Assembly: GCA_003220435.1 (NCBI GenBank)
Contig: QHSL01000015.1
Coordinates: 1 to 64,000, forward strand
Direction of reading: 5' to 3'
DNA: 64,000 nt
Origin: Candidatus Rokuibacteriota bacterium
GTDB lineage: Bacteria > Methylomirabilota > Methylomirabilia > Rokubacteriales > CSP1-6
Below, piece after piece: positions 1 to 64,000 of this stretch (positions are counted from its first letter, which is position 1; every line of letters begins with the position of its first letter). A program made the position numbers and the translations under genes. The notes below the pieces were generated by a model that worked only from the letters and a program-made list of their open reading frames with translations, was not told the DNA's origin and made no database searches.

Positions 1-76
1 CCGGCTTCGCCTTGAGGTCGATCTTCTCGATGTGCGCCTGCTGGTCCGCTCCCGCATACAACCTGAAAGTCCCCAT
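1..76 (-). CDS. Cupin-like protein, N-terminal fragment (cut by window edge)
   Basis: Only the first 25 codons are in the window, reading MGTFRLYAGADQQAHIEKID and onward. The ATG at 76-74 has a strong Shine-Dalgarno, GGAGGGAC, a few bases upstream. The opening (RLY-G-D-Q-HIE) resembles the N-terminus of short single-domain cupin proteins common in soil bacteria, but the barrel and its metal-binding histidines lie outside the window. The start and strand are well supported; the family assignment is a guess from the N-terminus. A copy of the hairpin repeat lies directly upstream, between this gene and the divergent hydrolase. Confidence 0.45.
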   Translation of the reverse strand, partial: MGTFRLYAGADQQAHIEKIDLKAKP

Positions 77-88
77 GAGTCCCTCCGT

Positions 89-142
89 AGTGCGAGCCGC
101 AGGACGTCGCGGGGCTGGGGCCCTGCCGTCCCAGGCGAGCCT
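89..142 (-). repeat. Hairpin repeat copy 1 (GCGAGCC subfamily)
   Basis: This is a copy of the about 50-bp repeat. The middle stem is GGACG/CGTCC and the loop is CCCA; the inner stem has one A-C mismatch. Strand is given as the orientation that reads GGGGCCCCAGCCCC. In that orientation it ends next to the Shine-Dalgarno of the minus-strand cupin-like gene, and it also lies about 40 bp upstream of the plus-strand hydrolase. Confidence 0.85.
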
Positions 143-180
143 ACAAATGTAGAACGGGATGCTAGCATAGAAGGTCACCG

Positions 181-1062
181 ATGACCGGCCGCATGCCGGG
201 ACCCACGTCCCACACGTTGTTCTCGCAGAGGCTCCGCCTCCACTACGTCGACTGGGGCAATCCTACGAAGCCGCCGCTGGTGCTCCTGCACGGCGGGCGC
301 GACCACTGCCGCAACTGGGACTGGACGGCGGCGGCGCTCCGAGAGGACTGGCACATCATCGCGCCTGACCTCAGGGGCCACGGCGACAGCCAGTGGTCGG
401 CCGACGGCAGCTACACGATGGCCGGCTACGTCTACGACCTGGCCCAGCTCGTCCACCAGCAGCGGCTAGCGCCGGTGACGATCGTCGCCCACTCGCTCGG
501 CGGCCAGATCGCCCTCCGCTACGCCGGCCTCTACCCGGATACGGTCGCCCGGCTCGTGGCCGTCGAGGGCCTCGGCCCGTCACCCGCGCGGCTCGCCGAG
601 GGGCGGACGAAGACGATCGTGGAGCGGATGGACGAGTGGATCGGTGAGCAGCGGACTCTCGCCGGCCGCCTGCCACGGCGCTACCCTTCGATCGAGGACG
701 CCTTCCGGCGCATGCAGGATGAGAACCCGCACCTCACCGCCGAGCAGGCGCGCCACCTGACCGTGCACGGCGCCAATCAGAACGAGGACGGGACGTACAG
801 CTGGAAGTTCGACAACTACGTCCGAGCGTGGCCGCCGTATGATATGCGCGGCCGCGACATCCAGCTCCTGTGGTCGCGGATCGCGTGCCCGACGCTGCTC
901 ATGTACGGCAAGGAGAGCCGGGCCGGCAATCCGTCCGAGGACGGCCGGGCCGCACATTTCCGTCACGCCACGGTGATCGGCGTCGACGGCGCGGGCCACT
1001 GGCTGCATCACGACCGGCTGGAGGAGTTTCTTCGTATCGTGCGACACTTTCTGGCAACGTGA
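181..1062 (+). CDS. Alpha/beta hydrolase
   Basis: This 293-aa protein has the alpha/beta hydrolase fold signature. The oxyanion-hole segment LLHGG is near residue 36, the nucleophile elbow AHSLGG places the serine near residue 105, and a C-terminal GHW supplies the histidine near residue 273. The length and layout match meta-cleavage-product hydrolases and related C-C or ester hydrolases (family knowledge). It precedes a VOC dioxygenase-like gene by 25 bp and then an LLM oxidoreductase, so a role in degrading an aromatic or heterocyclic compound is plausible (inference). An upstream AAGG (171-174) is a modest ribosome site. The substrate cannot be read from the sequence. Confidence 0.85.
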   Translation: MTGRMPGPTSHTLFSQRLRLHYVDWGNPTKPPLVLLHGGRDHCRNWDWTAAALREDWHIIAPDLRGHGDSQWSADGSYTMAGYVYDLAQLVHQQRLAPVTIVAHSLGGQIALRYAGLYPDTVARLVAVEGLGPSPARLAEGRTKTIVERMDEWIGEQRTLAGRLPRRYPSIEDAFRRMQDENPHLTAEQARHLTVHGANQNEDGTYSWKFDNYVRAWPPYDMRGRDIQLLWSRIACPTLLMYGKESRAGNPSEDGRAAHFRHATVIGVDGAGHWLHHDRLEEFLRIVRHFLAT

Positions 1063-1087
1063 AACATTCACGAGGAGGGCCTGAACG

Positions 1088-2308
1088 ATGACTTCGAACG
1101 GCGATCGCTACGACGTGGGTGGTGTGCTGCTGCCGCGCCCCTTCAAGATCCGTCGCCTCGGTCACTTCGGCTTCAACGCGGTGAAGATGACCGAGTCGCT
1201 CGAGTTCTACCGGGATCTACTCGGCTTCAAGCACTCCGACGTCCTGGACTTCGGCAAGATGCCCTGGGCGCCCAAGGGCGCCGACCTCGGCGATACGCGT
1301 GGTTACTTCATGCGTTACGGCACGGACCACCACGCGTTCGTGCTCTTCAACAAGAAGGTGCTCGACCACCGGCCGGATCGGAAGTTCGCTTCGGAGGTCA
1401 CCGTCAACCAGATCACCTGGCAGTGCGGCAGCCTCAAGGAGATCATGGACGCCCATACCTACTTCCAGGACCGGGGGGTCCCGATCCAGCGCGTCGGGCG
1501 TGACATGCCGGGAAGCAACTGGCACGTGTACGTGTACGATCCCGACGGCCACACGATCGAGCTCTACTACGGCATCGAGCAGATCGGCTGGAACCAGCTG
1601 AGCAAGCCGACCGAGATGTACTACCGCGGCTTCCGCGAAAGGCCGTCGCTCCCTCAGGTCTCCGAGATCGCCGAGCTGGCCGAGGCGTTCGACAAGGGGA
1701 TCGACGTCTCCGCCGGCAACCGCACCCGCGAGCGCCTCCCCGAGACCTACGAGGTCGAGGGCGTGTTGCTGCCCCGGCCGTTCAAGATCACGAAGATCGG
1801 CCCGGTGGGCCTCTTCGTGGCCGACGTGGCGAGCGCCGAGGCGTTCTATTGTGGGCACCTCGGCTTCGTGAAGAGCGAGGAGACGACGTACCGCGGCGCG
1901 CGCTGCCTGTTCCTGCGCGCGGGCGCCGAGCATCACAGCGTCGGGCTCTTCCCGAAAGAGCTCCGCCGCACGCTCGGGCTCTCGGAGCACACGAGCTGCA
2001 TGTCGTTCGGCGTGGAGGTGGGCAGCTACACGCAGCTCCGGCAGGCGGTGGCGTTCCTGAAATCGCGCGGCGTGACCCTGATCGACTCGATTCCGCCCGA
2101 GCTCCATCCGGGCATCGACTACTCCGCGTTCGCGCTGGATCCGGACGGGCACTGCGTCCAGCTCTACTACTACATGGAGCAGATCGGCTGGGACGGCAAG
2201 GCGCGGCCCGCCGCCCAGCGGCGCGTCGTGAACGGCGCGTGGCCCGAAACGATCGAGCCTGTGTCGGACACGTACGTCGACCAGGTGTATCAGGGGCCGC
2301 TGGGCTAG
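1088..2308 (+). CDS. Tandem VOC-domain (extradiol dioxygenase-like) protein
   Basis: At 406 aa this is two fused vicinal-oxygen-chelate halves, each opening with VLLPRPFKI (near residues 13 and 220). The first half keeps all three expected metal ligands: H in RLGHFGF, H in DHHAFVLF and E in HTIELYY. The second half aligns as KIGPVGLF, EHHSVGLF and HCVQLYY, so the first histidine is proline and the glutamate is glutamine. Classical two-domain extradiol dioxygenases keep the metal in the C-terminal domain (family knowledge), so the pattern here is reversed. It probably acts with the adjacent hydrolase and LLM oxidoreductase in ring cleavage. The start follows a GAGGAGGGCC Shine-Dalgarno. Confidence 0.85.
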   Translation: MTSNGDRYDVGGVLLPRPFKIRRLGHFGFNAVKMTESLEFYRDLLGFKHSDVLDFGKMPWAPKGADLGDTRGYFMRYGTDHHAFVLFNKKVLDHRPDRKFASEVTVNQITWQCGSLKEIMDAHTYFQDRGVPIQRVGRDMPGSNWHVYVYDPDGHTIELYYGIEQIGWNQLSKPTEMYYRGFRERPSLPQVSEIAELAEAFDKGIDVSAGNRTRERLPETYEVEGVLLPRPFKITKIGPVGLFVADVASAEAFYCGHLGFVKSEETTYRGARCLFLRAGAEHHSVGLFPKELRRTLGLSEHTSCMSFGVEVGSYTQLRQAVAFLKSRGVTLIDSIPPELHPGIDYSAFALDPDGHCVQLYYYMEQIGWDGKARPAAQRRVVNGAWPETIEPVSDTYVDQVYQGPLG

Positions 2309-2360
2309 TGCGAGCCGCAGGACGTCGCGCGGCTGGGGTCCAGCCGTCCGAGGCGAGTCT
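2308..2360 (-). repeat. Hairpin repeat copy 2 (GCGAGCC subfamily)
   Basis: This copy fills the whole gap between the VOC gene stop (2306-2308) and the LLM start (2366). The middle stem is GGACG/CGTCC. The inner stem has changed but re-pairs in another register as GGCTGG/CCAGCC. No separate Shine-Dalgarno exists before 2366; the AGGCGAG at 2351-2357 inside the repeat is the only candidate, 8 nt from the ATG. Confidence 0.85.
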
Positions 2361-2365
2361 ATGAA

Positions 2366-3433
2366 ATGAAGTTCGGCCTCAACTTCTTCCCGTCGTTCCG
2401 GTCGAGCGACAGCTCGACCGCGGAGTACTTCGCGCAGTGCCTGCGGCTGGCCGAGCGCGCCGACGCGCTCGGCTTCAACTCGATCAAGACCGTGGAGCAC
2501 TACTTCTACGACTACGGCGGCCATTCGCCGAACCCCGTCGCGCTGCTGGCGGCGGTCGCCGCCCGCACACGGCGGATCCGCCTGATCACCGGCGCCGTCA
2601 TCCCGGCCTTCAACCATCCCGTGAAGCTCGCCGCGGAGCTGGCGGCGCTCGACAACCTCAGCAACGGGCGCCTCGACGCCGGGTTCGGCCGCGCCTTCAT
2701 CCCCAAGGAGTTCGACGTGTTCGGCGTGTCGATGGAGGACAGCCGCGCCCGCTTCGAGGAAGGGCTCGACATCGTCGTCCGGCTCTGGACCGAGGACCGC
2801 GTCTCCTACGACGGCAAGTTCCACCGCTTCCGCGACGTCCACCTGAACCCTCGCCCCGTCCAGAAGCCGCACCCGCCGATCTGGATCGCCACGGTCGCTT
2901 CACCCGAGTCGTTCGTCGCGGCCGGCCGGCGCGGCTTCAATATCATGATCGTGCCGTACGCGGCGGGCGGCATCGACAAGGTGCGCGACATGGTGCGCGC
3001 GTACCGCCAGGCGTGGCGCGAGGCCGGCCATCCGCCGGGAGCCGAGAGGATCCAGAGCTCGCTCCACTGCTACGTGGCCGAGACCCACGCCGCGGCGGTC
3101 GCCGGCGCGCGGCCGCGCGTCGCGCGCTACGTCGAGGTCTTCGCCGAGGCCGTCGGCTCGTGGACCGGCCACCAGTCGGCCCAGTACGCCGGCTACGGCA
3201 AGATGATGGACTCGATCACGCGGACCACGGTCGACTCGATGCTGACGGACCGTCAGGCGCTGATCGGGACGCCCGACGAGGTGGCCGAGCAACTGCAGCA
3301 TCACGTCGACGTCTTCGGCGAATTCGAGCCCTCGATGCAGATCAACTTCGGCGGGCTGGGCGACGCGGAGGCGTTCCGAACGCTCGAGCTCTTCGCCAGC
3401 CACGTCCTGAAGCGCTTTCCGGAAACGCGGTAA
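2366..3433 (+). CDS. LLM class flavin-dependent oxidoreductase
   Basis: At 355 aa this matches the bacterial luciferase-like (LLM) TIM-barrel monooxygenase family. Typical segments are visible: KFGLNFF at the N-terminus, TVEHYF near residue 42, LDNLSNGRLDAGFGR near residue 95, and RPVQKPHPPIW near residue 165, which is a family hallmark. Members oxidise organic substrates with FMN or F420 supplied in trans; I cannot tell which cofactor from sequence alone. It is third in a co-directional set with a hydrolase and a tandem VOC protein, suggesting a monooxygenase step of the same pathway. The start is supported by the stop of the previous gene and the intervening repeat. Confidence 0.88.
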   Translation: MKFGLNFFPSFRSSDSSTAEYFAQCLRLAERADALGFNSIKTVEHYFYDYGGHSPNPVALLAAVAARTRRIRLITGAVIPAFNHPVKLAAELAALDNLSNGRLDAGFGRAFIPKEFDVFGVSMEDSRARFEEGLDIVVRLWTEDRVSYDGKFHRFRDVHLNPRPVQKPHPPIWIATVASPESFVAAGRRGFNIMIVPYAAGGIDKVRDMVRAYRQAWREAGHPPGAERIQSSLHCYVAETHAAAVAGARPRVARYVEVFAEAVGSWTGHQSAQYAGYGKMMDSITRTTVDSMLTDRQALIGTPDEVAEQLQHHVDVFGEFEPSMQINFGGLGDAEAFRTLELFASHVLKRFPETR

Positions 3434-3512
3434 GCGCCTCGCGTCCCTTTCACTTCGAGGAATTTTTCGGAGCGAACATCTTGTAGAGTAGGCGGGCCGA
3501 GGTGAACCTCTC

Positions 3513-3935
3513 ATGGCGATGTTCAGGCTGATCGCAGCGTTCGTCATCGTGGTGTTCGTGTTCACGTCGCTTGCGGTCCCGGTCGCTGCGGCGCCCGGTG
3601 GGCCGGGCGGTCCCGGTGGGCCCGGCGGACCAGGTGGTGGGCCGGGCGGACCAGGTGGGCCGGGCGGACCCGGTGGGCCAGGCGGGCCCGGTGGGCCGGG
3701 CGGTCCGGGTGGGCCCGGGGGACCCGGCGGACCAGGGGGAAGCTCCAGCGGCGGGGCCGCGGGCCCCGCGAGCATTGGAACGAACACGGACGGCGACGGA
3801 GCGGCCAGCAGCGGCGGAGCGTTCGGGAACGCTGGGGCACCGGGGAGCGCCGGGGTGGTTGGGAGCAGCGGCGGGGCTGCCAGCGGGGCCGGCGCAGCGG
3901 CGAGCCCCGGCAACGGCCAGGCCGGTAGTCGGTGA
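3513..3935 (+). CDS. Secreted Pro-Gly-Gly repeat protein
   Basis: This 140-aa protein has a clear signal peptide (hydrophobic residues about 5-22, ending AVPVAAA near 27). An almost uninterrupted run of PGG tripeptides follows to about residue 76, then a Gly/Ala/Ser-rich tail without cysteines. A GAGGTGAA Shine-Dalgarno precedes the ATG. The period is three like collagen, but the PGG unit has no X-Y variety, so it may form a polyglycine-II-type or disordered chain rather than a collagen triple helix (inference). Its stop overlaps the start of the next gene as GTGA, so the two are translationally coupled. I do not recognise a family, and the function is unknown. Confidence 0.7.
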   Translation: MAMFRLIAAFVIVVFVFTSLAVPVAAAPGGPGGPGGPGGPGGGPGGPGGPGGPGGPGGPGGPGGPGGPGGPGGPGGSSSGGAAGPASIGTNTDGDGAASSGGAFGNAGAPGSAGVVGSSGGAASGAGAAASPGNGQAGSR

Positions 3936-4792
3936 TCGCGATCGCGCACCGTCGATCAGGCGTCGGGGTGATGGCGCTCCTCGTCTGGATCCCGCTTGCG
4001 ACCGGCTGCGCGTCCACGAAAGGCACACTCGCCCAGGATCTCGCTCGGCAGCGATGGGAGACGTGCAGCTACGTTCGGACGATCACCCTCAGGGAGATCA
4101 AGCCCGACGGACAGATCTGGGCCTGGGCCAGGGACGCCTCGGACCTGGCCGCCTGGCAAGCGTGCGACCGAAGGGCTCAGGAGAATCAGGCGAGCGGCGC
4201 CGCGGTGTGGCTGATGTCGAGCCCTCCCCCACAGGCGCGCACACCTCGCGCCACCGCGACGGCTCCGCCGGCGTGGGAGCCGGGCGACGCATGGGCGTTT
4301 CGATGGTCGAGCCCGGCGGGCAAGGGGGTCTTCATCTGGACGGTCGACAGAGAAGAGGCGATCGAGGGGACGGCCCACTACGTGATCAAGACCGGTACCC
4401 GTGAAATCTTCTATCGGAAATCCGACATCGCGACCACCGTCGAAACCCTCGACGGCGCGACCGTGCTGATCAACACGCCTCCACGGCAGCGGTACGTGTG
4501 GCCGCTTCGCGTCGGCCACGGTTGGCAGCAGACGGTCGTCGAAGAAAGGCCCGGAGCGCGTCACACGGCCGAGCGAGTGTACGCGGTGACCGTGGAAGCC
4601 GAAGAGACCGTCGTCGTTCCCGCCGGCACGTTCGACGCGTTCAAGCTCCTCTATCGGAACAAGGCGACCGGCGGGGTCGCTTACGAGGAATGGTTCTCGC
4701 CGAGCGTCAAGCACGCGGTGATGCTTCGGGAACATCTGGAGTCGGGGCTTCTGGTCCGAGAGCTGATCGCGTTCAAGCTCAACGACCCTTAG
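3932..4792 (+). CDS. Lipoprotein of unknown function
   Basis: The product has 286 aa. The GTG at 3932 overlaps the stop of the PGG-repeat gene; it gives an Arg-Arg n-region, a hydrophobic stretch and a lipobox LATGC, with the cysteine at residue 26, so membrane anchoring is likely. An ATG at 3971 would leave a signal peptide that is too short. The mature protein is a mixed sequence with W-rich strands (EPGDAWAFRW, GKGVFIWTVD, RYVWPLRVGHGWQQ) and a segment VVPAGTFDAFKL. That last segment is typical of periplasmic beta-rich proteins in which a substrate-like group is formed from an aspartate near a glycine. No catalytic motif is evident. Coupling to the PGG protein suggests a shared envelope role. 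Confidence 0.72.
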   Translation: MIAIAHRRSGVGVMALLVWIPLATGCASTKGTLAQDLARQRWETCSYVRTITLREIKPDGQIWAWARDASDLAAWQACDRRAQENQASGAAVWLMSSPPPQARTPRATATAPPAWEPGDAWAFRWSSPAGKGVFIWTVDREEAIEGTAHYVIKTGTREIFYRKSDIATTVETLDGATVLINTPPRQRYVWPLRVGHGWQQTVVEERPGARHTAERVYAVTVEAEETVVVPAGTFDAFKLLYRNKATGGVAYEEWFSPSVKHAVMLREHLESGLLVRELIAFKLNDP

Positions 4793-4800
4793 GCCGCCTT

Positions 4801-5301
4801 TTACTCGCGGACCTCTGGAAAGATGCCCCGCGCGGGTGCATGGGCCCGCTTCCACACCAGCACGCTCCGGACGTAGTCGATGACGACCCTGCCCTCCTGC
4901 TGGATCCCGCGCGTACGCACCTTGACGACGCCGCGCTCCGGATTCGACCGCGACTCGCGCTTCTCCAGCACCTGCGACTCGGAGTAGAGCGTATCGCCGG
5001 CGAAGAGCGGGTTCGGCAGCTTGATCTCGTCCCAGCCGAGCGCGATGCCGTTCTCGCTGACGTCGGCGACGCCCAGGCCGGTCACGATCGCCAGCGTCAG
5101 CGTGCTGTTGATCAGGCATTTGCCGAACTGGGTCCGCCTGGCGAACTCGTTGTTGAAGTGGATCTGGTTGGTGTTGCTCGTCAGCAGCGTGAACCAGATG
5201 TTGTCGGCCTCGGTCACCGTCCGGCCGAGCCGACACCGGTAGACGTCGCCGACGTTGAAGTCCTCGAAGTACCGCCCCTCCCATCCCGCGACCTCGGCCA
5301 T
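4801..5301 (-). CDS. MaoC-like dehydratase
   Basis: The protein has 166 aa and a single hot-dog fold of the MaoC/(R)-specific enoyl-CoA hydratase type. It opens with GRYFEDFNVGDVYR, and the segment TVTEADNIWFTLLTSNTNQIHFN carries the family Asp and His catalytic pair positions. Later it has NPLFAGDTLYSESQVLEK. Its ATG is joined to the stop of the CMD-like gene as TGATG, so the two are coupled. It hydrates an enoyl-CoA, probably in fatty or aromatic acid catabolism (family knowledge). The coupling matters because it makes read-through of the UGA in the upstream gene more plausible. Confidence 0.87.
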   Translation of the reverse strand: MAEVAGWEGRYFEDFNVGDVYRCRLGRTVTEADNIWFTLLTSNTNQIHFNNEFARRTQFGKCLINSTLTLAIVTGLGVADVSENGIALGWDEIKLPNPLFAGDTLYSESQVLEKRESRSNPERGVVKVRTRGIQQEGRVVIDYVRSVLVWKRAHAPARGIFPEVRE

Positions 5302-5888
5302 CAGACCCCTCCGCGCGCCTCGACCGACGGCGCCAGCCCCGTGCTCGTGTCGGCCAGCACCTCGCGGTGCCCGATGCCGAGCGTCTTGATCCACCGCTGC
5401 TGGCCCAGGGTCAGCGCGATGAAGAAGCCGAGCTCGACCAGCTCGGGATTCGAGAAGTGGTGGCGGAGCTTCGCCCACAGGGTCTCGTCGGCGATCTCCG
5501 CGTTCCACACGATGGCGCTCGCGTAGGTCAGCGCCACCTTCTCGCGCTCGGTGAACTTCGGCGAGTCGGCGAAGTGCAGGAGGTCGTCGTACTTGTCCTC
5601 GGTGAGCCCTTTCCGTCCGGCCTGGACGGAGCGCTGTACGCCTCAGTACTCGCACTCGATGGACTTCGACACGTAGACGCGGCAGAGCTCCTTGATCGCG
5701 TGGTCGCAGACGCCCTGGCGGAACGTGAGCTCCCACGCCTGGGAGAACGCGCGGATCACGCTCGGATTATTGGCGCGGATCGCCTGGCTCTCCGGCCGGG
5801 GCGTGCCCTCGCGCCGGGCGCGCTCGAGGTAGCCCAGAATCTCCCCGTCGGTGATCGTTGAAGGGTCGACGTAGGGAATGTGCGGCAT
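5301..5888 (-). CDS. CMD/AhpD-like protein, candidate selenoprotein (UGA at codon 82)
   Basis: Read through the in-frame TGA at 5645-5643, this gives a 195-aa carboxymuconolactone decarboxylase/AhpD-family protein. The UGA falls in C-E-Y-U-G-V-Q-R (C79 to U82), exactly where relatives have the second cysteine of the redox CxxC motif. The frame continues without a shift to a normal family C-terminus (VELGFFIALTLGQQRWIKT). The downstream stop overlaps the MaoC start, and an AGGAGA site precedes the ATG at 5888. CxxU AhpD-like selenoproteins are known, and a hairpin fitting the bacterial SECIS description follows the UGA. The alternative is a nonsense mutation (TGC to TGA). The selenocysteine machinery is not in this window. 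Confidence 0.75.
5612..5630 (-). promoter_or_regulatory. Candidate bacterial SECIS hairpin
   Basis: Twelve nucleotides after the UGA lies a perfect 7-bp stem, TCCGTCC/GGACGGA, closing a 5-nt loop, AGGCC. The loop starts 19 nt after the UGA and has G as its second base. Published bacterial SECIS rules ask for a stem-loop with the apical loop about 16-37 nt from the UGA and a G among the first two loop bases, so this fits. It sits within codons for RSVQAGR. Confidence 0.6.
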
Positions 5889-5903
5889 GGCGATGGTCTC
5901 CTG

Positions 5904-6968
5904 TTAGAGAACGCTCGTGCCGCCGAAGCGGCGCTCCCAGCGCGGGATGACCTCTTTGTTGTAGACGTTGTCGGGAACCTCGCCGCGCAGCGCGTGCAGG
6001 ACCGACTCGGTCGCCCACCGGATGCCCGGGCCGAGCCCGCTGCCCACGTTCGACGAGACCATGTGCGGCGACAGCAGCACCTTGTCCCCGAGGTTGCGCA
6101 GCGAGCTGTCGCGCGCCAGCGGCTCCTCCTCGAAGACGTCGAGCGCCGCGCCACCGATCTGTCCCCTGATCAGCGCCTCGGTCAGCGCCGCCTCGCGCAC
6201 GCAGGGGCCGCGCGAGGTGTTGATCAGGATCGCCGTCGGCTTCATGAGGGCGAGCTGCGCGGCGTCGATCATGTGCCGAGTCTCCCGGGTCAGCACCACG
6301 TGCAGGCTGACCACGTCCGACTCGCGGAGCAGCGTCGGTAGGTCAACGCGTGTGACGCCGTGCTCGGCGAACTTCGACTCGGGCACGTAAGGATCGGCGG
6401 CCAGGATGCGCATGTTCCACGGCCGCAGCAGCGTCGCGACGCGGCTCCCGATGCGCCCGAGGCCGATCAGGCCTATGGCAATTCCCGCGTAGCCGTCGGC
6501 ACGCGAACCGATGTAGGTGCCCTGAAGCTTCGAATCTCGCCAGGCCCCTCCTCCCTTCAGATGTCGATCCCTCTCTCTGGTTCTTTTCAGCATCGTGAGC
6601 ATCGCGGTGATCGTGCCCTCGGCCACGCCGCCCCAGTTCGACTCGGTCGGGCCGTGGCAGACCAGGATCCCGAGCTCCGTCGCGGCCTCGACGTCGACGT
6701 CGTCGACGCCGATCGTGTACTTGGCGATGACGCGAAGCCCGGCCGAGCTCTCCATGACCTTCCGGGTGATCGGCGCGTTGCGGATCGACGTACCCATGAG
6801 CGCGTGGCAGCCCGTGGCCATCTGGGCGAGCTCGCCTTCGTTGTTGCCGTGCGGCGTGTCCCACGACGCCTTGCCCAGGATCAGCTCGCATCCGTGCTCC
6901 TGGAGCGTCGTGTGGGTGTCGCGCGCGTCGTCGACCGGGGCGAAGATCAGGACCTTCGCGGCGCTCAT
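5904..6968 (-). CDS. D-2-hydroxyacid dehydrogenase (NAD-dependent)
   Basis: The protein has 354 aa and belongs to the phosphoglycerate/glyoxylate dehydrogenase superfamily. The Rossmann nucleotide-binding motif GLIGLGRIGSR is in the middle. The catalytic Arg is in INTSRGP, the Glu in FEEEP and the His in SPHMVSS. The ATG at 6968 is preferred over one at 6986 because an AGGAGGAT Shine-Dalgarno lies between them. It is first in a minus-strand operon with the CMD-like and MaoC genes (15-bp gap, then coupled), suggesting joint oxidation of a hydroxyacid-derived substrate (inference). It is divergent from the amidohydrolase at 7073, with about 104 bp between. Confidence 0.88.
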   Translation of the reverse strand: MSAAKVLIFAPVDDARDTHTTLQEHGCELILGKASWDTPHGNNEGELAQMATGCHALMGTSIRNAPITRKVMESSAGLRVIAKYTIGVDDVDVEAATELGILVCHGPTESNWGGVAEGTITAMLTMLKRTRERDRHLKGGGAWRDSKLQGTYIGSRADGYAGIAIGLIGLGRIGSRVATLLRPWNMRILAADPYVPESKFAEHGVTRVDLPTLLRESDVVSLHVVLTRETRHMIDAAQLALMKPTAILINTSRGPCVREAALTEALIRGQIGGAALDVFEEEPLARDSSLRNLGDKVLLSPHMVSSNVGSGLGPGIRWATESVLHALRGEVPDNVYNKEVIPRWERRFGGTSVL

Positions 6969-7072
6969 CGTCGGGATCCTCCTCATCGTAGGCGCGGCTT
7001 GCCTTCGCCGATCACGTCGGCCAGAATCCGCGTGACTGACGGACCTGTCAAGAGCCAGACCAGGAGGAAGCC

Positions 7073-8128
7073 ATGGTCCCGTTCCCGGTGAACGACGCCG
7101 ACGGACACATCACCGAATCGCCCGCGCAGCTCCGTCCGTATCTCGAGGGGCGCCAGGGCGAGCGCAGTCCTTGGGCCCGACGTGACTCCTACTATCCGGT
7201 GGACGGCTGGGACCGCTCCCTCGGCGGCACGCTCGGCAGCAACGTGAGCGACGCCAAGACGTGGCTCGCGATCATGGACGAGGGCAATCTCGAAACGGCC
7301 ATCCTCTACCCGACGGCCGGGCTCGCGATCGGCTGGGTGCGTGAGCCCGACTTCGCGGTGGCCCTCTGCCGCGCCTACAACGACTTCGTCCACCAGGAGT
7401 TCCTCACCGTGAGCCCGCGCCTCAAGGCGGTGGCGCTGCTCCCGTTCCAGGACGTGCCGGAGGCGGTGAAGGAGCTGCGACGCGCGGTGACCGAGCTCGG
7501 AATGTCGGGCGCCTTCGCGCCCGCGGTAGGACTGCGGCTGCCGCTCGGCCATCCCGAATTCCACCCGATCTACGCCGAGGCGGAGCGGCTCGGCTCGATG
7601 GTGGCGTGCCACGCCACGGTGCGTGGACCGCAATTCTTCGGCGCCGACGGCTTCGACAAGTTCATCGAGGTGCACACGCTCTCGCATCCGGTGGCCCAGA
7701 TGATCCAGCTCACCGGGATGATCTTCGAGGGCGTGCCCGAGAAGTACCCGCGTCTCCGGATCGGCTTCATGGAGGCGGGATGCTCGTGGCTCCCCTTCTG
7801 GATGGACCGCATGGACGACGAGTGGGCGAAGCGCGGCGCGGTGGAGGCGCCGCTCTGCCGGAAGAAACCGAGCGAGTACCTCCGGTCCGGCCGGCTCTAC
7901 TTCGCCGCGGAGGGCGACGAGAAGTCAGTGCCCGAGGTCGTCCGGCGGCTCGGCGACGACATCATCTTCTACGCGAGCGACGTGCCCCACTGGGACCACG
8001 ACTATCCCGGGAACGTGCACGAGCTCGCCACGCGGGAAGACCTGAGCCTCGAGACGCGGCGGAAGATCCTCTACGAGAACACGCGCCGGCTGTACGAGCT
8101 GGCGCCGGCGCCGGCCGTCAGTGATTGA
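7073..8128 (+). CDS. Amidohydrolase family protein (amidohydrolase-2 type)
   Basis: The 351-aa TIM-barrel metal hydrolase resembles the ACMSD/gamma-resorcylate decarboxylase-like amidohydrolases. It has DADGHITE at the N-terminus (metal-binding D-x-H region), MVACHATV in the middle, RIGFMEAGCSWLPFWMDRMD, and the late ASDVPHWDHDYP that carries the active-site Asp. Such proteins decarboxylate or hydrolyse aromatic acids. The start has a CAGGAGGAAGCC Shine-Dalgarno. It is divergent from the hydroxyacid dehydrogenase operon and convergent with the class II aldolase gene, with a hairpin repeat between their stops. The exact substrate is not deducible. Confidence 0.88.
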   Translation: MVPFPVNDADGHITESPAQLRPYLEGRQGERSPWARRDSYYPVDGWDRSLGGTLGSNVSDAKTWLAIMDEGNLETAILYPTAGLAIGWVREPDFAVALCRAYNDFVHQEFLTVSPRLKAVALLPFQDVPEAVKELRRAVTELGMSGAFAPAVGLRLPLGHPEFHPIYAEAERLGSMVACHATVRGPQFFGADGFDKFIEVHTLSHPVAQMIQLTGMIFEGVPEKYPRLRIGFMEAGCSWLPFWMDRMDDEWAKRGAVEAPLCRKKPSEYLRSGRLYFAAEGDEKSVPEVVRRLGDDIIFYASDVPHWDHDYPGNVHELATREDLSLETRRKILYENTRRLYELAPAPAVSD

Positions 8129-8130
8129 TA

Positions 8131-8182
8131 GCGGCGCCTCAGCCGGCGGGGCCCCAGCCCCGCGACGGCTTGCGGCGCCCAC
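8131..8182 (+). repeat. Hairpin repeat copy 3 (GCGCGC subfamily), between convergent stops
   Basis: The middle stem is AGCCG/CGGCT, the inner stem GCGGGGC/GCCCCGC and the loop CCCA; the outer arms are GGCGCC/GGCGCC. This is the only copy not at a gene 5' end: it fills the gap between the stop codons of the amidohydrolase (8126-8128) and the class II aldolase (8189-8187). There it could act as a bidirectional transcription terminator. Confidence 0.85.
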
Positions 8183-8186
8183 CACT

Positions 8187-8906
8187 TTAGAGCAACTCGG
8201 CGCAGCCCGCCCGCGCCGCCCAGTACTCCCACCCCCGCCGCATGGACGGGTCTTCGGGCTTCATCGACGCGTGGGCCTCGATCTCGTCCGGGGAGAGCGC
8301 CTTCACCTCGCCCAACCGCAGCGCCTCGAGGAGCACGCGGGCGTTGACCGGCATGTAGACGGCCATCCGGATCACCTCGGGGAGCGAGCGCCCGGCCGCC
8401 GAGAACCCGTGGCCCCGCATCAGCACCACGCGCTCGGCGCCCAGGGTCCGCGCCAGGTCGCGCCCCTGCGCCATGTTCACGACGAGCAGATTCGTGGCGC
8501 CGAACCGGTCCCGGATGTCCCACACCGGGAGGTGCCTGCCGATGAAGCTGGCCATGTGCACGACCGGCCGCAGCGGCGTCGGCGAGATCGTGAACGGCAG
8601 GACGGCCTCGGCGTGGGCGTGCACCACCGCCTGGATGTCCGGCCGCGCCTCGTAGATCGCGCCGTGGATGAACCGCTCGAGGTACGGCGGGCGCGTGTCG
8701 CCGGCGACGGCGTTGCCCGCCAGGTCGAACTCGATGACGTCGCCGAGCTCGACCAGCTCCGGCGCCCGTGAGCGCGAGAGGAGATAGCGTCCGGAATCGC
8801 GCGGGTGCCGCACGCTGACGTGGCCGTAGGCATCGACCACGCCCTCGTGAGCGAGGATCCGGTTGCCGATCACGACGTCACGGATCGCCTGGTCGAGCTT
8901 GTCCAT
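8187..8906 (-). CDS. Class II aldolase/adducin family protein
   Basis: This 239-aa protein has the class II aldolase fold. The zinc site is visible as AVVHAHAEAVLPFT (His-x-His), with a downstream RGHGFSAAG segment. The early segment GVVDAYGHVSVRHP is the phosphate/substrate loop typical of fuculose-phosphate aldolase-like proteins and of fungal-type decarboxylase relatives. An AGAGAAGAGG site precedes the ATG at 8906. Many such proteins in aromatic-degrading bacteria act on hydroxy- or keto-acids rather than on sugar phosphates, so the substrate is left open. It is convergent with the amidohydrolase gene. Confidence 0.87.
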   Translation of the reverse strand: MDKLDQAIRDVVIGNRILAHEGVVDAYGHVSVRHPRDSGRYLLSRSRAPELVELGDVIEFDLAGNAVAGDTRPPYLERFIHGAIYEARPDIQAVVHAHAEAVLPFTISPTPLRPVVHMASFIGRHLPVWDIRDRFGATNLLVVNMAQGRDLARTLGAERVVLMRGHGFSAAGRSLPEVIRMAVYMPVNARVLLEALRLGEVKALSPDEIEAHASMKPEDPSMRRGWEYWAARAGCAELL

Positions 8907-9031
8907 GAGCCTCTTCTCTCCTCCGCGCCGGATCTTCGCCTGCCGCCGGCCCCGAGGCAAGCCCGTGGTAGCATCCCCCGCGAAAGGAGGCTCGCCGCGA
9001 CCTGAGCTCCGACGCCGACACCGCTCGCCTC

Positions 9032-9874
9032 GTGTTGCACGCCGATCCCCGGCTCGCGGCCGAGGTCGGCGAGCTCGCTCGTCGTCGGCTGGTGTTCTTC
9101 GCTGGGCTTCCCGGAACGGGCAAGAGCCTGCTTGTCCATCAGCTCGCGCATCTGGCGAGCGGCGCCGGGCGACCGATTCACCTGCTGCAGTGGGACGTCG
9201 CGCGTCCCATCTTCGAGGCCAGCCCGGCGGGCCGGCGCTATCCGCTTGCTGACGGCGTGACCCACGCGGTCGTCCGCAAAGCGGCCGGGCTCTGGGTCCG
9301 CCACGCCGTCGCCCAATGGAGCGAGCGTCATCGCGCACCCGAGCATCTCCTGGTCGGCGAGACGCCGTTCGTGGGCAACCGGTTCGTCGAGCTGGCGCAG
9401 CGGGCCGCCGACGGCGCCGAAAGTCTCCTGGCCGACCCGACGTGCCGGTTCGCGATCGCCGTGCCCTCGCGCGAGGTCCGGGCGTTTCTGGAGGCGGAGC
9501 GCGAGCGCCGCGCGGCCCATCCGCTCCATCCGCGCGAACGCGAGGATGCGCCGCCGCATGTCCTGCGCGACCTCTGGCGCGACCTCGCCGCGCTGGGAAC
9601 CCGGCTCGGCGTCGCCGCGCCGGAGGGAGCGACGTACGACCCCGCCGTCTATCGACAGGTGTACGAGGCGGTGCTGCGCCATCGCAACGTCGACGTCGTG
9701 CCATTGGACGTGGTCCTGCCCACCGAAAGGCTCTCGGTGTATGACTTCGCCGTTGCCCCGCCGTCGCTGGCGCCAACCGAGGCGGAGGCCGAGGCGTTCA
9801 TCCGCGAGGTCGAGCGCCGCTACCCTGACCCTCGCGCGCTCGAGCGCGAGATCGCCCGCTGGTGGGAGGTGTAG
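9032..9874 (+). CDS. P-loop NTPase/kinase-like protein of unknown function
   Basis: The protein has about 280 aa with an unmistakable Walker A motif, FFAGLPGTGKS, at residues about 22-32. The short loop and later segments (LHLLQWDVARP, LLVGETPFVGNRFVELAQ) suggest a nucleotide kinase or shikimate-kinase-like P-loop fold rather than AAA+ or ABC. The C-terminal half is charged with no recognised motif. The start is uncertain: GTG at 9032 has no Shine-Dalgarno, whereas an AAAGGAGG at 8983-8990 sits 11 nt before an in-frame CTG at 9002. It is followed after 17 bp by the TctC remnant. I do not recognise the family. Confidence 0.7.
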   Translation: MLHADPRLAAEVGELARRRLVFFAGLPGTGKSLLVHQLAHLASGAGRPIHLLQWDVARPIFEASPAGRRYPLADGVTHAVVRKAAGLWVRHAVAQWSERHRAPEHLLVGETPFVGNRFVELAQRAADGAESLLADPTCRFAIAVPSREVRAFLEAERERRAAHPLHPREREDAPPHVLRDLWRDLAALGTRLGVAAPEGATYDPAVYRQVYEAVLRHRNVDVVPLDVVLPTERLSVYDFAVAPPSLAPTEAEAEAFIREVERRYPDPRALEREIARWWEV

Positions 9875-9891
9875 TAGGCTACCGTCTCATC

Positions 9892-10376
9892 ATGAAAAGC
9901 GTGCTCACCGTTCTCGCTCTGGTGCTCCCGCTCCTCGGTGCGGCTCCGCCGGTCCCCGCGCAGACTTACCCGAGCGGCCCGATCACGCTGGTGATTCCGC
10001 TCGCGCCGGGGGACGCGACCGACGTCGCGGGCCGCGCCATGGCGGAGGAGCTGGCGAAGCTGCTCAAGGTGCCGTGCTCCCCTTCTGTCTCATCGGCGCG
10101 TACAGCGTCGGCACCAACGTCGGGGACGGGGTCGTGATGTGGGTCTTCGGGATCGTCGGCTACCTGATGAAGAAGTTCGACTACGAGGGCGCGCCGCTGA
10201 TCCTCGCGATGGTGATCGGACCGATGATGGAAGAAGCGTTGCGCCAGTCGCTCATCCTCTCGACCGGCAGCTTCGCGATCTTCGTCACGCGTCCCATCTC
10301 GGCCGGATTCATCCTGGCCTCCGCGCTCCTCCTACTGCTTCCCCTGCTCGCCCGCCGCCGACCGTCGGCGACGTGA
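9892..10376 (+). pseudogene. Deletion remnant: TctC N-terminus joined to TctA C-terminus
   Basis: From the ATG at 9892 the frame encodes a signal peptide and the first mature residues of a tripartite tricarboxylate transporter binding protein (AQTYPSGPITLVIPLAPGD ... AEELAKLLKVP). It ends near 10075. From there another frame carries the C-terminus of the large permease TctA: LPFCLIGAYSVGTNVGD, GYLMKKFDYEGAPLILAMVIGPMME, then FVTRPISAG and a normal stop at 10376. In intact systems TctC, TctB and TctA total several kilobases, so most of TctC, all of TctB and most of TctA are gone. The junction lies at 10070-10083. No functional product is expected. Confidence 0.82.
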
Positions 10377-10428
10377 CGGAGGCTCGTGTAGGATTTTCCA
10401 TCGGGTGTAGGAATTTCCGCTCGGCGGC

Positions 10429-10929
10429 TCAGGCCACACGCACCGCCGCCTCCACCGGCCCCGCCCGCAGCACGAACACCGGAACGTGCGCGGTGCGCAG
10501 CACGGCCTCGGCGACCGACCCGAAGAGCAGGCGGCGGAGCCCGGTGCGGCCGTGCGTCGTCATCGCGATCAGGTCCGCGTCGTTCTCGCGCGCGGCGTCG
10601 AGGATTTGCTCGGGCGCCTGGCCCGTCCTCACCCGCGTGGTCACCGAGAGCCCGTCGAAGAGCGGCATCGCCGCGACAACGCGCAGATATTCGCGTGCTT
10701 CGTGCAGCTTTCGCTCCTTCGCCCGCTCGGCGGCCGCGAACGCTTCGGGCGTCTCGTCCGCCGGACCCGACTGGACCGTCGGCACGACGACGCGAACGAG
10801 CACGATGTCGATCTGGAGCGGAAAAGCCATCGGAAGGAACGCCGGGAGCACGGCCTCCGCGATTCGCGAGCCATCGAGTGGGACCAGCGCACGCCTGAAC
10901 GGAGCCTCGGTCATCGCCAGTAGTTTCAT
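10429..10929 (-). CDS. Universal stress protein (UspA family)
   Basis: The 166-aa single Usp domain begins FRRALVPLDGSRIAEAVLP. Its ATP-binding motif follows the G-2x-G-9x-G-(S/T) pattern (THGRTGLRRLLFGSVAEAVL), and it ends VPVFVLRAG. It is therefore of the nucleotide-binding type. The ATG at 10929 is chosen because a GGAGGT Shine-Dalgarno is 7 nt upstream; a further upstream ATG would bury it. The gene stands alone on the minus strand between the TctC/TctA scar and the decarboxylase. Two near-identical short stretches (GTGTAGGATTTTCC and GTGTAGGAATTTCC) lie just beyond its stop. Confidence 0.9.
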   Translation of the reverse strand: MKLLAMTEAPFRRALVPLDGSRIAEAVLPAFLPMAFPLQIDIVLVRVVVPTVQSGPADETPEAFAAAERAKERKLHEAREYLRVVAAMPLFDGLSVTTRVRTGQAPEQILDAARENDADLIAMTTHGRTGLRRLLFGSVAEAVLRTAHVPVFVLRAGPVEAAVRVA

Positions 10930-11022
10930 GGCTACCTCCGACACCCGACCGAGCAATCGCGGTGCCAGCCGCTCCACCCGTTTGGGGTCCCTCGCACGTA
11001 TACGGATTCAGCTATGTCGAAT

Positions 11023-12507
11023 CTACGAGCCGGCGAGCCGCGCGCCCGTCTCACGCACGACGTCGACCAGCGCGGCCAGGTCGGCCTCCGTCGTCGCGTA
11101 GTGAAGCACGCAGGCTCGCAGCGCGAAGCGCCCGCCGAGCGTGGCCTGGGTGAGGAACGCGCGGCCCGAGGCCTGGACCTCCTCCATCAGGCGCTTGTTG
11201 AGCGCGTCCAGCGCGCTCTCGTCGCCGCGCAGGTGCCCGGGCACGTAGCGGAAGCAGACGATCGAGAGCTCGACGGCGGCCAGCCGCTCGAGGTCGGGGG
11301 CCGTGTCCACCAGCTGCCCCAGGTGTGCGGCCAGGGCCAGGTGGCGGGCGACGGTGTCGCGCACGCCGTCGCGTCCGAGGTGCTGGAGCGTCATCCATAG
11401 CTTCAGCGCGCGGAAGCCGCGCGTCTGCTGGATGCCGTACTCGGAGTACCACGGCAGCCCGCCCACGCCGCGATCGGGCTCCGTGCGCAGGTAGGCGGGC
11501 ACCAGGCTGAACGTCTCGCGCAGGAGCCGGCCGTCGCGGACGAGAACCGCGCCGCACTCCACCGGCACCAACAGCCACTTGTGGGGATCGAGCGCGACCG
11601 AGTCGGCGCGCGCGAGGCCGGCGTAGCGCGCGCGATGGCTCGGGACCGCCGCGCCCACCGCACCGTACGCGCCGTCGACGTGGAGCCACAGCCGCTCGGC
11701 GGCGCCGAGATCGGCGAGCTCATCGAGCGGGTCGATGGTGCCCGTGCTCACCGTGCCCGCGCTCGCCGCCACGCAGAACGGCCGGAGGCCCGCGGCGCGA
11801 TCGGCGACGACGGCGGCGCGGAGCGCGCGCGGGTCCATCCGGCGATCGCCGTCGACGGCAACGGTGCGGAGCAGCTCCGCGCCCAGGCCGAGGAGCTCCG
11901 CGGCCTTCTGAATGCAGCTGTGCCCCTCGGACGAGACGTAGAGGACCAGCGGTGGGCGCGATCGCTGGAGCCCCTCGCGCCGCACGTCCCAGCCGTCCTC
12001 TCTCGCCGCCCGATGGCGCGCGGCCGCGAGCGCGATCAGCGTCGCCGCCGAGCCGCCGCTCGCCAGCAGCCCCATGCTGCCCTCCGTGGGGAACCCGATC
12101 AGCTCCATGAGCCAGCGCACGGCGGCCCGCTCGACGTAGATCGCCGCATGGTCGCCGCCGGCGCAACTCGGGTTCAGCGCCGCCGCGAGGAAGTCGGCGA
12201 CGATGCCGATGGGCGCCGGCGGCGAGTTCACCCAGCCGAAGAATCGCGGGTGGCCGTTGCCCATCGCGTGCGGGAGGATGGCGGTGCGGAAGCGCTCCAG
12301 GATCGCCTCGGGGCCGGCGCCGGCGCCACCGAGGGGCTCCTGCACGAGCGCGGCCCGCGCCTCGGGCGCCATGGGCCGGAAGACCGGCCGCGTCCGAATG
12401 GACGCGAGATAGTCGGCCACCAGGTCGACGGCTTCGTGCGCGAGTCGGCGGAAGTGCTCGGGATCGAGCGCGGGCGGCGCGGGCGGGTCGAGGTTCGGAC
12501 GCGTCAT
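11023..12507 (-). CDS. PLP-dependent aromatic-L-amino-acid decarboxylase family protein
   Basis: The 494-aa protein belongs to group II pyridoxal-phosphate decarboxylases (aromatic amino acid, tyrosine and tryptophan decarboxylases). The PLP-binding lysine is in ALDPHKWLLVP. The cofactor-stacking region (SSEGHSCIQKAAELLGLG) and the Asp in LWLHVDGAYG are present, and the N-terminus HPRFFGWVNSPPAPIGI is typical. The ATG at 12507 overlaps the stop of the XRE-cupin regulator by 4 nt (ATGA), and a GCAGGAGAC Shine-Dalgarno precedes it. Regulator and enzyme form an operon, so the regulator probably senses the amine product or the amino acid substrate (inference). Confidence 0.9.
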   Translation of the reverse strand: MTRPNLDPPAPPALDPEHFRRLAHEAVDLVADYLASIRTRPVFRPMAPEARAALVQEPLGGAGAGPEAILERFRTAILPHAMGNGHPRFFGWVNSPPAPIGIVADFLAAALNPSCAGGDHAAIYVERAAVRWLMELIGFPTEGSMGLLASGGSAATLIALAAARHRAAREDGWDVRREGLQRSRPPLVLYVSSEGHSCIQKAAELLGLGAELLRTVAVDGDRRMDPRALRAAVVADRAAGLRPFCVAASAGTVSTGTIDPLDELADLGAAERLWLHVDGAYGAVGAAVPSHRARYAGLARADSVALDPHKWLLVPVECGAVLVRDGRLLRETFSLVPAYLRTEPDRGVGGLPWYSEYGIQQTRGFRALKLWMTLQHLGRDGVRDTVARHLALAAHLGQLVDTAPDLERLAAVELSIVCFRYVPGHLRGDESALDALNKRLMEEVQASGRAFLTQATLGGRFALRACVLHYATTEADLAALVDVVRETGARLAGS

Positions 12508-13157
12508 GCTCGTCTCCTGCCGCGCGGGGGCCGTCTCGGCGGTCGGGTCGACGCGCGATGCCGACCGAGCTCCATCGCGAGGTAGTACACACATCGCTCG
12601 TCGCCGGCGTTGGCGAACGCGTGGCGGCAGTCGCCGGCGTAGTAGATGCTGTCGCCCGCGCGCAGCACGTGCTCGACGCCGTCGAGCGTGAGCCGCAGGC
12701 GGCCCCGCTCCATCGCGAGATACTCCCGCGAGCCCGGCGCGTGTGCGGCGAACTCGCCGGCGTCGACGCCGGCGGGAATCGTCGTCCGCATCAGCTCGAA
12801 CTCCACCCCGGGCAAGACCGGCGAGAGGATGCGACGCTCCCAGCCCGAGGGGTCGAGCGCGGTGTCGTGCTCGCCCCGGCGCAGCACGACGATGCGCGCG
12901 GCGCGCTCCTCGCCGAGCAGCCGCGCGATGCTGGTGTCGAGCCCCGTCGCGATGCGGTCGAGCACCAGCACGGTCGGCACCTTGCTCCCGCGCTCCACTT
13001 CCGACAGCATCGATCGGCTCACCCCGGTGCGCGCCTCGAGGTCCTGGAGCGACAGCCGCCGCGCGAGGCGCTCGCCGCGCAGCCGGGCCCCGAGCCCCGC
13101 CATGTCGAGCCCCGACGACAGGCGCCCTTTCCCCTCCCCCGGCCGCCAATCTACCAT
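12504..13157 (-). CDS. XRE-family regulator with C-terminal cupin domain
   Basis: The protein has up to 217 aa. A helix-turn-helix of the Xre type (LGARLRGERLARRLSLQDLEARTGVSRSMLSEVERGSKVPT) is followed by a cupin sensor domain (EFELMRTTIPAG ... RLTLDGVEHVLRAGDSIYYAGDCRHAFANAGDERC). Such regulators control small catabolic or amine pathways. The start is either the ATG at 13157, which overlaps a 9-bp inverted repeat and lies 7 nt from a perfect TATAAT, or the ATG 18 codons later, which puts the HTH at its usual N-terminal position. Its stop is coupled to the decarboxylase start. The operator-like palindrome over its own promoter suggests autorepression. Confidence 0.87.
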   Translation of the reverse strand: MVDWRPGEGKGRLSSGLDMAGLGARLRGERLARRLSLQDLEARTGVSRSMLSEVERGSKVPTVLVLDRIATGLDTSIARLLGEERAARIVVLRRGEHDTALDPSGWERRILSPVLPGVEFELMRTTIPAGVDAGEFAAHAPGSREYLAMERGRLRLTLDGVEHVLRAGDSIYYAGDCRHAFANAGDERCVYYLAMELGRHRASTRPPRRPPRGRRRA

Positions 13158-13179
13158 AGAGGATATTATACTCTATGGT
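13153..13179 (-). promoter_or_regulatory. Inverted repeat over a TATAAT box, start of XRE-cupin gene
   Basis: The arms ACCATAGAG (13153-13161) and CTCTATGGT (13171-13179) are perfect reverse complements around a 9-nt spacer. On the minus strand the spacer contains TATAAT (13168-13163), a consensus -10 element in an otherwise GC-rich region. The -10 lies 7 nt before the ATG at 13157. A repressor dimer here would cover the -10 and start site, fitting autoregulation by the HTH protein. No good -35 is visible. Confidence 0.6.
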
Positions 13180-13196
13180 GGAATCAGTGCGGTGGA

Positions 13197-13229
13197 AAAG
13201 ATCGGGGGGAGCGGCATTCGCTCCCCCCG
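13197..13229 (-). terminator. Rho-independent terminator after VOC gene
   Basis: A perfect 11-bp stem, CGGGGGGAGCG/CGCTCCCCCCG (13203-13229), closes a 5-nt loop. On the minus strand it is followed by ATCTTTTCC. It lies about 30 nt past the stop of the VOC gene (13258), in the right orientation to end its transcript before the XRE-cupin promoter. Confidence 0.75.
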
Positions 13230-13257
13230 GTGTGCTCCGCTGGTTCGATCGCGTCGG

Positions 13258-13686
13258 CTACTGGAGCGGGGACGTCCCGACCCAGCCCGTCTCGGAGACG
13301 TCGACCGTGACCCCGTCGGGGGCGTTGTACTTCACCTCGACGTTCGCGTAGCGGTGGCCGGCGTGGCCGACCCCGAGGGCCTGGTTGATGTCGTCGCGTG
13401 GCGTCGACCCGGCGGACTTCAGCCGCTCGGTGATCGCCTCCAGGCTCTCGACCTGGAAACCGATGTGGTGGATGCCGCTCCAGCCGGCGCCGCGCTCGAC
13501 CCCGGCGACCGCGTCGTTCTTGAAGTTGAGGATCGCGAGGTTGATGTCGCCGTCGCTCAGGTAGTAACCCCGGGCGCCCGGGCTGTCGATCTTCGCGATC
13601 TCCTTCATGCCGAACACGTCGATGTAGAACTTCGCAGTCGCGTCCACGTCCTGGGTCGAGAGGGCGATGTGCTTGATCTTCGGCAT
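13258..13686 (-). CDS. VOC family protein (glyoxalase/dioxygenase superfamily)
   Basis: The 142-aa protein forms a single VOC module: KIKHIALSTQDVDATAKFYIDVFGM at the start, SGIHHIGFQVESLEAITERL in the middle and a terminal APDGVTVDVSETGWVG. The first two metal-binding histidines are present; the usual glutamate near the C-terminus is represented by aspartate (TVDVSE) or the nearby glutamate. Proteins of this type include glyoxalase I, methylmalonyl-CoA epimerase and many uncharacterised lyases. ACAGGAGAG precedes the ATG at 13686. It is monocistronic, bounded downstream by a strong terminator. Confidence 0.87.
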   Translation of the reverse strand: MPKIKHIALSTQDVDATAKFYIDVFGMKEIAKIDSPGARGYYLSDGDINLAILNFKNDAVAGVERGAGWSGIHHIGFQVESLEAITERLKSAGSTPRDDINQALGVGHAGHRYANVEVKYNAPDGVTVDVSETGWVGTSPLQ

Positions 13687-13786
13687 GGCGTCTCTCCTGT
13701 CGCGATGGTTCGGGTTCGGCCCCTGGGCCTGTCTGGGCACACTACGCCAGAGGGGGCTGAAACGCCAGGACATTCGCGGCCGTTCG

Positions 13787-14617
13787 TTACCGCGGAAACA
13801 GGTCCGTGCGCTCGATCTCGCCGAGGAATTGCCGGACGTCGGTGAGCGGCGTGACGAAGGTCTGGCCCGGGACGGGCACGTCGACGTACCACCCGGGCGA
13901 GGTCCCCTGCGCCGTCAGACGCGCGGTGCTGAAGCCTTCGACCAGACCGAGCAGCCCTCCGGTGCGAGCGTCGTAGACGCCGCCGCCACTCACGCCGTAG
14001 GTCACGGGCGCGTCCACGATCAGACGGGCCGCGGGGTCACCGGCGTCGCCGACGATCACCTGACCGACGACGCCGCTCGACAGCATGATGTGACGGCCCA
14101 GCGGGAACCCGACCACCCAGATCGGCGAGCCGAGCGCCGGCGCCGCCGCCGGCGTCACCGTCGAGCATTCCTCAGTCTCCGCGCGCAGGAGCGCCAGATC
14201 GATGCCGTCGTTGCGCGCCGCGACGAGCAGCGTGCGGACCTTCCGGCCCGTGCCGACGTGGCGGCCGAACACCGTATAGATCTCCGTCTTGCCCGCGAGC
14301 CCCGCGAAGGTGTGGCCGCTGGTCAGGACGAAGCAGGCGGGCCCCTCGGCGGTGCGGCGCGCCGCGATCGCGACGCCGGAGCCGCTCTTGATTCTTCGTC
14401 CCTCGCGCTGCTCGACGACGACCTGGACCGCGGACGGCAGGATTTTCTGGAGCACTTGCTCGCGGGTCGGCTCGCCACCCTTGACGGTCGCGCAGCTCGC
14501 GAGCAGAAGCGCACTCGACAGTGTCAGGAACGCGCGAGTAAGAATTCCTCGTCCCAGTGTAAGAGTTACCCGCTCGAGCAGCCACTCCCGCCGCGCGACG
14601 CCGAGTTCACCTATCAA
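13787..14617 (-). CDS. Trypsin-like serine protease lipoprotein
   Basis: The protein has up to 276 aa and a chymotrypsin/DegP-like catalytic domain. The His is in CFVLTSGHTFAG, the Asp in ARNDGIDLALLRA and the nucleophile Ser in VTYGVSGGGVYDA. A lipobox LLLASC (cysteine near residue 42) marks it as a membrane-anchored lipoprotein. There is no PDZ domain, so it is not a full DegP/HtrA. The start is unresolved: the frame opens with TTG at 14617 without a Shine-Dalgarno, and a shorter form beginning nearer GILTRAFLTLSS would give a more normal signal peptide. It probably processes envelope proteins. Confidence 0.78.
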   Translation of the reverse strand: MIGELGVARREWLLERVTLTLGRGILTRAFLTLSSALLLASCATVKGGEPTREQVLQKILPSAVQVVVEQREGRRIKSGSGVAIAARRTAEGPACFVLTSGHTFAGLAGKTEIYTVFGRHVGTGRKVRTLLVAARNDGIDLALLRAETEECSTVTPAAAPALGSPIWVVGFPLGRHIMLSSGVVGQVIVGDAGDPAARLIVDAPVTYGVSGGGVYDARTGGLLGLVEGFSTARLTAQGTSPGWYVDVPVPGQTFVTPLTDVRQFLGEIERTDLFPR

Positions 14618-14791
14618 TCATAGCCAACCATAGCCAACTCTCACCGTGATTTGCGAGCATCCTCGCCTCTTACGGGGGGTGCGCCGAGCCGGGGCACGCG
14701 CCTTGCTCTGGTCGAGGGCGGGTACGCGCTGCGGTGGCGTTGCCGCAGGGCCCCCGGCTCGAAAACCACCGGTCCTGAGGAGGAACGCCCG

Positions 14792-15067
14792 ATGAGAAGG
14801 ATGAGCAGCCTGCTGGCCCTGTTCGCCATCGCGTTCATAATCGTGCTCGCGCCGACGGCCTGGGCCGCCGATGTCCAGGGCAAGATCAAGAGCTTCGATC
14901 CGAACGCGAACGCCGTCGTACTCGAAGACGGCACCCAGATCATGATTCCACCGACCGTCCGCGTCGAGCGCCAGGCGCTGCAGCCCGGCGCGAACGTGAA
15001 GGCAAGCTACGAAGAGAAGGACGGCCACAAGGTCGCGACGTCGATCGCGGTGACGCCCGCCAAGTAG
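14792..15067 (+). CDS. Small secreted DUF1344-like protein
   Basis: The 91-aa protein has a signal peptide ending APTAWA-AD near residue 26. The short beta-rich domain VQGKIKSFDPNANAVVLEDGTQIMIPPTVRVERQALQPGANVKASYEEKDG resembles DUF1344 in layout (G-x-V/I-K-S-x-D, then LEDGT, then LKPG-x-V). The function of that family is not established. A strong AGGAGGA Shine-Dalgarno selects the ATG at 14792. It lies between the serine protease lipoprotein (divergent) and the M4 protease, so it may be part of an exported-protein cluster. Confidence 0.8.
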   Translation: MRRMSSLLALFAIAFIIVLAPTAWAADVQGKIKSFDPNANAVVLEDGTQIMIPPTVRVERQALQPGANVKASYEEKDGHKVATSIAVTPAK

Positions 15068-15129
15068 CACAAGCTCAGCGGCGCTCCGGGCGGTGCAGAT
15101 CCCGCCGCCCGGGCGCCGCGTCCGTCACG

Positions 15130-15149
15130 CTGTAAAGCTCTCTTTACAG
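15130..15149. promoter_or_regulatory. Inverted repeat CTGTAAAG-CTCT-CTTTACAG
   Basis: A perfect 8-bp inverted repeat with a 4-nt spacer lies in the 247-bp gap before the M4 protease gene. It is 50 bp upstream of a sigma-54-like promoter. Its AT-rich arms stand out against the local GC content. It could bind an activator or repressor; no regulator is identified. Confidence 0.45.
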
Positions 15150-15198
15150 ATCCGCCCGCTCGAATTCCCGGCCTCCGCCTTATCACCGAGTTAGCACG

Positions 15199-15214
15199 CG
15201 GCACGGATGTTGCG
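15199..15214 (+). promoter_or_regulatory. Candidate sigma-54 promoter of M4 protease
   Basis: The sequence CGGCACGGATGTTGCG matches the -24/-12 consensus (TGGCACGNNNNTTGCW), with both GG and GC dinucleotides and the required 10 nt between them; only the first and last positions differ. It is about 100 bp upstream of the M4 protease start. Confidence 0.45.
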
Positions 15215-15315
15215 CGCTGCCATGTCCGGAAGCCTCGTGAAGCCGCCGCTGCGCTCTCGCGTCCGAACGCCACGCCAACGGCGCGCACGCCGTTCAGCCA
15301 CGAAGGAGTTGAGCA

Positions 15316-16917
15316 ATGAGAGCATCGCCGGGTCGCATCGTGATCTTCGCCGCGCTCGTCGCCGGCCTCCTGCTGCCGGGTGGAGCACACGCAGCCGTGG
15401 CTGACGCCCAAGCGGTCAGCGTCAGCCTCGCGTATCTCCAGGCGCACGCGTCGACGTGGGGCATCCAGAACGCGGCGCAAGAGCTCCGCGTGCGGGGGGT
15501 CGCGCGAGATTCGATCGGTCAAACGCACGTCCGCCTCGATCAGGTGCACCAGGGCGTCCCGGTCGTCGGAAAGCAGCTGGTCGTACACCTCGACACCAAC
15601 GGCGCGGCGGTCTCGGCCAACGGCGCGTTCCAGGCCGGCATCGCCGTCTCGGTCCAGCCCGTCATCTCGGCCGCCCAGGCGCGGGACGCCGCCGTTCAGC
15701 GCTTCCCCGGTCCGCTCGGAAGCAGCCCGGCGATCGAGCTGGTGCTGTATCCGCAGGGCGGAAGCGTCAGCCTGGCGTATCGCGTGACACTCAGAGACGA
15801 CGCGGCACCGCGAAAGATCATGGCGTTCGTCGACGCCGCAACCGGCCAGGTCATTCACGGCTACAGTGATTTGAGGACGCTCTTGCCGGGCGGGGCCGCC
15901 CCACCGGCGACGGTGAGCAGCGGCGCCATCGCCGCCGCGACGTCCATCGGCGGCGCCGCGACCGGCACCGGCAACAGCCTGTACAGCGGCACGGTCAGCA
16001 TCGCCACGAGCCGGGCGATCAAAGGCTACGCCATGAGCGACGCGGCCCGCGGCGGTCTGCAGACGGGCGACATGGGCGACCGGCTCTTCGGGCCTACGAT
16101 CATCTTCCGCGACGCCGACAACGTGTGGGGGAACGGCACGAGCGGCGACCGGGCGACGGCCGGCGTCGACGCGCACTTCGGCGCCGAGATGACCTGGGAC
16201 TACTACCAGTTCGTGCACGTGCGCAACGGCATCCGGAACGACGGCGTCGGGCCGCTGTCGCGCGTCCACTATTCGAAGAACTACAACAACGCCTTCTGGA
16301 ACGACGGCTGTTTCTGTATGACCTACGGAGACGGCGACGGCACGGTGTTCTCCCCTCTCGTCTCCCTCGACGTCGCGGGCCACGAGATGACCCACGGCGT
16401 GACGAGCTCCACCGCCGACCTCATCTACGACAACCAGTCGGGTGGCTTGAACGAGTCGATGTCCGACATCTTCGGTACGATGGTGGAGTTCTACGCGGCC
16501 GCGCAAGGCGCCGCCAAGACCCCGAACTACCAGATCGGCGAGGACGTCTATACGCCGGGGACCCTCGGCGACGCCCTGCGCTACATGGACCATCCCACGC
16601 AGGACGGCCAGAGCATCGACACCTTCGACGACTACAACGATCGCCTCGACGTGCACCTGACCAGCGGCATCTCCAACAACGCCTTCTACCTGCTGGCCGA
16701 GGGTGGCACCCATCGTCTGGGCGGCGTGGTCACCGGGATCGGGCGCAGCGCGGCCGAGCGGATCTTCTACCGCGCGCTCACCGTCTACATGATCCCGAGC
16801 GAGACGTTCGCCCAGGCGCGCGCGGACACGATGCAGGCCGCAACCGATCTGTTCGGCGCGACCAGCCCGGAGGTCACCTCGGTGGGCCAGGCGTGGTCCG
16901 CCGTCGGCGTCGAGTAA
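15316..16917 (+). CDS. M4 family metallopeptidase (thermolysin-like), secreted
   Basis: The 533-aa preproprotein has a signal peptide (to about residue 27), an FTP/PepSY-type propeptide (about 30-190) and a thermolysin-like catalytic domain. The zinc motif is H356-E-M-T-H360 with the third ligand E380 (GGLNESMSDIFG), which is the spacing known for thermolysin. The HRLGG region near residue 472 holds the proton-donor histidine. An AAGGAGTT Shine-Dalgarno precedes the ATG. The gene is monocistronic with a possible sigma-54 promoter upstream. It secretes a neutral protease, presumably for nutrient scavenging. No C-terminal PPC or sorting domain is present. Confidence 0.92.
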   Translation: MRASPGRIVIFAALVAGLLLPGGAHAAVADAQAVSVSLAYLQAHASTWGIQNAAQELRVRGVARDSIGQTHVRLDQVHQGVPVVGKQLVVHLDTNGAAVSANGAFQAGIAVSVQPVISAAQARDAAVQRFPGPLGSSPAIELVLYPQGGSVSLAYRVTLRDDAAPRKIMAFVDAATGQVIHGYSDLRTLLPGGAAPPATVSSGAIAAATSIGGAATGTGNSLYSGTVSIATSRAIKGYAMSDAARGGLQTGDMGDRLFGPTIIFRDADNVWGNGTSGDRATAGVDAHFGAEMTWDYYQFVHVRNGIRNDGVGPLSRVHYSKNYNNAFWNDGCFCMTYGDGDGTVFSPLVSLDVAGHEMTHGVTSSTADLIYDNQSGGLNESMSDIFGTMVEFYAAAQGAAKTPNYQIGEDVYTPGTLGDALRYMDHPTQDGQSIDTFDDYNDRLDVHLTSGISNNAFYLLAEGGTHRLGGVVTGIGRSAAERIFYRALTVYMIPSETFAQARADTMQAATDLFGATSPEVTSVGQAWSAVGVE

Positions 16918-17033
16918 CGACGATCCGCCGGCGCCGCTGAGGGGGACGGCGCGCGTGGTAAGGTTGGCTGTGCCTTACGCCGCCCCTCCACCCCTGACCG
17001 CGTTCCTCGCCAGGCACGCCTGAGGTCATTGCG

Positions 17034-17849
17034 ATGAATCTCCTGCGCCCGCTCGACCGCTTCCTGACCGTCAACGGCCTGCGGCTCCACGTGCTCGACT
17101 GGGGCGGCGACGGCCGTACGCCGCTGCTGCTGCTGCACGGCTTCACGGGGCACGCGCACGCGTGGGACACGCTGAGCATCGCGCTCCAGCCGCACTTCCA
17201 CGTCTACGCGCTCGATCAGCGCGGCCACGGCGACAGCGACCCGGCCGACACCTATAACGCCATCGCCGCCTTCGACGACATCGGCGGAGTCCTCGACCAG
17301 CTGGGCGTGACCGCGCTCGTGCTGGTCGGCCTCTCGATGGGCGGCCGCAACGCGATCTATTTCACGTCCAAGCGGCCGGAGCTCGTCCAGAAGCTGGTCA
17401 TCGTGGACATCGGCCCGGAGATCAGCAAGCGAGCGGCGCTCGTCCCGGCCGGCCCGCCGGAGCCCGACACCTGGGAGAGCATCGAGCAGGCGGCGCAGCA
17501 CCTCTACCGCGGAAACCCGTACCCGGGGATCCACTACTACCGCTGGGTCGTCTCCGACAGCCTGCGCCAGCGGGCCGACGGTGCCCTGGTGTGGGCATGG
17601 CATCCGAGCGTCAAGGAGCGGAGATCCCAGCTCGACATCGACTGGTGGGCGGTCCTGCGCGCGATCACGCCCGAGACCCTGGTGCTGCGCGGCGAGCGCA
17701 GCACCGTGCTCGATCGCGACGTCGCCGAGCGGATGGCCCGCGAGCTCCCGCGCGGTCGATTCGTCGAGATCCCGCGGGCCGTCCACACCCTGCACGAGGA
17801 CAATCCCGAGGCGGTCCTGGCCGCCCTCAAGGACTTCCTCAAGTTCTGA
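17034..17849 (+). CDS. Alpha/beta hydrolase
   Basis: The 271-aa alpha/beta hydrolase has LLLLHGFTGHAHAWD (oxyanion hole), LDQRGHGDSDP, the nucleophile elbow VGLSMGGRNAIYF and a C-terminal AVHTLHEDNPEAV supplying the histidine. It is similar in layout to esterases and to meta-cleavage hydrolases. The GAGGTC before the ATG at 17034 is a weak ribosome site. It stands between the M4 protease and a convergent peptide-binding protein (stops 2 bp apart), so nothing in the context narrows the substrate. Confidence 0.87.
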   Translation: MNLLRPLDRFLTVNGLRLHVLDWGGDGRTPLLLLHGFTGHAHAWDTLSIALQPHFHVYALDQRGHGDSDPADTYNAIAAFDDIGGVLDQLGVTALVLVGLSMGGRNAIYFTSKRPELVQKLVIVDIGPEISKRAALVPAGPPEPDTWESIEQAAQHLYRGNPYPGIHYYRWVVSDSLRQRADGALVWAWHPSVKERRSQLDIDWWAVLRAITPETLVLRGERSTVLDRDVAERMARELPRGRFVEIPRAVHTLHEDNPEAVLAALKDFLKF

Positions 17850-17850
17850 G

Positions 17851-19395
17851 CTAGGGCCGCTTGAGCTTCAAGTCCTCGTACGGTGCCGAGTACGCGTAGC
17901 CGCGGATCAGGCTGATCCCCGGCTCCTCGAGCCGCGGGCCGATGCCCCAGGTGAACGCGAGCTCGTAGATCGGGACGTGCGTCACCCGGTCGTGCAGGAT
18001 CTGCTGGATCTGGTGGATCAAGGCTTCGCGCCGCTTCACGTCGGTCTCGCGCGCCTGACGCTGGAAGAGGTCCTCGACCTCCGGGATCACCCCGGCGGTG
18101 TAGACGCCCTCCCGGCTGACGTACGCCTCGAGCCGCGTCGCCGCGTTGCCGCCCGCGCCGGTGATGCCGACGATCAGGCCCTTGAGCTTCTTCTCGCGCC
18201 ACGCCGTGGTGAGGGTCGCGCGCTCCATGGTTCGGATGCGCGACTTGATGCCGACCGCCTGGAGATACGAGGCGAGCGCCTCGCCCATCGAGGTGTACGG
18301 CGGCCACGGGTGGAAGTCGCCGGCGTCGAAGCCGTTGGGATAGCCCGCCTCGGTCAGGAGCTGCTTCGCCTTCCCCGGATCGAAGGGCGTCGGCTCGAAC
18401 GGCTTCGCGAACTCGAAGGCGCGCGGGATGAGGCCGCCGGTCGGCTTCGAAAAGCCGAGCGTCTCGGCCTGGTTGAGCGCGTTGCGATCGATCGCGTGGC
18501 TGGCGGCCAGGCGCACCCGCCGGTCGTGCCACGGCGACTTCGGATCCCACTGGTCGGGCATGTCCAGCCAGAACACGCCGCTCGACTGGCTCGGCGCCGT
18601 GAGCTTGAGCCCGGGCGTGCGGCGGATGTCCTCGGCGACCGGTCCGCTGAAGAGGTAGGCGATGTCGACCTCACCCTTCTTGAGGGCGGCCGCACGCGTC
18701 GTCTCCTCGCCGAGACTGCGGAGCACGAGCCGCTTCACGCTCGGCGTCTTGCGCCAGTAGCCTTCGTACGCCTCGAGCACGAGCTCGATGCCCGGGTTGA
18801 AGCTCACGAAGCGGTACGGGCCTGCGCCGATCGGCGCCTTCTTGAAGCCGTCGTCGCCCACCTTCTCGACGTACTTCTTGGGCACGACCCAGCCGCTGCC
18901 GGTCGCGGAGGTACCGTAGAAGGTCATGAAGTCGGGCCAGGGCTCCTTCAAGACGAACCGCACCCGTCCGGCGTCGACGATCTGGACGTCCTTCACGCGT
19001 TCCTTGAGGAGCCTGGCGCCCGAGCCCTTGTACCGGTCGAACGAGAACTTCACGTCCTCGGCGGTCACCGGATCGCCGTTGTGGAACTTGACGCCCTTGC
19101 GCAGCACGAACTCGTAGGTCAATCCGTCCTTCGAGTGGCTCCACGACTCGGCCAGGCTCGGCGTGTTCCAGCCGGCCGGCATCGGCTTCACCAGCGCGTC
19201 GTGCAGCGCGTACAGGACCATGAACGGAGTGATGATGCCTTCGGTCTCCGCCGGATCGAGCCAGCGGGATGCGAGCGTGATGTGAACTCCCCACGTCACC
19301 GTGCCTTCGGGAGCAGCCGCCACCGGCCGGGACGTTCCCAACAGCAGCAGGCCGGCCGCGACGCAAATACCCAGTTGATTGAGCGAGCGTCTCAT
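17851..19395 (-). CDS. Peptide/nickel-type ABC transporter substrate-binding protein
   Basis: The 514-aa SBP of family 5 (DppA/OppA/NikA type) has a signal peptide to about residue 27. The signature segment is LAESWSHSKDGLTYEFVLRKGVKFHNGDPVTAEDVKFSFDR (near 85-125), and PIGAGPYRFVSFNPG follows in the second lobe. The ATG at 19395 has GGAGGT upstream. No permease or ATPase gene is adjacent, so it is an orphan SBP here; it could feed one of the dipeptide-type transporters further along the window or elsewhere. The ligand is unknown. It is divergent from the EamA gene, with only 31 bp between the starts. Confidence 0.9.
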   Translation of the reverse strand: MRRSLNQLGICVAAGLLLLGTSRPVAAAPEGTVTWGVHITLASRWLDPAETEGIITPFMVLYALHDALVKPMPAGWNTPSLAESWSHSKDGLTYEFVLRKGVKFHNGDPVTAEDVKFSFDRYKGSGARLLKERVKDVQIVDAGRVRFVLKEPWPDFMTFYGTSATGSGWVVPKKYVEKVGDDGFKKAPIGAGPYRFVSFNPGIELVLEAYEGYWRKTPSVKRLVLRSLGEETTRAAALKKGEVDIAYLFSGPVAEDIRRTPGLKLTAPSQSSGVFWLDMPDQWDPKSPWHDRRVRLAASHAIDRNALNQAETLGFSKPTGGLIPRAFEFAKPFEPTPFDPGKAKQLLTEAGYPNGFDAGDFHPWPPYTSMGEALASYLQAVGIKSRIRTMERATLTTAWREKKLKGLIVGITGAGGNAATRLEAYVSREGVYTAGVIPEVEDLFQRQARETDVKRREALIHQIQQILHDRVTHVPIYELAFTWGIGPRLEEPGISLIRGYAYSAPYEDLKLKRP

Positions 19396-19426
19396 GACCA
19401 CCTCCGAGTAGGATGGGACTCGCCCC

Positions 19427-20299
19427 ATGATGCCACAGCCCCTGCACCTGCTCGCTCTGGGCGGTGCGCTCTGTTCGGCAGCCGCGACGATCTTCATCCG
19501 CAAGGGACTCCGCGAGAGCGATCCTTTTTCTGGGTTCTGGATCAACCTCGTCGTCGGGACGATCAGTCTCTGGATCGCGGTGGTCTTCACGGGCGGCGTG
19601 GGCCACGTGTCGCTGAAGGGCGCGCTCTTCTTCGTCTGCGCCGGGCTGATCGGGACCGTCGGCGGCCGCCTGCTCCGGTTCGTCTCCATCGAGCGCGTGG
19701 GCGCCTCGATCGCCGCCGCCCTCATCAACCTGAACCCGTTCGTCTCCTCCGGCCTGGCGATCCTGCTGCTCGGCGAGCACATCACGATGCCGATCGTGGT
19801 CGGCACCGTCGTGATCGTGGCGGGCACGACGCTGTTCTCCGTCGGCGGCCGGCGCCTCGGCGTCCGTCCGAGTCAGCTCGTGCTCCCGATGCTGTCGGCC
19901 ACGTGCTTCGGCGTCGTGGCGGTCTTGCGGAAGCTCGGCCTGAGCGACACCACCGCGGTCGTCGGCTCCGCGATCAACGTGACGACGGCCTTCGTCGCCT
20001 TCACCGCGTTCCTGTTCGCCACCGGGCGGCGAGAGATCATGATCACGCGAGGGTGGAGCTTCGCGCACTTCATGGCCGCGGGCCTCACCGAGAACGTCGG
20101 CGTGTTCATGAACGTGGTGGCGCTCGGCATGGGCACGGTGAGCGTCGTCACGCCGCTCTACGGCACCGCGCCGATCTTCGTCCTGTTCCTGGCCCCGCTC
20201 TTCCTGCGCGACGTGGAACGCCTCCGCGCCCGCGTGGTCGTGGGCACGCTTCTGATCGTGCTCGGGGTCTATCTGATCACGGCGCTGGGCGGGCGTTGA
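19427..20299 (+). CDS. EamA/DMT family transporter
   Basis: The 290-aa membrane protein has about ten hydrophobic helices in two repeated halves, the EamA (drug/metabolite transporter) layout. Half one ends near LLLGEHITMPIVVGTVVIVAGT, and half two ends FLRDVERLRARVVVGTLLIVLGVYLI, a conserved repeat end. The family exports amino acids and metabolites. A TAGGAT box lies 12 nt before the ATG, and there is no convincing Shine-Dalgarno. It is convergent with the SDR gene, separated by a stem-loop. The substrate is unknown. Confidence 0.87.
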   Translation: MMPQPLHLLALGGALCSAAATIFIRKGLRESDPFSGFWINLVVGTISLWIAVVFTGGVGHVSLKGALFFVCAGLIGTVGGRLLRFVSIERVGASIAAALINLNPFVSSGLAILLLGEHITMPIVVGTVVIVAGTTLFSVGGRRLGVRPSQLVLPMLSATCFGVVAVLRKLGLSDTTAVVGSAINVTTAFVAFTAFLFATGRREIMITRGWSFAHFMAAGLTENVGVFMNVVALGMGTVSVVTPLYGTAPIFVLFLAPLFLRDVERLRARVVVGTLLIVLGVYLITALGGR

Positions 20300-20324
20300 C
20301 GAGGCTTGCTCGCCGCGCCTCGTC
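20298..20324. terminator. Stem-loop between convergent genes
   Basis: GACGAGGC and GCCTCGTC are perfect 8-bp inverted repeats around an 11-nt loop, starting at the EamA stop and lying 14 bp from the SDR stop. There is no T-tract, so it is only a weak candidate for a bidirectional terminator. Confidence 0.35.
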
Positions 20325-20337
20325 CGGGAGACCGGCG

Positions 20338-21114
20338 TCAGCCGATGACGCGGCCGCCCATCACCCGGATGCTGTCGCCGGTCACGTAGGACGAAGCGTC
20401 GGAGGCGAGGAACACGCACGCGTTCGCGATGTCTTCGGGCCGCCCGAGCCGTCGCAGCGGGATCTTCGCGAGCTCTTCGGGCGAGCCCGGCGGCGACTGG
20501 CGGAACTCCGGATACCACTCCGCGTGGCGCCGCTCGGTGTCGATGAAGCCGGGCATCACCATGTTCGCGCGGATGCCGAACGGACCGAGCTCCGCCGCGA
20601 GGGCACGGATCAAGCCGAACAGCCCGGTCTTCGCGACGACCACCGCCGCGGTGTTCGGCCGCCCGGTGAGACTCGACATTCCGCCGAGCGCGATGATGCT
20701 CCCCCGCCGGCGCTCCTTCATCGATGGCACCAGGGCGCGCGCCAGGTAGAACGCGGCGTGGAGGTTGACGCCGAGCACCCGGTGCCACTCCTCGACTGAC
20801 GTATCGGTGATGGACTTGTGCGGCCGGATTGCCGCGTTGCAGACGAGCACGTCGACGGCGCCGAGCTCGGCGAGGCCGCGGGCGACCAGCGCCTCGCACG
20901 CGGCGGCGTCGGCCACGTCGGCCAGCGCGGTGACGACGCGCGCGCCGGCCTTCCGGCACTCGGCGGCGACCGCCTCCAGCTCCTCACGGTTGACGCGCGT
21001 GTTCAGCACGAGGTCCGCGCCCTCGGCCGCGAAGGCCAGCGCGATCGCCCGCCCGATGTTGCGGCTGGCGCCGGTGACGAGCGCCGTGCGCCCCTGGAGC
21101 CTGGCGCCGTTCAT
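20338..21114 (-). CDS. SDR family protein lacking the catalytic tyrosine
   Basis: The 258-aa Rossmann-fold protein belongs to the short-chain dehydrogenase family. The cofactor motif TGASRNIGRA and the NAA segment (VLVCNAAIRP) are present, as is the C-terminal PEDIANACVFLASDASSYVTGDSIRVMGG. However, the catalytic Y-x3-K segment reads AAVVVAK: the lysine is there but tyrosine is valine, and the loop from the serine is about three residues short. Either this is a divergent SDR subfamily with another acid/base or a non-catalytic NAD(P)-binding protein. It lies 7 bp downstream of the LLM gene in one operon, so it may act on its product. Confidence 0.83.
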   Translation of the reverse strand: MNGARLQGRTALVTGASRNIGRAIALAFAAEGADLVLNTRVNREELEAVAAECRKAGARVVTALADVADAAACEALVARGLAELGAVDVLVCNAAIRPHKSITDTSVEEWHRVLGVNLHAAFYLARALVPSMKERRRGSIIALGGMSSLTGRPNTAAVVVAKTGLFGLIRALAAELGPFGIRANMVMPGFIDTERRHAEWYPEFRQSPPGSPEELAKIPLRRLGRPEDIANACVFLASDASSYVTGDSIRVMGGRVIG

Positions 21115-21121
21115 CGCCGCG

Positions 21122-22171
21122 TCAGCGGTATCCGGCGGCCTTGAGCCGGGGGAAGACCTCGTCGCGGAAATTCCGCATCTCCTGCTCCGGTCCGACGAAC
21201 GTCTGGAACCCCATGAGGTAGAGGCTCGAGACCCCGGCGCCGGCCAGGTCGATGATCCGCCTCGCGCAGTGCTCCGGCGTGCCCACCAGGCCGAGGGCGT
21301 CGGCCAGCTGGGCGATGACCTCGTCGGGCACGAACGACGTCGCCGCGATCGCCTGCTCCCAGTCGAGCGCGTGCGAGAGGTCGGGATAGATGTCGTGCAC
21401 GGCCTGCGGAACGTCGAAGTGCGGGATCCGCAAGCCGGTGTACTCGAGCCAGCGCGAGTGCACGCGCATGATGCCCTGGTGCACGAGCGTGGGCCTGGCC
21501 AGGCGGCGCGCCTCGGCCATGCTGGCCGCCGTGCCCGTCCGCACGGCCCACACGATCTCGAGATCCTCCAGGCGGCGTCCGCTGCGGCGCGCGCCCTTCT
21601 CGAGGTGCGTCAACACGGCGTCCACGATGCCGCGGTGGAAACCCACTAGCAGCATCACGCCGTCGGCAACTTCGCCCGCGAGCTCGATCGCCTTGGGCCC
21701 GGACGCCGCCATCACGATCGACACGGGCGGGCCCGAGGCGAACGTGAGGCGCCCGGGCGTGCCGTGGAAGTCCACGGCCTCACCCGCCAGCAGCTTGCGC
21801 AGCGCGGTGATGCATTCCCGCATCTCCGCGAGCGTCGCCGGCTTGCGGCCGATCGTGCTCGCCGAGGTGTAGCCGGTGCCCATCACGACGCGCGTGCGCC
21901 CGGGCGCCAGCTCGGCCACGGTCTGGATCGCGCTCGCCAGCACCGAGACGTGGCGCGAGAACGGATTGGTCACCGCCGGGAACAGCGCGAGCCGCGAGGT
22001 GTGGGCCGCGGCCTGGCCGAGCGTCACGAACGTGTCTCGGCACAGGAGCTGGCTGTCGAGCAGGCCCGCGCCGTCGAAGCCGGCGGCCTCGACGTCCTGG
22101 ATGAGCTTCATCAGCTCGGGCATCGGGGAGGTGCCGGGAATCCGCAGCGAGACCGCGACGCGCGTGTTCAT
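21122..22171 (-). CDS. LLM class flavin-dependent (probably F420-type) oxidoreductase
   Basis: The 349-aa luciferase-like protein opens VAVSLRIPGTSPMPELMKLIQDVEAAGFDGAGLLDSQL. It has LAPGRTRVVMGTGYTSAS in the middle and PPVSIVMAASGPKAIELAGEVADGVML, a pattern typical of the F420-dependent (MER/Fgd-like) LLM subgroup. The pairing with F420 is inferred, and I see no F420 biosynthesis genes here. A CGGAGGG Shine-Dalgarno precedes the ATG, directly bordered upstream by hairpin repeat copy 4. It is followed by the SDR gene 7 bp later. Confidence 0.88.
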   Translation of the reverse strand: MNTRVAVSLRIPGTSPMPELMKLIQDVEAAGFDGAGLLDSQLLCRDTFVTLGQAAAHTSRLALFPAVTNPFSRHVSVLASAIQTVAELAPGRTRVVMGTGYTSASTIGRKPATLAEMRECITALRKLLAGEAVDFHGTPGRLTFASGPPVSIVMAASGPKAIELAGEVADGVMLLVGFHRGIVDAVLTHLEKGARRSGRRLEDLEIVWAVRTGTAASMAEARRLARPTLVHQGIMRVHSRWLEYTGLRIPHFDVPQAVHDIYPDLSHALDWEQAIAATSFVPDEVIAQLADALGLVGTPEHCARRIIDLAGAGVSSLYLMGFQTFVGPEQEMRNFRDEVFPRLKAAGYR

Positions 22172-22190
22172 TGGTGTGGCCCTCCGTTAT

Positions 22191-22244
22191 CGCCGCGCCT
22201 CGGTCGGCGGGGCCCCAGCCCCGCGGCGACCTGCGGCGCGCACC
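22191..22244 (+). repeat. Hairpin repeat copy 4 (GCGCGC subfamily)
   Basis: The middle stem is GGTCG/CGACC, a compensated change, with a bulge change GA to GG; the inner stem is GCGGGGC/GCCCCGC and the loop CCCA. It lies immediately upstream of the Shine-Dalgarno CGGAGGG of the LLM gene on the minus strand (start 22171). Confidence 0.85.
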
Positions 22245-22360
22245 GCGTGCCCGGCAGGATAGGGCGCGGGCTCCAGCTTGTCCAGCCGGCGCGCGGCCTG
22301 ACAGTGTCTGTCATGCCGTGAGTCCTCAGACACGAACCCGCGGGCGGCGCGATGAGCGGC

Positions 22361-23224
22361 TCAACCGAAGCCGCGCGAGGCGATCGCGTGAATCTGCTCG
22401 CGCCGCCCGGGCAGGCCGGCGGCGCCGAGCAGCATGATCGGCGCGGACTGACCGCCCGGAGTCAACCCGAGCCCGGCCAGGGCCGAAAGGAACGCCTCCT
22501 GCATTGTCGGCACGTCGATGCGAACCGCGCCCGCATAGCCGCCGGCCAGCGACCGGAAGAGCGCGAGCGCCTCGGATGCGTCTCGCGCGATGAGGGGCCC
22601 GACGACGAGCTGGTCCCGCTGGCGCATGGCGATGCCGAACGCGCGAACGCCACCGCGCGCGTCGCGCACGACCGAGGTGGCGGCGGCGCGCGCGAGCAGC
22701 GAGCGCAAGAGCGCGGAGCGATTGGCGCCGTAGGCCTCGTGGTCGAGCTGCTCGACCGCGCGCGCGTCGTTGCCCGCGATCGACGGGAGACGCTTGCCCG
22801 CCGCGGCGCCGTCGGCGCCGGCCGCGGCGCTCTCGACACTCATCCGAACCACCCGCCCGACCTCGACGAAACCGAGGCCGACGTAGAGTGGCTCGCCCAC
22901 CGGCGTGGCGATGAGCGTCGACGGGCGTCGCCCGGCCATACTCAGGCAGCGATCCATCACCGCACGCGCGAGCCCGCGCCGGCGATGCGGCGGGGCGACG
23001 AGCACCATGCCGATCGAGAGCAGGCTGTCGCCGTAGTCGAACACGGCCGCGCTGGACACCGGCGGGCCGGCCGGATCGCGATGGCCGACGACGTGCCCCG
23101 CGTCGAGGATGGTCGTCCAGTCCTCGAGCGTGTGCGCCCAACCGATGCTGGACGAGAGCGCGACGAGCCCGGGCGCGTCCGCTCGCCCGAACGTCGTGAT
23201 CGCGGGCTTGGGCGGCGCGCTCAG
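22361..23224 (-). CDS. GNAT family N-acetyltransferase (two-domain)
   Basis: The protein has about 287 aa. The N-terminal acetyl-CoA domain has IGMVLVAPPHRRRGLARAVMDRCL, the GNAT motif A (Q/RxxGxG/A) with pantetheine-binding arginines. The later part (YVGLGFVEVGRVVRM, then EQLDHEAYGANRSALLRSLL) is the second GNAT-like domain seen in a widespread two-domain acetyltransferase family. There is no in-frame ATG or GTG near the N-terminus. The most plausible start is CTG at 23224, which overlaps the stop of the preceding gene as CTGA, implying translational coupling. The substrate is unknown. Confidence 0.78.
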   Translation of the reverse strand: MSAPPKPAITTFGRADAPGLVALSSSIGWAHTLEDWTTILDAGHVVGHRDPAGPPVSSAAVFDYGDSLLSIGMVLVAPPHRRRGLARAVMDRCLSMAGRRPSTLIATPVGEPLYVGLGFVEVGRVVRMSVESAAAGADGAAAGKRLPSIAGNDARAVEQLDHEAYGANRSALLRSLLARAAATSVVRDARGGVRAFGIAMRQRDQLVVGPLIARDASEALALFRSLAGGYAGAVRIDVPTMQEAFLSALAGLGLTPGGQSAPIMLLGAAGLPGRREQIHAIASRGFG

Positions 23225-23856
23225 TCGACGAGGGCCTGGTACACGAGCTGCTGGAACAGCTCGCGGTCGTAGCGCCGCGGCGCGCCGGGCTGGTTCTGCG
23301 TCATGAACACGACGACCATCTGTACGCCGACCTTGGCGTAGAGTTCCTTCACCTGGGCGTGGTTCGTGAAGCCACCGTACACGAGGCCCGAGGTGTGCCT
23401 GAGCAGGTCTTGAATCGTCATCTGGCGCTCGGCCGGCACCAGAGCGTAGACTGCCTTGCCGGTGTCGGGGTCGAACCGGGGAACGCTCACCTGGAGATTC
23501 GCGAGCTGGGGCAGATACTTCGAGACGGGGTCGCTCAGCACCAGCCGCCCCTCTTCGACGAGGATCATCGCGGCGACCGAGGTGATCGCGTCCTTCGTCA
23601 TCGGCGCTCCCGCGACTGGATCGCGCTGGCCGACGCCCTCGAAGTAGGCGATCTTTCCCTTGCGGGCCACCGGGGCGACGGCGCCGGGATATTGGCCACG
23701 GGCCACCTCGGCCTTCATGACCTGGGTTGCCCGCGCGAGGCGCTCTGACGAGAGCCCGACCTCCTCGGGCTTGGCAGTCGGCAGGCCGTCGGCCCAGACG
23801 AGAGTCGTGAACAGAAGACCGATGAGGACGGACACGAGAGCCGCGAATCTCGCCAT
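23221..23856 (-). pseudogene. Beta-lactamase-family serine hydrolase, internally deleted
   Basis: The intact frame (211 aa) has a signal peptide and a class C beta-lactamase-like beginning (GLSSERLARATQVMKAEVARGQYPGAV). Two blocks are missing. At PMTKDAITSVAAMILVEEGRL, the S-x-x-K segment normally between these residues is absent, removing the nucleophile. After TSGLVYGGFTNHAQVKELYAKVGVQ the sequence jumps straight to the C-terminal end (MVVVFMTQNQPGAPRRYDRELFQQLVYQALVD), so about half of the normal 400-residue domain is lost. AGGGAGG precedes the ATG. It may be translated, but catalysis is not expected. Confidence 0.75.
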
Positions 23857-23969
23857 GGCGGGCCTCCCTGAAGGGCACGGGGCAACGGGTGGCAGCAGGC
23901 TAAGCCACGAGCCGAGGCCCGTCAACGTGATCACTGGTATAGTCCTGGTCCTGGCGCCCTGTTGATAGG

Positions 23970-24019
23970 CGCGCCTCGGCCGGCGGGGCCCCAGCCCCGC
24001 GACGGCCTGCAGCGCGCAC
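23970..24019 (+). repeat. Hairpin repeat copy 5 (GCGCGC subfamily)
   Basis: The middle stem is GGCCG/CGGCC, the inner stem GCGGGGC/GCCCCGC and the loop CCCA, with outer arms GCGCGC/GCGCGC. It lies about 10 nt upstream of the CAGGAGGGG Shine-Dalgarno of the FAH-family gene (start 24044), in the same orientation as the gene. Confidence 0.87.
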
Positions 24020-24043
24020 CCCACAACCCGCAGGAGGGGAACC

Positions 24044-24979
24044 ATGAAGCTGCTGTTCTTCGACGACTTCAAGCTGGGAGTGCTCAAGGGCGATGCGGTG
24101 GTCGATGTGTCGGACACGGTGCGGGACATCCCGCACACCGGACCGCACAACCTGATCAGCGGGTTGATCGAGCGGTTCGCCGACTACAAAGGACGCCTGG
24201 AAGGGGCGGTCGCGCGCGGCGCGGGCAAGCCCCTCAGCCAGGTGAGAGTCCGGCCTCCCCTGCCCAAGCCCTACAACATCGTCGCGATGGCCGTGAACTA
24301 CATGGAGGACGGGACGCGCTCGGAGCCCGCGCCCATCAACGCGTTCCACAAGTCGCCCAACTCCGTCATCGGCGACGGCGACACGATGGTGCTCCCCGAC
24401 GTTCCCGCCACGATCTTCGAGGGCGAGGCCGAGGTGGCGCTGATCATCGGTAAGCGCGCGTCCAGCGTGAGCCAGGGCCAGGCTATGAGCTACATCTTCG
24501 GCTACACGAACTTCATCGACGGCTCGGCCCGCGGCCTGCCGCCGAGCGGCAACACGTTCTACCAGATGAAGTCGCGCGACTCGTTCTGCCCGATCGGGCC
24601 CTACATCGTGACGGCGGACGAGATCCCCGACCCCCATCGCCTGCAGGTGAAGCTCTGGGTGAACGGCGACCTGAAGCAGAACTACAACACGAGCGACATG
24701 GCCCACAAGATCCCACGCTGCATCGAGTGGGTCACCTCGATCCATGCGCTCGACGCCGGCGACATCATCGCGACGGGCACGAATCACCGCGGGCTCAGCG
24801 GGTTCCAGAACGGCGATCGCATCGAGATCGAGACCGACGGGCTGGGCCGGCTCCGCTTCAACATCCGGGACGATCTCAAGCGCACCTGGGGCCGGGAGAC
24901 GCGCCTGGACCGCCAGGAGAAGAAACAGGAAGGCACGACGCCGCAACTGACGGGCAAGTACACGCCGGTTCCGCGGTAG
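24044..24979 (+). CDS. Fumarylacetoacetate hydrolase family protein
   Basis: The 311-aa FAH-fold protein carries the metal-binding Glu residues in ATIFEGEAEVALIIG. The Asp region is GYTNFIDGSARG, and the segment TGTNHRGLSGFQNGDRIEIETDGLGRL is close to the family C-terminal motif. Members cleave or isomerise fumarylpyruvate/fumarylacetoacetate or hydrate 2-oxo-acids. CAGGAGGGGAACC precedes the ATG. It is the first of a co-directional group with aldo/keto reductase, FAD monooxygenase and ABC genes, consistent with a gentisate- or homogentisate-like route (inference). Confidence 0.9.
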   Translation: MKLLFFDDFKLGVLKGDAVVDVSDTVRDIPHTGPHNLISGLIERFADYKGRLEGAVARGAGKPLSQVRVRPPLPKPYNIVAMAVNYMEDGTRSEPAPINAFHKSPNSVIGDGDTMVLPDVPATIFEGEAEVALIIGKRASSVSQGQAMSYIFGYTNFIDGSARGLPPSGNTFYQMKSRDSFCPIGPYIVTADEIPDPHRLQVKLWVNGDLKQNYNTSDMAHKIPRCIEWVTSIHALDAGDIIATGTNHRGLSGFQNGDRIEIETDGLGRLRFNIRDDLKRTWGRETRLDRQEKKQEGTTPQLTGKYTPVPR

Positions 24980-25849
24980 ATGATCCCGAGGCGACCGTTC
25001 GGACGGACCGGTCACCTCAGCAGCGCGACGCTGTTCGGCGGCGCCGCCCTGGCTCGCGCGAGCCAGGACGACGCCGATCGGACCCTCGACGTGCTGCTGC
25101 GATTCGGCGTCAACCACATCGACACCGCGGCGCGCTACGGTGACTCCGAGCTACGCATCGGCCCGTGGATGGCGCGCCACCGGAAGGATTTCTTTCTCGC
25201 CACCAAGACCGGCTCGCGGACCGGCAAGGAGGCGCGCGAGGACATCCATCGCTCGCTCGAGCGCTTGCGCGTCGACCGGGTCGACCTGATCCAGCTCCAC
25301 TCCCTCGGCCACCCGGACGACTGGGACACCGCCATGGGGCCCGACGGAGCGCTGGAGGCCGCGATCGAGGCGCGCCGGCAGGGGCTTGTGCGCTTCGTCG
25401 GCGTCACGGGCCACGGCTGGACGATCGCCGCCATGCACCGGCGAAGCCTGGCACGCTTCGACTTCGACTCGGTGCTGATGCCGTACAACTTCTTCATGGC
25501 CGCGAACGAGCGCTACCGGCAGAGCTTCGAGGAAGTGCTGACGATCTGCCGCGAGCGCGACGTGGCCGTCCAGATCATCAAGTCCATCGCCCGCGGACCG
25601 TGGGCCACGACCGATCGGACTCACACCACCTGGTACCAGCCGCTCGAAGAGCAGCCCGACATCGACGCCGCGGTGCACTGGGTACTCGGTGAGCTGCCGA
25701 ACGCGTTCCTCAACACCGCCGGCGATCTTCGGCTGCTGCCAAGGGTCCTCGACGCCGCCCAACGCTTCGAGCGGCGCCCCTCGGACGAGGCGATGGCCGC
25801 CATGGTCGAATCGAGGCGACTGACCTCGCTCTTCGGGTTGCCGACCTAG
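24980..25849 (+). CDS. Aldo/keto reductase
   Basis: The 289-aa (alpha/beta)8 NADPH oxidoreductase keeps the catalytic tetrad: Asp in [13 protein letters not shown], Tyr in ARYGD, Lys in [10 protein letters not shown] and His in LIQLHSLG. The start codon follows the previous stop with no gap (TAGATG), so it is coupled to the FAH gene. It reduces a carbonyl to an alcohol; the substrate is probably an intermediate of the same pathway (inference). Confidence 0.9.
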
Positions 25850-25856
25850 CTCGCGG

Positions 25857-27017
25857 ATGCCCCTGCGCACGATCGTCGTGGGGGGCGGGATCGGCGGGCT
25901 GTCCCTGGCGCGCGAGCTGGCGAGGCTCGGGCTGCCCGCCGTCGTGCTCGAGCGCGCGCCGAAGCTCGGGACGGTCGGCGCCGGCATCATCATGAATCCC
26001 AACGCGATGCGCGTGCTCGAGGCGAACGGTCTGGCCGCGGGCGTGCGATCGCGCAGCACGCCGTACCTCGCGCGCGACACGTTCGACCACCGTGGTCGGC
26101 GGCTGGCGACGCGCGACTATCGCCCGCTCTACGCCGACGGGCGACTCGCGGCCGGCGCGCTGCTGCACCGCGCACACCTGCACGAGTGCCTGTACGACGG
26201 CCTTCCGCCCGGAACGGTCCATCTCGACACGCGTATCCGCGGCTTCGAGGCCGACCCGCACGGCGTGCGCGTGGAGACCGAGCGCGGCGAGACCTTCAGC
26301 GCCGACGTGCTGATCGGCGCCGACGGGATCCGGTCGACCGTGCGCGCGCGATTCTTCGGCGGAGACGAGCTCGTCTATCTCGGCTACCGCTCCCATCGCT
26401 TCGTGGTCGCCAACCGCGACGGGCTCGAGCACTTCACCGAGTTCCTCGGGCGCGGCCAGCGCGTCGGGCTCGTGCCGATCGGCGGTGGTCAGCTCTACGT
26501 GTGGACGACCTTCAACTCGCCCGCGGCCAGCCGCGCCTGGGCGCTCGAGAGCGTCGAGGCGCTGCGGGCGCTGTTCGGCCAATTCACCGACGCGCGCGTG
26601 CGGCGGGCGTTCGCCGGGCTGGCCGCGACCGAAAACGTCGTGTGCACCGACATCGAAGAGGTGCGCCAGGAGAGCTGGGCCCGTGACCGCGTCGCGCTGC
26701 TGGGCGACGCTGCGCACGCGCTGAGCCCGAACCTGGGGCAGGGCGCCGGGATGGCGATGGAAGACGCGGTCGTCCTCGCGGACGAGCTTGCGAAAGCCGA
26801 TGGTGGCGAGCAGAGCCTGGAGGCGGCGCTCGCGAGCTACGTCGCGCGGCGTCGGGAGCGCGTCGAGACGGTCGTCAGGCTCTCCCGACGCGTGGGCGAG
26901 GAGGGCCAGCTCAGCGGTCCCCTGGCCTGCTGGCTCCGCAACCGGCGCCTGCGGCGCGAGGGCCGGGCGCCCGAACGCGTGGAAGCGGCCCTCGAGCGTC
27001 TTCTCGCCTGGCCGTGA
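25857..27017 (+). CDS. FAD-dependent aromatic-ring monooxygenase
   Basis: The 386-aa class A flavoprotein hydroxylase has the GxGxxG motif in VVGGGIGGLSLA, the DG motif in LIGADGIRSTVRA and the GD motif in LLGDAAHALSPNLGQGAGMAMEDAVVLADEL. All three are needed for FAD and NAD(P)H binding in salicylate or 3-hydroxybenzoate-type hydroxylases. Placed next to an FAH-family gene it probably hydroxylates an aromatic acid before ring cleavage (inference). Its stop overlaps the next gene as GTGA. Confidence 0.9.
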   Translation: MPLRTIVVGGGIGGLSLARELARLGLPAVVLERAPKLGTVGAGIIMNPNAMRVLEANGLAAGVRSRSTPYLARDTFDHRGRRLATRDYRPLYADGRLAAGALLHRAHLHECLYDGLPPGTVHLDTRIRGFEADPHGVRVETERGETFSADVLIGADGIRSTVRARFFGGDELVYLGYRSHRFVVANRDGLEHFTEFLGRGQRVGLVPIGGGQLYVWTTFNSPAASRAWALESVEALRALFGQFTDARVRRAFAGLAATENVVCTDIEEVRQESWARDRVALLGDAAHALSPNLGQGAGMAMEDAVVLADELAKADGGEQSLEAALASYVARRRERVETVVRLSRRVGEEGQLSGPLACWLRNRRLRREGRAPERVEAALERLLAWP

Positions 27018-27799
27018 GCGGACCTGCCCTCGAGGTCGTCGGGCTTCGCAAGGCGTTCGCCAAGGACGGCCGGACCATCGAGGTCCTCGATCTCGGACGC
27101 ATGTCGATCGCCGACGGCGAGTTCGTCACGGTCGTCGGCCCGAGCGGCTGCGGCAAGAGCACGCTGCTCCACATCCTCGGCGGCTTCATCCCAGCCGACG
27201 CCGGACAAATCCGTGTTCACGGCCGCGAGGTCGCCGGGCCGGGGCCGGACCGCGGGATGGTCTTCCAGGAGTTCTCGCTGTTCCCCTGGCGGACGGTCGA
27301 GGGCAACGTCGGCTGGGGCCTCGAGGTTCGGGGAGCGGCGGCGGCCGAGCGGGCCGTCGTCGTCGAGCGGTACCTGGCGCTCACCGGGCTCGCGGAATTC
27401 CGCCATCACCTCCCGGGCGAGCTCTCGGGCGGGATGAAGCAGCGCGTCGCGCTGGCGCGCGTGCTCGCGTTCGACCCTCACGTCCTGCTCATGGACGAGC
27501 CGTTCGGCTCGCTCGACGCCCAGACGCGCGAGACCATGCAGGAGGAGCTGACCTCCATCTGGGAGCGTACGGGCAAGACGATCTTCTTCGTCACCCACGA
27601 CATCGACGAGGCCGTGTACCTGGGCGACCGCGTGCTCGTGCTGAGCGCGCGGCCGGCGAGCCTCCGCGAGGAGGTCGTGGTCGACCTGCCCCGCCCGCGA
27701 ACCGTCGCGGTGCGGAAATCGCTCGCGTTTCTCGAGTGCCGGAACCGGGTCTGGGACCTGATCGCCGGCGAGAGGAGGAAACATCGTGAACCGTCGTAG
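27014..27799 (+). CDS. NitT/TauT-type ABC transporter ATP-binding protein
   Basis: The 261-aa ATPase has Walker A GPSGCGKST (G42-S49), the signature LSGGMKQR and Walker B VLLMDEP, then the switch His in FVTHDIDEAVYLG. The layout is that of SsuB/TauB/NrtD-type importers of sulfonates, nitrate or aromatic-like compounds. GTG at 27014 overlaps the preceding stop. Its cognate permeases seem to be the minus-strand pair at 30002-31506, on the other side of a MlaC-SPOR gene. Confidence 0.9.
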   Translation: MSGPALEVVGLRKAFAKDGRTIEVLDLGRMSIADGEFVTVVGPSGCGKSTLLHILGGFIPADAGQIRVHGREVAGPGPDRGMVFQEFSLFPWRTVEGNVGWGLEVRGAAAAERAVVVERYLALTGLAEFRHHLPGELSGGMKQRVALARVLAFDPHVLLMDEPFGSLDAQTRETMQEELTSIWERTGKTIFFVTHDIDEAVYLGDRVLVLSARPASLREEVVVDLPRPRTVAVRKSLAFLECRNRVWDLIAGERRKHREPS

Positions 27800-28772
27800 C
27801 GCGCTCGTCGCCGCCTGGCTCGTCTCTCAGCTGGCCTGGACACCCGTGGGAGTCGCGGCGGCCGAGCCGCCGCTGATCCGCCTGGGCCACGGCTTCGCCG
27901 CCGAGGAGCAGGTGTGGCTCATGGCCGCGCGGCCGGACGTGGCACCGGGCCAGGGAACCAAGTATCGGCTCAAGCTCATCCCGTTCCAGGGCAATCCCGA
28001 GCGCTTCCAGGCCTACCTGGCCGGCGAGCTCGACGGGGGCACCGCGCCGGGTCTGGCCGTGATCTTCGCGCGCGCGCAGGGGCTCGACATCAAGATCGTG
28101 GCCGGGATCTGCCAGGAAGCGGACGGCAAGGACTGGTTCACGACGATCTACATGGTGAAGGACGACGGGCCCGTCAAGAGCGTGAAGGACCTCAAGGGCG
28201 GCACCGCCGGTGTCCTCGGATTCAAGACCGCCACCGATCTGTGGGCGCGCGCCGCCCTGCTGAGCGCGGGCCTGGCGCCGGACAAGGACGTGAAGGTCGT
28301 GCCGATCGCGTTCCCGGCCATGGGCGCGGCGGTGCGCTCGGACAAGGTCACCCTCGGCACGTTCGTGGAGCCGTTCTACTCGGCTGAAGTCGCCAAGGGC
28401 GGTCTGCGGCCGCTCTTCACCGCGGTGAAAGCGGTCGGCTACGATCACGAGCTGCTGGACGTCTGGTTCGGCGAGAAATTCCTGAAGGCGCAGCCCGACG
28501 CGGTCCGCGCGTTCCTGGCCGACTACGTCGCGGCAACCCGCTTCTACGCAGCGAATCGAGAGCAAGCCAAGCGCGACATCCACAAGGCAGGCTACGTCCG
28601 TACACCGCTCGAGATCTATTTGAAGAACGCCGACTGGAAGCGCGACCCGGGTGGGCGCGTCGACGTCGCCAGCCTCAAGAAACTGGCCGTCTTCATGCAC
28701 GAGAAGCTCGGCTGGCTCGAGAAGCCGGTCGACGTCGACGAGATGGTGGACCAGGGCCACCTGCCTCGATAG
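27786..28772 (+). CDS. NitT/TauT-type ABC transporter substrate-binding protein
   Basis: The 328-aa SsuA/TauA-like periplasmic protein has a signal peptide ending AAA-EPP near residue 27. The fold opens LIRLGHGFAAEEQVWLMAARPDV, with the segment FQAYLAGELDGGTAPGLAVIFARAQGLDIKIVAGI. Such proteins bind sulfonates, thiamine precursors, nitrate or aromatic acids. GTG at 27786 follows a GAGAGGAGGAAA Shine-Dalgarno and overlaps the ATPase gene by 14 nt. The ligand is not predictable, but the surrounding genes suggest an aromatic acid. Confidence 0.88.
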   Translation: MNRRSALVAAWLVSQLAWTPVGVAAAEPPLIRLGHGFAAEEQVWLMAARPDVAPGQGTKYRLKLIPFQGNPERFQAYLAGELDGGTAPGLAVIFARAQGLDIKIVAGICQEADGKDWFTTIYMVKDDGPVKSVKDLKGGTAGVLGFKTATDLWARAALLSAGLAPDKDVKVVPIAFPAMGAAVRSDKVTLGTFVEPFYSAEVAKGGLRPLFTAVKAVGYDHELLDVWFGEKFLKAQPDAVRAFLADYVAATRFYAANREQAKRDIHKAGYVRTPLEIYLKNADWKRDPGGRVDVASLKKLAVFMHEKLGWLEKPVDVDEMVDQGHLPR

Positions 28773-28774
28773 GG

Positions 28775-28793
28775 GCGCCGGGGGGGCCGGCGC
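28775..28793 (+). terminator. Hairpin after SsuA-like gene
   Basis: GCGCCGG and CCGGCGC form a perfect 7-bp stem with a G-only loop, starting 3 nt after the stop of the binding protein gene. No clean T-tract follows (ACGAAAAATTTC), so termination is possible but not certain. Confidence 0.35.
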
Positions 28794-28826
28794 ACGAAAA
28801 ATTTCGCCGAAGGGGTGCGACCACGC

Positions 28827-28832
28827 TATGTA
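28827..28832 (+). promoter_or_regulatory. TATGTA box 7 nt before MlaC-SPOR start
   Basis: This -10-like hexamer precedes the ATG at 28840 by 7 nt, with no Shine-Dalgarno between them. Transcription would start at or next to the ATG. It is one member of the leaderless set described in the findings. Confidence 0.4.
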
Positions 28833-28839
28833 GATCCTG

Positions 28840-29991
28840 ATGGCACGCGCTGCCGCTCTGGTCGCCGCCGCCCTCGTCCTGACGCTGGTACCGTGCGCCG
28901 GCGCCTGGGCCGGCGCGCCGACCGACGCGCTTCGCGACGTGTTCTCGGCGGTCAACCGGGCCCTGGACGATCCCGAGCTCCGGAAGACGCCGCCTGACCT
29001 TCGCGCGGCGATTCGGAACGCCCTCGTTCCCCGCATCGACTCACGGGAAGCAGCGCGGCTCGCGCTGGGCGACGTGTGGACGGCGCGGACGCCGGCGGAG
29101 CGCGACCAGTTCGCGTCCCTCTTCGGCGACCACTTCGAGCGCACGTACGTCTACCGCGTCGCGGCGCACGCTCCGATGTATCGCGCGCTGGCGATTCGTT
29201 ATGTCGACGAGACGAGCGACGGCCGCACCGCGACCGTCACGACCGCTCTCGGGAATCGCGAAGGCGGCGAAGTTCCCGTCGAGTATCGACTGATCAAGCG
29301 CGACGGCCGCTGGGCGATCTTCGACGTCGTGATCGACGGCGCCAGCCTCGTGGACAACTACAAATTGCTGTTCTCGAGGGTCATCGGGCAGTCGTCGTAC
29401 TCCGACGTCGTCGCGCTGATGAAGCCGCGGCCTTCGGAGGCTCGCGCGGCGACCGCGCCGGCCGCGAAAGCCCCGGAGCCGCCGCCCGCGACTCCGCCCG
29501 CCACTTCGGCCGCCCCGAACCCAGATCCGCCGGTCCCGAGCCCAGCGGCGGCGGCCGCGAGCCCAGCGCCGGTCGCCGCCAGCCCAGCGCCGGTGGCGAC
29601 GAACCTGGCGCCGGTGGCTCCGAGCCCGAGCCCAGGTCCGGCCGCGCGCGAGCAGACCGCGACGGTCGCCCCCGGCCCCGGCCGGGAGCCCGCGGCGACG
29701 GCGCTCGCGGCGCCGAAGCCGCCGGCGCCTGTGCCGGCGATGGCGTACTGGCTCCAGGTCGGCGCCTTCAAGAACCCGGAGGCGGCCGGCGGGCTGGCGG
29801 CGCGTCTGCGCACGCAGAACCTGCCGGTGTCGATCGAGTCGGTGACGGTCCCGCCGGGGCAGCGCGGAACGCAGCTCTCTCGCGTGCGCGTCGGTCCGTT
29901 CGCCGATCAGACGGAGGCGACGGCGAAGCTCCGTGAGCTCGAGACGAGCGGCTACCGACCCTTCCTGGCGGTCGAGCGCAAGTCGAACTGA
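28840..29991 (+). CDS. MlaC/Ttg2D-like protein fused to a SPOR domain
   Basis: The 383-aa exported protein has a signal peptide to about residue 25. Then comes a MlaC/Tol_tol_Ttg2-like domain (about 28-195: VFSAVNRALDDPELRK ... ERDQFASLFGDHFERTYVYRV ... YRLIKRDGRWAIFDVVIDGASLVDNYK), a long Pro/Ala-rich linker (about 200-300), and a C-terminal SPOR domain (about 305-380: AYWLQVGAFKNPEAAGGLAARLR ... RVRVGPFADQTEATAKLRELETSGYRP). MlaC carries phospholipids in the periplasm, and SPOR binds denuded peptidoglycan at division sites (family knowledge). Together they would tether a lipid carrier to septal wall (inference). There is no Mla operon around it. Confidence 0.8.
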   Translation: MARAAALVAAALVLTLVPCAGAWAGAPTDALRDVFSAVNRALDDPELRKTPPDLRAAIRNALVPRIDSREAARLALGDVWTARTPAERDQFASLFGDHFERTYVYRVAAHAPMYRALAIRYVDETSDGRTATVTTALGNREGGEVPVEYRLIKRDGRWAIFDVVIDGASLVDNYKLLFSRVIGQSSYSDVVALMKPRPSEARAATAPAAKAPEPPPATPPATSAAPNPDPPVPSPAAAAASPAPVAASPAPVATNLAPVAPSPSPGPAAREQTATVAPGPGREPAATALAAPKPPAPVPAMAYWLQVGAFKNPEAAGGLAARLRTQNLPVSIESVTVPPGQRGTQLSRVRVGPFADQTEATAKLRELETSGYRPFLAVERKSN

Positions 29992-30001
29992 GACACGCGC
30001 T

Positions 30002-30763
30002 TCACTCCGCGTAGTAGGACTCGAGCCGCTCCCAGAACACCAGCCGGTCGCGCAGGATCACCACGAGCCGGTCGAGCATCAGCCCCAGGAGCGAGATCGC
30101 GACGACGGCGGCGAGCATCCGGTCCGTCCTGAAGGACGCGAGCGAGTACATCACGAGATAGCCCAGGCCATCGGCCGAGCTGATCATCTCGGTGATGATC
30201 ACCACGATCATCGCGATGGGCAGGGCCATCCGGAAGCCGGCGAAGATGAACGGCGCCGCGGCGGGAACGACGACCCGCGCGAGGATCCGGCCGCGGGAGG
30301 CGCCCATGTTGGCGGCCGACCAGAGCAGCACCCGGTTCACGGCCCGGCTGCCCGCGTGGGTCGTGACCACGATCGGGTAGAGACACTCCAGGAAGACCAG
30401 CACCACCTTCGCGAGGCTCCCGATGCCGAACAGATAGATGAAGATCGGGAACAGCGCGATCTTCGGGATCGGATAGGTCCCGGAGAAGATCGGGCTCAGG
30501 AACGCCGCGGCCACCGCCGAGCGCCCCATCAGCACTCCGAGGGCGACGCCGACCACGGCGGCCAGCGCGAACCCGCTGAGGCCGCGGAAGAGCGAGTGCC
30601 ATACCTCCAGGAGCGAGGCGGTGCTCGTCGCCAGAAACCAGAACTCCGGCCCGATGCGCGCCAGCGACGGAAGAATGATCGGACTCCACATCCCGCTGCG
30701 GGCGGCAAGCTCCCAGAGGGTCAGACCCGCCACGACGAGCGCCAGGCGGCGGAAGACGCTCAC
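30002..30763 (-). CDS. NitT/TauT-type ABC transporter permease (second)
   Basis: The 253-aa membrane protein has about six helices and a cytoplasmic coupling loop of the SsuC/TauC type (AANMGASRGRILARVVVPAAAPFIFAGFRMALPIAMIVVI). GTG at 30763 overlaps the stop of the upstream permease as GTGA, and AGGAGGTGAGG precedes it. Together with the next gene it forms a permease pair; the matching ATPase and binding protein are on the plus strand at 27014-28772. The substrate is unknown but probably aromatic, given the dioxygenase upstream. Confidence 0.87.
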   Translation of the reverse strand: MSVFRRLALVVAGLTLWELAARSGMWSPIILPSLARIGPEFWFLATSTASLLEVWHSLFRGLSGFALAAVVGVALGVLMGRSAVAAAFLSPIFSGTYPIPKIALFPIFIYLFGIGSLAKVVLVFLECLYPIVVTTHAGSRAVNRVLLWSAANMGASRGRILARVVVPAAAPFIFAGFRMALPIAMIVVIITEMISSADGLGYLVMYSLASFRTDRMLAAVVAISLLGLMLDRLVVILRDRLVFWERLESYYAE

Positions 30764-31506
30764 GACCTCACCTCCTGCCACGCGAGCACGCGACGACGCG
30801 CCAGCAGCAGCAGCTGATCGCTGGCGTAGCCGAGCGCGGCGACCGCGACGATCGACACGTACATGAGGTCGAAGCGCAGGCTCGACTCCGACTGGCGGAT
30901 GAGGAACCCGAGGCCGGAGCGCGCGTTGATCATCTCGGCCGAGAACAGGAGGATGAACGAGAGGGCCAGCGAGACGCGCAGCCCCGCGAAGACGAGCGGG
31001 AGCGCGCTCGGCACCACGATCTTGCGGAAGACCTGCGAGCGCCGGGCGCCCATGTTGAGGCTCGCCCACACCATGATCGTCGGCGTCGATCGGGCGCCGT
31101 AGTACGCGTTGATGAAGCACGGGTAGAAGCAGGCCAGCGCGATGATCACGATCTTCGACGCGTCGCCGATCCCGATCCACAGCATCACGATCGGCAGGAA
31201 GACGATCTTCGGCACCGGATACGTGAGGAACACGAGGGGACTCAGCATCTGATCGAGGCTGCGCGCGACCCCGGCCAGGAGCCCCAGGATCACACCGATC
31301 GCCGAGCCCAGGGCGAACCCCGGCAGCGAGCGCAGCAGGCTCGCGCCGACGTGCGGGAGGAGCTCGCCCGACCGCAGCGCCGCCGCGAAGTCGCCGGCGA
31401 TTTCGGCCGGGCCCAGCACGAACTCGGGGTGCTCCCCGAGCGCGACGAGCTGCCAGATGCCGAGGGTCAGCACAATCAGCCCCCACCCGATCACCCGCGC
31501 ATTCAT
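30760..31506 (-). CDS. NitT/TauT-type ABC transporter permease (first)
   Basis: This is an SsuC/TauC-like permease of about 248 aa: WGLIVLTLGIWQLVA (TM1), PKIVFLPIVMLWIGIGDASKIVIIALACFYPCFINAYYGARS, and the coupling loop ASLNMGARRSQVFRKIVVPSALPLVFAGLRV. Two starts are possible; the ATG at 31506 gives a normal short N-terminus, while an ATG at 31560 would add a charged stretch. Neither has a strong Shine-Dalgarno. It follows the Rieske dioxygenase genes and is coupled to the second permease, so dioxygenase and transporter genes share one operon. Confidence 0.83.
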   Translation of the reverse strand: MNARVIGWGLIVLTLGIWQLVALGEHPEFVLGPAEIAGDFAAALRSGELLPHVGASLLRSLPGFALGSAIGVILGLLAGVARSLDQMLSPLVFLTYPVPKIVFLPIVMLWIGIGDASKIVIIALACFYPCFINAYYGARSTPTIMVWASLNMGARRSQVFRKIVVPSALPLVFAGLRVSLALSFILLFSAEMINARSGLGFLIRQSESSLRFDLMYVSIVAVAALGYASDQLLLLARRRVLAWQEVRS

Positions 31507-31613
31507 GCAGCTGACCGAGAAGTCGAAGGCGCGCCAGTTCGCCGCCTGGCTCGAGTACATGACCGCCGAGCCCTGAGATGGCGACCGCCGCCGATGTCGG
31601 GGCCCCCCATTAA

Positions 31614-32102
31614 TCAAAACAAACAGACTATCCCGTCCAACTCGGCTTCTGAATTCACAAGGTCGACCCGCTTAGCGGCGATCCGCAGGCCGTCCGCAGT
31701 GCGGCGCAGGCGATGCTCGATCCGGGCGCCCCAGGTGCGCTGGCGCTCGTGGCGATACTCGATCAGGACGAGCGTCGACTCGACGCGCAGCTGGCCGTCG
31801 TCCGCGGCATGGACGCGGACGTTGCCGACGTGGTGCACGGTGCGGGGCGCGGGCACGCGCGCGTGGGCACGCGGATGCAGGAATTGCCGGACGCGCACCT
31901 CCAGCAAGGCGCGATCGTCATACACGATCGACACCGACGTGAGCGGGTCCACCTGGCTCGCCTCGAGCGGGATCCAGTACGTCGCGTCGTCGGTGAAGAG
32001 GCCGAGCCACTCGTCGAGCCTTCCGTGGTCGAGGAGCCACGCCTCGTGGAAGAGGAACGCCTCCATCTCCGAGCGCGATTCGACGCCCGTCGCGGTGGCC
32101 AT
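31614..32102 (-). CDS. Aromatic-ring-hydroxylating dioxygenase, beta subunit
   Basis: The 162-aa small subunit has a cystatin/NTF2-like fold. It shows AFLFHEAWLLDHGRLDEWLGLFTDDATYWIPL near the N-terminus and the later segment VHHVGNVRVHAADDGQLRVESTLVLIEYRHERQRTWGARIEHRLRR, both family hallmarks. It has no metal site and supports the alpha subunit in an alpha-beta hexamer. It starts 1 bp after the alpha gene stop. With the alpha subunit it adds two hydroxyls to an aromatic ring; reductase and ferredoxin partners are not in the window. Confidence 0.88.
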   Translation of the reverse strand: MATATGVESRSEMEAFLFHEAWLLDHGRLDEWLGLFTDDATYWIPLEASQVDPLTSVSIVYDDRALLEVRVRQFLHPRAHARVPAPRTVHHVGNVRVHAADDGQLRVESTLVLIEYRHERQRTWGARIEHRLRRTADGLRIAAKRVDLVNSEAELDGIVCLF

Positions 32103-32103
32103 C

Positions 32104-33411
32104 TCAGCCCTCGGCCGTCAGGTACTCGAGCCAGGCGGCGAACTGATTCCGGATGTGGATCTCGCTGGTGCCCGTCCCGCCGCGGAGCGTGCCGTCGCGG
32201 TCCGGGACGTCGCCGCCGTGGCCGCGCCCGAGGTAGACCCAGTCCGCCCGCGGCTCGCCGAGCCCACGCTGGGTGCGCTCGTAGACCTCCAGGTCGTCGG
32301 TGAGGACGGGCGACGCGGTACCGTTGACGACGTTCGCGAACGCGATCGTGTCGCGAAACATCTGCTCCGGCGCGCCCTTGAGCCTGTACGAGTACGCGTG
32401 GACGACCGTACGGTCGACCGCGATCGGATGCACCACGCGGAGCTGGCGGAACTGGCTCATGAACGACGCGCTCGGATAGACGATGCTGTTCCAGCGTAGC
32501 TCGGCCAGCACGCGCGCCGCGCCGGCGCGGCCCAGCCGCCGCTCGAGTGCCGCGCGGTACTCCGCGAAGGCCGGATGGTCGAGTGCCGCCACCAGCCGGC
32601 TGTCGTCGTGATAGTCGCCCATCCAGGAGTGGCCATACCCCGCGACCCACAGCCCGGTGTTCTCCCAGACCTCCCAGGGCGCGCCGTTCTGGAGCATCTG
32701 GCGGACGCCAATCTCGGCGTAGGTGCCGGCGCCCGCCGCCGGCTGCTCGCGCGTGGCCCAGATCGACGAGGCGTGGACAAACGCCGGATGCACGGCGTCG
32801 TTGTGGTTCTCCAGCACGAGCTTCCAGTTGCCGTGATACGCGTGCTTGAACACGCCGCCCGCCACCTCGACGTCCCCATCGGGCGCGCGCTCGACGAAAT
32901 CGTCGAACGACGCCCGCAGCGGACCGAGGAACTCGAGGAGGGACGGACCGTCGGCGGCCAGCGACGCGAAGAGGAAGCCACGATACGCGTCGACGCGCGG
33001 CACGCGGGCGAGGCCGCCGCCGATCGTCTCGGCCACCGCGCGATCGTATCCCTCGGCATGCGGCACGCCGCAGAGGGCGCCGTCCGTGCCGTAGGTCCAG
33101 CCGTGATACGAGCAGACGAGCTCAGGCACCGTGCCGGCGGCCGCTTCGCACACGCGCGCGCCCCGGTGGGCGCAGCGGTTGACCAGCGCGCGAACGCCGC
33201 CGTCCGTGTGGCGGATCACGATCACCGATTCCCGCCCCATCCGGGTGGTGAAGAAGTCGCCCGGGCTCCGGACCTGACTCTCGTGTCCCAGCACCAGCCA
33301 GGCGCGGCCGAAGATCCGGTCCAGCTCCAGCTCGAACAGCGCGGGATCCGTGTAGACCGCGCGGTGGACGCGGTCGGACTGGATCAGGTCCTTGATGGAT
33401 CGGGCGTTCAC
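32104..33411 (-). CDS. Aromatic-ring-hydroxylating dioxygenase, alpha subunit (Rieske)
   Basis: This large subunit has 435 aa. The Rieske [2Fe-2S] site is C80-x-H82 ... C100-x2-H103 ([10 protein letters not shown] and [11 protein letters not shown]) with 17 residues between, as expected. The mononuclear iron region [20 protein letters not shown] contains the Asp/His ligands. GTG at 33411 is the start; no Shine-Dalgarno precedes it, but TACAAT lies 8 nt upstream, so the transcript may be leaderless. The operon continues with the beta subunit and two NitT/TauT permeases. The substrate is an aromatic acid or related ring compound, not specified by sequence. Confidence 0.9.
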
Positions 33412-33419
33412 GGAAGTGT

Positions 33420-33425
33420 ATTGTA
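33420..33425 (-). promoter_or_regulatory. TACAAT box 8 nt before Rieske alpha start
   Basis: This -10-like hexamer on the minus strand lies 8 nt before the GTG at 33411 in a 44-bp divergent intergenic region, with no Shine-Dalgarno between. The opposite gene has a conventional AAGGAGAG site instead. Confidence 0.45.
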
Positions 33426-33455
33426 GGCGACCACACCCTCGAAGGAGAGAGCCTG

Positions 33456-34544
33456 ATGAAGATCACCCACGCGACCACCCGCGCGCTGCGCACGCCGGCC
33501 GACAACCCGCTCGTGGTGGGCCTCCCCGCCCCCACCGACACGCGCGAGTTCGTCACGCTCGAGCTCGGCACCGACCAGGGGCTGACGGGCCTCGGTCTGA
33601 CGTTCTTCGGCGGCGCGCTGACCCCGGCGCTCAAGGTCGCGGTGGAGGAGCTCGCCCGCCTCACCGTGGGCGAAGACCCCACGCAGGTCGAGGCCATCAC
33701 CGGCAAGCTCCGCCGCGCCGCCGGCAGCTCGGGGCCGGGCGGCATCTTCACGCTGGCGCTCTCCGCCGTCGACATGGCCTGCTGGGATCTCAAGGGCAAA
33801 GCCCAGGGCCAATCAGTCAGCGCGCTCCTCGGCGGGTTGCGCGATCGGGTCGCCACCTACGCGAGCGGCGCGCTCATGCGTCCGCACCCCATCGACTATC
33901 TCGCCAAGGCCGGCCCGCGCCTGCGCGACCAGGGATTCCGGCAGATGAAAATGCAGTGCGGGAGCGAGCCGACGGTCGCCGCCTCGATCGAGCGCGTGCG
34001 CGTCATGCGCGAGTCGATCGGACCGGACATCGACCTGATGTGCGACATCAACCAGCTCTGGAGCGTGAATCAGGCCATCGAGGTCGGGCGACGCATCGAG
34101 CCCTACCACCTGTTCTGGCTGGAGGACCCCACGACCCACGACGACTACCCGGGGCTCGCGCGCATCGCCGACGCGCTGACGACGCCGATCGCCGCCGGTG
34201 AGTACCACTACGGCATCGTTCCCTTCCGCCACCTGCTCGAGGCGCGCTCGATCGACGTCGTGATGATCGATCTCCTGCGCGTCGGCGGCATCACGCAGTG
34301 GATGAAGGTTGCGGGCATGGCCGAGGCGTTCAACCTGCCGGTGGTGAGCCATCTGGTGCCGGAGATCCACGTCCACCTGGTCGCGGCGATCCCGAACGGG
34401 CTCACCGTGGAGTACATGCCGTGGACGCTCCGGCTCTACGAGGAGACGCCGGCGATCGAGAAGGGCCAGCTCGTGGTACCGAAGAAGCCGGGACTGGGGC
34501 TGGCGTTCGATCAGGCCGCCGTCAAGCGGTACCAGATCGGATGA
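33456..34544 (+). CDS. Enolase-superfamily protein (mandelate racemase/muconate lactonising type)
   Basis: The 362-aa protein has an enolase-fold capping domain and barrel. Metal ligands are visible as CDINQLW (Asp), [10 protein letters not shown] (Glu) and AGEYHYGI (Glu). A lysine region RQMKMQCG and a histidine-rich [13 protein letters not shown] provide acid/base candidates, which suggests the mandelate racemase subgroup or an acid-sugar dehydratase. It is divergent from the Rieske dioxygenase and followed 39 bp later by an acyl-CoA-ligase-like gene. AAGGAGAG precedes the ATG. Confidence 0.88.
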
Positions 34545-34570
34545 CGGTTCCGACCTCGCCAAAATTTTGT

Positions 34571-34576
34571 TAGGGT
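34571..34576 (+). promoter_or_regulatory. TAGGGT box 7 nt before acyl-CoA-ligase-like start
   Basis: TAGGGT at 34571-34576 lies 7 nt before the ATG at 34584, in an AT-rich patch (AAAATTTTGT). TTCCGA at a 17-nt distance upstream could be a -35. No Shine-Dalgarno is present. Confidence 0.4.
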
Positions 34577-34583
34577 AGCCCGG

Positions 34584-36107
34584 ATGGGCGCCGGCACGTT
34601 CACCGTCTACGACATGATGAGCCGCGGAGCGATGGTCCATCGCGACGCGCCGGCGCTGATCCACGGCTCACGACAGGTGTCGTTCGGCCAGCTGCTCCGT
34701 CGAGTAGATTCCCTGGCCGCCGGGCTCGCCGGGCTCGGCCTCGTCAAGGGCGATCGGATCTGCGTGCTCGCCCAGAACGACGTCGGCTATGTCGAGCTGT
34801 ACGGCGCGTGCGCGCGCCAGGGCATCGTCGCGTATCCGATCAACTGGCGGCTGACGGCGCCCGAGGTCGAGCGGGTCGTCGAGCGCGCCGGGCCGAAGAT
34901 GATGGTGGCCGACGCGTCCACGATGTCGGTGGTGGGCGAGTGGCCGCGGACCCAGCGCGCGGTCCGCCACTGGTACCAGCTCGGAGACGACCTGCCGGCG
35001 CCGGGGTTCCAGGCGCTCTCGAGCCTCTATCGCGAGGGCGCCGCGCCGCCGGCCCCGGACCTCTCGGGCGACGATCCGTTCGCGGTCATCTCCACCGCCG
35101 CCGTCGACGTGATTCCGCGCGGCGCCGTGCTCACGCACGCCAACGCCATCACCGCCTCGCTCGTCGTCGCGCAGGCGCTCGGCGTCACCGGCGCCGACCG
35201 CTACCTGCTGGCGCTACCGCTGTTCCACATCACGGCGCTCGGCAACCTCATCACCCACATGCACGCCGGCGGTACCAGCGTGGTCGTGGCCCGGTACGAC
35301 GCCGAGGAAGCGGTGCGGTTGATCGACGCGCACCGGATCACCCACGTCTCCGACTTTCCGCCGGTGCTGGTGACCTTGCTCGACGCCGCGCAGAAGCTCG
35401 GCAGCAAGCTGACCAGCCTCACGCACGTGTCGGGCCTCGATGCGCCCCAGACCATCCAGCGCCTGCACGAGCAGACCGGCGCCCAGTTCTGGACGGGCTT
35501 CGGCCAGTCCGAGACTACCGGGTTCGTCAGCATCCAGCGCGTGCGCGACAAGCCCGGCGCCGCGGGCAAGCCGATCGCCGTGTGCCAGGTGCGGCTCGTC
35601 GACGACTACGACCGCGAGGTGCCCACCGGCACGCCCGGCGAGATCGTCGTACGAGGGCCGCTGGTGTTCCAGGGCTACTTCGGCCAGCCGGACGTGACCG
35701 CCTACACGCTGCGCAACGGCTGGCACCACACCGGCGACGTGGGCCGGTTCGACGACGACGGCTGGCTCTACTACGTCAAGCGAAAGCCCGAGAAGGAGCT
35801 GATCAAGCCGGGCGGCGAGAACGTGTACCCGGCCGAGGTCGAGTCGGTGATCATGCAGATGGAGGGTGTGAGCGGCGTGTGCGTGTACGGCATCCCCGAT
35901 GCGCGGTGGGGCGAGGCGATCAAGGCGGTCGTCGAGGCGCGCCCGGCCGGGCGCTACACGATGCAGCAGGTGAGCGAGTTCGTCGCCACGCGGATCGCGC
36001 GCTTCAAGCGCCCGACCAGCGTTGCCTTCACCGACGCCCTGCCCCGCACCGCGGAGGGCGGCGTGGACCGCGACGCGGTCAAGAACCGGTGGGATAACGA
36101 GCCGTGA
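34584..36107 (+). CDS. AMP-binding (acyl-CoA ligase-like) protein with degraded active-site motifs
   Basis: The 507-aa ANL-superfamily protein has the adenylate motif FWTGFGQSETTG, the HTGDVGRFDDDGWLYYVKRKPEKELIKPGGENVYPAEVE hinge and a C-terminal subdomain. The nucleotide P-loop, usually (T/S)SGTTGxPKG, reads STAAVDVIPRGAVLTH, and the final catalytic lysine region (normally LPKTxxGK) reads LPRTAEGGVDRD. If the fold is right, ATP handling or thioesterification must differ. An enolase-type gene precedes it, and its last 20 codons are duplicated in the 80-bp tandem that follows. Confidence 0.82.
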   Translation: MGAGTFTVYDMMSRGAMVHRDAPALIHGSRQVSFGQLLRRVDSLAAGLAGLGLVKGDRICVLAQNDVGYVELYGACARQGIVAYPINWRLTAPEVERVVERAGPKMMVADASTMSVVGEWPRTQRAVRHWYQLGDDLPAPGFQALSSLYREGAAPPAPDLSGDDPFAVISTAAVDVIPRGAVLTHANAITASLVVAQALGVTGADRYLLALPLFHITALGNLITHMHAGGTSVVVARYDAEEAVRLIDAHRITHVSDFPPVLVTLLDAAQKLGSKLTSLTHVSGLDAPQTIQRLHEQTGAQFWTGFGQSETTGFVSIQRVRDKPGAAGKPIAVCQVRLVDDYDREVPTGTPGEIVVRGPLVFQGYFGQPDVTAYTLRNGWHHTGDVGRFDDDGWLYYVKRKPEKELIKPGGENVYPAEVESVIMQMEGVSGVCVYGIPDARWGEAIKAVVEARPAGRYTMQQVSEFVATRIARFKRPTSVAFTDALPRTAEGGVDRDAVKNRWDNEP

Positions 36108-36257
36108 GCATCCCCCGACCCACGGCACGCCGCCGGGGCGGCGTGGACCGCGACGCGGTCAAGAACCGGTGGGGTAACGAGCCGTGAGCATCCCCCGACC
36201 CGCGGCACGCCGCCGGGGCGGCGTGGACCGCGACGCGGTCAAGAACCGGTGGGGTAA
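36056..36257. repeat. 80-bp tandem duplication of ligase 3' end
   Basis: About 2.5 copies of an 80-bp unit start at 36056, 36136 and 36216; the last copy is cut after 42 nt at 36257. The unit contains the end of the ligase gene (GGVDRDAVKNRW and its stop). Because 80 is not a multiple of three, later copies are out of frame and untranslated or translated differently. The right edge joins a truncated molybdopterin oxidoreductase, so this may be a replication-slippage or recombination scar (an assembly artefact is the alternative). Confidence 0.85.
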
Positions 36258-36943
36258 TCTGCAGCGACCTGGCGCGCCGCCTGGGGGTCGAGGGGTACAA
36301 CGACAAGACCGAGGACGAGTGGCTGCGCGAGCTCACCCACGACGTCATCGACGACTTCGATACCTTCCGCGAGCGCGGGCTGGCGCGGCTGCCGGCGCCC
36401 GAGGACGCGGTCGCCTTCGCCCGCGAGATCCGTGATCCCGAACGCCACCCGTTCACGACGCCGTCAGGCAAGATCGAGATCTACTCGATGACGCTCGCGG
36501 CGAACCCCGACCCGTATGGATTGGGCGCCATTCCTCCGATCCCGACGTGGATTCCCGACGAGGTCGATGTCGAGCATCCGTTGAGGCTCGTCACGCCCAA
36601 GTCCCGCGCGCGAACGCACTCGATCCACGACAACCAGCCGATCCTCGCGCGCGCCGACCGCGATGACGTCTGGATCAACACCGCCGACGCGGCGGCGCGC
36701 GGGATCGCCGACGGCCAGCGCGTGCGTGTCTTCAACAGCCGCGGCGCCACGACCATGCCCGCGCGCGTGACCGACCGCATCGCCCCGGGCGTCGTCTCGA
36801 TCAAGGAGGGTGCGTGGTTCACGCCCGACGCGGCGGGGATCGACACGCACGGCTGCGTCAACGTCCTCACCGCCGATCGGACGTCGCCCGCCGGCGCGGC
36901 CCCGTTCAACTCCTGCTTCGTGGACGTCGCGCCGGCCGAGTAA
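36258..36943 (+). pseudogene. Molybdopterin oxidoreductase, C-terminal fragment
   Basis: The frame from 36260 encodes CSDLARRLGVEGYNDKTEDEWL and then TTPSGKIEIYSMTLAANPDPYGLGAIPPIPTW, the familiar PSGKIE(I/F)YS region of DMSO-reductase-family enzymes. A C-terminal molydopterin-dinucleotide-binding domain follows (ARADRDDVWINTADAAARGIADGQRVRVFNSRGA ... EGAWFTPD). Only about 228 residues of a usual 600-900 remain, with no N-terminal iron-sulfur or molybdenum ligand domain. An in-frame stop at 36185-36187 and no start before 36488 make it a remnant. It abuts the 80-bp tandem. Confidence 0.82.
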
Positions 36944-36964
36944 TCGGCTACGGTCGTCCCCGCC

Positions 36965-37813
36965 GTGAACGCTCGAGTTTTAAGACAGCTCGGACGCCAC
37001 GCGCTCATCTACGCGGGGCTCGCCCCGTTCGTGGTGATCGCCGTGTTTCCGGTCTACTGGATGGCGATCGCGGCGTTCAAGCAGGATGCCGACCTCTACC
37101 GGACGGGCAACTTTCCCCTGTGGTTCAATCTCGAGCCGACGCTCGACCACTTCCGCCTTTTGTTCACGAGGACCTACTTCACGACCTGGCTGGTCAACAC
37201 CACGCTGCTCGCCATCTGCCTCGTGGTGATCACGCTCGTGGCCGCGGTGCCCGCGGGGTACGCGCTGGCGCGGATGCGGTTGCCCGGCGCCGAGAACCTC
37301 GGCATCGCCCTCTTCATGACGTATCTGGTGCCGCCGATCATCCTGTTCCTGCCGCTGGCGCGAGTGGTCGGCACGCTGGGGCTCTTTGACTCCTGGTGGG
37401 CCCTGGTGGTCGTCTACCCGACCTTCACGATCCCGTTCTGCACGTGGTTTTTGATCGGCTTCTTCAAGACCCTGCCCCGGGAGATCGAGGAGGCGGCGTG
37501 GGTCGACGGCTGTGGCGTCGTCGGGGGCGTGCTGCGCGTCGTCCTGCCGCTCACGCGCCCCGGACTGCTGATCGCGGCGATCTTCGCTTTCACGCTCGCG
37601 ATGCAGGAGTTTCTGTACGGGGTCGTCTACGTCTCGCCCAGGGACGAGAAGACGGTGACGGTCGGCGTGGCCACCGCGCTGATCCGCGGGGACATCTATT
37701 ACTGGGGCTCGCTGATGGGGGCCGCGCTCATCGTCGGCTTGCCCATCGCGCTCCTGTACAACGCGTTCCTCGACCATTTCATCCGCGGCCTCACCGCGAG
37801 CGGGTCGAGTTGA
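36965..37813 (+). CDS. Carbohydrate ABC transporter permease (MalG type), orphan
   Basis: The 282-aa permease has about six TM helices and the EAA-loop EEAAWVDGCGVVGGVLRVVLPLTRPGLL typical of MalG/UgpE. Its usual partners (MalF-type permease, binding protein, ATPase) are absent next to it: a truncated oxidoreductase lies upstream and a peptide-type permease downstream. It may therefore be a survivor of a larger deletion. The GTG start at 36965 has no clear Shine-Dalgarno. Confidence 0.85.
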   Translation: MNARVLRQLGRHALIYAGLAPFVVIAVFPVYWMAIAAFKQDADLYRTGNFPLWFNLEPTLDHFRLLFTRTYFTTWLVNTTLLAICLVVITLVAAVPAGYALARMRLPGAENLGIALFMTYLVPPIILFLPLARVVGTLGLFDSWWALVVVYPTFTIPFCTWFLIGFFKTLPREIEEAAWVDGCGVVGGVLRVVLPLTRPGLLIAAIFAFTLAMQEFLYGVVYVSPRDEKTVTVGVATALIRGDIYYWGSLMGAALIVGLPIALLYNAFLDHFIRGLTASGSS

Positions 37814-37861
37814 CTCCTCCGCGTCGCTTGGCTACGCTGCCTCGCGGTCGCCGCTCGCCCC

Positions 37862-38824
37862 ATGGACTCCGGACTCAGGACGTACGCCGTCAAGCGCATC
37901 GGCTTCGCCGCGCTCATGCTGCTCGGCGTCTCGGTCATCCTGTTCACGATCATGCGGCTGGCGCCGGGCGGTCCAGAGGCGGTGCTGATCGGCGGCGAGT
38001 TCTCGCAGGAGGCCGCCGCGCAGATCCGCCAGCGCCTCGGCCTCGACCGGCCGCTGGCCCTGCAGTACCTCGGGTGGGCGGGCGCCGCGCTGCGCGGCGA
38101 TCTCGGGCGATCGTTCAAGACCGGTGATCCGGTCGCCGCGCTGATCCTCGATCGTCTGGGCCCGACCGTGCAGCTCACCGCCGGGGCGCTGGTGCTGGCG
38201 CTCGGGGTGGCCGTCCCGCTGGGCGTGCTGGCGGCGGTGCGCCGGGGCACGATCTGGGACACGCTCGGCTCGGCGGTCGCGCTCTTCGGCGTGTCGTTCC
38301 CGAGCTTCTGGCTCGGGATCATGCTGATCCTCCTCTTCTCCGAAGTCTTTCACCTGCTCCCGCCGTCGGGGCTGAGCGAGTACGGGCGCGAAGGCGAGCT
38401 GTCCGCGCGGCTGCGCCACGCCGTCCTGCCGACGCTGACGCTCGGCCTCATCCAGATGGCCTCGTTCATGCGGTTCACACGCTCGAGCCTGCTGGAGGTG
38501 CTTCGCCAGGACTACGTCCGCACCGCGCGCGCCAAGGGTCTCGGCGGCGGACGGGTCGTCTGGCGCCACGCGCTCCGCAACGCGCTGATTCCGGTGGTGA
38601 CGGTGGTGGGGCTCTCGCTGCCGACGCTGGTGGGCGGCGCCGTGCTCACCGAAACCGTCTTCGCCTGGCCCGGGATCGGCCGGCTGGCGGTCGGCGCCGT
38701 GTTCGAGCGCGACTATCCGGTGATCATGGGCGTCAACCTGCTGGTGGCCACGGTGGTGGTGGTCGCCAATCTCGTGACCGATCTCGCCTACTGCGTGATC
38801 GATCCGCGGATCTCGTATCGATGA
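37862..38824 (+). CDS. Peptide-type ABC transporter permease (DppB family)
   Basis: The 320-aa DppB/OppB-like protein opens YAVKRIGFAALMLLGVSVILFTIMRLAPGGPEAVLIGGEFSQEAAAQIRQRLGLDRPLALQYLGWAGAALRGDLGRSF, the family signature. The coupling loop is YVRTARAKGLGGGRVVWRHALRNALIPVVT. Its stop overlaps the DppC start (ATGA). With the next two genes it forms a three-gene transporter operon lacking local ATPases. Confidence 0.92.
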   Translation: MDSGLRTYAVKRIGFAALMLLGVSVILFTIMRLAPGGPEAVLIGGEFSQEAAAQIRQRLGLDRPLALQYLGWAGAALRGDLGRSFKTGDPVAALILDRLGPTVQLTAGALVLALGVAVPLGVLAAVRRGTIWDTLGSAVALFGVSFPSFWLGIMLILLFSEVFHLLPPSGLSEYGREGELSARLRHAVLPTLTLGLIQMASFMRFTRSSLLEVLRQDYVRTARAKGLGGGRVVWRHALRNALIPVVTVVGLSLPTLVGGAVLTETVFAWPGIGRLAVGAVFERDYPVIMGVNLLVATVVVVANLVTDLAYCVIDPRISYR

Positions 38825-39747
38825 CGGCGCCCGCGCGTCCGGAGCGGCCGTCAATTCACAGCCGCGCCTCGGCCGGCGGGGCCCCAGCCCCGCGACGGCC
38901 TGCGGCGCGCACTACCGTCTTCCGTCGGCTCACGCGCAATCGGCGTGGCCTTGTCGGCGGCGTGGTCGTCACCGTCATGGTCACCGCGGGCGCGCTCGCG
39001 CCGGCGCTGGCGCCGCAGAGCTATTCCGCGCAGTCGCTGCTGAATCGGCTGAAGCCACCGAGCGCCGCGCACTGGCTCGGGACCGACGGCTTCGGTCGCG
39101 ACGTCCTGAGCCGGGTGATCTGGGGCAGTCGCGTCTCGCTCGAGATCGGCCTCGTCGCCACCGCGCTCGCGCTGGTCGTGGGCACCGCGGTGGGCAGCGT
39201 CGCGGGCTACTTCGGCGGCGCGACCGACACCGCGATCATGCGCGCCGCCGACGTGTTTCTCTCGGTGCCGGCCCTGTTCCTGATCCTCGTGGTGGTCGCG
39301 CTGTTCGGCGCGAGCCTCGCCCACACCGCGCTGGTCATCGCGCTCGTCACCTGGGCGCCGGTCGGGCGCATCGTGCGCAGCGAGTGCCTGAGCCTCCGGA
39401 ACCGCGACTTCGTGCACGCCGCCGAGGCGCTCGGCGCCGGACACGCGCGCATCCTCGGGCGCCATCTGCTGGTGAACGCGCTGCCGATCGTCATCGTCCA
39501 GGCCAGTCTCCTGCTGGGCCAGACGATCTTGATCGAATCGGGCCTGAGCTATCTTGGGCTCGGCGCCCAGCCGCCGCTGCCGAGCTGGGGCAACATGGTC
39601 GTGGAGGGACGGCAGTTCCTGGCCTCGGCCTGGTGGATCGCGACCTTCCCCGGGCTCGCCATCTTCGTCACGGTGCTGGGATTCAACCTGTTCGGCGACG
39701 GGCTGCGCGACGCGTCGGATCCGACGCTGCGCGGGCACTCGCCGTAA
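38821..39747 (+). CDS. Peptide-type ABC transporter permease (DppC family) with repeat-encoded N-terminal tail
   Basis: The 308-aa DppC/OppC-like protein has FRRLTRNRRGLVGGVVVTVMV (TM1), LGTDGFGRDVLSRVIWGSRVSLEIGL and the EAA loop VHAAEALGAGHARILGRHLLVNALPIVIVQ. The N-terminal tail is unusual: residues about 14-31 (RASAGGAPAPRRPAARTT) are encoded by hairpin repeat copy 6, inserted in frame before TM1. No start codon exists between the repeat and TM1, so the repeat must be translated. The start is coupled to the DppB stop. Confidence 0.88.
   Translation: MTAPARPERPSIHSRASAGGAPAPRRPAARTTVFRRLTRNRRGLVGGVVVTVMVTAGALAPALAPQSYSAQSLLNRLKPPSAAHWLGTDGFGRDVLSRVIWGSRVSLEIGLVATALALVVGTAVGSVAGYFGGATDTAIMRAADVFLSVPALFLILVVVALFGASLAHTALVIALVTWAPVGRIVRSECLSLRNRDFVHAAEALGAGHARILGRHLLVNALPIVIVQASLLLGQTILIESGLSYLGLGAQPPLPSWGNMVVEGRQFLASAWWIATFPGLAIFVTVLGFNLFGDGLRDASDPTLRGHSP
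38861..38912 (+). repeat. Hairpin repeat copy 6, inside the DppC coding region
   Basis: The middle stem is GGCCG/CGGCC, the inner stem GCGGGGC/GCCCCGC and the loop CCCA. It lies 40 nt downstream of the DppC start codon and is translated as RASAGGAPAPRRPAAR. The element has no stop codon in any of six frames, so insertion can keep the frame open. Confidence 0.87.
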
Positions 39748-39756
39748 CTCACGGGG

Positions 39757-39810
39757 GTGTGCGCTGCAGGCCGTCGCGGGGCTGGGGCCCCGCCGGCCGT
39801 GGCGCGCCTA
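39757..39810 (-). repeat. Hairpin repeat copy 7 (GCGCGC subfamily)
   Basis: Opposite orientation relative to copy 6, 850 bp away. The middle stem is GGCCG/CGGCC. It lies between the DppC stop and the binding-protein start, ending 6 nt before the GGAGG Shine-Dalgarno used by GTG 39828. Confidence 0.86.
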
Positions 39811-39827
39811 CGAATGGAGGATCGACG

Positions 39828-41453
39828 GTGATTCACGCCATCCTACTCGCGCTGCTCGTCGCCATCATCGGCCTGACGCCCACGACGAGTCCCGCCGCCG
39901 GCAAGGACTTCGTCATCGGGCTCAGCGGCGATGCCACGTCGCTCAACCCGGTGGTGGCCACCGACGGCCAGTCCTACATCGCCGAGTGGCCGCTCTTCGA
40001 CAGCCTGGTCGAGCTCGATCAGGGCCTGAACGTCAAGCCGCTCCTGGCCGAGTCGTGGGAGGTGTCGCGCGACGGGCTCACGTACACGTTCAAGCTCAAG
40101 CGCGGCGTGAAGTGGCACGACGGTAAGCCCTTCACCGCCCGCGACGTCGCCTTCACGTTCTATTCGGTCCTCGATCCGAAGGTCACCACGCCGCATCGCG
40201 CCTACTTCGACGCGCTCGCCGGATTCCCCGAGCTGACGGCCAAGGAGAATCCCAGGCGGCCGGAGGAGCTGGCCGTCCGTCCCATCGAAGTCGTCGACGA
40301 CCATACCGTGCGCTTCCGGCTGCGCTACCCGTCGGGGTCGTTCCTGGCCGTGCTCGTCAACCCACGCGCCGGGATCGTTCCGGAGCACCTCCTCCGGGGA
40401 GCGGATCTCAACACGGCCGAGTTCAACCGCCGTCCGATCGGGACCGGCCCCTTCAAGCTCGCCGAGTGGCGCCGGGGCGAGCGTCTGGTGATGGAGGCCA
40501 ACGACCAGTACCACGGTGGCCGGCCGGCCCTCGACCGCCTGATCTTCCGGATCATCCCCGACAGCGTCGTGCTGCTCCAGGAGCTTCGCGCCGGCGGCGT
40601 CGACTTCATCGAGAATCCTCCGCTGACGGAAGTGGCGCGACTGAAGCAGACGCCGAATCTCAAGGTGCTCGTCGCCGACAACACCTCGTATACGTACTTC
40701 GGCTGGCGCCAGGACCTGGCGCCGTTCACGGACGTCCGCGTGCGCCGCGCGCTCTATCACGCGATCGACGTGCCGACCATCGTTCGCGAGGTGCTCCAGG
40801 GCTACGCCGCGGTCTCGACCGGCCAGTTCCCGCCGTCGAGCTGGGCCTTCGACCCGAGCGTGAAGCCGTACGCGTACGATCCGGCCCGCGCCAAAGCCCT
40901 CCTGGCCGAGGCCGGGTTCAAGCCGGGGTCAGACGGCGTGCTAACCAGGGACGGCAAGCGGTTCAGCTTCTCGGTGCGCCACGATCAGGCCAATCAGAGC
41001 GTGAAGGACACCGCCGTGATCATCCAGGAGTACCTGAAGCGCGCCGGCGTCGAGGTGCACCTCGAGCCGCTCGACTGGCCGACCTTCGTCAAGAAGCTCT
41101 TCGCCTCGGAGTTCGAGGGCATCGTCGTCGGCTGGACCAATCACCACGATCCCGACCCGTTCGCCTACACCATCTGGCACTCGAGCCAGTGGAAGGGCCG
41201 CAACTTCGCGCACTACAAGAACACGCGCGTGGACGAGGCGCTGGAGGCGGCGCGCCGCACCGGCGTGACCGCCGAGCGCAAGAAGCACTACGCGGAGTTC
41301 TCGAAGCTCCTCATGGAGGACGCGCCGTACGTGTTCCTCTATTTCCAGCAGCAGGTGTACGTGACGCGCGCGGGTTACGAGGGTTTCGTGCCGATCCCGA
41401 CGTTCGCCGGCATCTACCAGTCGCTGAAGAGCGTGCGCTGGACGGGGAAGTAG
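39828..41453 (+). CDS. Peptide-type ABC transporter substrate-binding protein
   Basis: The 541-aa SBP of family 5 has a signal peptide to about residue 24. The signature is LLAESWEVSRDGLTYTFKLKRGVKWHDGKPFTARDVAFTFYS (about 65-105), and RRPIGTGPFKLAEWRRGERLVMEANDQYHGG follows. Downstream parts (AKALLAEAGFKPGSDGVLTRDGKRFSFSV) are typical. GTG at 39828 has a GGAGG site 9 nt upstream. It completes a DppB-DppC-SBP operon. Bound ligands may be oligopeptides, opines or other compounds. Confidence 0.91.
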   Translation: MIHAILLALLVAIIGLTPTTSPAAGKDFVIGLSGDATSLNPVVATDGQSYIAEWPLFDSLVELDQGLNVKPLLAESWEVSRDGLTYTFKLKRGVKWHDGKPFTARDVAFTFYSVLDPKVTTPHRAYFDALAGFPELTAKENPRRPEELAVRPIEVVDDHTVRFRLRYPSGSFLAVLVNPRAGIVPEHLLRGADLNTAEFNRRPIGTGPFKLAEWRRGERLVMEANDQYHGGRPALDRLIFRIIPDSVVLLQELRAGGVDFIENPPLTEVARLKQTPNLKVLVADNTSYTYFGWRQDLAPFTDVRVRRALYHAIDVPTIVREVLQGYAAVSTGQFPPSSWAFDPSVKPYAYDPARAKALLAEAGFKPGSDGVLTRDGKRFSFSVRHDQANQSVKDTAVIIQEYLKRAGVEVHLEPLDWPTFVKKLFASEFEGIVVGWTNHHDPDPFAYTIWHSSQWKGRNFAHYKNTRVDEALEAARRTGVTAERKKHYAEFSKLLMEDAPYVFLYFQQQVYVTRAGYEGFVPIPTFAGIYQSLKSVRWTGK

Positions 41454-41456
41454 CGC

Positions 41457-42287
41457 CTATGAGCCGAGGAAGGCCGCGAGCCGGCGCGTGAAGGCCGCGC
41501 GCTCTTCGATCTGCGGCGAGTGGCCGCTCTGGTCGAAGACCGCGAGCTCGGCGCTGGGGACGAGCCGAGCGATCTCCTCAGCCTGGTCTACCGGGCAGAT
41601 CCAGTCGTGTCGCCCCACCGCGACCAGGGTCGGGCACGCGATCCGCGGAAGCTCGGCCCGGCAGTCGTAGCTCGCGTACTCGTGCTCGATGATGAATCTC
41701 CGCACGGCGAGCCGGTAGCGGATGTCGGGGCGCGCGGCGCTGTTCTCCATCGCGCGACCGGCGTCGAAGAAGTAGAGGGGTCGGAGCGTGTCGAAGGCGC
41801 GGCGGAAGCTCGCATCGTCCGACAAGGAGCCGTCCCAGAGCGCCCGGTACGCAGCCCATTGCGCGACGGTCGCGCGCCGGCGCGCGTTGTCCTCGGCGCG
41901 CCCCATGAAGTCCCGACTGGCGGCGGCGCCGACGACGGCCAGGGTACGGACCGACGCCGGATGGCGCGCGGCGTACGTGAGACCGAGGAATCCGCCCCAG
42001 CTGATCCCGAGCACGTGGACCGGACCGAGCTCGAGCGCCTGTCGCACCGATTCGATATCGGAAACCAGCTGAGCCTGCGTGCACTGCTCGACCGGCACCC
42101 ACTCCGACCGGCCGTGGCCACGGTGGTCGTAGAAGATCAGCCGAAGGTCGAGCTCGGCGGCCAGCGGGCCCAGGGTGCGGGCGAGCCCCGACGCGTCGGT
42201 CCCCGGTCCGCCGTGCAAGCACACGCAGGGCCGCCCCTCGCCGACCGACTCGCAGAAAATCGTCGCGCCGTTGATTCGTAGCTCCAC
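41457..42287 (-). CDS. Alpha/beta hydrolase (proline iminopeptidase-like)
   Basis: The protein has about 276 aa. LHGGPGTDASG (HGGPG oxyanion motif), YDHRGHGRSEW, the nucleophile elbow GISWGGFLGL and the C-terminal FDQSGHSPQIEER are present. The HGGPG motif is typical of the prolyl aminopeptidase-like subfamily of alpha/beta hydrolases. A GTG start at 42287 gives VELRINGATIF; no strong Shine-Dalgarno precedes it, so the start is uncertain. It is convergent with the SBP gene (3-bp gap). Confidence 0.83.
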   Translation of the reverse strand: MELRINGATIFCESVGEGRPCVCLHGGPGTDASGLARTLGPLAAELDLRLIFYDHRGHGRSEWVPVEQCTQAQLVSDIESVRQALELGPVHVLGISWGGFLGLTYAARHPASVRTLAVVGAAASRDFMGRAEDNARRRATVAQWAAYRALWDGSLSDDASFRRAFDTLRPLYFFDAGRAMENSAARPDIRYRLAVRRFIIEHEYASYDCRAELPRIACPTLVAVGRHDWICPVDQAEEIARLVPSAELAVFDQSGHSPQIEERAAFTRRLAAFLGS

Positions 42288-42343
42288 CGGCGTCTTTATA
42301 TCACCCCTCGGCAATAGCACCGGCCGGCAGGACGCCTGGGCGG

Positions 42344-43051
42344 TCAGAAATACCGGTCGGCCGGATGCACGACTTTCAGGAGCGCGTCGAAGAATGGTCG
42401 CACGAAGTACGGAAACACCTGCCAGGCGACCAGGATGCCGAGCACCGAGAACGCCGGGCTCGAGAGGAGTCCGCGGATGGCGAGCGCCGTGTGCTCTGGC
42501 AGGATTCCGCCGATCGCGGAGGCGCCGTCGAGCGGCGGAAGCGGCAGCATGTTGAACACGAACAGCAGCGAGTTGAGCACCAGCAGCACCGTCAGCACGT
42601 CGCCCACCCCGGCGAGCCAGCCCGCGCCGTTCGTCGCCTCGACCACGTGGTGGAAGTTGGCGGTGTCCGGCGACACGAAGACGCCGGTGAGCAGACCGGC
42701 CTTGATCGCCGTGAAGGCGACGAGCGCGAGGAGGAGATTCCCAGCCGGTCCCGCCGCGGCCATGGCGGCGGCCCGGTGCGGATAGCGCGACGCCCAGTAG
42801 GGATCGTAGGGCGTGGACGCCCAGCCGATCGCCCAGCCGTTGGTGAACGCGGTCAGGAGGGGCACCGCCAGCATGCCGATCGGCTCGCGGCGGATGTGCG
42901 GCAGCGGCGAGAACGACACGTGCCCTCCCAGATACGCCGTCGGATCGCCGCCGCGGAGCGCCACCAGGGCGTGCGCCGCCTCGTGCACGGTCGTCGAGAA
43001 CAGGAACGCCACGAACCACAGGAGGCCCTGGATCAGCGTCGCCGCTTCCAC
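42344..43051 (-). CDS. Site-2 protease family (M50) membrane metalloprotease
   Basis: The 235-aa integral membrane protein has the zinc motif HEAAH in STTVHEAAHALVALRGG (HExxH) and the second ligand motif LPLPPLDGAS (LDG) near residue 178. It has about five or six TM helices and no PDZ domain, as in the minimal S2P-like family. GTG at 43051 is the first plausible start and has no Shine-Dalgarno. The role is intramembrane proteolysis of an unknown target. Confidence 0.88.
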   Translation of the reverse strand: MEAATLIQGLLWFVAFLFSTTVHEAAHALVALRGGDPTAYLGGHVSFSPLPHIRREPIGMLAVPLLTAFTNGWAIGWASTPYDPYWASRYPHRAAAMAAAGPAGNLLLALVAFTAIKAGLLTGVFVSPDTANFHHVVEATNGAGWLAGVGDVLTVLLVLNSLLFVFNMLPLPPLDGASAIGGILPEHTALAIRGLLSSPAFSVLGILVAWQVFPYFVRPFFDALLKVVHPADRYF

Positions 43052-43164
43052 TTGAAATCCAGTATCGCATCGGCGAGCGCCCCCACCGCATTTCGCCGGC
43101 GGGAACTCTTGCGCCCCGACCCGGTGGGGCGCTAGAGTCAGCCCGCCTTCAAGGGGGGAACACT

Positions 43165-45087
43165 ATGCGCTTCAACTGCTGGCTACGCCCGACGACGTGC
43201 GTCGCGCTGCTACTCACCCTGGCCGGGGCGGCCTTCGCCCAGCCGGCGAAGTTCCAGGAAGCGCCGATGCTGGCCGAGCAGGTCAAGGCCGGCAAGCTCC
43301 CGCCGGTCGAGAAGCGCCTGCCCAGCGACCCGCTCGTCGTCCCGGTGGTCGAGCGGGCGGGCCAGTACGGTGGCGTCTGGCGGCGCGCGTTCCTGGGTCC
43401 GGCCGACGCCAACAACTACGTCCGTGTGGTCTACGACGCCCTCGTGCGGTTCTCGCCCGACGGCGCCAAGATCGAGCCGAAGATCGCCGCGGGGTGGGAA
43501 TCCTCCCGGGACTTCCGGAGCTGGACGATCAAGCTCCGTCAGGGCGCGCGCTGGTCAGACGGCGCGCCGTTCACCGCCGACGACATCCTGTTCTGGTACC
43601 AGGACGTGCTGTTGAACAAGGACCTCACGCCGGCCCTCCCGTCCTGGATGCGCAACGCGGACGGCACGCCGGCCACCGTCGAGAAGGTCAGCGCGACGGC
43701 GGTCCGCTGGACCTACAAGCAGCCGAACACCCTGCTGCTCACCGCGCTGGCGAACCAGGACGGCGGCGATCGGACCTATGCGGTGTTCCTCCCCGCGCAT
43801 TATTTGAAAAGGTTCCACCCGGCCCACGCGAAGAAGGACGAGATCGACAAGCTGGTGGCCGCCGCCGGCTTCAAGACGTGGACGGAGCTCTTCGCCGCGC
43901 GCAACGCGCCGCCCGAGAACCCCGAGCGGCCCACGATGGCGGCGTGGGCGCCGGCGACGCGTGTGAGCGATCAGGTCTTCACGCTGAAGCGCAATCCGTA
44001 CTTCGTGGGCGTCGACCCGACCGGTAATCAGCTGCCGTACCTCGACGAGGTGCGTTTCACGTTCTTCGCGGACATTCAGGCGCTCAACCTGGCGGCCATC
44101 GCCGGCGAGTTCGACATGCAGGAGCGTCATATACAGATGACGAACTATCCCGTCTTCAAGGAGACCGAGAAGACCGGGAAGTACCGCGTGATCACGTGGC
44201 CGACCTTCGGCGGCGCGGACGCGGTCATCATGTTCAACCAGACGTACAAGGCCGACCCGGACATCGGCAAGCTCATGGCCACCAGGGAGTTCCGGATCGC
44301 CCTCTCGGAGGCGATCAACCGCGACCAGATCAAGGAGTCGGTGTTCCTCGGGCTCGGCGAGCCCCGTCAGGGCGTGCCGTCGCCGGGGCATCCGTTCTTC
44401 CCGGGCGCCGAGTACGCCAAGAAGTTCACGCAGTATCGGCCGGATGCGACCAACAAGGCGCTCGACCAGCTCGGGCTCACGAAGCGCGACGCGGACGGGA
44501 CGCGTCTCACGCCGAGCGGCAAGCGCGTCGTGCTCGAGCTCTCGGTGGTCCCGGCCTTCGCCGCGTGGCCCGACGTGGCCCAGCTCGTCGCCAAGGACTG
44601 GGAGAAGGTCGGCGTGAAGACCGTCGTTCAGCTGAGGGAGCGCGCGCTGCACTTCAGGATGCGCGACAACAACGAGCTGATGACCGAGATGTGGAACGAG
44701 GACACCACCGGCTTCCCGTTCACCGGCAACGCGAAATTCGACCCGCGGAACTCGCCGATCCTCACGCTGGGGCCGCTCTACGGCCGCTGGGTGCAGACCA
44801 AGGGCGCCGAGGGCGTGGAGCCGCCCGCCCCCATCAAGCGCATCATGGAGATCGTGGATCAGGCCAAGACCGTCGGGCCCGAGCAGCAGGCGAAGCTCGC
44901 CCAAGAGCTGTTCCGGATCTGGGTCGACAACCTGTGGGAGGTCGGCACGGTGGGACTGACGCCCATGGTGCAGGGCGTCGTCGTCGCCGGCTCCCGGTTC
45001 CGCAACGTCCCCACGACGCTCGGCAACGATTGGCCGCTTCGTAGCCCGGGCAACGCACGCGTCGAGCAGTTCTTCTTCGCCCGGTGA
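43165..45087 (+). CDS. Peptide-type ABC transporter substrate-binding protein (large)
   Basis: The 640-aa SBP has a signal peptide ending AAFA-QPAK near residue 26 and a family-5 fold: ERAGQYGGVWRRAFLGPADANNYVRVVYDALVRFSPDGAKIEPKIAAGWE, then WTIKLRQGARWSDGAPFTADDILFWYQDVL. It is longer than usual, with an inserted region before the C-terminal lobe. AAGGGGGG precedes the ATG. It lies upstream of a full DppBCDF set, with the sugar dehydrogenase gene and a hydrolase remnant in between, so it probably supplies that transporter. Confidence 0.9.
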   Translation: MRFNCWLRPTTCVALLLTLAGAAFAQPAKFQEAPMLAEQVKAGKLPPVEKRLPSDPLVVPVVERAGQYGGVWRRAFLGPADANNYVRVVYDALVRFSPDGAKIEPKIAAGWESSRDFRSWTIKLRQGARWSDGAPFTADDILFWYQDVLLNKDLTPALPSWMRNADGTPATVEKVSATAVRWTYKQPNTLLLTALANQDGGDRTYAVFLPAHYLKRFHPAHAKKDEIDKLVAAAGFKTWTELFAARNAPPENPERPTMAAWAPATRVSDQVFTLKRNPYFVGVDPTGNQLPYLDEVRFTFFADIQALNLAAIAGEFDMQERHIQMTNYPVFKETEKTGKYRVITWPTFGGADAVIMFNQTYKADPDIGKLMATREFRIALSEAINRDQIKESVFLGLGEPRQGVPSPGHPFFPGAEYAKKFTQYRPDATNKALDQLGLTKRDADGTRLTPSGKRVVLELSVVPAFAAWPDVAQLVAKDWEKVGVKTVVQLRERALHFRMRDNNELMTEMWNEDTTGFPFTGNAKFDPRNSPILTLGPLYGRWVQTKGAEGVEPPAPIKRIMEIVDQAKTVGPEQQAKLAQELFRIWVDNLWEVGTVGLTPMVQGVVVAGSRFRNVPTTLGNDWPLRSPGNARVEQFFFAR

Positions 45088-45161
45088 GAGGCCTTGCTCA
45101 TGACCGCGTGATCTGACGCGGCGCCGGCCGCGCGCCGGGGCCGGCGGCTCGACAGGCTGGG

Positions 45162-45167
45162 TATCAT
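45162..45167 (+). promoter_or_regulatory. TATCAT box 6 nt before sugar dehydrogenase start
   Basis: TATCAT lies 6 nt before the GTG at 45174; no Shine-Dalgarno is present between them. Candidate -10 element of a leaderless or nearly leaderless transcript. Confidence 0.4.
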
Positions 45168-45173
45168 CGTCCC

Positions 45174-47390
45174 GTGAGCACCGCGGACCCGAAGCGGCGC
45201 GTCGCGCTGGCGGTTCTCATTCTTGCGACGGCGCTGGCGTGGGCCGGCCCTGCGGCGGCGCAGATCACGCTCGGGTTCGAGCCGGTCGCCTCCGGTCTCG
45301 CGTCTCCCGTCGGCGCCGTCCACGCCGGAGACGGATCGGGGCGCCTGTTCATCGTCGAGCAGGCGGGACGCATCCGCATCCACGATGGCGCCCAGCTGCT
45401 CGCGACTCCCTTTCTCGACGTGAGCGCGCTGGTCTCGTGCTGCGGCGAGCGTGGGCTCCTCGGCCTCGCCTTCCATCCCGACTACGCGACCAACGGCTTG
45501 TTCTACGTCCACTACACGGACACCGCCGGCAACACGGCCATCGCCCGCTATCAGGTCTCGGCCAATCCCAACGTGGCCGATTCCGCATCGGGTCAGCTCC
45601 TCCTGAGCGTCGCGCAACCATTCGCCAACCACAACGGCGGCCAGATCGCGTTCGGGCCTGACGGCTATCTCTACGTCGGCCTCGGCGACGGCGGCGACGC
45701 GGGCGATCCCGGCAATCGCGCGCAGAGCCTCGGCACGCTGCTCGGCAAGATCCTCCGCATCGACGTGGACGGCGCGTTTCCCTACGCGATTCCCCCGAGC
45801 AATCCCTTCCTGGCCACGCCGGGAGCGCTCCCCGAGATCTGGGCGTACGGTCTCCGCAACCCGTGGCGCTTCAGCTTCGACCGGCAAACCGGAGATCTCC
45901 TCATCGGCGACGTCGGCCAGAGCCAGCGCGAGGAGGTCGACTTTCAGCCGGCGGCGAGCGCCGGCGGCCAGAACTACGGCTGGCGGCTCATGGAGGGCAG
46001 CCTCTGCTACAACCCGCCGACCGGGTGCAACGACGGCACGCTGACGCTGCCGATCCTCGAGTACGACCACTCGGTCGGCTGCTCGATCACCGGCGGCTAC
46101 CGCTACCGCGGCGCGCGCTTCCCCCAGCTCGTGGGGCGCTACTTCTACGGCGATTTCTGCTCCGGCCGGATCTGGGGCGGAAGCCAGAGCGGCCCGACGT
46201 GGTCGACCGTGGAGCTCGTCGACACGACGCTCTCGATCACCTCGTTCGGCGAGGACGAGGGCGGCGAGGTCTACGTCGTGCACTACGGCTCGGGCAGCAA
46301 CGGCACGCTCCAGCGGATCGTGGAGACGAGCCAATCCTTCCTGCTGACGGTCAGCCGCACCGGCACGGGGACCGGCACCGTCGTGTCGGCGCCCGCCGGA
46401 ATCCGCTGCGGCAGCGCCTGCTCGGCCGTGTTCGGCTCGGGCGCGCACGCGACGCTCGTGGCGACGCCGGCGGCCGGCAGCGTGTTCACGGGATGGAGCG
46501 GCGGTGGTTGCTCGGGCACCGGCTCGTGCGTGGTCACGATCGGCGGCGCCACCGCGGTGACCGCGGCGTTCAGCACGGCCGTCACGCTCACCGTCACGCG
46601 GAATGGGACTGGCACCGGGACGATCACCAGCGTGCCGAGCGGGATCGGCTGTCCCGTGACGTGCGCCGCCAGCTACGCGCCCGGAACACCGGTGACGCTC
46701 ACCGCGCAAGCGGATCTCGGCTCGAGCTTCGGCGGCTGGAGCGGCGCCTGCTCGGGCACCGATGCGTGTGTCGTCACGATGAACGCCGACGCCACGGTGA
46801 ACGCGACCTTCGCCCAGCAGGGCTTCGTGCTCTCGGTCACGGCGACGGGCTCGGGCAGCGTCTCCAGCAGCCCCGCGGGAATCGAGTGCGGCGCGACGTG
46901 CGCGGCGGCGTTCGCGCCGGGGACGAGCGTGACGCTGACCGCGGTGGCCGCCGGCGGCGCGACGTTCAGCGGCTGGAGCGGCGCTTGCACCGGGACGGTC
47001 GCGCGTTGCGTCGTCGCGATGACCGTCGCCCGGTCGACGACCGCGACCTTCGCGACGACCTTCGGCGGAACGTTCGCCGACGACCCGCTCGTCGTGGGCG
47101 CTACCCCGGTGAAGGCGGTCCACGTGACCGACCTCAGGCTCGCGATCGACGACGAGCGCGCCCGACGCATGCTGAGCCCGTTCGGATGGACGGATCCGGT
47201 GCTGACCGCGGGCGTGACCGGAATCAAGGCTGTGCACGTCGCCGAGATGCGGACCGCGCTCAACCAGGCCTACCAGGCGGCGCGCCTCACGGCGCCGACC
47301 TACACCGATTCCCCGATCGCGAGAGGCCAGACGCCGGTGCGCGCCGCGCACGTCGCCGAGCTGCGCGCGGCCGTGCAGGCGTTGCGTTAG
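45174..47390 (+). CDS. PQQ-dependent glucose/sorbosone dehydrogenase with C-terminal repeats
   Basis: The 738-aa secreted protein has a signal peptide (to about 29) and a six-bladed beta-propeller of the GSDH type. Segments include LASPVGAVHAGDGSGRLFIVEQAGRIRI, ERGLLGLAFHPDYATNGLFYVHYT, FANHNGGQIAFGPDGYLYVGLGDGGDAGDPGNRAQ and YGLRNPWRFSFDRQTGDLLIGDVGQ. Three InlB-like repeats follow (about 405-635, each with a W-S-G-x-C-x-G-x-C core). The last 110 residues carry three TP(V/I)KAxHVxELRxA motifs. The family oxidises aldoses with PQQ outside the cytoplasm. The GTG start has no Shine-Dalgarno. Confidence 0.87.
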   Translation: MSTADPKRRVALAVLILATALAWAGPAAAQITLGFEPVASGLASPVGAVHAGDGSGRLFIVEQAGRIRIHDGAQLLATPFLDVSALVSCCGERGLLGLAFHPDYATNGLFYVHYTDTAGNTAIARYQVSANPNVADSASGQLLLSVAQPFANHNGGQIAFGPDGYLYVGLGDGGDAGDPGNRAQSLGTLLGKILRIDVDGAFPYAIPPSNPFLATPGALPEIWAYGLRNPWRFSFDRQTGDLLIGDVGQSQREEVDFQPAASAGGQNYGWRLMEGSLCYNPPTGCNDGTLTLPILEYDHSVGCSITGGYRYRGARFPQLVGRYFYGDFCSGRIWGGSQSGPTWSTVELVDTTLSITSFGEDEGGEVYVVHYGSGSNGTLQRIVETSQSFLLTVSRTGTGTGTVVSAPAGIRCGSACSAVFGSGAHATLVATPAAGSVFTGWSGGGCSGTGSCVVTIGGATAVTAAFSTAVTLTVTRNGTGTGTITSVPSGIGCPVTCAASYAPGTPVTLTAQADLGSSFGGWSGACSGTDACVVTMNADATVNATFAQQGFVLSVTATGSGSVSSSPAGIECGATCAAAFAPGTSVTLTAVAAGGATFSGWSGACTGTVARCVVAMTVARSTTATFATTFGGTFADDPLVVGATPVKAVHVTDLRLAIDDERARRMLSPFGWTDPVLTAGVTGIKAVHVAEMRTALNQAYQAARLTAPTYTDSPIARGQTPVRAAHVAELRAAVQALR

Positions 47391-47630
47391 CCGGCGCGCG
47401 CCGACATGCGTCGGCCGGGCGCGGGCGGTGGAGAGCAGATCGATCTCCGCCTCCGGCCGGCGGCGGCGGGGCGGCGTGAGGAACCGGCGCTCGGCGGCCT
47501 GCGCCGCCAGCGCCGGCGCCAGCAGCGACAGCGCACGATTGGCCGTCCGGACGAGCGGCAGCAGACGGAAATCACTTGAAGATCGAACGATCGTGCTTTT
47601 ATGCATCGCGATGTGTTCGGCGTCGGTCAC
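47391..47630 (-). pseudogene. Alpha/beta hydrolase-like N-terminal remnant
   Basis: From GTG 47630 (AAAGGAG Shine-Dalgarno 7 nt upstream) the frame reads an unstructured N-terminus, then LVRTANRALSLLAPALAAQAAERRFLTPPRRRRPEAEIDLLSTARARPTHVGARR. The AP-LAA-AERxFxTPPR pattern resembles the N-terminus of a common alpha/beta hydrolase family, whose catalytic part would follow. Instead the frame runs into the antisense of the sugar dehydrogenase end near 47391. About 80 residues of a usual 280-300 remain. The family match is by eye and uncertain. Confidence 0.42.
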
Positions 47631-47673
47631 GGTGGTGCTCCTTTCCCCGGGGCCGTGCGAAGATAAGGCGCCG

Positions 47674-48663
47674 ATGACTCGCTACGTCCTGAAGCGGCTC
47701 GTGCTGCTGCCCGTCCTCCTGTTTCTCTTCTCGGTCACCGTCTTCGCGATCGTCCAGGCGCCGCCCGGCGACTTCCTCACGACCTACGTCGCGACCCTGG
47801 CGTCGTCGGGAAGCTCGATCAGCGCCGAACAGGTCGAGGCGCTCCGTCGCGAGTACGGCCTCGACCAGCCCGTGTGGATCCAGTACCTGCGATGGATGGA
47901 GAATCTCGCGAAGGGCAACCTCGGCCTCTCGCTCGAGTATCAGCGCCCGAACGCGGAGCTGATCGGCGAGCGCCTCGTGCTCACGGTGGTCCTGGCCCTG
48001 TTCTCGTTCGTCTTCACCTGGGTCGTGGCGGTCCCGGCGGGAATCTACTCGGCGATGCACCCGCGCTCGGCGCTCGACTACACGCTGACCATCCTCAACT
48101 ACGTCGGCGTGGCCACGCCGAACTTCATGCTGGCGCTCGTGCTCATGTGGAGCGCCTTTGCCTACTTCGGCGTCTCGGTGACCGGACTCTTCTCACCGGA
48201 CTTCGTCGACGCGCGCTGGAGCGTGGCGCGCGTCGTCGATCTCCTGAAGCACCTCTGGCTCCCCGCGGTCGTCCTCGGGATCGCCGGCACGGCCCGGCTG
48301 ACGCGGGTGATGCGCGCCAACCTGCTCGACGAGCTGAACAAGCCCTACGTCACGACCGCGCGCGCCAAGGGGCTGTCGGAGTGGCGGCTGGTCCTGCGCT
48401 ATCCGGCGCGGCTGGCGCTCAACCCGCTGGTGAGCACGATCGGGTGGTATCTACCGGCGCTGTTCTCCGGGAGCCTGATCGTGGCCACGGTCATGAACCT
48501 CCCGAACATCGGTCCCCTGCTCCTCCGCGCGCTCATCAACCAGGACATGTACCTCGCCGGCAGCATCCTTCTGATCTACTGCTTCCTCACGATCGTCGGC
48601 ACGCTGATCTCGGACATCCTGCTCGCGTGGCTCGATCCGCGCATCCGGCTCGAGGAGAGCTGA
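47674..48663 (+). CDS. Peptide-type ABC transporter permease (DppB family)
   Basis: The 329-aa DppB/OppB-like permease has VLKRLVLLPVLLFLFSVTVFAIVQAPPGDFLTTYVATLAS, EYGLDQPVWIQYLRWMENLAKGNLGLSLEYQRPN and the coupling loop YVTTARAKGLSEWRLVLRYPARLALNPLVS. The ATG at 47674 is preceded only by a weak AAGG. It begins a four-gene set with DppC, DppD and DppF, spaced by 1 bp or overlaps. Confidence 0.92.
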   Translation: MTRYVLKRLVLLPVLLFLFSVTVFAIVQAPPGDFLTTYVATLASSGSSISAEQVEALRREYGLDQPVWIQYLRWMENLAKGNLGLSLEYQRPNAELIGERLVLTVVLALFSFVFTWVVAVPAGIYSAMHPRSALDYTLTILNYVGVATPNFMLALVLMWSAFAYFGVSVTGLFSPDFVDARWSVARVVDLLKHLWLPAVVLGIAGTARLTRVMRANLLDELNKPYVTTARAKGLSEWRLVLRYPARLALNPLVSTIGWYLPALFSGSLIVATVMNLPNIGPLLLRALINQDMYLAGSILLIYCFLTIVGTLISDILLAWLDPRIRLEES

Positions 48664-48664
48664 G

Positions 48665-49795
48665 ATGGCCGCCGAGACCGCGCCGGCCGTGGTCGCGAGC
48701 GTCGCCGAGGAGCGCGTCTCGGTCGCGTCGAACTGGCGCCTGGTGTGGTGGCGGTTCAAGAAGCATCGCCTGGCGCTCCTGAGCGCGCTGGTGCTGATCG
48801 CCCTCTACCTGGTCGTGCTGTGCCCCGAATTCTTCAGCACCCAGGATCCCGAGGCGACGGACGCGCGCCTGGCCTTCATGCCCGTGCAGCGCGTCCATCT
48901 CTTCGACGGGACGCGGCTGAGCCCGTGGGTGCCGGGCGTCGTGGGCAAACGCAACCCCACCACGCTTCGCATGGAGTGGCGCGTCGACGAGAGCCGAAAG
49001 ATTCCCGTCGGATTCCTCACCGCCGGCCACCCGTATCGCTGGCTCGGGGTGGCTCCCGCGCGGCTCCACCTGGTCGGCGCCGCGTCGACGGACAGTCGCG
49101 AGCAGGTCCATCTCCTGGGGACCGACCGCCTCGGGCGTGATCAATGGTCGCGGCTCGTGCACGGCACCCGGACGTCGATGACCATCGGGCTCGTCGCCGT
49201 CATGTTCTCGGTGGTGCTCGGCGTGCTGCTCGGCGGCATCTCCGGCTACTTCGGCGGGCTCCCGGACCTGGTCATCCAGCGAGCGATCGAGCTACTCCAA
49301 TCGCTACCGACGATCCCGATCTGGCTCGCGCTCACGGCCGCGCTGCCGCGCGACTGGTCTCCGCAGCAGGTGTTCTTCGCGATCACGGTCATCCTGTCGC
49401 TGGTGGGCTGGACGACGCTCGGCCGCGAAGTCCGCGGCCGGTTTCTTGCCCTCCGGGAAGAAGACTTCGTGCTGGCGGCCGAGCTGGCCGGGGCGAGCCG
49501 CCGGCGGATCATCGCGCGCCACATGGTCCCCACGTTCCTCTCGCACATCATCGCCACCAGCACCCTCGCGATCCCGGTGATGATCATCAACGAGACGTCG
49601 CTCTCGTTCCTGGGGCTCGGCATCCGGCCGCCGGCGATCAGCTGGGGCGTGCTCCTCCAGGAGGCGCAGAACCTCCAGACGCTGGCGCTGGCGCCGTGGC
49701 TGCTCATCCCCGGGCTCGCCGTCATCCTCGCGGTGCTCGCCTTCAACCTCGTGGGCGACGGTTTGCGCGACGCCGCCGATCCCTACAGCCAGTGA
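48665..49795 (+). CDS. Peptide-type ABC transporter permease (DppC family)
   Basis: The 376-aa DppC/OppC-like permease has a periplasmic insertion (about 65-155) between TM1 and the conserved [27 protein letters not shown]. The EAA loop is [30 protein letters not shown]. The insertion ([15 protein letters not shown] ... [22 protein letters not shown]) is seen in the longer permeases of this family. It begins 1 bp after the DppB stop and its own stop overlaps the DppD start (GTGA). Confidence 0.92.
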
Positions 49796-50829
49796 CGACT
49801 CCCGTCCTCGAGGTGAAGGACTTGCGCGTGCACTTCCTCCTCGACGAGGGCGTCGTGCGCGCGGTCGATGGCGTGAGCTTCGACGTGCATCCGGGTCAGG
49901 TCGTGGGGATCGTAGGCGAGAGCGGCTGCGGCAAGAGCGTGACGGTCAAGGCCATCTTGCAGATCGTCGAGCCGCCCGGTCGGATCGTCGGCGGCCGGAT
50001 CCTCTTCAGAAAGGACGGAGCGTCCGCCGCCGACCTCGCCGAACTCGACCCGAAGGGCGCTGCCATGCGCGCGATCCGCGGCGCCGAGATCGCGCTGATC
50101 CCGCAGGAGCCGATGGCGGCGTTCAGCCCGGTCCACACCGTCGGCGACCAGATCATCGAGGCGCTCCGGCTCCATCAGCGCCAGTGGCGTCCGGAGGGCT
50201 CGCGCCTCTCCCGCGGCGAGGCGCGCCAGCTGACGGTCGAGCTCTTTCGCAGCGTCGGGATCTCGATGCCGGCCGAGCGCGTCGACGCGTACTCCTGGCA
50301 GCTCTCGGGAGGCTTGCGCCAGCGCGCGATGATCGCGATGGCGCTCTCGTGCAAGCCGCGTCTGCTGATCGCCGACGAGCCGACCACCGCGATCGACGTG
50401 ACGACGCAGGCGCAGATCCTGACTCTCCTGCGCGACCAGCAGCGCCGCGATGGGACCGCGATCGTGTTCATCACCCACGACCTCGGCGTGATCGCGCAGA
50501 TGGCCCATCACGTCGTCGTGATGTACCTCGGTCGCGTCATGGAGCAGGGCGCGGTCGCCGACATCTTCGACGCGCCCAAGCACCCGTACACGCGGGCGCT
50601 GCTGAAGTCGATCCCGACCGTGCGCGTCGCGCCGCGGACGCTCCTGCCGACGATCGCCGGATCCATTCCGCATCCGCTCGGTCGTCCCCGCGGGTGTCCC
50701 TTTCACCCGCGCTGCCCCGACGCGATTCCCGGGATCTGCGCCGAGCGCGTGCCCGCGCTCCGGCCCGTCGGGCCGGGACAGCGCGCAAGCTGCTTCCTGT
50801 ATCACCGGGACGAGGCCGACGAGCCGTGA
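49792..50829 (+). CDS. Peptide-type ABC transporter ATP-binding protein (DppD family)
   Basis: This 345-aa ATPase has Walker [11 protein letters not shown]-loop [20 protein letters not shown], signature [16 protein letters not shown], Walker [13 protein letters not shown] and the switch FITHDLGVI. The C-terminal oligopeptide-transporter tail [23 protein letters not shown] with paired cysteines (as in OppD/DppD) is present. GTG at 49792 overlaps the DppC stop; its own stop overlaps the next start. Confidence 0.93.
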
Positions 50830-51836
50830 GCGCGCCGGCGCTCCTCGACGTCCGCCATCTCCGGAAGACGTTCTCCATCCGGCGCGGGTTCAGTCGCAAG
50901 GTCGTCGGCCAGGTGCGGGCGGTCGACGACGTGAGCTTCACGATCGCCGAGGGCGAGACGCTCGGGCTCGTCGGCGAGTCCGGCTGCGGCAAGACCACGA
51001 CGGCGCGCTGCATCCTGCGCGCGATGACCCCGACGAGCGGGGAGATCCTGTTCCGTGCGGCGGACGGCCGCGTCGTGGACCTGGCACCCCTCTCGCGCGC
51101 CGAGCTTCGCCCGCTGCGCCCGCAGATCCAGATGGTGTTCCAGGATCCGTTCGGCTCGCTCAATCCGCGAATGACGATCTTCGACAACGTCGGCGAGCCG
51201 CTCCTGGTGAACGGGCTCCGCGACCGCCGGGCGCGGCTCGACCGGGTGGCGTCCCTGCTCGAGCTCACGGGCCTGCGCCCCGAGCTCATGCACCGCTTCC
51301 CGCACGCGTTCTCCGGCGGCCAGCGCCAGCGCATCGGGATCGCGCGGGCGCTGGCGACCGAGCCGCGGCTCGTGGTCGCCGACGAGCCGGTCTCGGCCCT
51401 GGACGTCTCGGTCCAGGCCCAGGTGCTCAACCTGCTCCTCGAGCTCCGAACCCGGCTCCACCAGACGTTTCTGTTCGTGGCCCACGACCTGGCGGTGGTC
51501 AAGCACGTGAGCGATCGGGTCGCCGTCATGTACGTCGGTCAGCTGGTGGAGCTGGCAACGACGGAGGCGATTTTCGGCCGTCCTCGTCACCCGTACACCG
51601 CGGCGCTGTTGCGCGCGGTGCCGGTCCCGGATCCCCACGCCCCCGGGGGCGACGTGGCGCTCGCGGGCGAGGTCGCCAACCCCGCGGCGCCGCCGTCGGG
51701 CTGCTACTTCCACCCGCGCTGCCCGTTCACCACCGAGACGTGCCGCCGGGAGCCGCCTGCGCTCCGCGAGGTCGCGGCCGGCCATCTAGTTCGCTGTCAC
51801 CGGGCCGAGGAGCTCACCCTGCAAGGAGTCGGCTGA
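50826..51836 (+). CDS. Peptide-type ABC transporter ATP-binding protein (DppF family)
   Basis: This 336-aa ATPase has Walker [11 protein letters not shown]-loop [16 protein letters not shown], signature [15 protein letters not shown], Walker [24 protein letters not shown] and a C-terminal [24 protein letters not shown] tail. It is the DppF/OppF partner of the preceding ATPase. GTG at 50826 overlaps the DppD stop. It closes the transporter operon. The next gene is a GspE-type ATPase with its own promoter. Confidence 0.93.
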
Positions 51837-51956
51837 TCAGGCCTTCATGGAGCGAAACTCCCCACTGATCCGAAGCTCACCGGTCGTTCCCGTCCGTTCT
51901 CGCCGGTTCCTGAAATACATGCCCGTCTTCCAGGGTGTTTAGCGCGCAGCGCGCCC

Positions 51957-51972
51957 TGGCACCCCCATTGCG
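51957..51972 (+). promoter_or_regulatory. Candidate sigma-54 promoter of GspE-like ATPase
   Basis: TGGCACCCCCATTGCG matches the -24/-12 consensus very well: TGGCAC, TTGC and exactly 10 nt between GG and GC. The predicted start (about 51983) is inside the first codon of the ATG at 51981, so translation may begin at the next ATG, 51987, from an almost leaderless mRNA. Type IV pilus genes are often RpoN-dependent (established for PilR-regulated pilA). Confidence 0.55.
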
Positions 51973-51980
51973 TCCTCACA

Positions 51981-53978
51981 ATGCCGATGGAATCCAGAAC
52001 CGCGCCCGACAGCGCCCCCCGCCGCCCCGTCGGGGGCCTGCGGCTCGGCGATATCCTGGTCGCCGAGGGGCTCGTGAGCCCGGCCCAGGTGCACGAAGCG
52101 CTGCGCCTGCAGGGGTTGTCCCATACCTACATGCCGCTCGGCCACCTCCTCGTGAGCCAGGGGCTCATCACGAAGCGTCAGCTCGCGTCGGTGCTCGATC
52201 GGCACCAGCGGCGCTCCAAGCTGGGCGATCTGCTCGTGAAGACGCGGGCGCTCACCCCCGAGCAGCTCATGATCGTGCTGGCCGAGCAGCGTAAGGGGAA
52301 GCAGTCGTTCGGCGAGGTGGTCGTTCGGCTTCGCTTCGTCACCGAGGACCAGCTCCGGAAGGCGCTGTGCCTGCAGCTCCACATCAACTACTTCGACCTC
52401 GACACGATCACGCTCGACCGCTCGCTGCGCACGCTGATCAACGCGCGCTTCGCACGGAAGCTCGGCGTCGTCCCGGTCGCGCGCGTCGGCAACAAGCTGG
52501 TCGTGGCGATGGACGACCCGACGCGGACCCTCGTCGTCGACGACCTCGAAGCGAGCACGGGTCTCGACGTCGAGGTGATCACGTCGTCGACCACCGCCAT
52601 CCGCCGGGCGCTGGACCAGATGTACCCCGGGCACGCCACGCTCCCCCTGAGCGAGCACCCGCTCGACGCGAGCGAGCCCGAGGCGCGCGCGGCCGTGGAC
52701 GAGCCGCACATGCTCTCCTTCGAGGAGATGGACCGCCAGTCGGATGAGCGCCCCAACCACCTCGGTCTCGAGGGCACCTCCGGCGTCGTCCGCAAGCTGC
52801 TGAGCCTGGCCGTCGACCGCGGCGCCTCCGACATTCACCTGGAGGCCGTGGACCACCGGATCCAGACACGGTTCCGGATCGACGGCGTGCTCCAGGAGCT
52901 CGATCTCGCCGGTCTGGACAAGCAGCTGAACGCGAACCGGGGCAAGCTGATGTCGCGGCTCAAGATCTTGAGCAAGCTCGATATCGCGGAGCGGCGGCGT
53001 CCGCAGGACGGCAGCTTCCGCGCGCGCGTGAAGCGCGACGGCGAGTTCACGCCCATCGACTTCAGGATCTCGATCATCCCGAGCTACTACGGCGAGAGCG
53101 CCGTCATCCGCATCCTGGACGCGCGTGGCCTGCCGGAGTCCGTGGAGGCGCTCGGCCTGCGCGAGCCCGTCGCGGCACGGATGCGCCAGATCCTGCGAAC
53201 CTCTACCGGGATCATCCTGGTCACCGGCCCGACCGGCTCCGGAAAGAGCACCACGCTGTTCGGCGCGCTCCGGAGCGTGTACCAGCCCGGGATCAAGATC
53301 CTCACGGCCGAAAATCCGATCGAGTACGTCTGCGAGAACTTCCGGCAGCACGAGGTCGACGAGCGGCTTGGCAACACCTTCGCCAAGTACCTGCGCTCGT
53401 TCCTCCGTCACGACCCGGACGTGATCATGATCGGCGAGATCCGCGACAGCGAAACCGCGGATCTGGCGTTCCGGGCAGCCCAGACGGGCCACCTCGTGCT
53501 CAGCACCCTGCACACGAACGACGCGATCAGCGCCCTGCCCCGCCTCCTGGATCTGGGCGTGGACTCGAACCTGATCTCGTCGTCGCTCCTGGGCGTGCTC
53601 GCGCAGCGGCTGGTGCGCGAGGTGTGCGCGGAGTGCCGCGAGCCGTATGCGCCGCCGGTCGAGCTCCTGGCGGATCTGCTGGGGCTGCCAGCCGAAGACT
53701 TCCCCTGGTATCGAGGCCGCGGGTGCCAGAGCTGTAACTACACCGGCTACCGCGGGCGGATGATCCTCGCCGAGCTGTGGACCCCGAGCGACGCGGATGT
53801 GATGCTGATCAACCGCGGAGCGACGTTCGACGAGATCCGGAAGAGCGCGCGCGACTCGTCCCTGCCGATGGCCGAGGACGCCGCCGACAAGCTACGTCAG
53901 GGGCGCACGAACATCGAGGAGCTCATTCGCGCGCTCCCCCACTCGGCCCTCCGCCAGCTCCGGCTCGGCGCTAGCTGA
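51981..53978 (+). CDS. GspE/PulE family secretion-type ATPase
   Basis: The 665-aa type II/IV pilus-type ATPase has an N-terminal MshEN-like region (LRLGDILVAEGLVSPAQVHEALRLQ, repeated degenerately as LGHLLVSQGLITKRQLASVL and LGDLLVKTRALTPEQLMIVL). The N1E domain follows, and then Walker A GPTGSGKS (416-423), the Asp box, Walker B DPDVIMIGEIRD and a zinc-like C-x2-C pair (CAEC and CQSC). It powers pilus assembly or type II secretion; other pilus genes are absent from the window. ATG 51981 or 51987 (see promoter). Confidence 0.9.
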   Translation: MPMESRTAPDSAPRRPVGGLRLGDILVAEGLVSPAQVHEALRLQGLSHTYMPLGHLLVSQGLITKRQLASVLDRHQRRSKLGDLLVKTRALTPEQLMIVLAEQRKGKQSFGEVVVRLRFVTEDQLRKALCLQLHINYFDLDTITLDRSLRTLINARFARKLGVVPVARVGNKLVVAMDDPTRTLVVDDLEASTGLDVEVITSSTTAIRRALDQMYPGHATLPLSEHPLDASEPEARAAVDEPHMLSFEEMDRQSDERPNHLGLEGTSGVVRKLLSLAVDRGASDIHLEAVDHRIQTRFRIDGVLQELDLAGLDKQLNANRGKLMSRLKILSKLDIAERRRPQDGSFRARVKRDGEFTPIDFRISIIPSYYGESAVIRILDARGLPESVEALGLREPVAARMRQILRTSTGIILVTGPTGSGKSTTLFGALRSVYQPGIKILTAENPIEYVCENFRQHEVDERLGNTFAKYLRSFLRHDPDVIMIGEIRDSETADLAFRAAQTGHLVLSTLHTNDAISALPRLLDLGVDSNLISSSLLGVLAQRLVREVCAECREPYAPPVELLADLLGLPAEDFPWYRGRGCQSCNYTGYRGRMILAELWTPSDADVMLINRGATFDEIRKSARDSSLPMAEDAADKLRQGRTNIEELIRALPHSALRQLRLGAS

Positions 53979-54002
53979 CGCCCGGCCCCGCCCCGAACGT
54001 CC

Positions 54003-54794
54003 TCACGCGCGCGCCTTGAGCGCGCGGCGGATCTCTCCAACGGCCGTCGAGTAGCCCGACCGCAGCATCGCCGTGTCCGACGAGTAGTTGATGATGGTGG
54101 CGCCGAGCTCGACCATGTGGCGCACGCCGTCGACACTATCGGTCAGCATCGCCACCGCCTTGCCGTGCTTGCGCGCCGCCGCCACCAGCCGGTGGCGGTG
54201 CTCGTCGAGCGCCGCGGCCTGCGACGGGGTGCCGAGCACCCCGAGGTCCTGGGCGAGGTCGGTCGGCCCGATCGTGAGCGCGTCGATCCCCGGCGTCGCC
54301 GCGATCTCGTCGAGCTTGGCGAAGGCGCGCTTGGACTCCAGCATGATCGTCACGTGCACTCGCGCGTTGGCGTGGGCGGTGTGCTCGGCCATCGGCCGCG
54401 CCACGTACTCGGTGTGCGGCCCGAAGCCGGCCATGCCCCGCTCGCCCTGCGGCGCGTAGTGGCAGGCGGCCGCGACCTCCCGCGCCTGCTCCGGCGTGTC
54501 GACCTGCGGCACGTGCAGGTTCCAGACGCCGGCGTCGAGCAGGCGCGTGATCCACTCCCGATTGCCCTCCGGCGGCCGGACCACCATCGGGAAGTTCATG
54601 GCCCGCGCGAGCGCCGCCATGTCGGCGACCGTCTCCATCGAAAACGGCGAGTGCTCCATGTCGATGCGCGCGAAGTCGAGGCCGGCGGCGCGGAGCAGCA
54701 TCAGGAACGAGGGCGTGCGGATCATGTTCACCCACGTGCCGATCTGCACCTCGCCGCGCTCGGCGCGGATCCGGTAGAGGTTCTCGTCGGCCAT
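54003..54794 (-). CDS. HpcH/HpaI aldolase/citrate lyase family protein
   Basis: The 263-aa TIM-barrel metal aldolase has GTWVNMIRTPSFLMLLRAAGLDFARIDMEHSPFSMETVADMA, RPPEGNREWITRLLDAGVWNLHVPQVDTPEQAREVAAAC and IMLESKRAFAKLDEIAATPGIDALTIGPTDLAQDLG. The class II pyruvate-aldolase metal ligand Glu and Asp positions are in these segments. It cleaves 4-hydroxy-2-oxo acids, a common terminal step of aromatic ring degradation. It begins 2 bp after the upstream amidohydrolase gene, one operon. Confidence 0.9.
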   Translation of the reverse strand: MADENLYRIRAERGEVQIGTWVNMIRTPSFLMLLRAAGLDFARIDMEHSPFSMETVADMAALARAMNFPMVVRPPEGNREWITRLLDAGVWNLHVPQVDTPEQAREVAAACHYAPQGERGMAGFGPHTEYVARPMAEHTAHANARVHVTIMLESKRAFAKLDEIAATPGIDALTIGPTDLAQDLGVLGTPSQAAALDEHRHRLVAAARKHGKAVAMLTDSVDGVRHMVELGATIINYSSDTAMLRSGYSTAVGEIRRALKARA

Positions 54795-54796
54795 CG

Positions 54797-55939
54797 CTAG
54801 CTCATCAGCCCGTAGAACTTCCCGGCGTTCTCGCAGGTGATCTTGTGGACGACGTCGGCCGGCAGGTGGCCGAACTGCTCCTGGATATACCTCGACGACT
54901 GCGGCCAGACGCCGTCGGGATGCGGGTAGTCCGACCCCCACATCAGCGTCTCGACGCCCATGTCGTCGATCAGCTTGGTGCCGATCTTGTCGAACTGGAA
55001 CGTCGCGCGGCACTGCCGGCGCCAGTAGTCGCTCGGCTTCATCTTGAGCCCGAGGTCGCGGAAGCGGTCCTCCCATTCGAAGTCCATGCGGTCGAGCGCG
55101 TAGGGGATCCAGCCGATACCGCTCTCGCCGAACGAGATCCGCATGTTCGGATACCGCTCGAGGACCGCGGCGCCGATGACCGCCGCCAGGATGTTGACCA
55201 GGTTCATCTGGAAGCCGGCCGTGCTCGTGAAGAACGCGGCGCGGCGCGTGAGGCCCGTCTGCTTCTCGCGCACGCCCGGCGGCAGCGACGGAAACGTGTG
55301 GAAGTGCAGCGGCAGGTTCACGTCGTTCACCGCCTGCCAGAGCGGCTCCCACATCGGATGCCACATGGGCTCCATGTCCCAGGAGCACGAGAGCTCGAGG
55401 CCGCGCAGCCCCATCCGCGCGACGCGATAGATCTCCTTGACCGCCGCGTCGAGGTTGCCGTACGGCAGGCAGGCCAGGCCGATGTGGCGCTCCGGGTAGT
55501 GCTTGCAGAAGTCGACGAGCCAGTCGTTGTAGATCCGGAACATCTCACCCGCCGCCTCGTGGTCGCCGAGCCGCGTCGCGGCGCCGAGGATGCCGAAGAG
55601 CACCTCGGCCTGGACGCCGTCGCGGTCCATGTCCTTCACGCGCAGGTGCGGATCGCCCGGGCGGCGGATCCCCTTCTTGCCGTCGTCGTAGAGGCCGGTC
55701 GACGCCATGACATCGACACGGTGGTTCTGGCCGGGCACGTACTTGCTGCCCGTGGAGCCGATGCCGCCGACGAGCCCGAAGGGCGCCCCCTTCTTCGTCG
55801 TCCACTGCTTACCGTCGGGCCCGTCCACCACGTAGGGCATCCGGTTCTTCATGAGCGCGGATGCGTTCGAGGTGAAGAGGTCGGGCGGGAGCCAGGGCAT
55901 GTCGATGTGGCAGTCGGCCGAGATCCGCGTGTAGCGCAT
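54797..55939 (-). CDS. Amidohydrolase family protein (amidohydrolase-2 type)
   Basis: The 380-aa barrel metal hydrolase has RISADCHIDMPWLPPDLF at the N-terminus, LPLHFHTFP with metal-binding His residues, YPNMRISFGESGIGWIPYALDRMDFEW, and the terminal MWGSDYPHPDGVWP carrying the active-site Asp. It is related to decarboxylases/hydrolases of aromatic acids. It shares an operon with the HpcH aldolase. A CGGAGGG Shine-Dalgarno precedes the ATG, next to repeat copy 8. Confidence 0.9.
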   Translation of the reverse strand: MRYTRISADCHIDMPWLPPDLFTSNASALMKNRMPYVVDGPDGKQWTTKKGAPFGLVGGIGSTGSKYVPGQNHRVDVMASTGLYDDGKKGIRRPGDPHLRVKDMDRDGVQAEVLFGILGAATRLGDHEAAGEMFRIYNDWLVDFCKHYPERHIGLACLPYGNLDAAVKEIYRVARMGLRGLELSCSWDMEPMWHPMWEPLWQAVNDVNLPLHFHTFPSLPPGVREKQTGLTRRAAFFTSTAGFQMNLVNILAAVIGAAVLERYPNMRISFGESGIGWIPYALDRMDFEWEDRFRDLGLKMKPSDYWRRQCRATFQFDKIGTKLIDDMGVETLMWGSDYPHPDGVWPQSSRYIQEQFGHLPADVVHKITCENAGKFYGLMS

Positions 55940-55958
55940 GGCGCCCTCCGTTTGGGCG

Positions 55959-56011
55959 GCGCGAGCCGCAGCACGGCCGGGGGCTGGGCCCCCGCGTGCG
56001 AGGCGAGCCTA
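55959..56011 (-). repeat. Hairpin repeat copy 8 (GCGAGCC subfamily)
   Basis: The middle stem is GCACG/CGTGC, another compensated form, and the inner stem is also changed in a paired way (GGGGGC/GCCCCC). It lies just upstream of the CGGAGGG Shine-Dalgarno of the amidohydrolase (start 55939). Confidence 0.85.
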
Positions 56012-56071
56012 GCAAGATGACGCGATGCTAGTCCCGGAGCTACCCCCTGGGCAAGCGCGGACTGTAGCGGC

Positions 56072-56077
56072 TACACT
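56072..56077 (+). promoter_or_regulatory. TACACT box 8 nt before phosphoesterase start
   Basis: TACACT lies 8 nt before the ATG at 56086, with no Shine-Dalgarno. It is part of the leaderless set; because the start lies before the in-frame repeats, it matters for deciding whether those repeats are translated. Confidence 0.4.
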
Positions 56078-56085
56078 CCACGGGC

Positions 56086-56757
56086 ATGCGTCGCCCCCGC
56101 ACGCGAGCGAAGTCTATTCATCGCCGCGCCTCAGCCGGCGGGGCCCCAGCCCCGCGACGGCTTGCGGCGCGCCCTGCCACTCATCGCCGCGCCTCAGCCG
56201 GCGGGGCCCCAGCCCCGCGACGGCTTGCGGCGCGCCCTGCCACGGTCGTCGGCGTCATCTCCGACACGCATGGGCTCCTGCGTCCGGAGGCGCTCGCCGC
56301 GCTGGCCGGCGTCGACGTGATCGTGCACGCAGGCGACATCGGGTCCGCCGCCGTTCTCGAGGCGCTCCGCGAAATCGCGCCGGTCATCGCGGTGCGCGGC
56401 AACAACGACCGCGGCGCGTGGGCCAGATCGATTCCGGAAACGGTGACGACCGAGGTCGGCACCCGCCGGCTCCTCGTCGTCCACGACGTCAAGACGCTGC
56501 GGGGGGACCCGGCCGACCGCGGCATCGACGTCGTGATCGCCGGCCACTCGCATCGCCCGAGCATCGAGCAGCGCGAGCGGCTGATGCTGCTGAATCCCGG
56601 AAGCGCGGGCCCGCGGCGCTTCTCGTTGCCCGTCGCGGTCGCTCGCCTCCACGTCGGGCGGCCGGGTGGCCCGCGGGCGGAGATTGTTGTGTTGGGGGGC
56701 CTCGACGGGCCCCCCAACCCCCCCGCAGCTCGGAAGCGGCCCGGCTCGGCGCCTTGA
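56086..56757 (+). CDS. YfcE-like metallophosphoesterase with repeat-encoded N-terminal tail
   Basis: The 223-aa calcineurin-like phosphoesterase has VVGVISDTHGLLRPEALAAL (Asp and His of motif I), VIVHAGDIGS (motif II), VRGNNDRG (motif III) and VVIAGHSHRPSIEQRERLMLLNPGSAGPRR (motifs IV-V). Residues about 12-52 are two tandem in-frame copies of the hairpin repeat (RASAGGAPAPRRLAARPA). Without the tail the domain would start near residue 53, but no start codon exists there. A TACACT box 8 nt before the ATG and no Shine-Dalgarno suggest a leaderless start. It is a phosphodiesterase; the natural substrate is unknown. Confidence 0.8.
   Translation: MRRPRTRAKSIHRRASAGGAPAPRRLAARPATHRRASAGGAPAPRRLAARPATVVGVISDTHGLLRPEALAALAGVDVIVHAGDIGSAAVLEALREIAPVIAVRGNNDRGAWARSIPETVTTEVGTRRLLVVHDVKTLRGDPADRGIDVVIAGHSHRPSIEQRERLMLLNPGSAGPRRFSLPVAVARLHVGRPGGPRAEIVVLGGLDGPPNPPAARKRPGSAP
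56118..56243 (+). repeat. Hairpin repeat copies 9 and 10, exact tandem, inside phosphoesterase gene
   Basis: Two identical 63-bp units (56118-56180 and 56181-56243) each contain a full hairpin (middle stem AGCCG/CGGCT). A 63-bp unit is 21 codons, so the duplication keeps the frame. Copy 3 shows the same middle stem. Confidence 0.92.
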
Positions 56758-56809
56758 CGCCGCTGGGGCTGCGGGAGCAGTATCGGCCGACGGGCACGGG
56801 AGGGCGCCC

Positions 56810-58339
56810 ATGAAGAAGGACATCACCAGCCTTCGCTCGACACTCGAGTACCTCGACACAGTCGGCGAGCTGGTCACGACCGACGTCGAGGTCGATCCCC
56901 ATCTCGAGGTCGCGGCGATCCAGAAGCACTTCGACGGCGGCGCTGCCCTGCTCTTCAACAAGGTCAAGGGCTATCCGAACGCGCGGATCTGCAACAACGT
57001 CTTCGCGAGCGCCGGGCGCATCGCCCGGCTGCTGGACGTCGACGACCCGAAGAAGCTCAAACACAAGGCCGTCGAGGCGCTGCGCGATCCTCTTCCACCG
57101 GTGGAGGTCAAGGACGGGCCCTGCCAGGAAGTGGTGCTCACGAAGAGCTTCGACGTGTGGGACGTCGTCCCGATGATCTCCCACTCCGACAGCGATCCCG
57201 GGCGCACGCTCGGCGCTGGCACCACGGTGGTGCGCGGGAAGCATTTCTGGGGCGGCTCCCACATCGGCTACAACCGGATGAACTTCCGCGGCCCCGACTT
57301 CTCGAGCTTCCAGATCTCGCCGGGCTCGCACATGGACCAGGTGGCCACTCACTGGTACCGCAAGGGCCCGATCCCCCTCACGATCAACATCGGGATCCCG
57401 CCGACCTGCACGATGATGGCCGGGTCCGGGTTCACGTACGTGATCCTGCCGCGGGGCTGCGACGAGCTGGGCGTCGCCGGCGCGCTCCAGGGCCGACCGG
57501 TCGAGCTGGTCCGCGCGCGGACCCAGGATGCGTGGTCGATCGCGAACGCCGAGTACGTCATCGAGGGCTACCTCGACACCACGCAAAAGGTGTGGGAGAG
57601 CCCGCTCGCCGAGAAGGACGACGCGCAGGGGGTCCATCCGTTCCACCCGGAATGGTCGGGCTACATGGGCAAGTCGTACCGCACGTACAAGTTCCAGGCG
57701 ACGGCGATCACCCACCGGGCCGACCGCCCGCTCTACTACGGGCTCATCGTGCACGGCATGGACGAGCACTTCATCGACGGCGTCGTGAGAGAAGCCTGCT
57801 TTCTGGAGCTGGCCGAGCGAATCGTGCCGGGGTTGTGTGTCGATACTCACATCCCGATGGGCATGACTGATTGGGGTGGGGTGATCTTCCAAGTTCGAAA
57901 GCGCCGGGCGCGGGACGAAGGACTGCAGCGCAATATCTTGACGGCCGCGCTGTCGATCTCGCTGGGCGCGCGACTCGGCATCGTCGTCGACGAAGACGTC
58001 GACATCTATAACATCGAGGACGTCTTGTGGGCGCTGACGACCCGCGTGAACCCCAAGGAGGACATCCTGACGATCTGCGAGGGCGGCTTCGGCCAGACCT
58101 TCCAGCCCGCGGAGCGCAGCTCGGCCGGCGACCGTCAGTGGACGCAGAGCAACATCCGGTTCTCCGGAGCGATGGGGATCGACGCCACGCGTCCGTTCAT
58201 CCACAAGGACGCCTTCGAGCGGGCACGCTACAACGTCGAGGTCGTGGATCTCGCGAAATTCTACTCGCCGGAGCAGATCCGGCAGGCGAAGGAAGGGCAA
58301 CGCGACTACGCCAAGTTCCTGGCGGAGCGCGGGATCTGA
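56810..58339 (+). CDS. UbiD family decarboxylase
   Basis: The 509-aa prenyl-FMN-dependent (de)carboxylase-family protein has LEVAAIQKHFDGGAALLFNKVKGYPNARICNNVFAS, GPCQEVVLTKSFDVWDVVPMISHSDSDPGRTLGAGTTVVRG, the central PIPLTINIGIPPTCTMMAGSG and a late ILTICEGGFGQTFQPAERSS. The prFMN cofactor comes from UbiX, not found here. It removes or adds CO2 on aromatic or unsaturated acids. A GGGAGGG site precedes the ATG. It is followed by an LLM oxidoreductase and CoA genes, a degradation gene set. Confidence 0.9.
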   Translation: MKKDITSLRSTLEYLDTVGELVTTDVEVDPHLEVAAIQKHFDGGAALLFNKVKGYPNARICNNVFASAGRIARLLDVDDPKKLKHKAVEALRDPLPPVEVKDGPCQEVVLTKSFDVWDVVPMISHSDSDPGRTLGAGTTVVRGKHFWGGSHIGYNRMNFRGPDFSSFQISPGSHMDQVATHWYRKGPIPLTINIGIPPTCTMMAGSGFTYVILPRGCDELGVAGALQGRPVELVRARTQDAWSIANAEYVIEGYLDTTQKVWESPLAEKDDAQGVHPFHPEWSGYMGKSYRTYKFQATAITHRADRPLYYGLIVHGMDEHFIDGVVREACFLELAERIVPGLCVDTHIPMGMTDWGGVIFQVRKRRARDEGLQRNILTAALSISLGARLGIVVDEDVDIYNIEDVLWALTTRVNPKEDILTICEGGFGQTFQPAERSSAGDRQWTQSNIRFSGAMGIDATRPFIHKDAFERARYNVEVVDLAKFYSPEQIRQAKEGQRDYAKFLAERGI

Positions 58340-58380
58340 CGATCGTCACCGCCGCGGTGGGAGCGGAGAAGAGAGGCGCC

Positions 58381-59427
58381 ATGGACTTCGGGATCTTCAC
58401 TGAGCAGATACGGCGAGGGAGCACTCAGGGCGACTGGTTCCGCGAGCTCCTCGAGCTCGCCGACGCGGGCGAGGAGTGGGGCCTCGACGTCGTGTGGATG
58501 GCCGAGATGCTGGTCAATCCTGCCCGATCGGCGCTGTCGGCGCCGTTGCTGGTGGCGAGCTGGATCGTCGCGCGGACCCGGCGTCTGCGCGTGGGCACGG
58601 CGGTGCAGCTGCTGCCGCTGAACCATCCGCTCCGTGTCGCCGGTGAGGTCGCCACGCTCGACCACCTGAGCCAGGGACGGTTCGACTTCGGCGTGGGCCG
58701 GAGCGGCGGGCCGCGGGCCTACGACGCGCTCGGTGTCCCCTACGAGGAGAGCCAGGCGCGGTTCTCCGAAGCGCTCGAGATCATCCTGACGGCGTGGAAG
58801 GGCGAGCCGTTCAGCTACGAGGGCAAGTTCTACCGCTTCAGCGACGTCACCGTGACTCCGCGCCCGATTCAGCAGCCGCACCCGCCGGTCCGGATGGCCG
58901 CGACGACCGCGGAGACGTTTCCGCGCGTCGGACGAATGGGCCTGCCGATCTTCGTGGGGCTTCGCGGGATGGCGACCCCCGAGCTGGCCGGACACGTGAA
59001 GACGTACCGCCAGGCGTGGCGCGAGGCCGGGCATCCCGGCGACGGCGACGTGTGCCTCCGGATCCCGGTCTACGCCGCCCCGACCGAGAGCGCGGCGCTG
59101 GAAGAGCCGAAGGAAACGATCATGTACTACTTCACGCGCCAGGCCGACCTGACGCGGGTACCGCTGGGACGCCCCGGCACCGGCCCGGTCGAGCGGCGCG
59201 TGGCTCAGGCCAGAACCTTGTCGAGTCTCACCTACCCCGAGATCCTCAGCACCAAGGTCGCGTTCGGCACGGGCCCGAGCCTGGTCGACCGACTCACGCA
59301 GCTCCGGGAAGAGCTCAACCTGAACGGGATCGCGGCCGAGCTGAACCCGGGCGGGCTCCTGCCGATGGAACAGGAGAAGCGGACGCTGCAGATCCTCACT
59401 CAGCAGGTGATGCCCGCGTTCAAGTAG
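58381..59427 (+). CDS. LLM class flavin-dependent oxidoreductase
   Basis: The 348-aa luciferase-like monooxygenase has MDFGIFTEQIRRG, LDVVWMAEMLVNPARSALS, ATLDHLSQGRFDFGVGRSGG, the family loop RPIQQPHPPVRMAATTAETFPRVGRMG and AYRQAWREAGHP-like segments. GAGAAGAGAGG precedes the ATG. It lies 41 bp after the UbiD gene and before an enoyl-CoA hydratase, with repeat copy 11 between. It oxygenates an unknown substrate; the neighbours suggest a CoA-linked aromatic or cyclic acid route. Confidence 0.88.
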   Translation: MDFGIFTEQIRRGSTQGDWFRELLELADAGEEWGLDVVWMAEMLVNPARSALSAPLLVASWIVARTRRLRVGTAVQLLPLNHPLRVAGEVATLDHLSQGRFDFGVGRSGGPRAYDALGVPYEESQARFSEALEIILTAWKGEPFSYEGKFYRFSDVTVTPRPIQQPHPPVRMAATTAETFPRVGRMGLPIFVGLRGMATPELAGHVKTYRQAWREAGHPGDGDVCLRIPVYAAPTESAALEEPKETIMYYFTRQADLTRVPLGRPGTGPVERRVAQARTLSSLTYPEILSTKVAFGTGPSLVDRLTQLREELNLNGIAAELNPGGLLPMEQEKRTLQILTQQVMPAFK

Positions 59428-59431
59428 CGGG

Positions 59432-59487
59432 CAGTGCGAGCCGCAGCACGTCGCGGGGCTGGGGCCCCGCCGTGCGAGGCGAGCCTA
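59432..59487 (-). repeat. Hairpin repeat copy 11 (GCGAGCC subfamily)
   Basis: The middle stem is GCACG/CGTGC, the inner stem GCGGGGC/GCCCCGC and the loop CCCA. It lies between the LLM stop and the enoyl-CoA hydratase start, ending about 4 nt before the AAAGGGAG Shine-Dalgarno (start 59503). Confidence 0.87.
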
Positions 59488-59502
59488 TAAAGGGAGCGAT
59501 CG

Positions 59503-60309
59503 ATGGCCACACGCGGCAACGGGGTCCCCAAGTTCGAGACGGTGCGCTACGAGACGAAGGGCGCGATCTGCCACATCGTCTTGAACCGGCCGGAGAAGCT
59601 CAACGCGGCCACCGACCAGCTCGTCGAGGAAGTCAACGACGCGCTCTTCGAGTTCGACGCCGACCCCGAGCTGAGGGTCGCGATCCTGAGCGGCGCCGGC
59701 CGCGCGTTCTGCTCCGGTGCGGACGTGCAGCAGCGCCAGCTCCGCACGCGCGAGGAGCTGCGGCGGCTCGGCGGGCCGGCCGGACGGCGCTCGCGGGAAA
59801 ACGGGCTGGCCGAGGCGGTCAACTGGAAGCCGGTGATCGCGGCGGTGCACGGCTGGGCGCTCGGCCTCGGCTACTCGTTGTCGCAGTCGTGCGACCTCGT
59901 GGTGGCGGCCGCCGGTACGAAGTTCCAGATCCGCGAGGTTCAGCGCGGCCTCGGCGGCGCCCAGCACTGGGTCGCCACCTGGTTCTGGACGGGCTCGCGG
60001 TTTGCCAACGAGGTCGCGTTGACCGGTCGCATGTTCACCGCCGAGGAGGCGCAGCAGCACGGGATGGTCAACCGCGTGGTGCCGCCGGCGGAGCTGATCC
60101 CGGCCGCCGAGGCGCTCGCGAACGAGATCCTCGAGAACCCGCCGCTTGCCGTGCGGGCCAACGTGCGCGTGATGCGATGGTTCGTGAACGAGATGCAACG
60201 CCAGTCGAAGTACTACACGCAGGGGCTCGGCCTCCATCTGACCGACGACTTCCACGAGTCGGCCAAGGCCTTCGTGGAGAAGCGCAAGCCCGTCTTCAAG
60301 GGCCGCTAG
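59503..60309 (+). CDS. Enoyl-CoA hydratase/isomerase family protein
   Basis: The 268-aa crotonase-fold protein has ICHIVLNRPEKLNAATDQLVEEVNDAL, ILSGAGRAFCSGADVQQRQL (oxyanion-hole Gly region) and VIAAVHGWALGLGYSLSQSCDLVVAA, then REVQRGLGG. The second oxyanion-hole Gly is conserved; the typical catalytic Glu of hydratases near VQRGLGG is not in the standard place, so it may be an isomerase or another crotonase activity. AAAGGGAG precedes the ATG. It is convergent with another crotonase, sharing a 4-bp CTAG overlap of stops. Confidence 0.87.
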   Translation: MATRGNGVPKFETVRYETKGAICHIVLNRPEKLNAATDQLVEEVNDALFEFDADPELRVAILSGAGRAFCSGADVQQRQLRTREELRRLGGPAGRRSRENGLAEAVNWKPVIAAVHGWALGLGYSLSQSCDLVVAAAGTKFQIREVQRGLGGAQHWVATWFWTGSRFANEVALTGRMFTAEEAQQHGMVNRVVPPAELIPAAEALANEILENPPLAVRANVRVMRWFVNEMQRQSKYYTQGLGLHLTDDFHESAKAFVEKRKPVFKGR

Positions 60310-61121
60310 TCGGAGAACTGCGCCGCGCGCCAGCGGAGCGCGGCGCCCAGCCCTTCCTTCTCGCGGATCTCGTCGAACTTGACGCCGACCTCGGTCCGGG
60401 CGGCGTAGAGGCCCGCCAGCACGTCGAGCCCGGCGCGGATCGCGTTGCGGAAGCCCGCCGCGTCGGCGCCCCGGTTGATCGCGAGCTTGGTCGCGGCGAG
60501 CGCTTCGGGGGACATGAGGGCCATTCGGCGCGCGAACTTCAGCGTCGCCGCCTCGAGCTCGGCGCCCGGAACGACACGGTTCACCATCCCGTACTGGAGC
60601 GCCGTCCTGGCATCGATGGGATCGCCAAGATAGAGCAGCTCGCGGGCGCGCTTGAAGCCGATGATGAACGGCATGATGAGCGCGGGGCCGACGTTGGAGA
60701 AGCGGATCTCCGGCTCGCCGAACATCGCATCGTCGGCGGCGATCGTGATGTCGCACATCATCACCAGCTCGCAGCCGCCGCCCAGGCAGTGGCCGCGAAC
60801 GGAGGCGATCACCGGCTTCTTCATGTCCCAGGGCGTCATCTCGAGCGCGACGTCGTCGGTGAGCGACTCGTGCCAGGCCAGCGCGTTGCCCTTGCGCGCC
60901 GCGCGCGCCGGGTTGGGCGAGATGTCGTAGCCGGCGCAGAAGCTCCGCCCCTCGGCGCGCAGCACCACGACGCCGGTGGCAGGATCGCGGTCGGCCTCGT
61001 TGAGGCGCTCGACCAGCGCGCGCCGGAGCTCCGCGCTGATCGCGTTGAGCTTGTCGGGGCGATTCAGCGTGACGATGCCGATGCGTCCGTCGATACGATA
61101 GGTCACGATCGGGTCGGCCAT
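60306..61121 (-). CDS. Enoyl-CoA hydratase/isomerase family protein
   Basis: The 271-aa crotonase-fold protein has IGIVTLNRPDKLNAISAELRRALVERL, VLRAEGRSFCAGYDISPN (oxyanion Gly) and VIASVRGHCLGGGCELVMMCDITIAADDAMFGEPEIRFSNVGPAL. The Glu in FGEPEIRF is in the place of a hydratase acid/base. It is on the opposite strand to the plus-strand crotonase, and the two genes share the last four bases at their stops. The ATG at 61121 has AGGAAAC-like sequence upstream (weak). It hydrates or isomerises an acyl-CoA in beta-oxidation or a similar route. Confidence 0.88.
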   Translation of the reverse strand: MADPIVTYRIDGRIGIVTLNRPDKLNAISAELRRALVERLNEADRDPATGVVVLRAEGRSFCAGYDISPNPARAARKGNALAWHESLTDDVALEMTPWDMKKPVIASVRGHCLGGGCELVMMCDITIAADDAMFGEPEIRFSNVGPALIMPFIIGFKRARELLYLGDPIDARTALQYGMVNRVVPGAELEAATLKFARRMALMSPEALAATKLAINRGADAAGFRNAIRAGLDVLAGLYAARTEVGVKFDEIREKEGLGAALRWRAAQFSD

Positions 61122-61194
61122 GTTTCCTCCCGCACGGAGTGTAGCGCAAGTGCGGCAGCGACAGACGGCGCTTGAAGGACCGCCGGGCGCGGGT

Positions 61195-61200
61195 TAGCAT
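61195..61200 (+). promoter_or_regulatory. TAGCAT box 7 nt before LLM start
   Basis: TAGCAT lies 7 nt before the ATG at 61208, with no Shine-Dalgarno. Member of the leaderless set. Confidence 0.4.
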
Positions 61201-61207
61201 CGCGCGC

Positions 61208-62308
61208 ATGCCCGTCGAGTTCATCGGGATGATCGGCGTTCGGCCCGAGGGCGCCGACGGCGCGGCCGTCCACGTCATCGGCGGCGCCATCGATCGCGAG
61301 TGGACGCGCGAGTTCGCGCAGGCGCACGAGCGCGCCGGCTTCGATCGCGTGCTGGTCGGCTACACCTCCACCTCGGCCGACGGCTTTCTGGTCGCCGCCT
61401 ACGCCGCGTCCGTCACCGAGCGCCTCTCTTATCTCCTGGCCCATCGGCCGGGCTTCGTCGCGCCCACGCTCGCGGCGCGAAAGGCGGCCACGCTGGACCA
61501 CTTCACGGGCGGCCGCCTGGCCCTGCACGTCATCACCGGCGGCAGTGACGGCGAGCAGGCGCGCGACGGCGACTGGCTCGACCACGACACCCGCTATCGG
61601 CGCACCGACGAGTATCTCGAGATCGTGCGCCGCGTATGGACGTCGGAGAAGCCCTTCGATTACGCGGGCGAGTTCTATCGGATCAAGGGCGCGTTCTCCG
61701 ACGTCAAGCCGCTGCAACAGCCGGCGATCCCGCTCTACTTCGGCGGTGCCTCGGGTCCGGCGCCGGTCGTCGGCATCAAGCACTGCGACGTGTACGCGCT
61801 GTGGGGTGAGCCGCTGGCGGCGGTGCGCGAGCGCGTCGCCGAGGTCCGCGGGCTGGCGACGCGCCTGGGCCGCCAGGTGCGCTTCAGCGTGTCGACGCGG
61901 CCGATCATCGCGCCCACCGAGGCGAAGGCGTGGGAGCGCGCTCAGGCGATCCTGGCGCGGGTGCGGGCGGCGCGGCCGACGATCGTGGGCGAGGGCGCGG
62001 GCATCCGCCCGCAGGCGGAGGGCGCGCGACGGCTCGTCGACTTCGCCGAGCGCGCCGACGTCTACGACAAGCGTCTCTGGATGCCGATCGCGGCCGCGAT
62101 GGGCGGGGCCGGCAACACCACCGCGCTGGTGGGCACGCCCGAGCAGGTTGCCGAGTCGCTCCTCGACTACTACGACGCCGGCGTCACGACGTTGCTCATC
62201 CGCGGCTTCGATCCCCTGAACGACGCGGTGGAGTACGGCCGCGAGCTGATCCCCCTGGTGCGCGCGGAGGTCGCGCGGCGCGACCGCGCTGCCGCCGTCA
62301 TCGCGTGA
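61208..62308 (+). CDS. LLM class flavin-dependent oxidoreductase (SsuD-like)
   Basis: The 366-aa protein resembles alkanesulfonate monooxygenase-like LLM proteins. It has MPVEFIGMIGVRPEGADGAAVHVIGGAIDREWTREFAQAHERAGFDRVLVGYTSTSADGF, ATLDHFTGGRLALHVITGGSDGEQARDGD and LPQQPAIPLYFGGASGPA-like segments (PLQQPAIPLYFGGASG). SsuD uses FMNH2 to desulfonate alkanesulfonates; that substrate is only one possibility here. The start has TAGCAT 7 nt upstream and no Shine-Dalgarno. Its stop overlaps the CaiB start (GTGA). Confidence 0.87.
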   Translation: MPVEFIGMIGVRPEGADGAAVHVIGGAIDREWTREFAQAHERAGFDRVLVGYTSTSADGFLVAAYAASVTERLSYLLAHRPGFVAPTLAARKAATLDHFTGGRLALHVITGGSDGEQARDGDWLDHDTRYRRTDEYLEIVRRVWTSEKPFDYAGEFYRIKGAFSDVKPLQQPAIPLYFGGASGPAPVVGIKHCDVYALWGEPLAAVRERVAEVRGLATRLGRQVRFSVSTRPIIAPTEAKAWERAQAILARVRAARPTIVGEGAGIRPQAEGARRLVDFAERADVYDKRLWMPIAAAMGGAGNTTALVGTPEQVAESLLDYYDAGVTTLLIRGFDPLNDAVEYGRELIPLVRAEVARRDRAAAVIA

Positions 62309-63540
62309 TCGAGCGACCCGCGAGGCTACAGACCGTGGAAGAAGCGCTGAGCGACGTCACCGTGCTCGACCTGGGGCAGGTCATCGCCATGCCCTTCTGC
62401 ACGATGCTGCTGGCCGACCTGGGCGCCCGGGTGATCAAGGTCGAGTCGCGCGATCGGGGGCGCGAGCGCGTGTCGCTCGGCATCAAGCGCAAGCGCGGCG
62501 GGGTCGAGGAGCGCGTGCCGGCCGCGCAGTACCGTGACCGGAACAAGCTTGCGATCACGCTGGAGCTGAAGACCGCGAAGGGCGTGGAGCTCTTCAAGGA
62601 GCTTGTGAAACGCTCGGACGTCGTGACCGAGAACTTCAGCGTGGGCACGCTCGAGCGGCTCGGTCTGGGTTACGACGACCTCCGGAAGGTCAAGCCCGAT
62701 ATCGTCTACGCCTCGATCACCGCGTTCGGCCAGCACGGGCCCTACGCCGCCCAGCGGGGCTATGACATGCTGGCGCAAGCGATCAGCGGGTACATGAGCA
62801 TCACCGGGTTCCCCGACAATCCGCCCACGCGATCGGGCCAGTCCATCTCGGACTACTACGCCGGTATGCTGTGCGCCTTCAGCATCGTGTCCGCGCTCCA
62901 TTACCGCAATCGGACCGGCAAGGGACAGCGCATCGACCTGGCGCTGCTCGACAGCCTCGTGGTCGCGCTGGACAATCTCGGAGAGCGCTACACCGTCGGC
63001 GGCGAGGTCCTGACGCGGGCCGGGAACGTCTCGTTCGGTGGGTCGAGCTCAGGCGTCTATCCGACGACCGATGGGTACGTCGCGATCGCGGCCGGCGCGA
63101 GCGACGCGGTGTGGCGCCGGTTTTGCGAGCTCATCGGCCGGGACGATCTCACTCGCGATCCCCGCTTCGCCGCCGCGGCGGCGCGGCGTGACCGCCGCGA
63201 CGAGGTCGCCGCCATCATCCAGCGCTGGACGGAGCAGCGTCCCAAGGCCGAGGTGGTGCGCACGCTGTCCACGGCGGGCGTACCGGCGGCGCCGGTCAAC
63301 AACGTGACCGAGATGGTCGCCGACCCGCAGGTGCAGGCACGCGAGATGTTCGTGGAGCTCGATCACCCGACGTACGGGAAGGTGAAGACGACGGGCACGC
63401 CGCTCAAGCTCTCGGAGACACCGGGGCGGGTACGCTGGCTGGCTCCGCAGCCCGGCGAGCACAACGAGGAGGTGTTCGTGGGGCTTCTCGGCTACTCCAA
63501 GGACGACCTCGCGCGGTGGCGAGGCGAGGGCGTGATCTAG
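62305..63540 (+). CDS. CaiB/BaiF family CoA transferase
   Basis: The 411-aa family III CoA transferase has VLDLGQVIAMPFCTMLLADLGARVIKVESRDRG near the N-terminus, the conserved Asp in RGYDMLAQAISG, GQSISDYYAGMLCAFSIVSALHYRNRTGKGQRIDLALLDS, and the tail APVNNVTEMVADPQVQAREMFVELDHPTYG. It moves CoA between acids, for example formyl, benzylsuccinate or carnitine. GTG at 62305 is coupled to the LLM stop. The pair suggests CoA activation of an acid that the LLM also handles (inference). Confidence 0.92.
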   Translation: MIERPARLQTVEEALSDVTVLDLGQVIAMPFCTMLLADLGARVIKVESRDRGRERVSLGIKRKRGGVEERVPAAQYRDRNKLAITLELKTAKGVELFKELVKRSDVVTENFSVGTLERLGLGYDDLRKVKPDIVYASITAFGQHGPYAAQRGYDMLAQAISGYMSITGFPDNPPTRSGQSISDYYAGMLCAFSIVSALHYRNRTGKGQRIDLALLDSLVVALDNLGERYTVGGEVLTRAGNVSFGGSSSGVYPTTDGYVAIAAGASDAVWRRFCELIGRDDLTRDPRFAAAAARRDRRDEVAAIIQRWTEQRPKAEVVRTLSTAGVPAAPVNNVTEMVADPQVQAREMFVELDHPTYGKVKTTGTPLKLSETPGRVRWLAPQPGEHNEEVFVGLLGYSKDDLARWRGEGVI

Positions 63541-63547
63541 CGCGTGA

Positions 63548-64000
63548 TCAGCGGCAGCGCCGCGCGCGCCCGATCCAGCCGGCGCCGACCAGGCTGAGGG
63601 CGAGCAGGGCCACCGTGCCGGGCTCGGGGACGGCTTCCGGGCCACGCACCTCAGCCTGCTGTGCCAGCACCGAGAAGGCGACCTCGCCGATCCCGCAGAA
63701 CGGCGACGGATCGCCGATCGGCTGCGGGCAGCCGCTGATGTCGAATCGGAAGAAGCGCGCCGAGATCGCCTCCCACCCGAAGACCTGTGCGCCGTACGGC
63801 TGATCGGCCGGGTTGTCGACGGGCGAGATCGAGATCAAGCTCACGAACGTCTCGCCGTCGAGCGAGTAGGAGATTCGCCCGGTCCCGAACCCGCTCAACT
63901 CCTCGTTCCACAGGGCAAGCCGATCGACGGTCGAGAGCCGACCGAGGTCGTAGGTGACAGTGGCCTGGGTGGTGCCGAGCGCGGTGAACCATTCGTTGTT
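63548..64000 (-). CDS. PEP-CTERM sorting-domain protein, C-terminal part (cut by window edge)
   Basis: The visible 150 C-terminal residues (gene extends past 64000) have a discoidin/F5-8 type C-like beta domain (WNEELSGFGTGRISYSLDGETFVSL ... EAISARFFRFDISGC) and end with VPEPGTVALLALSLVGAGWIGRARRCR. The VPEP motif, TM segment and Arg-rich tail form a PEP-CTERM sorting signal, which exosortase (EpsH/XrtA) recognises in Gram-negative biofilm formers. The exosortase is not in the window. Function is probably adhesion or matrix attachment. Confidence 0.85.
   Translation of the reverse strand, partial: NNEWFTALGTTQATVTYDLGRLSTVDRLALWNEELSGFGTGRISYSLDGETFVSLISISPVDNPADQPYGAQVFGWEAISARFFRFDISGCPQPIGDPSPFCGIGEVAFSVLAQQAEVRGPEAVPEPGTVALLALSLVGAGWIGRARRCR

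Follow-up and report, generated by a model that had tools for sequence, protein, structure and literature searches.

A very probable AhpD-like selenoprotein in a Rokuibacteriota genome, with Sec and Cys orthologues in other bacteria

AhpD-like selenoproteins with a CxxU motif date from 2005 (PMC1088965). The Sargasso Sea and GOS surveys described two types, "AhpD-like 1" (COG2128) and "AhpD-like 2" (pfam02627) (PMC1088965, PMC2398784), and CxxU proteins of the AhpD-like or CMD-like kind also appear in reviews (PMC9312934, PMC13188914). Among related proteins, the AhpD-like protein PA0269 of Pseudomonas aeruginosa has a relay formed by E36, C48, Y50, C51, and H55 (the pattern Glu-Cys-Tyr/His-Cys-His); gamma-carboxymuconolactone decarboxylase has neither the CxxC motif nor the relay residues of AhpD (PMC3141380).

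We analyzed a stretch of 64,000 nucleotides (the window) from a soil bacterium of the Candidatus Rokuibacteriota. Its minus strand contains a gene (5301 to 5888) that is very probably a selenoprotein, given the comparative sequence evidence for recoding at codon 82, for a SECIS element, for the selenocysteine (Sec) machinery, and for the fold class. Like the types from the two surveys, the predicted product belongs to the CMD/AhpD superfamily, carries Sec in place of the second Cys of CxxC, and has a SECIS closely downstream and Cys homologues. Compared by description, its family differs from those types in being about 190 amino acids long, in coming mostly from soil and groundwater lineages, and in having a defined set of Sec and Cys orthologues. 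An earlier note on this DNA had expected a new instance rather than a new class, and we agree: CxxU proteins of this kind have been known since 2005, and what is new is a well-supported subfamily, not a new kind of system.

The window protein does not reach the cutoff of any NCBIfam model (June 2026). NF053654 (GroundWater_YciW, "YciW-related (seleno)protein") matches all 28 aligned members of the subfamily over residues 23 to 170, but the window protein scores 62.6 bits against a cutoff of 310, so this is a related but different family. TIGR01926 (peroxidase-related enzyme), which has the same fold class, matches 27 of the 28 members weakly, and the window protein is again below the cutoff (27.2 versus 81.8 bits). 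The subfamily seems to lie outside every NCBIfam model of that date, with only distant relatives among the best matches.

An in-frame UGA paired with cysteine

The gene begins with ATG at 5888-5886 and has 195 codons, and it reads MPHIPYVDP...KSIECEY-UGA-GVQRSVQAGRKGLTE...GGV-UGA. The internal UGA is codon 82 (5643 to 5645, minus strand) and is predicted to be read as Sec; the terminal UGA (5301 to 5303, minus strand) is, by direct reading, the true stop of the same mRNA, and it overlaps the ATG of the next gene at 5301 (TGATG). Automatic annotation would end the gene model at codon 81. If Cys is substituted for U, the protein matches the CMD family of Pfam (PF02627) at 24.2 bits, just over the cutoff of 23, and it is a member of the CMD/AhpD superfamily. 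Across the 28 aligned members, K66, E67, C79, Y81, U/C82, and Q85 are invariant. We also considered whether the protein might be a gamma-carboxymuconolactone decarboxylase, but C79 and U/C82, which are invariant in all 28 members, do not fit this.

We searched 84,980 species genomes and identified 50 loci with a relative; the motif could be aligned in 45 of them. Codon 82 is TGA in 36 of these loci and TGC in the other 9; with the window included, there are 37 Sec forms. The Sec forms come from metagenome-assembled genomes (MAGs) labeled Rokuibacteriota, Armatimonadota, Chloroflexota (Ktedonobacterales), Binatia, "Deltaproteobacteria," Betaproteobacteria, and others, although MAG labels may be wrong. 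All nine Cys forms are from Actinomycetota, including named genomes of Mycobacterium, Mycolicibacterium, and Paractinoplanes; Mycolicibacterium vanbaalenii (L088) is one source. Depending on the phylum, the same protein thus carries Sec or Cys, which makes the subfamily a clean and testable one. The pairing of an in-frame UGA with Cys at the same codon is that expected of SECIS- and SelB-dependent bacterial selenoproteins.

Every Sec form that we found derives from a metagenome assembly, although many of these are independent, and this might favor a pseudogene with a nonsense mutation or a sequencing error at a TGC or TGT codon. However, the same TGA is present in 36 orthologous loci of other assemblies, which excludes a sequencing error in practice. 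Also, in orthologue comparisons, dN is low and dS is high on either side of the UGA. Downstream of it, dN was 0.02 to 0.13 and dS was 0.30 to 0.66 (eight comparisons), so selection acts at the protein level on the downstream frame. This purifying selection and the covarying hairpin described below make a pseudogene or error extremely improbable. A second alternative is normal termination at the internal UGA, with an 81-residue N-terminal piece as the functional product. Elsewhere UGA serves as a regular stop, and it terminates this gene too, but the 113 codons 3' of codon 82 are as conserved as the codons 5' of it and the Cys orthologues are full length, and we give this explanation almost no credence. 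Finally, the frame is open once UGA is read through, as it would be if UGA encoded another amino acid genome-wide, such as Trp in code 4. But the gene itself terminates in UGA, the homologues align Cys rather than Trp, and the genome has the full Sec machinery (see below), so genome-wide recoding is just as hard to credit as the other two. We therefore retain Sec as by far the most probable reading of codon 82. As the earlier note had claimed, the UGA stands at the second Cys of the CxxC motif (CEYU) in an otherwise intact family member, and the downstream frame runs to a normal C terminus with a stop that is probably coupled to the next gene. Cys homologues align at the UGA.

In the phylogenetic tree, the Cys forms are one clade nested among the Sec forms (branch support 84/45), and 80% of bootstrap trees have just one Sec/Cys change. 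Because the Cys forms are a single clade among Sec forms, the simplest reading is that one Sec-to-Cys exchange took place. We found no viral copies of the selenoprotein, and a search for plasmid copies returned only CMD proteins that are distant, with identities below 40%.

A compact hairpin downstream of the UGA

Bacterial SECIS elements are stem-loops closely 3' of the UGA whose small apical loop contains a G (PMC1088965). In the window, the hairpin UCCGUCC-AGGCC-GGACGGA (5612 to 5630, minus strand; stem 5630-5624/5618-5612, loop 5623-5619) begins 12 nt 3' of the UGA. It has seven pairs, a 5-nt loop, and a predicted energy of -11.3 kcal/mol, and the second base of the loop is G in every Sec form. 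The earlier note had described the hairpin correctly, but its argument from a single sequence was weak: all six inner pairs arise in 6% of synonymous recodings of the window peptide (P about 0.06), so taken alone, the window hairpin is only mildly unusual. Global folding energy was uninformative as a SECIS test at the G+C content of these genes. The 56-nt fold of the window sequence was no more stable than shuffled sequences (z = -0.38), and the mean z over the Sec forms was -0.33. We used pair-specific tests instead.

We scored the seven pairs at fixed positions across the 37 Sec forms. Of all the cells, 93.7% were paired, and when the partner was slid by one base, pairing fell to 42 to 50%. 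There were 23 double-sided changes, compared to 3.2 in shuffles. Pairs 2 and 7 are invariant, and double-sided swaps occur without breakage at pair 3 (CG to UA or GC), pair 5 (UA to CG), and pair 6 (CG to GC, AU, or UA). The outer pair of the stem is dispensable. The six inner pairs are complete in 36 of the 37 Sec forms but in none of the nine Cys forms, which form just 1 to 4 of the seven pairs; this compact element is visibly lost where Cys replaced Sec.

Codon usage across the stem points the same way. The five codons that carry the stem (S87, V88, Q89, G91, and R92) have no synonymous diversity in a set of eleven close Sec orthologues, while the loop codon A90 shows the usual synonymous variation. 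Mean synonymous diversity is 0.08 over these six codons, including the loop Ala, versus 0.41 elsewhere, and none of 101 six-codon stretches elsewhere is equally frozen. The comparative data indicate, far beyond chance, that the hairpin is a real SECIS of the bacterial type, and in covarying in Sec forms and missing from Cys forms, it bears out the element that the earlier note had placed 12 nt after the UGA.

L095 and the betaproteobacterial MAG loci L094 and L096 to L099 are Sec forms that make up a sister group with the motif CxYUSNQGTARS or CMYUSHQGTARS. These loci have a different loop and stem, such as CCGCGC-GGUCC-GCGCGG, at unchanged spacing.

Selenocysteine machinery and other UGA-containing genes

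The assembly that holds the window is 5.4 Mb and is rated 95.5% complete. The earlier note had proposed looking for selA, selB, selC, and selD and aligning Cys homologues at codon 82. The alignment gave the nine actinobacterial TGC loci described above, and all four genes are in the assembly. The tRNA-Sec (69.8 bits, anticodon TCA), SelA (PF03841, 485 bits), and SelB (351 bits, with SelB winged-helix domains) occupy a cluster of about 5 kb on contig C138; contig C100 carries SelD (341 bits). Every check from the note that we ran thus favored the selenoprotein reading. The selD gene (G000:C100:66727-67671, L025) itself has an in-frame TGA, and SelD of this genome is probably a selenoprotein, as judged from its sequence. 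It is common for SelD to be a selenoprotein.

tRNA-Sec is present in 79 of the 95 genomes of the phylum, so its presence here is not a binning accident. Of the phylum genomes without a tRNA-Sec match, we checked 11 for SelB and found it in 5. In three genomes that are rated 95 to 100% complete (G055, G060, and G087), neither tRNA-Sec nor SelB was found, yet these genomes have TGA-containing CMD genes, including an orthologue of the window selenoprotein in G055. We tentatively read these absences as gaps, given that the assemblies are fragmented and that the sel genes occupy a single short stretch. We also found no clear machinery in G097, which contributes a Sec form from outside the phylum (L064).

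Of the nine genomes with Cys forms, six retain Sec machinery (tRNA-Sec and/or SelB); in the other three, which are mycobacterial, neither was found above the cutoff. The presence of machinery therefore does not predict residue 82. tRNA-Sec had initially seemed to distinguish Sec forms from Cys forms (16 of 17 versus 4 of 9, P = 0.01), but SelB adds two Cys-form genomes with machinery, for about 16 of 17 versus 6 of 9, and we dropped this predictor.

GTDB places Rokubacteria in Methylomirabilota. From this placement and from its named relatives, the window's genome is probably in the same wider lineage as a Methylomirabilota MAG that, according to a citation in PMC13188914, is predicted to hold 63 selenoprotein genes.

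The same genome has other CMD genes of this type. Three of them have an in-frame TGA at the motif, which reads CRYU (G000:C16:36284-36760, L018/L022), CPFU (G000:C108:79236-79646, L020/L024), and SAYU, with Ser for the first Cys (G000:C53:112212-112541, L019/L023). In each of the three, a hairpin lies at a comparable spacing. Two further matches to PF02627 (G000:C130:32-184 and G000:C82:73585-73761) have one internal TGA each. Across the phylum (G000 to G094), there are roughly 150 matches to the window protein, in 59 of the 95 genomes, and nearly all have exactly one internal TGA. These matches suggest that CMD/AhpD selenoproteins have radiated extensively in the phylum and that many such genes are probably misannotated. 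Within the window, a scan of extended frames for other in-frame UGA genes gave no second convincing case; a candidate at 37811 appears to be a pair of transporter genes that share a frame.

Fold, proposed chemistry, and gene neighborhood

An AlphaFold2 model built from the alignment is all-helical (pLDDT 83.7). Foldseek matched it to AhpD-like structures at a probability of 1.00 and TM scores of 0.6 to 0.8, including 2prr, 6k40, PA0269, and the debrominase Bmp8. The sequence profile also recovers AhpD-like proteins (E = 3e-13) and Bmp8. The model places the window protein in the AhpD fold class. It shares with PA0269 (2o4d) the fold, the CxYC motif, and a Glu 12 residues before the first Cys, but PA0269 has Cys where the window protein would have Sec and the relay His where it has Arg (PMC3141380). 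The relay of PA0269 maps to E67, C79, Y81, U82, and R86, so four of five residues are kept and the His becomes Arg86. Because of the AhpD-like fold and profile matches and the retained relay residues, the product is likely an AhpD-like thiol/selenol oxidoreductase that would reduce a peroxide or an electrophile through a selenenyl-sulfide.

We propose that SelB bearing Sec-tRNA-Sec is recruited by the hairpin 12 to 30 nt 3' of the UGA and inserts Sec at codon 82, and that translation would then run on to the UGA at codon 196 and end. Sec82 would fill the second Cys position of the CxxC motif (C79-E-Y-U82), flanked by E67 and Y81 as putative relay residues. The selenolate would most likely attack an oxidized or electrophilic small molecule, such as an organic hydroperoxide or a similar catabolic by-product. 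A selenenyl-sulfide with C79 would form, and a thiol carrier would then rereduce it. We infer the actual insertion of selenium, the peroxidase-type chemistry, the substrate, and the reductant.

Instead, the selenoprotein might carry out nonperoxide chemistry, such as reductive dehalogenation or another reduction of an electrophile, as the CMD family member Bmp8 does. Bmp8 is among the nearest solved relatives (E = 1e-10, TM about 0.7), and catabolic genes surround the selenoprotein gene. However, peroxidase-like AhpD proteins match equally well or better, and the neighbors differ between phyla. Also, the deposited complex of Bmp8 with its substrate is a C82A mutant, which suggests that the first Cys is the nucleophile, while the predicted Sec is at the second position. 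Chemistry like that of Bmp8 therefore seems unlikely. It is a little less likely still that the subfamily depends on selenium to reduce an electrophilic catabolic intermediate (halogenated or quinone-like, for instance) rather than acting as a general peroxidase; if so, it would be a bacterial counterpart, in its chemistry, to thyroid deiodinase.

A gene for a D-isomer 2-hydroxyacid dehydrogenase (5904 to 6986, minus strand; PF02826, 175 bits) lies immediately upstream of the selenoprotein gene, and a MaoC-type, mesaconyl-CoA-hydratase-like gene (4801 to 5301, minus strand; PF19315, 66.2 bits; PF01575, 64.8 bits) follows it. The MaoC-type gene is probably translationally coupled to the selenoprotein gene because its start overlaps the selenoprotein stop. 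Framed by these two genes on the same strand, the selenoprotein gene appears to be part of an operon. A divergent amidohydrolase gene (Amidohydro_2; 7073 to 8128, plus strand) is syntenic in the four closest named relatives, which also have a class II aldolase and a luciferase-like monooxygenase nearby, as in the window. The hydroxyacid dehydrogenase adjoins the orthologue in all four of these relatives and MaoC in two, and another Amidohydro_2 gene neighbors the orthologue in L062 and L070.

Beyond the closest relatives, the neighbors are assorted hydrolases, amidohydrolases, flavin enzymes, and transporters. Among the neighbors of the orthologues, we found no partner gene conserved across phyla, and the neighbor genes that we checked suggested neither a single substrate nor a peroxiredoxin partner. 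The catabolic operon that the earlier note had suggested fits the neighbors within the genus, but the neighborhood is not conserved across phyla and the link to a pathway is weak. The gene looks like a redox accessory that is portable and often belongs to catabolic clusters, and it would place Sec in uncultured bacteria beside catabolic genes. Elsewhere in the window, a short gene at 3513 to 3935 (plus strand) has a signal-like start followed by a long Gly-Gly-Pro repeat tract.
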